DNA of 14,072 bases, taken from contig DVAB01000022.1 of the NCBI GenBank assembly GCA_014189685.1, positions 1 through 14,072 of the forward strand. The letters are read 5' to 3'. The DNA comes from Candidatus Naiadarchaeum limnaeum (GTDB lineage Archaea > Undinarchaeota > Undinarchaeia > Undinarchaeales > Naiadarchaeaceae). A program made the translations under genes and the position numbers. Position 1 is the stretch's first letter. Every line of letters begins with the position of its first letter. This document shows positions 1-14,072 of the stretch, one piece after another. The notes under the pieces were generated by a model. That model ran no database searches and was not told the origin of the DNA. It saw nothing but the letters and a program-made list of their open reading frames with translations.

Positions 1-1124
1 ACAACGCGCTTTCAACGCAAGCGACCTGGAATGCGGGAACTTGGTATTTTGCAACCGTGAGATGGGGCTCAGATGGAATGAAATTGTATGTAAATGGAGT
101 TGAAGAAGGAAGCAATTCATTTACAGGCGCGCCAGATTGGGCAGATGATGGAGATTTGCATTTTGGAGCTGATTCGGATGGAACAAAGGCTTTCTATGGA
201 TCTCTAGATGAGCTCCGAGTTTCAAATGTCCAAAAAAGCGCAACAGAAATTTTGAATGATTATAAGAGAGGAATTTTAAATTTAAGATTTCAAGCGCGCT
301 CAGATGACGACAATTCAAGCTGGGGAGATTTTATAGGGGATTACACAACTCCGCCCTCAAATCTTAGCGTAGAAAATAATCGCTACTTCCAGTACATTGT
401 TCATTTTTCAACAGAAAATGTGAATTATACCCCAGAGCTCTATAATGTTTCAATAAATTACGAGGATACAATTGGACCAGAGATAACTTTTGTAAGTCCA
501 ACACCGGCAAATCAAAACCGCATAGAGAAATGGGCCCTTATCAATGTGACTTTAAATGAAAATGGAAGTGCAGCAACACTTGAATGGAATGGCGCAAATG
601 AAACAATGAATGGCAGTGAAATGAATTGGTATTTGAACAAAACAGATCTTGCAGATGGAAATTACACTTTCAAAGTTTATGCAATTGATAATTTGAATAA
701 TACAGGAGTTTCTGAGGAAAAATGGGTAAATATTTACACGCCTGCGCCTTCACAGCCAACTCCAGTTGTTTCTTCAGGCAGTGGAAGTGGAATCGCAGTT
801 CCTTCGCCAGCTCCAGTTCCAAGAGTGCCAGTAACTGAAACCACATCTCCGGTAGTTGAGGAAGTTCCAGCACCAACAATTGAAACAATTCCTGAAGTCG
901 CTCCTGCTGCGCAGCCTGAGCAAAATGTTACTAGGCCGCCGCCATCAGCATTTACAGTCTTTGTTAACACAATTAGCTCAAGATCAGGAATTGCAGTAAT
1001 AGGAGCAACAGCACTAATAATTGTTCTTGCGTCTTTTGCAATATATAGGGGAATAAAAAGCAAACCTACAGCGCAATCCCAGCAGCCCTCAGGAGAAAAT
1101 CAGCCAACAGAAGGGCAACTGTAA
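1..1124 (+). CDS. LamG-domain cell-surface protein, C-terminal membrane anchor (5' partial)
   Basis: The frame is open to the left edge (first full codon at base 3), so the start lies outside; the GTG at 57 is internal to a LamG fold and is not a credible start. The 373 visible residues begin inside a LamG/concanavalin-like beta-sandwich (WNAGTWYFATVRW, then KLYVNG and the closing GSLDELRVSN, about residues 9-75), a family that binds glycans or glycoproteins. A second beta-rich segment follows to about residue 158, then an Ig-like region opening GPEITFVSPTPA and ending KVYAIDNLNNTGVS (about 159-245), a Pro/Thr/Val-rich stalk (about 250-320), one hydrophobic helix (about 326-348) and a short tail ending PTEGQL. 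NxS/T sequons are frequent. Inference: a type I-like exported protein displayed on the cell surface. Ligand unknown. Its last 59 bases overlap the end of the convergent VTT gene. Confidence 0.88.
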   Translation, partial: NALSTQATWNAGTWYFATVRWGSDGMKLYVNGVEEGSNSFTGAPDWADDGDLHFGADSDGTKAFYGSLDELRVSNVQKSATEILNDYKRGILNLRFQARSDDDNSSWGDFIGDYTTPPSNLSVENNRYFQYIVHFSTENVNYTPELYNVSINYEDTIGPEITFVSPTPANQNRIEKWALINVTLNENGSAATLEWNGANETMNGSEMNWYLNKTDLADGNYTFKVYAIDNLNNTGVSEEKWVNIYTPAPSQPTPVVSSGSGSGIAVPSPAPVPRVPVTETTSPVVEEVPAPTIETIPEVAPAAQPEQNVTRPPPSAFTVFVNTISSRSGIAVIGATALIIVLASFAIYRGIKSKPTAQSQQPSGENQPTEGQL

Positions 1125-1662
1125 AGTGTATAACTCTGCAGGCAAACGTAACTGGAAGAAATGTTTTGAACTCCATTTTTGAAAATCCGCCGACAGCAAA
1201 GGAAACAATATCGTAGGAAGTTACAGGGCCGATAAAACTAAAAATAACTAGAGTTGCAACTCCATATTTTGTGAGAAAATTTTGAATCCTCTCGGCTGTT
1301 TTCTTTTCAATTCGCTTTAGGATATATTTCTCGCCCAATTTTCTGCCTGTGTAAAAATTTACAATGTCTGCCACAGTAGAGCGCACAGCAATAAATAACA
1401 GAGCAATAATTGTAGGCTTGTAAAGTTTCATAATTGGAACTACAATTAGCTCGTAAGGAAATGGAAGAAACCACTGGCTTCCAATAAAAGCTGTTAAAAA
1501 ACCTCCAAGCAGTCCATAGCTCTTGGCAAAGTCGCGTGTTTCTGAAATTATTTCTGGATTTTTCTCAATTTGAATTTTAACTATGGCTAAAAAAACTGTG
1601 ATAAATACGAGCGCAAAGATAAAAAATAAAATCGGCTTCCAGTGGTCGCGAAGTTTGAACAT
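1066..1662 (-). CDS. VTT/DedA-type (SNARE-associated) integral membrane protein
   Basis: This 198-residue protein is hydrophobic with about five membrane segments. It matches the VTT (TVP38/TMEM64/DedA) pattern: an N-terminal TM (about residues 11-28), a re-entrant-like segment GSQWFLPFPYE (about 61-71), the GRKLGEKYI element after a TM, and the FIGPVTS...AVGGFSKMEFKTF stretch that corresponds to the family's F-x-P-G/S-x-R re-entrant loop, although the usual arginine is absent. Family members are implicated in lipid scrambling and polyprenyl-phosphate flipping; the substrate here is unknown. It starts 9 nt after the HIT stop codon on the same strand with no promoter-like TATA in between, so the two are probably co-transcribed. 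Its 3' end overlaps 59 bp with the convergent LamG gene. No Shine-Dalgarno motif is present near the ATG at 1662. Confidence 0.82.
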   Translation of the reverse strand: MFKLRDHWKPILFFIFALVFITVFLAIVKIQIEKNPEIISETRDFAKSYGLLGGFLTAFIGSQWFLPFPYELIVVPIMKLYKPTIIALLFIAVRSTVADIVNFYTGRKLGEKYILKRIEKKTAERIQNFLTKYGVATLVIFSFIGPVTSYDIVSFAVGGFSKMEFKTFLPVTFACRVIHFTVALLLADFLLRAAGIAL

Positions 1663-1671
1663 GGTTTGAAT

Positions 1672-2073
1672 TTATTTTTTCTCCTTATATTCTTTTATTT
1701 CTTTCAAAATTTTGTCCAAATCCTCATCAGGCGGTTCGTGCCTCATTGTAAATGGCATCTCTCCGTAATAAGGAATTAAATGAACATGCGTATGAGGAAC
1801 TTCTTCGCCCATAACAGATAAAAATATTAATTCTGCTTTCAAGGATGTTTTTAATTTTTTTCCAATTTCCTGTGCAAGCGCAAACAGTTCTGAAACTTCT
1901 TTTTTAGGAATTTCTAAAAATTGAATATAGTGCTTTTTTGGAATTACTAAAGTGTGGCCTTTTGTATAGGGGCGAATGTCTAGAAATGCTATGTGCGCAC
2001 TGTCTTCATAGATAACTTTAGACGGAATTTCTTTTTTTCCTATTTTACAAAAGATACATGTTTGCGATTCCAT
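1672..2073 (-). CDS. HIT family nucleotide hydrolase/transferase
   Basis: The 133-residue protein carries the histidine triad HTHVHLIP at residues 94-101, with H94, H96 and H98; by homology to the family the middle histidine is the nucleophile attacking the alpha-phosphate of nucleotide substrates (Ap(n)A, AMP-amidates or similar). The N-terminus has C6-x-x-C9 (CIFC) followed by the typical KxGxxxSKVIYED start, and H40/H48 lie in GHTLVIPKKH; C6, C9 and H48 with one triad histidine would fit the zinc site of the Hint branch. Length is normal for the family. The Asn that usually precedes the triad (L-N-x-G) is replaced by Ser (LSVMG). It begins 8 nt after the 3' end of tRNA-Ala on the same strand and is followed 9 nt later by the VTT gene. 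Exact substrate cannot be told from sequence. Confidence 0.93.
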   Translation of the reverse strand: MESQTCIFCKIGKKEIPSKVIYEDSAHIAFLDIRPYTKGHTLVIPKKHYIQFLEIPKKEVSELFALAQEIGKKLKTSLKAELIFLSVMGEEVPHTHVHLIPYYGEMPFTMRHEPPDEDLDKILKEIKEYKEKK

Positions 2074-2081
2074 AAAAATAG

Positions 2082-2236
2082 TGGACCGGGCGTGATTTTC
2101 GAGCGCTAGCGAGAAATCCAGCGAAATACTATTTCGCTGTCCCTTCTCATTTTATTCGAAGGTGCTCGCGAGAGCATTTGAACACGCGGCCTCCTGCATG
2201 CCATGCAGGCGATCTACCGGGCTGGTCTACCGGCCC
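2082..2236 (-). tRNA. tRNA-Ala(GGC) with an 81-nt insert in the T-loop
   Basis: Read on the minus strand, G1 is at 2236 and the discriminator A73 at 2082. The acceptor GGGCCGG pairs with CCGGTCC, giving the G3:U70 wobble that marks alanine tRNAs. The D-arm is GACC/GATC (one C-A mismatch), the anticodon stem CCTGC/GCAGG encloses the 7-nt loop ATGGCAT with anticodon GGC, and the T-stem GCGTG/CACGC is perfect. The two T-stem strands are separated by TTCAAAT plus 81 extra bases; removing 81 bases restores a normal 7-nt T-loop. The direct repeat AAAT at both boundaries makes the exact position ambiguous (56/57 to 60/61). CCA is not encoded. A T-loop intron is the best reading; a disrupted pseudogene is the alternative, but the paired arms all look intact. 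Confidence 0.86.
2096..2176 (-). other. Probable tRNA intron at T-loop position 59/60
   Basis: Boundaries are given for a 59/60 site, a position known for non-canonical archaeal tRNA introns. In that register both junctions read AA|T. The 3' junction can be drawn as a 3-nt bulge AAT between the T-stem and a short TTC:GAA helix, as in a relaxed bulge-helix-bulge; the 5' junction is in a larger loop, so the motif is not strict. The insert folds into one rod: 2100-2104 with 2164-2168 (CGAGC/GCTCG), 2111-2115 with 2144-2148 (GAGAA/TTCTC), and 2119-2128 with 2130-2139. That last pair is a 10-base perfect inverted repeat around one central base. It contains no protein-coding frame of note. Confidence 0.72.
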
Positions 2237-2258
2237 ACGCCACAACTATCAGCAAGAT

Positions 2259-2267
2259 AATATTAAT
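2259..2267 (-). promoter_or_regulatory. Candidate TATA box for tRNA-Ala
   Basis: On the minus strand TAATATTA-like sequence is centred about 27 bp before G1 of tRNA-Ala, in the gap left after the upstream EamA stop codon. It is weaker than the other TATA boxes in the window. Confidence 0.45.
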
Positions 2268-2270
2268 TCT

Positions 2271-2684
2271 TTATGATGTGAGCAAATACAAACTCACAAC
2301 TGCAAAAACAACCCCCAACCCGATTTTTGGGGTTAATTTTTCGTTTATAATTAAAACTGCAAGCGCGACTGTAACCAATGTGTTTAGATTTATAACAGGA
2401 ATTACTTGGCTTGCAGTGCCGGCGCGGAGCGCATATGTCATAGAAATAAACGCAGCTGAGCCTATAATCCCGATTAGAACTGTAAGAGCTAAAACATTAT
2501 TTGTTATTTGAAATTTTGTCCCGGAAAAAACAAAGTAGCCAAGCGGAAGAATAATCGTTGAAAGATAAATTACAAAAGTCAAAAGTGGCACCGGGGCCTT
2601 GTCAGAAACAAATTTCAAAACAAAATTCATTATCCCAAATAATAAGAGACTTGCGCTTGCAAATAAAACCCAGGATTCGACCAT
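2271..2684 (-). CDS. Half-size EamA-type (DMT superfamily) membrane transporter
   Basis: The 137-residue protein is almost entirely four to five hydrophobic helices: about residues 5-25, 34-53, 64-85, 91-111 and 115-135. The pattern is an EamA repeat: ALxxGTASQVIPVINLNTLVTVALAVLIINEKLTPKIGLGVVFAVVSLYLLTS, quoted here only through its key parts, has the family's conserved I-N-E-K-L-T-P turn and terminal helix. Full EamA transporters have two such repeats (about 300 residues); this protein has one, so it presumably works as a dimer, as proposed for other single-repeat members. Substrate unknown. ATG at 2684 is supported by a TATA box about 35 bp upstream, giving a leader of roughly 8 nt. It is followed at once by tRNA-Ala. 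Confidence 0.82.
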   Translation of the reverse strand: MVESWVLFASASLLLFGIMNFVLKFVSDKAPVPLLTFVIYLSTIILPLGYFVFSGTKFQITNNVLALTVLIGIIGSAAFISMTYALRAGTASQVIPVINLNTLVTVALAVLIINEKLTPKIGLGVVFAVVSLYLLTS

Positions 2685-2714
2685 TTTTACTTTCTCATGT
2701 GCTAGTTTGAAGGG

Positions 2715-2724
2715 ATATAAATAT
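2715..2724 (-). promoter_or_regulatory. TATA box for the EamA-type gene
   Basis: The minus strand reads ATATTTATAT, centred about 35 bp before the ATG at 2684. It begins just behind the stop codon (2731) of the preceding gene, so the EamA gene has its own promoter. Confidence 0.6.
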
Positions 2725-2730
2725 GTTAAT

Positions 2731-3309
2731 TTAACTGGCTTCTATCTTTTCAGGTTCGCCAAAAATCACATGTAATAATCTAAGGGCAAATTCAAGAGTA
2801 ACTACAAAGCCAAGATAATACACTATAGTTCTTGAGAAGGTAGCAAGTGTCGTAAGAGCTTGTATGGAGTTTTCAACAGAGAAATAATTTGCATCTAACA
2901 AAAAGATAGCAAGTAAAGCAAGCGGAATTACCTTAGCCAAATCCTGCGACAAGCTCTCACTGTAATATGCTGTTATCCGAACAGTGGCCAAAAGCGACAT
3001 TGCCCCAAGCATCAAAATTTCAATCGACTGGTTTTTTGACAGAAATGTAAAGAAAGTTGTCAGTATCAAAAAAGATGTAAACACGATAATGGGATATAAA
3101 ATTATGTATTCAAGCACAGAAAACAATAGACCTCCCCTGTTAAGGGGGAATAAAGATTTTTTTGAGATGAACATATAAAACTTGAACACAAAAAATGCAT
3201 AAAAGGATATCACAAGTACATAAATCAATAGAGGCTTCAAAAAGACGTACGCCTCTGGAAAAGAGAAATTTAGAGTTGAAAGTTCAGTAAGATTAAGCGG
3301 GGTTGACAT
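2731..3309 (-). CDS. Multi-pass membrane protein of unknown function
   Basis: I do not recognise a family. The 192 residues contain about five hydrophobic segments: roughly 26-49, 62-86, 93-113 (moderate), 126-142 and 158-182. A polar, helix-breaking loop KKSLFPLNRGG sits between the first two, and the C-terminus is short and acidic/basic mixed (GEPEKIEAS). The N-terminal 25 residues are Leu/Ser/Thr-rich and probably lie outside the membrane. There are no cysteines and no visible catalytic motif. A TATA box centred 27 bp before the ATG at 3309 indicates a leaderless transcript starting at the A of the ATG, which fixes the start. It lies between tRNA-Glu and the EamA gene on the same strand, and neighbours give no functional hint. 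Confidence 0.8.
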   Translation of the reverse strand: MSTPLNLTELSTLNFSFPEAYVFLKPLLIYVLVISFYAFFVFKFYMFISKKSLFPLNRGGLLFSVLEYIILYPIIVFTSFLILTTFFTFLSKNQSIEILMLGAMSLLATVRITAYYSESLSQDLAKVIPLALLAIFLLDANYFSVENSIQALTTLATFSRTIVYYLGFVVTLEFALRLLHVIFGEPEKIEAS

Positions 3310-3332
3310 ATTTTTAGGATAGACATAGCAAG

Positions 3333-3340
3333 TTTATAAG
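3333..3340 (-). promoter_or_regulatory. TATA box for the membrane protein at 2731-3309
   Basis: The minus strand reads CTTATAAA, centred 27.5 bp before the A of the ATG, the spacing expected for leaderless archaeal mRNA. Confidence 0.7.
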
Positions 3341-3354
3341 CCATATGGGAAGAG

Positions 3355-3429
3355 CGCCCCCGGCGGGATTTGAACCCACGTTCTCGCCGTGAGAGGGCGA
3401 AGTCCTTGACCGGGCTAGACTACAGGGGC
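3355..3429 (-). tRNA. tRNA-Glu(CUC)
   Basis: On the minus strand G1 is at 3429 and the discriminator G73 at 3355, 75 nt in all. The acceptor GCCCCTG pairs with CGGGGGC (one U-G wobble), the D-stem is GTCT/GGAC, the anticodon stem TCGCC/GGCGA encloses CTCTCAC with anticodon CTC (reads GAG), and the T-stem GTGGG/CCCGC closes the loop TTCAAAT. CCA is not encoded and there is no intron. No TATA-like sequence lies at the expected distance upstream (around 3456), so the gene may be transcribed from further upstream, through the structured element at 3431-3604. Confidence 0.96.
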
Positions 3430-3430
3430 A

Positions 3431-3604
3431 CATTTAATATCGGCTCACAAAGGGTAGCTTCAATTGGTTAAGTACTTCATCTGGTAAGCAACTACCCTTT
3501 GTGCAAAGGTGCAGTTATAAATTGCAAGGGAACATTGCTGAACGAAGTTCCGCGATGCGTGCGAAACCTTTGGTTTCGCTACGTTGACAAACCGATATTG
3601 AATG
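3431..3604 (-). ncRNA. Stem-closed structured element abutting tRNA-Glu, possible ncRNA
   Basis: This 174-bp stretch is non-coding and is bounded by a 13-base inverted repeat: 3431-3443 with 3592-3604 (12 of 13 Watson-Crick, the thirteenth a T/G pair on the plus strand). Inside are a perfect 12-bp repeat, 3446-3457 with 3492-3503; a small stem 3510-3514/3522-3526 with loop TTATAAA; GAAC/GTTC at 3540-3543/3547-3550; and an 8-bp hairpin 3561-3568/3572-3579 extended by CGT/ACG (3558-3560/3581-3583) across one bulged base. Strand is uncertain. A TATA box at 3625-3632 would start a minus-strand transcript at about 3602-3604, exactly at the closing stem; against that, the T/G position is a wobble only in plus-strand RNA. 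I do not recognise 7S, RNase P or 5S RNA motifs. Confidence 0.5.
3446..3503. repeat. Perfect 12-bp inverted repeat with 34-base loop
   Basis: CACAAAGGGTAG at 3446-3457 is the exact reverse complement of CTACCCTTTGTG at 3492-3503. It forms one arm of the larger stem-closed element. Confidence 0.85.
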
Positions 3605-3624
3605 TATAATCTAGTAAAACTCTG

Positions 3625-3632
3625 TTATAAAT
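3625..3632 (-). promoter_or_regulatory. Candidate TATA box for the structured element and tRNA-Glu
   Basis: The minus strand reads ATTTATAA. A start about 27 bp downstream falls at 3601-3604, the outer end of the 13-base closing repeat. It overlaps the first base of the stop codon (3632-3634) of the preceding gene. Confidence 0.5.
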
Positions 3633-4075
3633 TACTTACTAGATAATTTTTTCTGTACATACGTTTCTTCTTTTCTATTTTTTATAACAGTAAGCTTAAG
3701 CGTGTTCCACAGTTTGCTTGTTGAATAGGTAAAAAGTCCAAGACCGCCGATTATCACAATTATCCTTCCAATTAATCCATTCTCAAGGGTTGCAACTATT
3801 TTCCAAATTGCAAAAAGGTCTGCAGGCGTTGTAAACACCCCTGCCAGAAGTATTGAGAGTCCAAATAATACAAATATTATATCTTTAACAATTTCCCCAA
3901 TTCTTGTTGAGCGCTCATAAAAAATAATTAATCCTTTTCCTGTTTTTTTAACTCCGATTTCAGCAGCATCCTTTAAAAGTTCTATTTGCTTCGCTACCTC
4001 AGGGTTTTTCAAAATAATTGCTGATACAGATTTCTTCTCTGAATCATTGTTATTTTCAGTTTCTTCTTTTTTCAT
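3632..4075 (-). CDS. Small two-TM membrane protein of unknown function
   Basis: I do not recognise a family. The 147-residue protein has a highly charged N-terminus (KKEETENNNDSEKK, residues 2-15), an amphipathic helical stretch (about 26-55), then two hydrophobic segments (about 65-84 and 100-118) separated by a loop ending in NGLIGR, and a basic tail rich in Lys (KNRKEETYVQKKLSSK). This arrangement suggests cytoplasmic ends and a helical hairpin in the membrane. There are no cysteines, histidines or metal-binding motifs. The ATG at 4075 is supported by a TATA box about 30 bp upstream. It lies behind asnS on the same strand but has its own promoter. Confidence 0.76.
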   Translation of the reverse strand: MKKEETENNNDSEKKSVSAIILKNPEVAKQIELLKDAAEIGVKKTGKGLIIFYERSTRIGEIVKDIIFVLFGLSILLAGVFTTPADLFAIWKIVATLENGLIGRIIVIIGGLGLFTYSTSKLWNTLKLTVIKNRKEETYVQKKLSSK

Positions 4076-4101
4076 AAGCTCAAAAATCTAGGAGCGAGCA
4101 C

Positions 4102-4109
4102 TTATAAAA
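4102..4109 (-). promoter_or_regulatory. TATA box for the two-TM membrane protein
   Basis: The minus strand reads TTTTATAA, centred about 30 bp before the ATG at 4075 and lying directly behind the asnS stop codon (4111-4113). It implies a leader of at most a few bases. Confidence 0.65.
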
Positions 4110-4110
4110 T

Positions 4111-5400
4111 TTACGGTTTGAAGCGCTTCATTGTGCGCGGGAAAGAAATCGCGTCTTTTACATCTTTAATTCCGCAAATCCATGCAACAACCCGCTCCAA
4201 TCCAAGCCCATAGCCGGAGTGCGGAACGCTTCCATATTTTCGCAAATCAAAATACCACTCATAATCTCCTGTGCCTGCGCCTTTTTTCTTTAAGTCATGT
4301 TTCATTTGTTCAGCATCTGTTGAACGCTCAGAGCCGCCAACAATTTCCCTATAACCTTCAGGAGCAATCATATCAAAACACAAGGCAACTTTCGGATCTT
4401 TCGGGTCGCGCGGTTTGTAGAATGCCATTATTTCTTTTGGATAATGTGTTATGACAACCGGAACTCCAAAATGTTCTCCAAGCAATTCTTCTTCTTTTGT
4501 GCGCAAATCCTTGCCCCACTCTATTTTCATCTTATACTTTTCTTTCAGTATTTTCAAGGCTTCTGTGTAAGTTATTGTTTTATAAGGCTCGCGGGCATAT
4601 TTTTCAATTAATTTCACATCGCGGCCCAAAACCTTAAGTTCATCTTTGCACTCTTCAAGAACTTTCTTTAGTATAGAACGGACTTCATCTTTTGCAACTT
4701 CTGTCACCTCGGCCAATTCCATCCACGCAGCTTCCATTTCGCACATCCAGAATTCAGAGAGATGCATAGCGGTTTTGGAAGGCTCGGCGCGAAAAGTCGG
4801 GGCAACATCATAAATTTTTTCAAGCGCAAAAATTCCTGCCTCTGCATAGAGTTGCCAGCTTTGAGTCAAGTACATTATTTCGTCAAAATACTTTACTTGG
4901 AAAAGTGTAAGCGCGCCTTCGCATGCGGTTGGAGTTAAAATCGGCGGATCAAATTCATAGTATCCGCGGCTTCTGAAAAATTCGTGGATTGCTCCAACAA
5001 CAGTGTGTCTTATTTTTAGTATTGCAGTCAGGTGGCGGCTGCGCAGCCACAAATGTCTTACATCCAGCAAAAATTCATCGCTCAAGTCTTTTCCAATAGG
5101 AAAAATTTCTGCAAGCCCGACAATTTCTAATTTTGTTCCTGAGATTTCAAATCCTCCGGGCGCGCGCTCGTCTTTTTTTAAAGCTCCGCTTAATTTTACA
5201 GAGCTTTCAATTGTAACTTTTTCAGCTTGTTTATCACTTGAAGGAAAAACAGCTTGAATGATTCCAGAGGAATCACGGACAACTATGAATATTTTTTCCT
5301 TTAGCTCGCGCTTCCTGTAAACCCATCCACGCACAGCTACTTTTTTGCCTTCTTTGGCTAAGGTTAATGCTTCTTTTATTGGAAGAAATTTTTCTGGCAT
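4111..5400 (-). CDS. asnS: Asparaginyl-tRNA synthetase, archaeal type
   Basis: This class IIb synthetase charges tRNA-Asn with asparagine using ATP in the cytoplasm. Its 429 residues show an N-terminal OB-fold anticodon-binding domain (about 18-105, VRGWVYRKRE then FIVVRDSSGIIQAVF), motif 1 (about 138-156, FFRSRGYYEFDPPILTP), motif 2 (FRAEPSKTAMHLSEFWMCE, 203-221) and motif 3 (GYGLGLERVVAWICG, 396-410). AsnRS rather than AspRS is indicated by LTQSWQLYAEAG (178-189) and by EFWM after motif 2, where AspRS usually has N-E; the complete OB-fold rules out the shorter AsnRS-like asparagine synthetase. Length is normal. The ATG at 5400 lies 27 bp from a palindromic TATA box shared with the divergent malic enzyme gene, implying a leaderless mRNA. 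Its presence suggests direct Asn-tRNA formation; whether a GatCAB-type amidotransferase also exists cannot be seen. Confidence 0.97.
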   Translation of the reverse strand: MPEKFLPIKEALTLAKEGKKVAVRGWVYRKRELKEKIFIVVRDSSGIIQAVFPSSDKQAEKVTIESSVKLSGALKKDERAPGGFEISGTKLEIVGLAEIFPIGKDLSDEFLLDVRHLWLRSRHLTAILKIRHTVVGAIHEFFRSRGYYEFDPPILTPTACEGALTLFQVKYFDEIMYLTQSWQLYAEAGIFALEKIYDVAPTFRAEPSKTAMHLSEFWMCEMEAAWMELAEVTEVAKDEVRSILKKVLEECKDELKVLGRDVKLIEKYAREPYKTITYTEALKILKEKYKMKIEWGKDLRTKEEELLGEHFGVPVVITHYPKEIMAFYKPRDPKDPKVALCFDMIAPEGYREIVGGSERSTDAEQMKHDLKKKGAGTGDYEWYFDLRKYGSVPHSGYGLGLERVVAWICGIKDVKDAISFPRTMKRFKP

Positions 5401-5423
5401 AGTGCTATTTTATAAGTTCAAGG

Positions 5424-5431
5424 TTTATAAA
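5424..5431. promoter_or_regulatory. Palindromic TATA box shared by divergent asnS and malic enzyme genes
   Basis: TTTATAAA is its own reverse complement. Its centre (5427.5) is 26.5 bp before the A of the malic enzyme ATG (5454) and 27.5 bp before the A of the asnS ATG (5400), so the same box could place leaderless starts in both directions. No Shine-Dalgarno sequence precedes either ATG. A second TATA-like run at 5407-5416 is too close to asnS for its promoter but could give the malic enzyme a short leader. Confidence 0.75.
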
Positions 5432-5453
5432 TAACTGCTCACTATTTCCTGCT

Positions 5454-6602
5454 ATGGACTTGAAAACTAGGGCACTTGCTCTGCACAAAAAACTGCGCGG
5501 AAAAATAGAAATTGCTAGCAGGGCGAAAATAAAAAGTTTAAAAGATTTGGATCTGCTTTACACTCCAGGAGTTGCAGATGTTTCCAGAGAGATTGCAGCA
5601 GACAAAGAGAAAGTTTACGATTTTACAAACAAATGGAATTCAGTTGCAATTATAACTGATGGCACTCGAGTTTTGGGATTGGGAAATATTGGCCCAGAGG
5701 CCGCGCTTCCTGTTATGGAGGGCAAAGCTTTAATTGCAAAGGAATTTGGAAATGTGGATGCTTTTCCGATTTGTTTAAAAACGCAGGATAAGGAAAAAAT
5801 AATTGAAACTGTAAAAGCAATTTCGCCTTCATTTGGATTGATAAATATAGAGGATATCGAAGCGCCGAAATGTTTTGAAATTGTTGAGCGGTTGGAAGAT
5901 GAATTGGATATTCCTGTTTTTCATGATGACCAGCACGGAACTGCGATTGTTGTCTTGGCCGCGCTCCTGAATTCATTAAAAATTATTGAGGAAAATACAA
6001 AGGCGGTGAAAATTGTAATTGCAGGTGCTGGCGCAGCTGGGTACGGGATCACAAAAATTCTTTCAAAGTATGGATTTAGGAATATTATTGTCTCAGATTC
6101 AATGGGAATAATTTACGAGGGGCGGCCGTTGGGAATGAATACCTACAAAAACGATATTGCGAAAATTTCAAATCATAATAGGGAGAGCGGGATTTTGGAA
6201 GAGGCGATTGAAAACTGTGATGTTTTTATCGGCGCTTCTGGAATTAAAAATTTAATTGATTATAAAGTCCTGCAAAAAATGAGTAAAAATGCAATTGTAT
6301 TTTTGCTTTCAAATCCTGACCCAGAGATTTTGCCTTCGCAGGCGCAAAAAGCAAAAAATGTTAAGATAATTGCAACAGGAAGGAGCGATTTTCCAAATCA
6401 AATCAACAATGCAATTACTTTTCCTGCAATTTTCAGAGGTGCTCTTGATTCTAGAGTAAAAAAATTAACTTATGATATGTTTATTAAAGCAGCCGAGGCG
6501 CTTGCAAATTCTGTTCCAAAAAACAAGTTAAGCAAAAACTACATAATTCCAAATATAAATGAGAAATATTTCTTTGATAAAGTAGTGGGGGCAATAAAGT
6601 AA
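5454..6602 (+). CDS. NAD(P)-dependent malic enzyme (malate dehydrogenase, decarboxylating)
   Basis: It converts malate to pyruvate and CO2 with reduction of NAD(P)+ in the cytoplasm, needing a divalent metal. The 382 residues match the short prokaryotic form without a phosphotransacetylase tail. Visible marks are Y36 in LYTPGVADVS, LGLGNIGPEAALPVMEGKA (74-92) with catalytic K91, the metal ligands in NIEDIEAP (131-138, E133/D134) and FHDDQHGTA (157-164), and the Rossmann glycine motif GAGAAGYG (191-198). The second beta strand ends in VSDSMG (213-218); D215 is consistent with NAD preference but does not prove it. The ATG at 5454 fits a leaderless start 26 bp from the palindromic TATA. The stop is followed after one base by the isocitrate dehydrogenase-type gene, so the two form one transcription unit. 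Archaeal malic enzymes often act in gluconeogenesis or pyruvate supply; direction here is not knowable. Confidence 0.95.
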   Translation: MDLKTRALALHKKLRGKIEIASRAKIKSLKDLDLLYTPGVADVSREIAADKEKVYDFTNKWNSVAIITDGTRVLGLGNIGPEAALPVMEGKALIAKEFGNVDAFPICLKTQDKEKIIETVKAISPSFGLINIEDIEAPKCFEIVERLEDELDIPVFHDDQHGTAIVVLAALLNSLKIIEENTKAVKIVIAGAGAAGYGITKILSKYGFRNIIVSDSMGIIYEGRPLGMNTYKNDIAKISNHNRESGILEEAIENCDVFIGASGIKNLIDYKVLQKMSKNAIVFLLSNPDPEILPSQAQKAKNVKIIATGRSDFPNQINNAITFPAIFRGALDSRVKKLTYDMFIKAAEALANSVPKNKLSKNYIIPNINEKYFFDKVVGAIK

Positions 6603-6603
6603 G

Positions 6604-7626
6604 ATGGGAAGCTATAAAGTTGTAGTTTTGCGCGGGGATGGTATAGGACCAGAGGTTATTGAGCAGGCTATAAATGTTTTAAACGCTGTTCAGGATAGCA
6701 TAAAAGGATTAAATTTTCATTTAGTTGTGTGCGATGCAGGAAATTACTGCATCAAAAAGCACGGGACAAATCTTCCAGAGGTTACAATTGATTTTTTGGA
6801 AGAAAGTGATGCATGTTTGAAAGGTCCGATTACAACAATTGAAAATCCAAAAGCGCCGCCTTCTGTTACAGTTGCTTTGAGAAAAATGTTTAATTTGTAT
6901 GCGAATGTGCGGCCTGCAAAAAATTTGCCGAATGTTCCTTCAATTGCGAAAAATGTTGATTTAGTTATAGTAAGAGAAAATACAGAGGGACTTTACTCCG
7001 GGATTGAACAGTTAGTTGGAAAGGATACTGGAATCGCTTTAAGAGTTATAAGCAAAAAAGCATCCGAAAGGATTGCAAAATTTGCCTTTGAGATGGCAAA
7101 AAGGCGCAGTAAACATTTAACTTATGTGCACAAAGCGAATATTCTCCGTCTTACAGACGGGATTTTTGTAAAAGCTGTACAAAATATTGCAAAGAAATAC
7201 AGAAGTGTAAAAGTTGATTCGCAGAGAATAGATGCGATTGCTATGCAGTTGATAAAAAATCCGCAGCAGTTTGATACTATTTTAACCACAAATATGTTTG
7301 GAGATATAATTTCAGATGAGGCTGCGCAGGTTGTTGGGGGAATTGGATTAGCTGCAGGAGCAAATATTGGGGATGATTTTGGGATTTTTGAGCCTATACA
7401 TGGAAGCGCTCCAAAGCATGCTGGAAAAAACAGAGCAAACCCAATAGCAGCAATTTTTTCTGCAAAAATGATGCTTGATTATCTTGGGGAAAATGCAGCT
7501 GCAAGGAAAATTGAAAGCGCGGTTATAAAAGTTTTGAAAGAGAAGAAAGTGAGAACTTATGATTTGGGCGGAAAGGCAACAACAAAGCAGATGGGAGATG
7601 CAATTGCTAAAAAAATTTCAGAGTGA
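6604..7626 (+). CDS. Isocitrate/isopropylmalate dehydrogenase family, most likely isocitrate dehydrogenase
   Basis: The family oxidatively decarboxylates beta-hydroxyacids; isocitrate to 2-oxoglutarate is most likely here. The 340 residues start with VVLRGDGIGPEV (7-18). The substrate segment is PSVTVALRKMFNLYANVRP (86-104): S87 at the isocitrate-binding serine, T89 where E. coli has Asn115, and R93, R103 and R124. Y131, K177 (YVHKANI), D210, D234 and D238 complete the active site. The cofactor region EPIHGSAPKHAGKNRANP (263-280) has K271 and H272 at the E. coli Lys344/Tyr345 positions, which is NADP-like, but A278 at Val351, which is NAD-like. Isopropylmalate or homoisocitrate activity is less likely because the serine is kept, but not excluded. 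The ATG lies 1 nt after the malic enzyme stop without a clear Shine-Dalgarno. Its end overlaps the convergent surface-protein gene by 9 bp. Confidence 0.9.
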   Translation: MGSYKVVVLRGDGIGPEVIEQAINVLNAVQDSIKGLNFHLVVCDAGNYCIKKHGTNLPEVTIDFLEESDACLKGPITTIENPKAPPSVTVALRKMFNLYANVRPAKNLPNVPSIAKNVDLVIVRENTEGLYSGIEQLVGKDTGIALRVISKKASERIAKFAFEMAKRRSKHLTYVHKANILRLTDGIFVKAVQNIAKKYRSVKVDSQRIDAIAMQLIKNPQQFDTILTTNMFGDIISDEAAQVVGGIGLAAGANIGDDFGIFEPIHGSAPKHAGKNRANPIAAIFSAKMMLDYLGENAAARKIESAVIKVLKEKKVRTYDLGGKATTKQMGDAIAKKISE

Positions 7627-10119
7627 ACCCTCTTGGTTTTGTTCTTCTTCTACTGGATAGTTTTCCGTTTCTTTGCTTCGTGATCTATAGAATAGTAATG
7701 AAACTATCGCAATAATAGCGGCTAGAGCAATAGCAATAGTTATCATAGTTTTTGACAATAGTGGCTTTTCAACTTTTTGGGGCGCAGGTTTAGGAGGAGG
7801 TGCTGGAGCTTCCTGAGCAGGCATTGGAACCTCAACAAGCGGTGCCTCGACTTTCGGAGGTGGTTTTGTCCCAAGGCGTAATTTTTCAACAGTCATTCCC
7901 ACTGTTGCAGCTCCTGTAAATTTACTAACTAAAATTCTAAGATCATTAACACCATCCTCATTTACATCAATATAAGTTTGCTCGCCAATGGCTAAATCAA
8001 CTATCAATGGAGTGGAAGTTATTTCAACTGTAACTTTTCCAAGAGCTGTGCTTTTAATCAAAATTGTGTCGTTCTCTGTTTCAGAAAAGTAAACAAGTAT
8101 TTTATCCCCTACACCGACCTCTTCTGTTATGCTATTAATATTCACAGAGAGATTAAATGTTTTTGGAATTCTTTGTATAGTAGCGCTGCCACCACCTGAC
8201 CCTGCTTCGGAAGATGTAGGCGGCACTGATATAACAAAATCATACGCCAAGCTTTTATTTTCCAGTTCGGTGGTTATATTTATCCAGTAATTGTAATTTC
8301 CATTATCGAGCGATGAGGATGTAAGATTTGTAGCAGTATTATTTGAAACATTTCCATTAAATGAGCGGTTTGTTCCATTAACATAGAGAGTTGCCCTTCC
8401 TGTGCTCTTTTTAGTATCAGTAAAATTAAGTTGAATGGAAGGAGTTGAAGTAGTAAAAGTAGTGTTGTTTGCAGTCATAACAAAAATCGTTGGAGTTGAG
8501 TTCACAAAAGCTGAGCCAACTAGATAATTATTATTTTCAATAATTTCTGCATATTTCGCAGCTAAATCCGCAACTGCGCTTATAGTAAAGCCTCCTGTAT
8601 CATTTGAATTTGGAGTCCAGTTAAGGAAATAGGTTTTCTGAGAATTTGAAACGTTTGTAAAAGTCTGAACTGCAGAATCCAGATAAGTTGATGTAAGATC
8701 TGAGTTGTTATAGAGTGAAAGTTGAGGACTATGTATTCCTGCGACAATTTCATTATCTCCATCTCTATCAACATCGGCAACAGCAAGAGATCTAGCATCA
8801 TCAGCTGTTGTTACATTATAAACTGGCCAGAGAGAAATGTTCAAAGTTGTGCCGGTATTGTTGTAAATTGAAATGTTGCCACCGGTGCCACCGGCTAAGC
8901 CTGCAATTACATCATTGTCGCCATCATTATCCAAATCTGCAATTGCAACTGAATAAACAGTAGATGAAGTTGAAACATTATACTCAGTCCACTGAGAAAT
9001 ACCTGTATGACCGGGATTTTGATAAACTGAAACCACAAAGAAATCGTTGCCTGCAACAATATCATTATATCCGTCATTATTTAGATCGCCAATTGCAAGT
9101 GTTTCAATATCGTCTTTAACTGTCCTATTGCTTGTTGGCCATTGGGCAATTGCAAGGCTACCTGTGTTGTTGTAAATTGAAACACGGTCTCCTGCATTCC
9201 CCAATCCAGCAACAACGTCATTATCTCCATCATTGTCCATATCTGCAACTGCAAGCGCGAACAGTAAGTTTGCAGTTGAAACATTGCTTGTTGGCCATTG
9301 TGAGATGTTTAGAATGCCTGTATTGTTAAATATGGAAATTCTATCAGCGGTACCGCCACCAAGGCCGGCAATTATGTCTAAATCCCCATCATTATCCATA
9401 TCCGCTATTGCAAGCCCATAGGCATCCTTCTCTATTGTTATATTATTTGATGGCCACTGAGAGAAATTGTCCCCCGTGTTATTATAAATTGCAACGCGGA
9501 AGGTTCCGCCTACTCCTTGAGTTACACCAGCTGCGATATCTGTATCCCCATCCCCATCCAAATCCCCTGCGCTAACTGTGTCAACATAATTTTGATGTGT
9601 TCTATTTGAGACTTGCCATTGATCGATGTTCAAATGTCCCGGGTTGTAATATGCTAAAAATTGCTTATCGTTTGTACCAGTTACTATGTCGTTATCGCCA
9701 TCATTGTCAATATCGGCAACTACAATTCCTTCAGGATAATCAAGAGTGCTTGCATTAAAACTCTGCAATTTTGTAATATTCGGCCACGCAGAAACACTTT
9801 TAAAAAGTGTCACATTTACATTCCAGCTTCCCAAGCCGGCCGAGCCATTTCCATTTGTAACATTCACTGTCACGTTGATTGTTTGCTGTACTCCTGCCCG
9901 GATCTCAGGAGGAAATGATATATTTGTTATTACAATATCTGGATTAGAAGCTCGGGTAGCATTATAAAATGTTGATGGGACTCCAGTAGGACCGATTAAA
10001 AATCCTTCTCTTAATGGGCCAAAAAAAATCAAAACAAAAAAAACTCCGAAAATAACTAAAATAAAGGTTATAAACTTTGCAAAATTTTTTCCCCCAGCAT
10101 TGAATTTAAGAAATTTCAT
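7618..10119 (-). CDS. FG-GAP/VCBS seven-bladed propeller surface protein, membrane-anchored
   Basis: Of 833 residues, 16-38 form a hydrophobic signal anchor. A beta-rich N-terminal domain (about 55-110) precedes seven D-x-D-N-D-G-D-x-D calcium loops of the FG-GAP/VCBS type, starting at D136, D186, D240, D293, D345, D395 and D449, one every 50-54 residues: an integrin-alpha-like seven-bladed propeller. The fifth loop is degenerate (N347, Y351). A CARDB-like domain (about 477-541, ending ENNNYLVGS), an Ig-like region (about 542-632), a membrane-proximal domain (about 650-748), a Pro/Ala stalk (752-785), a TM helix (about 791-811) and an acidic tail follow. NxS/T sequons are dense. Inferred role: extracellular adhesion or glycan/protein binding requiring Ca2+. 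The ATG at 10119 fits a leaderless start. It is a paralogue of the next upstream gene, which ends 66 bp away on the same strand. Confidence 0.92.
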   Translation of the reverse strand: MKFLKFNAGGKNFAKFITFILVIFGVFFVLIFFGPLREGFLIGPTGVPSTFYNATRASNPDIVITNISFPPEIRAGVQQTINVTVNVTNGNGSAGLGSWNVNVTLFKSVSAWPNITKLQSFNASTLDYPEGIVVADIDNDGDNDIVTGTNDKQFLAYYNPGHLNIDQWQVSNRTHQNYVDTVSAGDLDGDGDTDIAAGVTQGVGGTFRVAIYNNTGDNFSQWPSNNITIEKDAYGLAIADMDNDGDLDIIAGLGGGTADRISIFNNTGILNISQWPTSNVSTANLLFALAVADMDNDGDNDVVAGLGNAGDRVSIYNNTGSLAIAQWPTSNRTVKDDIETLAIGDLNNDGYNDIVAGNDFFVVSVYQNPGHTGISQWTEYNVSTSSTVYSVAIADLDNDGDNDVIAGLAGGTGGNISIYNNTGTTLNISLWPVYNVTTADDARSLAVADVDRDGDNEIVAGIHSPQLSLYNNSDLTSTYLDSAVQTFTNVSNSQKTYFLNWTPNSNDTGGFTISAVADLAAKYAEIIENNNYLVGSAFVNSTPTIFVMTANNTTFTTSTPSIQLNFTDTKKSTGRATLYVNGTNRSFNGNVSNNTATNLTSSSLDNGNYNYWINITTELENKSLAYDFVISVPPTSSEAGSGGGSATIQRIPKTFNLSVNINSITEEVGVGDKILVYFSETENDTILIKSTALGKVTVEITSTPLIVDLAIGEQTYIDVNEDGVNDLRILVSKFTGAATVGMTVEKLRLGTKPPPKVEAPLVEVPMPAQEAPAPPPKPAPQKVEKPLLSKTMITIAIALAAIIAIVSLLFYRSRSKETENYPVEEEQNQEGSL
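8710..9738 (-). repeat. Seven tandem FG-GAP/VCBS blade repeats (coding)
   Basis: Residues about 128-470 of the surface protein repeat a unit of roughly 52 residues: an (A/V)xADxDNDGDxDIxAG calcium loop, then a hydrophobic strand with YNNTG, and a QWPxxN(V/R)(S/T) closing segment. Seven copies is the number expected for a closed propeller. Confidence 0.9.
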
Positions 10120-10141
10120 ATGAATATTTATCTATTATCTA

Positions 10142-10149
10142 ATATAAAA
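10142..10149 (-). promoter_or_regulatory. TATA box for the seven-bladed propeller gene
   Basis: The minus strand reads TTTTATAT, centred 26.5 bp before the A of the ATG at 10119. It lies in the 66-bp gap after the upstream paralogue, so this gene is probably transcribed on its own as a leaderless mRNA. Confidence 0.68.
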
Positions 10150-10185
10150 TAATTTAGGCGCCAAACTTTCAGCAAAAAGTAGATA

Positions 10186-13100
10186 TTACTCCTCTTCTTT
10201 TTTCCTCTGCAATCTTCGTATTTCAGAGGCAGTATATCCCATTCTTCTCAAATTCTCAATTCGCTGTTTCTTTAGTTCGCGCGCGAGCAAAAGCTTTCCT
10301 TCCAACACTTCTTTTTGCCTTATCTCTATATAATTTTGATGCGCCCCAACTATAACTATTGAAAAAATTGCAGCTAAAATAACAGCAACAACAATTGTCG
10401 CCGGGATATTTGTTGGCTGCTCAGCCCGCTCAATTATTTTTATAGGAAGTATTGGAGCTGTTATAAGAGGCGGCCGGGTCTCTACAACAGTTTTTGGAAT
10501 TGCAACTTTTGGCGGTGGTTTTGCTTCCAAGCGAAGTTTTTCAACGCTCATTTCAACTGTTGCTGCTCCTGTAACTTTATTCACTAAAATTGCGAGATCA
10601 TTTTCTCCATCCCTGTTAACATCAACAAACGCTTTTTGACCAGGGGTTACATCAACTATCAGGGGAGTTGAATTTATTTCAAGGGTAACTTTTTGAGGTG
10701 TTATTTTCTTAACAGTAATTGTGTGCTTTTCGCTTTCGCCAATAGGTTGCAATACACCCCCAACGCGCTTTCTCAATGCAACTCTGGAATTGTTGTCAAA
10801 AGTAAACTGATAGTAGTTTTCATTATTCTGTGCGCGGAAGATAATTCCTGCAATTGTATTTTTGCTTCTGGTCTCAATACTAACTTTTGTTTCGTAACTA
10901 TAGTCTCTCCAACTGCTGTTTCCTGAAAATGATAACTGCTCAACAGAGATGAGACTGTCCTGCGTGTACACTTTTCTTGAGGCGTCCCAAGTTCCACCGC
11001 TCGTTTGCCAGTTTTTCGCTTGGCCATCATCAAAATCTTCTGTGAATGGGCGATAGGTCTCGCCAGGCACCCCTATTATTTCTCTAACTCGGATATCATC
11101 AAACGCTGCAGCAGTTCCAAATGTCTTTAATCCGATTTTTCCGCTTCTGAAAGTGAAATCATCAGTTTCAAAAACTCTTTGATCATCAATATGTGCGGTT
11201 ATCCGACCACCATTAGCAGTGATACGGAAAGTGTAGTAAAGGCCACCTTGGAATGAATAGAATTTTTCATTTTCGCCAAAAGAAATTTCAACGCTCCCAT
11301 CTACAGGGAAGTCATCAATAATTTTTATAACCTCGTCCACAGGAATCTTTATAACTTTTTTAAAACGCACTCTTTCAATTCCTATTCCTATAGTTTCCCC
11401 GCCTCCACCTGGCTGAGAAGAAGGTATATTAGAGCTTTGTGTAAGTGGAGCATAGTCACCTTTATAAGAAATGTTTCCAGAAGCGGTGTAGGGAATTAAT
11501 GTGTCTCCTAAATAGTCTCCGGTGATATCTGTGCCTGTGTAATCACCCCAGTAGTTTCCTGCTATAAATGTGCGACCCACTATATTTACACCAGAGGTTT
11601 TGCTTATATTCCAACTGTTTCCTGGATTTGTTGAATTGTCAAAAACGTTTATTGTATTGCCAGAAATATAATTATTATAAATTGTATTGTTAACACTATT
11701 ATTTCTAAGATCGGTTATGTTTATTCCAACATTATTGTTTGAGATATTGTTGTATGAAATAAGTATATTTGTAACATTGCAGCTGCTTAGGGCAGCATCC
11801 AAAGAAATTCCATTTTTCGAATTCAGATAAACAGTATTATTTCCAACAATTGTTCCGTTTTCGCAGTCAATAACAATTCCATTGCTGCTGTTGTAAACAG
11901 TATTGTTTAGGATAATGTTTGGTTTTGAGGAGATAGAACTATAGGAGTAAATAGCGAAGTTAGTTATGTTATAAACAGTATTGTTAAATATTGTGTTATT
12001 TCCAACGTTAACATCAATTGCGTTGCTTATATTAAAGATGATATTTTTCTCTATAAGATTTCCATATCCCGGCACTTGAGGAACGCCGGCACTAGTGATT
12101 TGTATTCCTGTCGAGCCTGAAGGTCCAGATACATTGCCGGAGATGGTGTTATTCGCAATAGTATTATTGTTTGATATGTGAAACCTTAGATGTATTGTAG
12201 CAGCCCTCGCAAAGGTATTATTTGAGATTGTTGTGTTGTTGCTATATTGAAATAAAACGGATTCAAAACCATCGTCGGTTCCATTAAAAATTGTGTTATT
12301 GGTTAGGTTTAGATCAACTACACTGTTGAGCCAGATTTGCCTTTCAGTATTGTTCCAGATCGTATTGCCTTGAATGATGCTATTGTTCGGGCCGCCAAGT
12401 GAAGTATTTGAAAAAATCCCATAAGTATAGCCAGTTAAGCTACAACCTTTTATAGTAATGTTTTTTCTTCCGCTAACTTCTATTGCACTAGTTGAATATG
12501 ATGGCGAGTTATTCCCTCTTATTGTAGCCCCATTACAATCAAAAACCAAATTGTTCGTGTTTATTGAAATTATAACGTGGTTATCATTTGAATCATTCAT
12601 CAAATAAGTTCCTGCGCAAAGAGTTGTGGAGACATTTGCAACATACTCGTTATAGCCGCTCAAGTTTGTGCAGGGAATAACTACTAGCGGGAGATAATCG
12701 CCGCCAGTTACAATGTTCCCAGAGGAGGTGTAGGGAAGAAGAGTATCCCCTATTCCATCCAAGTCGGTATCAGTTCCGCTGTAATCGCTCCAGAAATTTC
12801 CGCCAATATTTGGTCCGCCAATTATGTTTGTGCCTGCGGTTTTTGAGGTGTTCCAAAAGTTTCCAATTGTGCTGTTGTCCTTCGCCGCGGCAACAGTAAA
12901 GTTGCTTATGTAATTGTTGTAAATTGTGTTTCTTGAAGCAGTTTGCCCTTCAACTCCGTTATTTAGTGAACCGCTCAAATTAAAAGCAGTTTCAACATTT
13001 GAAATATTATTTGAAAAAATTGTGCTGTTGTTTGTGCCATCAAGCCCGATAGCAATTGCAGTTCCGCTTGGATCGGAGACATTGTAAATAGTATTGCCGT

Positions 13101-14072
13101 GTATTGTAAGGTTTTCCATATGATAGGCATAGATTGCAAAAGTTGAAATGTTGTAAATTGTATTATTAAATATAGTAACATTTTTTATAGCAGAAGCAGA
13201 GGATGCTGTTATGTCAATCCCTACGCTTAAATTATGGAGTGTGTTATTTTGTATTGTGATATTTTCTTGGGTGCCGCCGTTAAGCATTATACCTTCGTTT
13301 ATGTTAGAGCCGGCTCTAAAGATAGAATTGGTTATGCTCACATTAGCTGCAGTCTCCATACTTATCCCTGGCTGGTTTGCCACTTCAATAGTTAAATTGG
13401 TTAGATTTACATAAGAGTTTCCTGCTGTGCTGCCTGCTATGAGGTAAATCTCGCAACAACTGCTAACAGTGGAGTTAAAGATTGTTGTGTTGTAAATTGT
13501 AGTAAAGTTTGAATTACTAACCCTAATTCCGCCGTGAAAGTAATCCCTAACATTGCATCCATGAATTGTGGTATTATTTTTATCAGCAATGTAAATTCCG
13601 TAGTTTAAAGCAGATGCTCTGGTTATAGTCGCGCCGTTGCAGTCTAAATCAGTGTTGTTTGCATTGATAAAAATAGCCCCGGCATTGCTGTCTGTGTCGT
13701 TCATCGGATAAGTTCCAGGGCAAAGCCTTGTTGAATTATTCACAGAATAGTCATTCAATCCCTCGAGAGAAACACAGTTTATGGATGCTGGGCCAACAAT
13801 ATAATTGTTTGATTCAATTGTTTCCCCAAATCTTCCGCTCAAATCTGCAACCGCACTTATGTTAAAACTTCCGCTTGCTGTTAGGCTTGGGGTCCAATTG
13901 AGGAAATATGTTTTTTGTTGGTTTGTAACATTTGTAAAGGTTTGAATCTGCGAGTCTAAGTAAGTGCTTCCAACTTCAGAATTATTAAAAAGAGATATGT
14001 TTAGATCGTCATTATTAATAATGATTAAATCAATGTCTCCATCAGTATCAAAATCTCCAACTACTGGGTGGC
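10186..14072 (-). CDS. Giant surface protein: FG-GAP, CARDB, tandem NosD beta-helix, concanavalin-like, TM anchor (5' partial)
   Basis: The frame runs open to the right edge; a TTG at 13842 is not a credible start because 76 in-frame upstream codons encode homologous domains. Residues are numbered from that TTG. Upstream lie one FG-GAP loop (DFDTDGDIDLI) and a CARDB-like domain. Two tandem NosD-type right-handed beta-helix modules follow (about 23-388 and 391-800), each with repeated N(N)TIYN-like rungs and a GNFWSDYxGTD or GNYWGDYxGTD closing motif. Then come a Gly-rich linker (811-815), concanavalin/LamG-like segments (about 855-920 and 932-1035), a membrane-proximal domain (about 1036-1105), a Pro-rich stalk, a TM helix (1147-1167) and a basic, charged, probably coiled cytoplasmic tail (1171-1218). 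It is extremely Asn-rich with dense NxS/T sequons. NosD-type helices usually bind or cleave carbohydrates; no catalytic residues can be assigned. Inferred cell-surface recognition protein. Confidence 0.9.
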   Translation of the reverse strand, partial: HPVVGDFDTDGDIDLIIINNDDLNISLFNNSEVGSTYLDSQIQTFTNVTNQQKTYFLNWTPSLTASGSFNISAVADLSGRFGETIESNNYIVGPASINCVSLEGLNDYSVNNSTRLCPGTYPMNDTDSNAGAIFINANNTDLDCNGATITRASALNYGIYIADKNNTTIHGCNVRDYFHGGIRVSNSNFTTIYNTTIFNSTVSSCCEIYLIAGSTAGNSYVNLTNLTIEVANQPGISMETAANVSITNSIFRAGSNINEGIMLNGGTQENITIQNNTLHNLSVGIDITASSASAIKNVTIFNNTIYNISTFAIYAYHMENLTIHGNTIYNVSDPSGTAIAIGLDGTNNSTIFSNNISNVETAFNLSGSLNNGVEGQTASRNTIYNNYISNFTVAAAKDNSTIGNFWNTSKTAGTNIIGGPNIGGNFWSDYSGTDTDLDGIGDTLLPYTSSGNIVTGGDYLPLVVIPCTNLSGYNEYVANVSTTLCAGTYLMNDSNDNHVIISINTNNLVFDCNGATIRGNNSPSYSTSAIEVSGRKNITIKGCSLTGYTYGIFSNTSLGGPNNSIIQGNTIWNNTERQIWLNSVVDLNLTNNTIFNGTDDGFESVLFQYSNNTTISNNTFARAATIHLRFHISNNNTIANNTISGNVSGPSGSTGIQITSAGVPQVPGYGNLIEKNIIFNISNAIDVNVGNNTIFNNTVYNITNFAIYSYSSISSKPNIILNNTVYNSSNGIVIDCENGTIVGNNTVYLNSKNGISLDAALSSCNVTNILISYNNISNNNVGINITDLRNNSVNNTIYNNYISGNTINVFDNSTNPGNSWNISKTSGVNIVGRTFIAGNYWGDYTGTDITGDYLGDTLIPYTASGNISYKGDYAPLTQSSNIPSSQPGGGGETIGIGIERVRFKKVIKIPVDEVIKIIDDFPVDGSVEISFGENEKFYSFQGGLYYTFRITANGGRITAHIDDQRVFETDDFTFRSGKIGLKTFGTAAAFDDIRVREIIGVPGETYRPFTEDFDDGQAKNWQTSGGTWDASRKVYTQDSLISVEQLSFSGNSSWRDYSYETKVSIETRSKNTIAGIIFRAQNNENYYQFTFDNNSRVALRKRVGGVLQPIGESEKHTITVKKITPQKVTLEINSTPLIVDVTPGQKAFVDVNRDGENDLAILVNKVTGAATVEMSVEKLRLEAKPPPKVAIPKTVVETRPPLITAPILPIKIIERAEQPTNIPATIVVAVILAAIFSIVIVGAHQNYIEIRQKEVLEGKLLLARELKKQRIENLRRMGYTASEIRRLQRKKEEE
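11443..13776 (-). repeat. Tandem duplication of a ~370-400-residue NosD/PbH1 beta-helix module (coding)
   Basis: Module 1 covers 12679-13776 and module 2 covers 11443-12672. Each opens with a C-x(17)-C-P/A-G-T-Y-x-MND cap, then DCNGATI and (H/K)GC, so C23, C41, C68 and C96 recur as C391, C409, C436 and C467. Each closes with the G-N-(F/Y)-W-x-D-Y-x-G-T-D motif, followed by GD(T)L(L/I)PYT(S/A)SGNI and GDY(L/A)PL. Within each module PbH1 rungs of about 22-25 residues repeat. Confidence 0.88.

Follow-up and report, generated by a model that had tools for sequence, protein, structure and literature searches.

Introns at non-canonical positions are a recognized feature of archaeal tRNA genes, with 673 reported across 217 genomes (PMC8450103). 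Asgard tRNAs are very intron-rich (PMC11291895), and T-arm introns have been described in Archaea (PMC6379350; PMC12397907; PMC3293823), with examples from Thermoproteales, Caldiarchaeum, ARMAN-1/2, Thaumarchaeota and Atabeyarchaeia. Intron transposition has been described in Thermoproteales (Fujishima et al. 2010, cited in PMC4090602 and PMC4033280). Among the splicing endonucleases (EndA), only the (alpha beta)2 and epsilon2 forms remove relaxed motifs efficiently (PMC6379350), and loop-bearing enzymes go together with diverse introns (PMC6379350; PMC12397907). A literature search that left several primary papers uncovered returned no account of T-loop introns in the lineage studied here and no broader survey covering small-genome archaea.

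The tRNA-Ala(GGC) gene described here lies in the window, our term for the whole stretch of DNA analysed (14,072 nucleotides), which is contig C6 of an archaeal host genome of 984 kb in 52 contigs that is 98% complete. By direct reading the gene is complete on the minus strand with every helix intact, and its T-loop is split between positions 59 and 60 by an 81-nt insert. We put the probability at about 0.92 that this insert is a genuine tRNA intron cut by the archaeal splicing endonuclease, one whose core would have spread between tRNA genes and then received a nested insertion. It belongs to a kind already known in archaea and would use an ordinary mechanism; of specialist note are the spread with nested growth and the relaxed junctions beside an EndA of alpha4 type only. 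With the described T-arm introns it shares the T-loop position, conservation of the tRNA body, the presence of several introns in one genome and the occurrence of two introns in one tRNA (Leu in the host); its junctions would be of the bulge-helix-bulge (BHB) type, relaxed on the 5' side. It differs from them in the lone alpha4-type EndA without the Crenarchaea-specific loop (CSL), in its 81-nt length and in its nested hairpin block. As in the Thermoproteales transposition, near-identical introns occupy tRNAs that differ in identity within a single genome, whereas here the genome is that of a small-genome archaeon, a single insertion site (59/60) is used and a nested insertion would have followed.

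The acceptor stem pairs GGGCCGG with CCGGTCC, followed by A73, and contains G3:U70. The T-stem is formed by GCGTG (2187-2183) and CACGC (2094-2090), and the T-loop reads TTCAAA, the insert, then T. A sequence-only reading of the window had already described the intact helices, including G3:U70, and an 81-base interruption of the T-loop at 2096-2176, and our parse agrees with it to the base (Table 1). A HIT-family gene, recognized by eye at 1672-2073, starts 8 bases past the tRNA 3' end on the same strand, so a common transcript is possible. Elsewhere in the window, 7618-13842 encodes two large repeat proteins with FG-GAP-like and NosD-like repeats (by eye), probably secreted or membrane-anchored.

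Table 1. Features of the interrupted tRNA-Ala(GGC) gene, in window coordinates; splice sites and helices are predicted.
Feature	Position	Strand	Description
tRNA-Ala(GGC) gene	2082..2236	-	Mature form of 74 nt and intron of 81 nt; anticodon at 2202-2200
5' exon	2177..2236	-	Positions 1-59; ends ...GCGTG TTCAAA; from sequence and junction parse
Intron	2096..2176	-	81 nt, between positions 59 and 60; homologue in Leu(CAA)
3' exon	2082..2095	-	T60 to A73; read from sequence
Predicted 3' splice site	2095..2100	-	Central-helix GAA (2100-2098) followed by the 3-nt bulge AA|U (2097-2095)
Predicted 5' splice site	2176..2182	-	Central-helix UUC (2182-2180) followed by AAA|U; relaxed
Core helix, 5' strand GCUCUCGCGAG	2165..2175	-	From fold; common to Leu and Lys introns
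Core helix, 3' strand CUCGCUAGCGC	2103..2113	-	Two 1x1 mismatches in Ala
Hairpin 1 of nested block, CCUUC...GAAGG	2142..2162	-	Differs from the Leu copy by two compensatory changes
Hairpin 2 of nested block, CAGCGAAAU-AGU-AUUUCGCUG	2119..2139	-	Third copy in the host genome at C7:80353-80372

In its unspliced form the gene receives no ARAGORN call and no Rfam cmscan match at the gathering score, and a permissive cmscan of the locus gives a single truncated match (18.5 bits, model positions 8-63). Searching with and without the insert, as the sequence-only reading had proposed, separates the two states: ARAGORN is silent with the 81 nt in place and calls tRNA-Ala(GGC) once they are deleted. That reading had also linked a pseudogene to the existence of a second intact tRNA-Ala(GGC). 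The 98%-complete genome yielded none; its tRNA inventory consists of RF00005 matches in the loci examined rather than an exhaustive archaeal-mode scan. Two other arrangements were set aside. An Rfam scan of the locus detected nothing beyond the partial tRNA, and family models show no catalytic core of a self-splicing group I or II intron in the 81-nt insert; a split or permuted tRNA is rejected because both exons sit in order at a single locus.

A DNA search of the host genome with the region recovered the same insert on contig C25 (92% identical) and fragments elsewhere. The sequence-only reading had advised looking for further interrupted tRNAs. At the places recovered by the DNA search, site 59/60 is also interrupted in tRNA-Leu(CAA), tRNA-Lys(CTT) and tRNA-Arg(TCG); partial RF00005 matches likewise served to find interrupted tRNAs. 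The Leu gene, on C25, carries an 80-nt T-loop intron together with a second, canonical 37/38 intron. Its T-loop insert matches that of Ala at 74 of 80 aligned bases, the Lys insert corresponds only to the outermost 35 nt of its Leu counterpart (34/35 identical), and the Arg insert, at the same site, is a related one. Chance is excluded, since three tRNA genes have this insert at an identical position and a fourth has a relative of it. Because Lys carries only the outer 35 nt, the longer form is resolved into a 35-nt core and a block of ~46 nt, which in Ala and Leu consists of two hairpins. The nested block explains the 81-nt length, and the earlier view of that length as unusual outside Thermoproteota was wrong or at least overstated.

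The Ala, Leu and Lys inserts might instead be alike because parts of tRNA genes were recently converted or duplicated, an account that concerns origin only and is compatible with splicing. Duplication is the simpler explanation in G001, a genome of the same order to which JALTGF01 belongs, where the two tRNAs with a common insert are both Ser isoacceptors. In the host, however, the Ala, Leu and Lys bodies differ while their inserts are nearly identical, and Ala-Leu BLAST identity is limited to the insert and the adjoining T-loop; for these three genes we consider conversion or duplication unlikely as the origin and favor movement of the intron.

Comparison of the copies also bears on function. 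In hairpin 1, two double changes between Ala and Leu (U-A to C-G in each case) keep pairs 29:43 and 34:38, a pattern that rests on these two sequences. One core-helix pair is lost in Ala, where the helix has two 1x1 mismatches; in Leu and Lys it is perfect except for one bulge. This decay counts against the intron, since it would also fit an early loss of function, and it is also a point for a rival account, in which insertion of a palindromic element into the T-loop would have inactivated the gene. Such a pseudogene is further favored by a copy of hairpin 2 with its flanks in a non-tRNA stretch at C7:80353, and by a stretch resembling the intron tail that precedes an ORF at C13:5646. Against it stand the intact exon helices and the lack of any other Ala(GGC) gene among those found, the same or a related insert in Leu, Lys and Arg, the compensatory changes, and the restoration of a tRNA by every removal (15 of 15 T-loop inserts in three genomes, described below). 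The RF00005-derived inventory of the host loci examined holds no duplicate gene for any of the anticodons GGC, CAA, CTT and TCG. The same observations, together with the presence of an EndA gene, are among the points in favor of the intron, and we regard disruption of the gene as very improbable.

For a spliced intron, we propose that the T-stem would act as the outer helix, with UUC (positions 54-56) pairing with GAA near the intron end as a short central helix. In an expressed precursor, the endonuclease would cut at AA|U twice, within the 3' bulge and on the 5' side, and exon ligation would give a normal T-loop, TTCAAAT. The 35-nt core would have spread among the Ala, Leu and Lys tRNA genes, with its relative in Arg, and insertion of the two-hairpin block into the core in Ala and Leu would have produced the forms of 80-81 nt.

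The predicted structures are consistent with this scheme on the 3' side and relaxed on the 5' side. The whole-gene fold beats shuffled sequences (z = -2.5, with 5 of 200 shuffles equally good), as does the fold of the T-arm with the insert (z = -2.4, 3 of 200). Within the insert, the core helix forms three stacked segments and bears two hairpins, giving a branched rod and not a single linear one; the sequence-only reading had described a rod-folding insert of three stacked helices. At the 3' junction a 3-nt AA|U bulge adjoins the T-stem, and at the 5' junction a 4x2 internal loop follows the 3-bp UUC/GAA helix with no strict bulge; that reading had noted both the 3' bulge and the lack of a strict 5' bulge. 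The BHB features at the Ala junctions are a 3-nt 3' bulge, a 3-bp central helix and a relaxed 5' side. The Arg(TCG) junction is a strict BHB (UUCA/UGAA, bulges AA|C and UA|U). Where Arg has UGAA, the Ala, Leu and Lys introns have UCGAA, and their 5' side is relaxed because this sequence places A57 opposite C (or allows A57-U across a bulged C). Relative to the minimum free energy (MFE), a forced 3-bp central helix costs 0.7 kcal/mol in the Ala and Leu introns, with about 3 kcal/mol more for the 4-bp bulged-C form, and 3.8 kcal/mol in the Lys intron. Were the insert never removed and the tRNA used with an expanded T-loop, the seven conserved T-loop bases would be split internally, and strict or relaxed BHB motifs nevertheless fit the junctions in 15 cases in the presence of an endonuclease gene. 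Of the alternatives, we give retention of the insert the least credence.

The host genome has one PF01974 and one PF02778 match, both in a single ORF of 176 aa (EndA), and searches with these two profiles found no second subunit. The best sequence match of the protein is the M. jannaschii homotetramer (1A79, 1.6e-36). In an alignment where the N-terminus of the 1A79 row was completed by hand, and where that row serves as a guide only, the catalytic Tyr, His and Lys are kept and an insertion found in genome families f7 and f14, which we read as the CSL, is missing. Sequence comparison thus points to an alpha4-type enzyme without CSL; neither an (alpha beta)2 EndA with CSL nor an epsilon2 EndA with ASL, the types of broad specificity, was found in the host. 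The sequence-only reading had recommended identifying the subunit type and had suspected an endonuclease of wide specificity; a heteromeric enzyme of this kind is not supported by the single 176-aa gene. Three of the four T-loop introns of the host (Ala, Leu and Lys) have an imperfect 5' junction, and such relaxed junctions beside an alpha4-type EndA only are a point against the intron. Strict T-loop BHBs in alpha4 genomes fit the rule connecting endonuclease loops with introns; the relaxed junctions of the host do not obviously do so.

Among genomes with T-loop introns, classed by EndA match count and ORF length rather than by structure, 31 including the host have a single EndA match in an ORF of ~170-215 aa, and in f7 and f14 EndA is encoded by two separate genes. 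The small-genome family f10, with EndA ORFs of ~390 aa and several T-loop introns in each genome, resembles the epsilon2 EndA/ARMAN intron system (PMC12397907), from which the host differs in lacking the epsilon2 enzyme type. Short EndA proteins with a longer Tyr-His stretch (e.g. YDRGVQLKKGPKSQKEHT) were seen at locus L172 (genome G330) and in f16 and f47, with PF01974 spans of ~279-282 rather than 252-261 bases. As f16 genomes also contain up to seven T-loop introns each, a further specificity loop is possible.

T-loop introns recur in relatives of the host. G001 has them in Ser(TGA), Ser(CGA), Glu(CTC), Pro(TGG) and Phe(GAA); for its first shared insert ARAGORN gives Ser(TGA) and not Leu. 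Six occur in G011, from a more distant family (in Ala, Cys, Ser, two Arg and His), all with the full 4-bp central helix. The tRNA-Ala(GGC) of another member of the order (G002) is uninterrupted, and the Ala intron was therefore gained or lost within the order. BLAST matches of the tRNA in relatives always end at the T-loop, with or without an intron, and are by themselves uninformative on intron presence; the loci were therefore read by eye. All 15 T-loop inserts from three genomes have a T-loop starting TTCRA and a 3' bulge whose last base, next to the T-stem, is U; nearly all share the 3' splice layout of Ala, and 9 of 15 have the full 4-bp central helix. ARAGORN detects none of the 15 unspliced and all 15 after removal of the insert, two of them with its intron option, as a second, anticodon intron is present.

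A covariance model of the interrupted T-arm (R1) was built from trimmed training sequences, some rows lacking one base and two G011 rows having padded loops. In the examined loci, shorter introns score at least 19 bits and intact tRNAs at most 17 bits; the two introns of ~80 nt are not seen there, and introns near this length are missed or under-scored (Ala, 19.9 bits). Over 394 archaeal genomes, 82 have at least one match, in about 44 families and with many genomes of 0.6-1.2 Mb; among good-quality genomes the count is 64 of 298. The figure of 82 is a lower bound, since the filters are strict (the host Arg(TCG), at 36.1 bits, was missed) and introns of ~80 nt score weakly. In the 30 best loci, to which confirmation extends (weaker matches were checked in part), 7/7 acceptor and 5/5 T-stem pairs are present in every case. 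The full 4-bp central helix occurs in 29 of these 30, a proportion biased by the preference of R1 for such helices, and intron lengths are 15-45 nt compared with 81 nt in Ala, R1 disfavoring long introns. T-loop introns are thus not confined to Thermoproteota, and with at least 82 of 394 genomes positive the supposed concentration in that group is not borne out. Overall, the earlier reading of an archaeal 59/60 intron whose BHB is good in the 3' half and relaxed in the 5' half stands, without its Thermoproteota bias, heteromeric endonuclease and view of length. At locus L046 (genome G080, ~1470-1565, minus strand), a tRNA-Ala(GGC) with no ARAGORN call has ~24 nt in its acceptor 3' strand, probably a non-canonical intron.

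The closest named record to the AsnRS of the window is the archaeal MAG JALTGF010000019 (77%), followed by MAGs labelled Lokiarchaeota, Woesearchaeota and Micrarchaeota, which suggests a DPANN-like placement of the host. Membership in Thermoproteales is unlikely given the 984-kb genome, the alpha4-type EndA and the AsnRS matches to DPANN-labelled MAGs.

Introns at 59/60 are common across small-genome archaea, and since ARAGORN misses them, the tRNA sets of small genomes may look incomplete when they are complete. The 31 T-loop-intron genomes with a single short EndA of alpha4 length offer a test case for co-evolution of endonuclease loops (CSL, ASL) and unusual introns. We tentatively hypothesize that the T-loop introns here are small mobile units copied between tRNA genes and grown by a nested palindrome, with relaxed junctions cut by a plain alpha4 EndA lacking CSL and ASL. 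Cutting of relaxed junctions by such an enzyme, if true, would contradict the rule that ties relaxed introns to loop-bearing endonucleases.

Other tRNA loci of the host also attracted attention. Downstream of tRNA-Cys, C8:2298-2367 (L075) resembles the 3' part of a tRNA but lacks a clear 5' counterpart and is possibly a tRNA remnant or split piece. The tRNA-Trp(CCA) at C41:211-501 (L083) has a 215-nt canonical intron containing a dispersed palindromic element, GACTACATTNGGG ... CCCNAAATAGG. This element also lies beside other tRNAs, and its 13-mer has five exact copies in the genome as against 0 for the reversed control. A further copy adjoins the tRNA at C21:7470-7710 (L072, L085), whose ~169-nt anticodon-side intron (ARAGORN) contains GCTCGC-rich palindromes.
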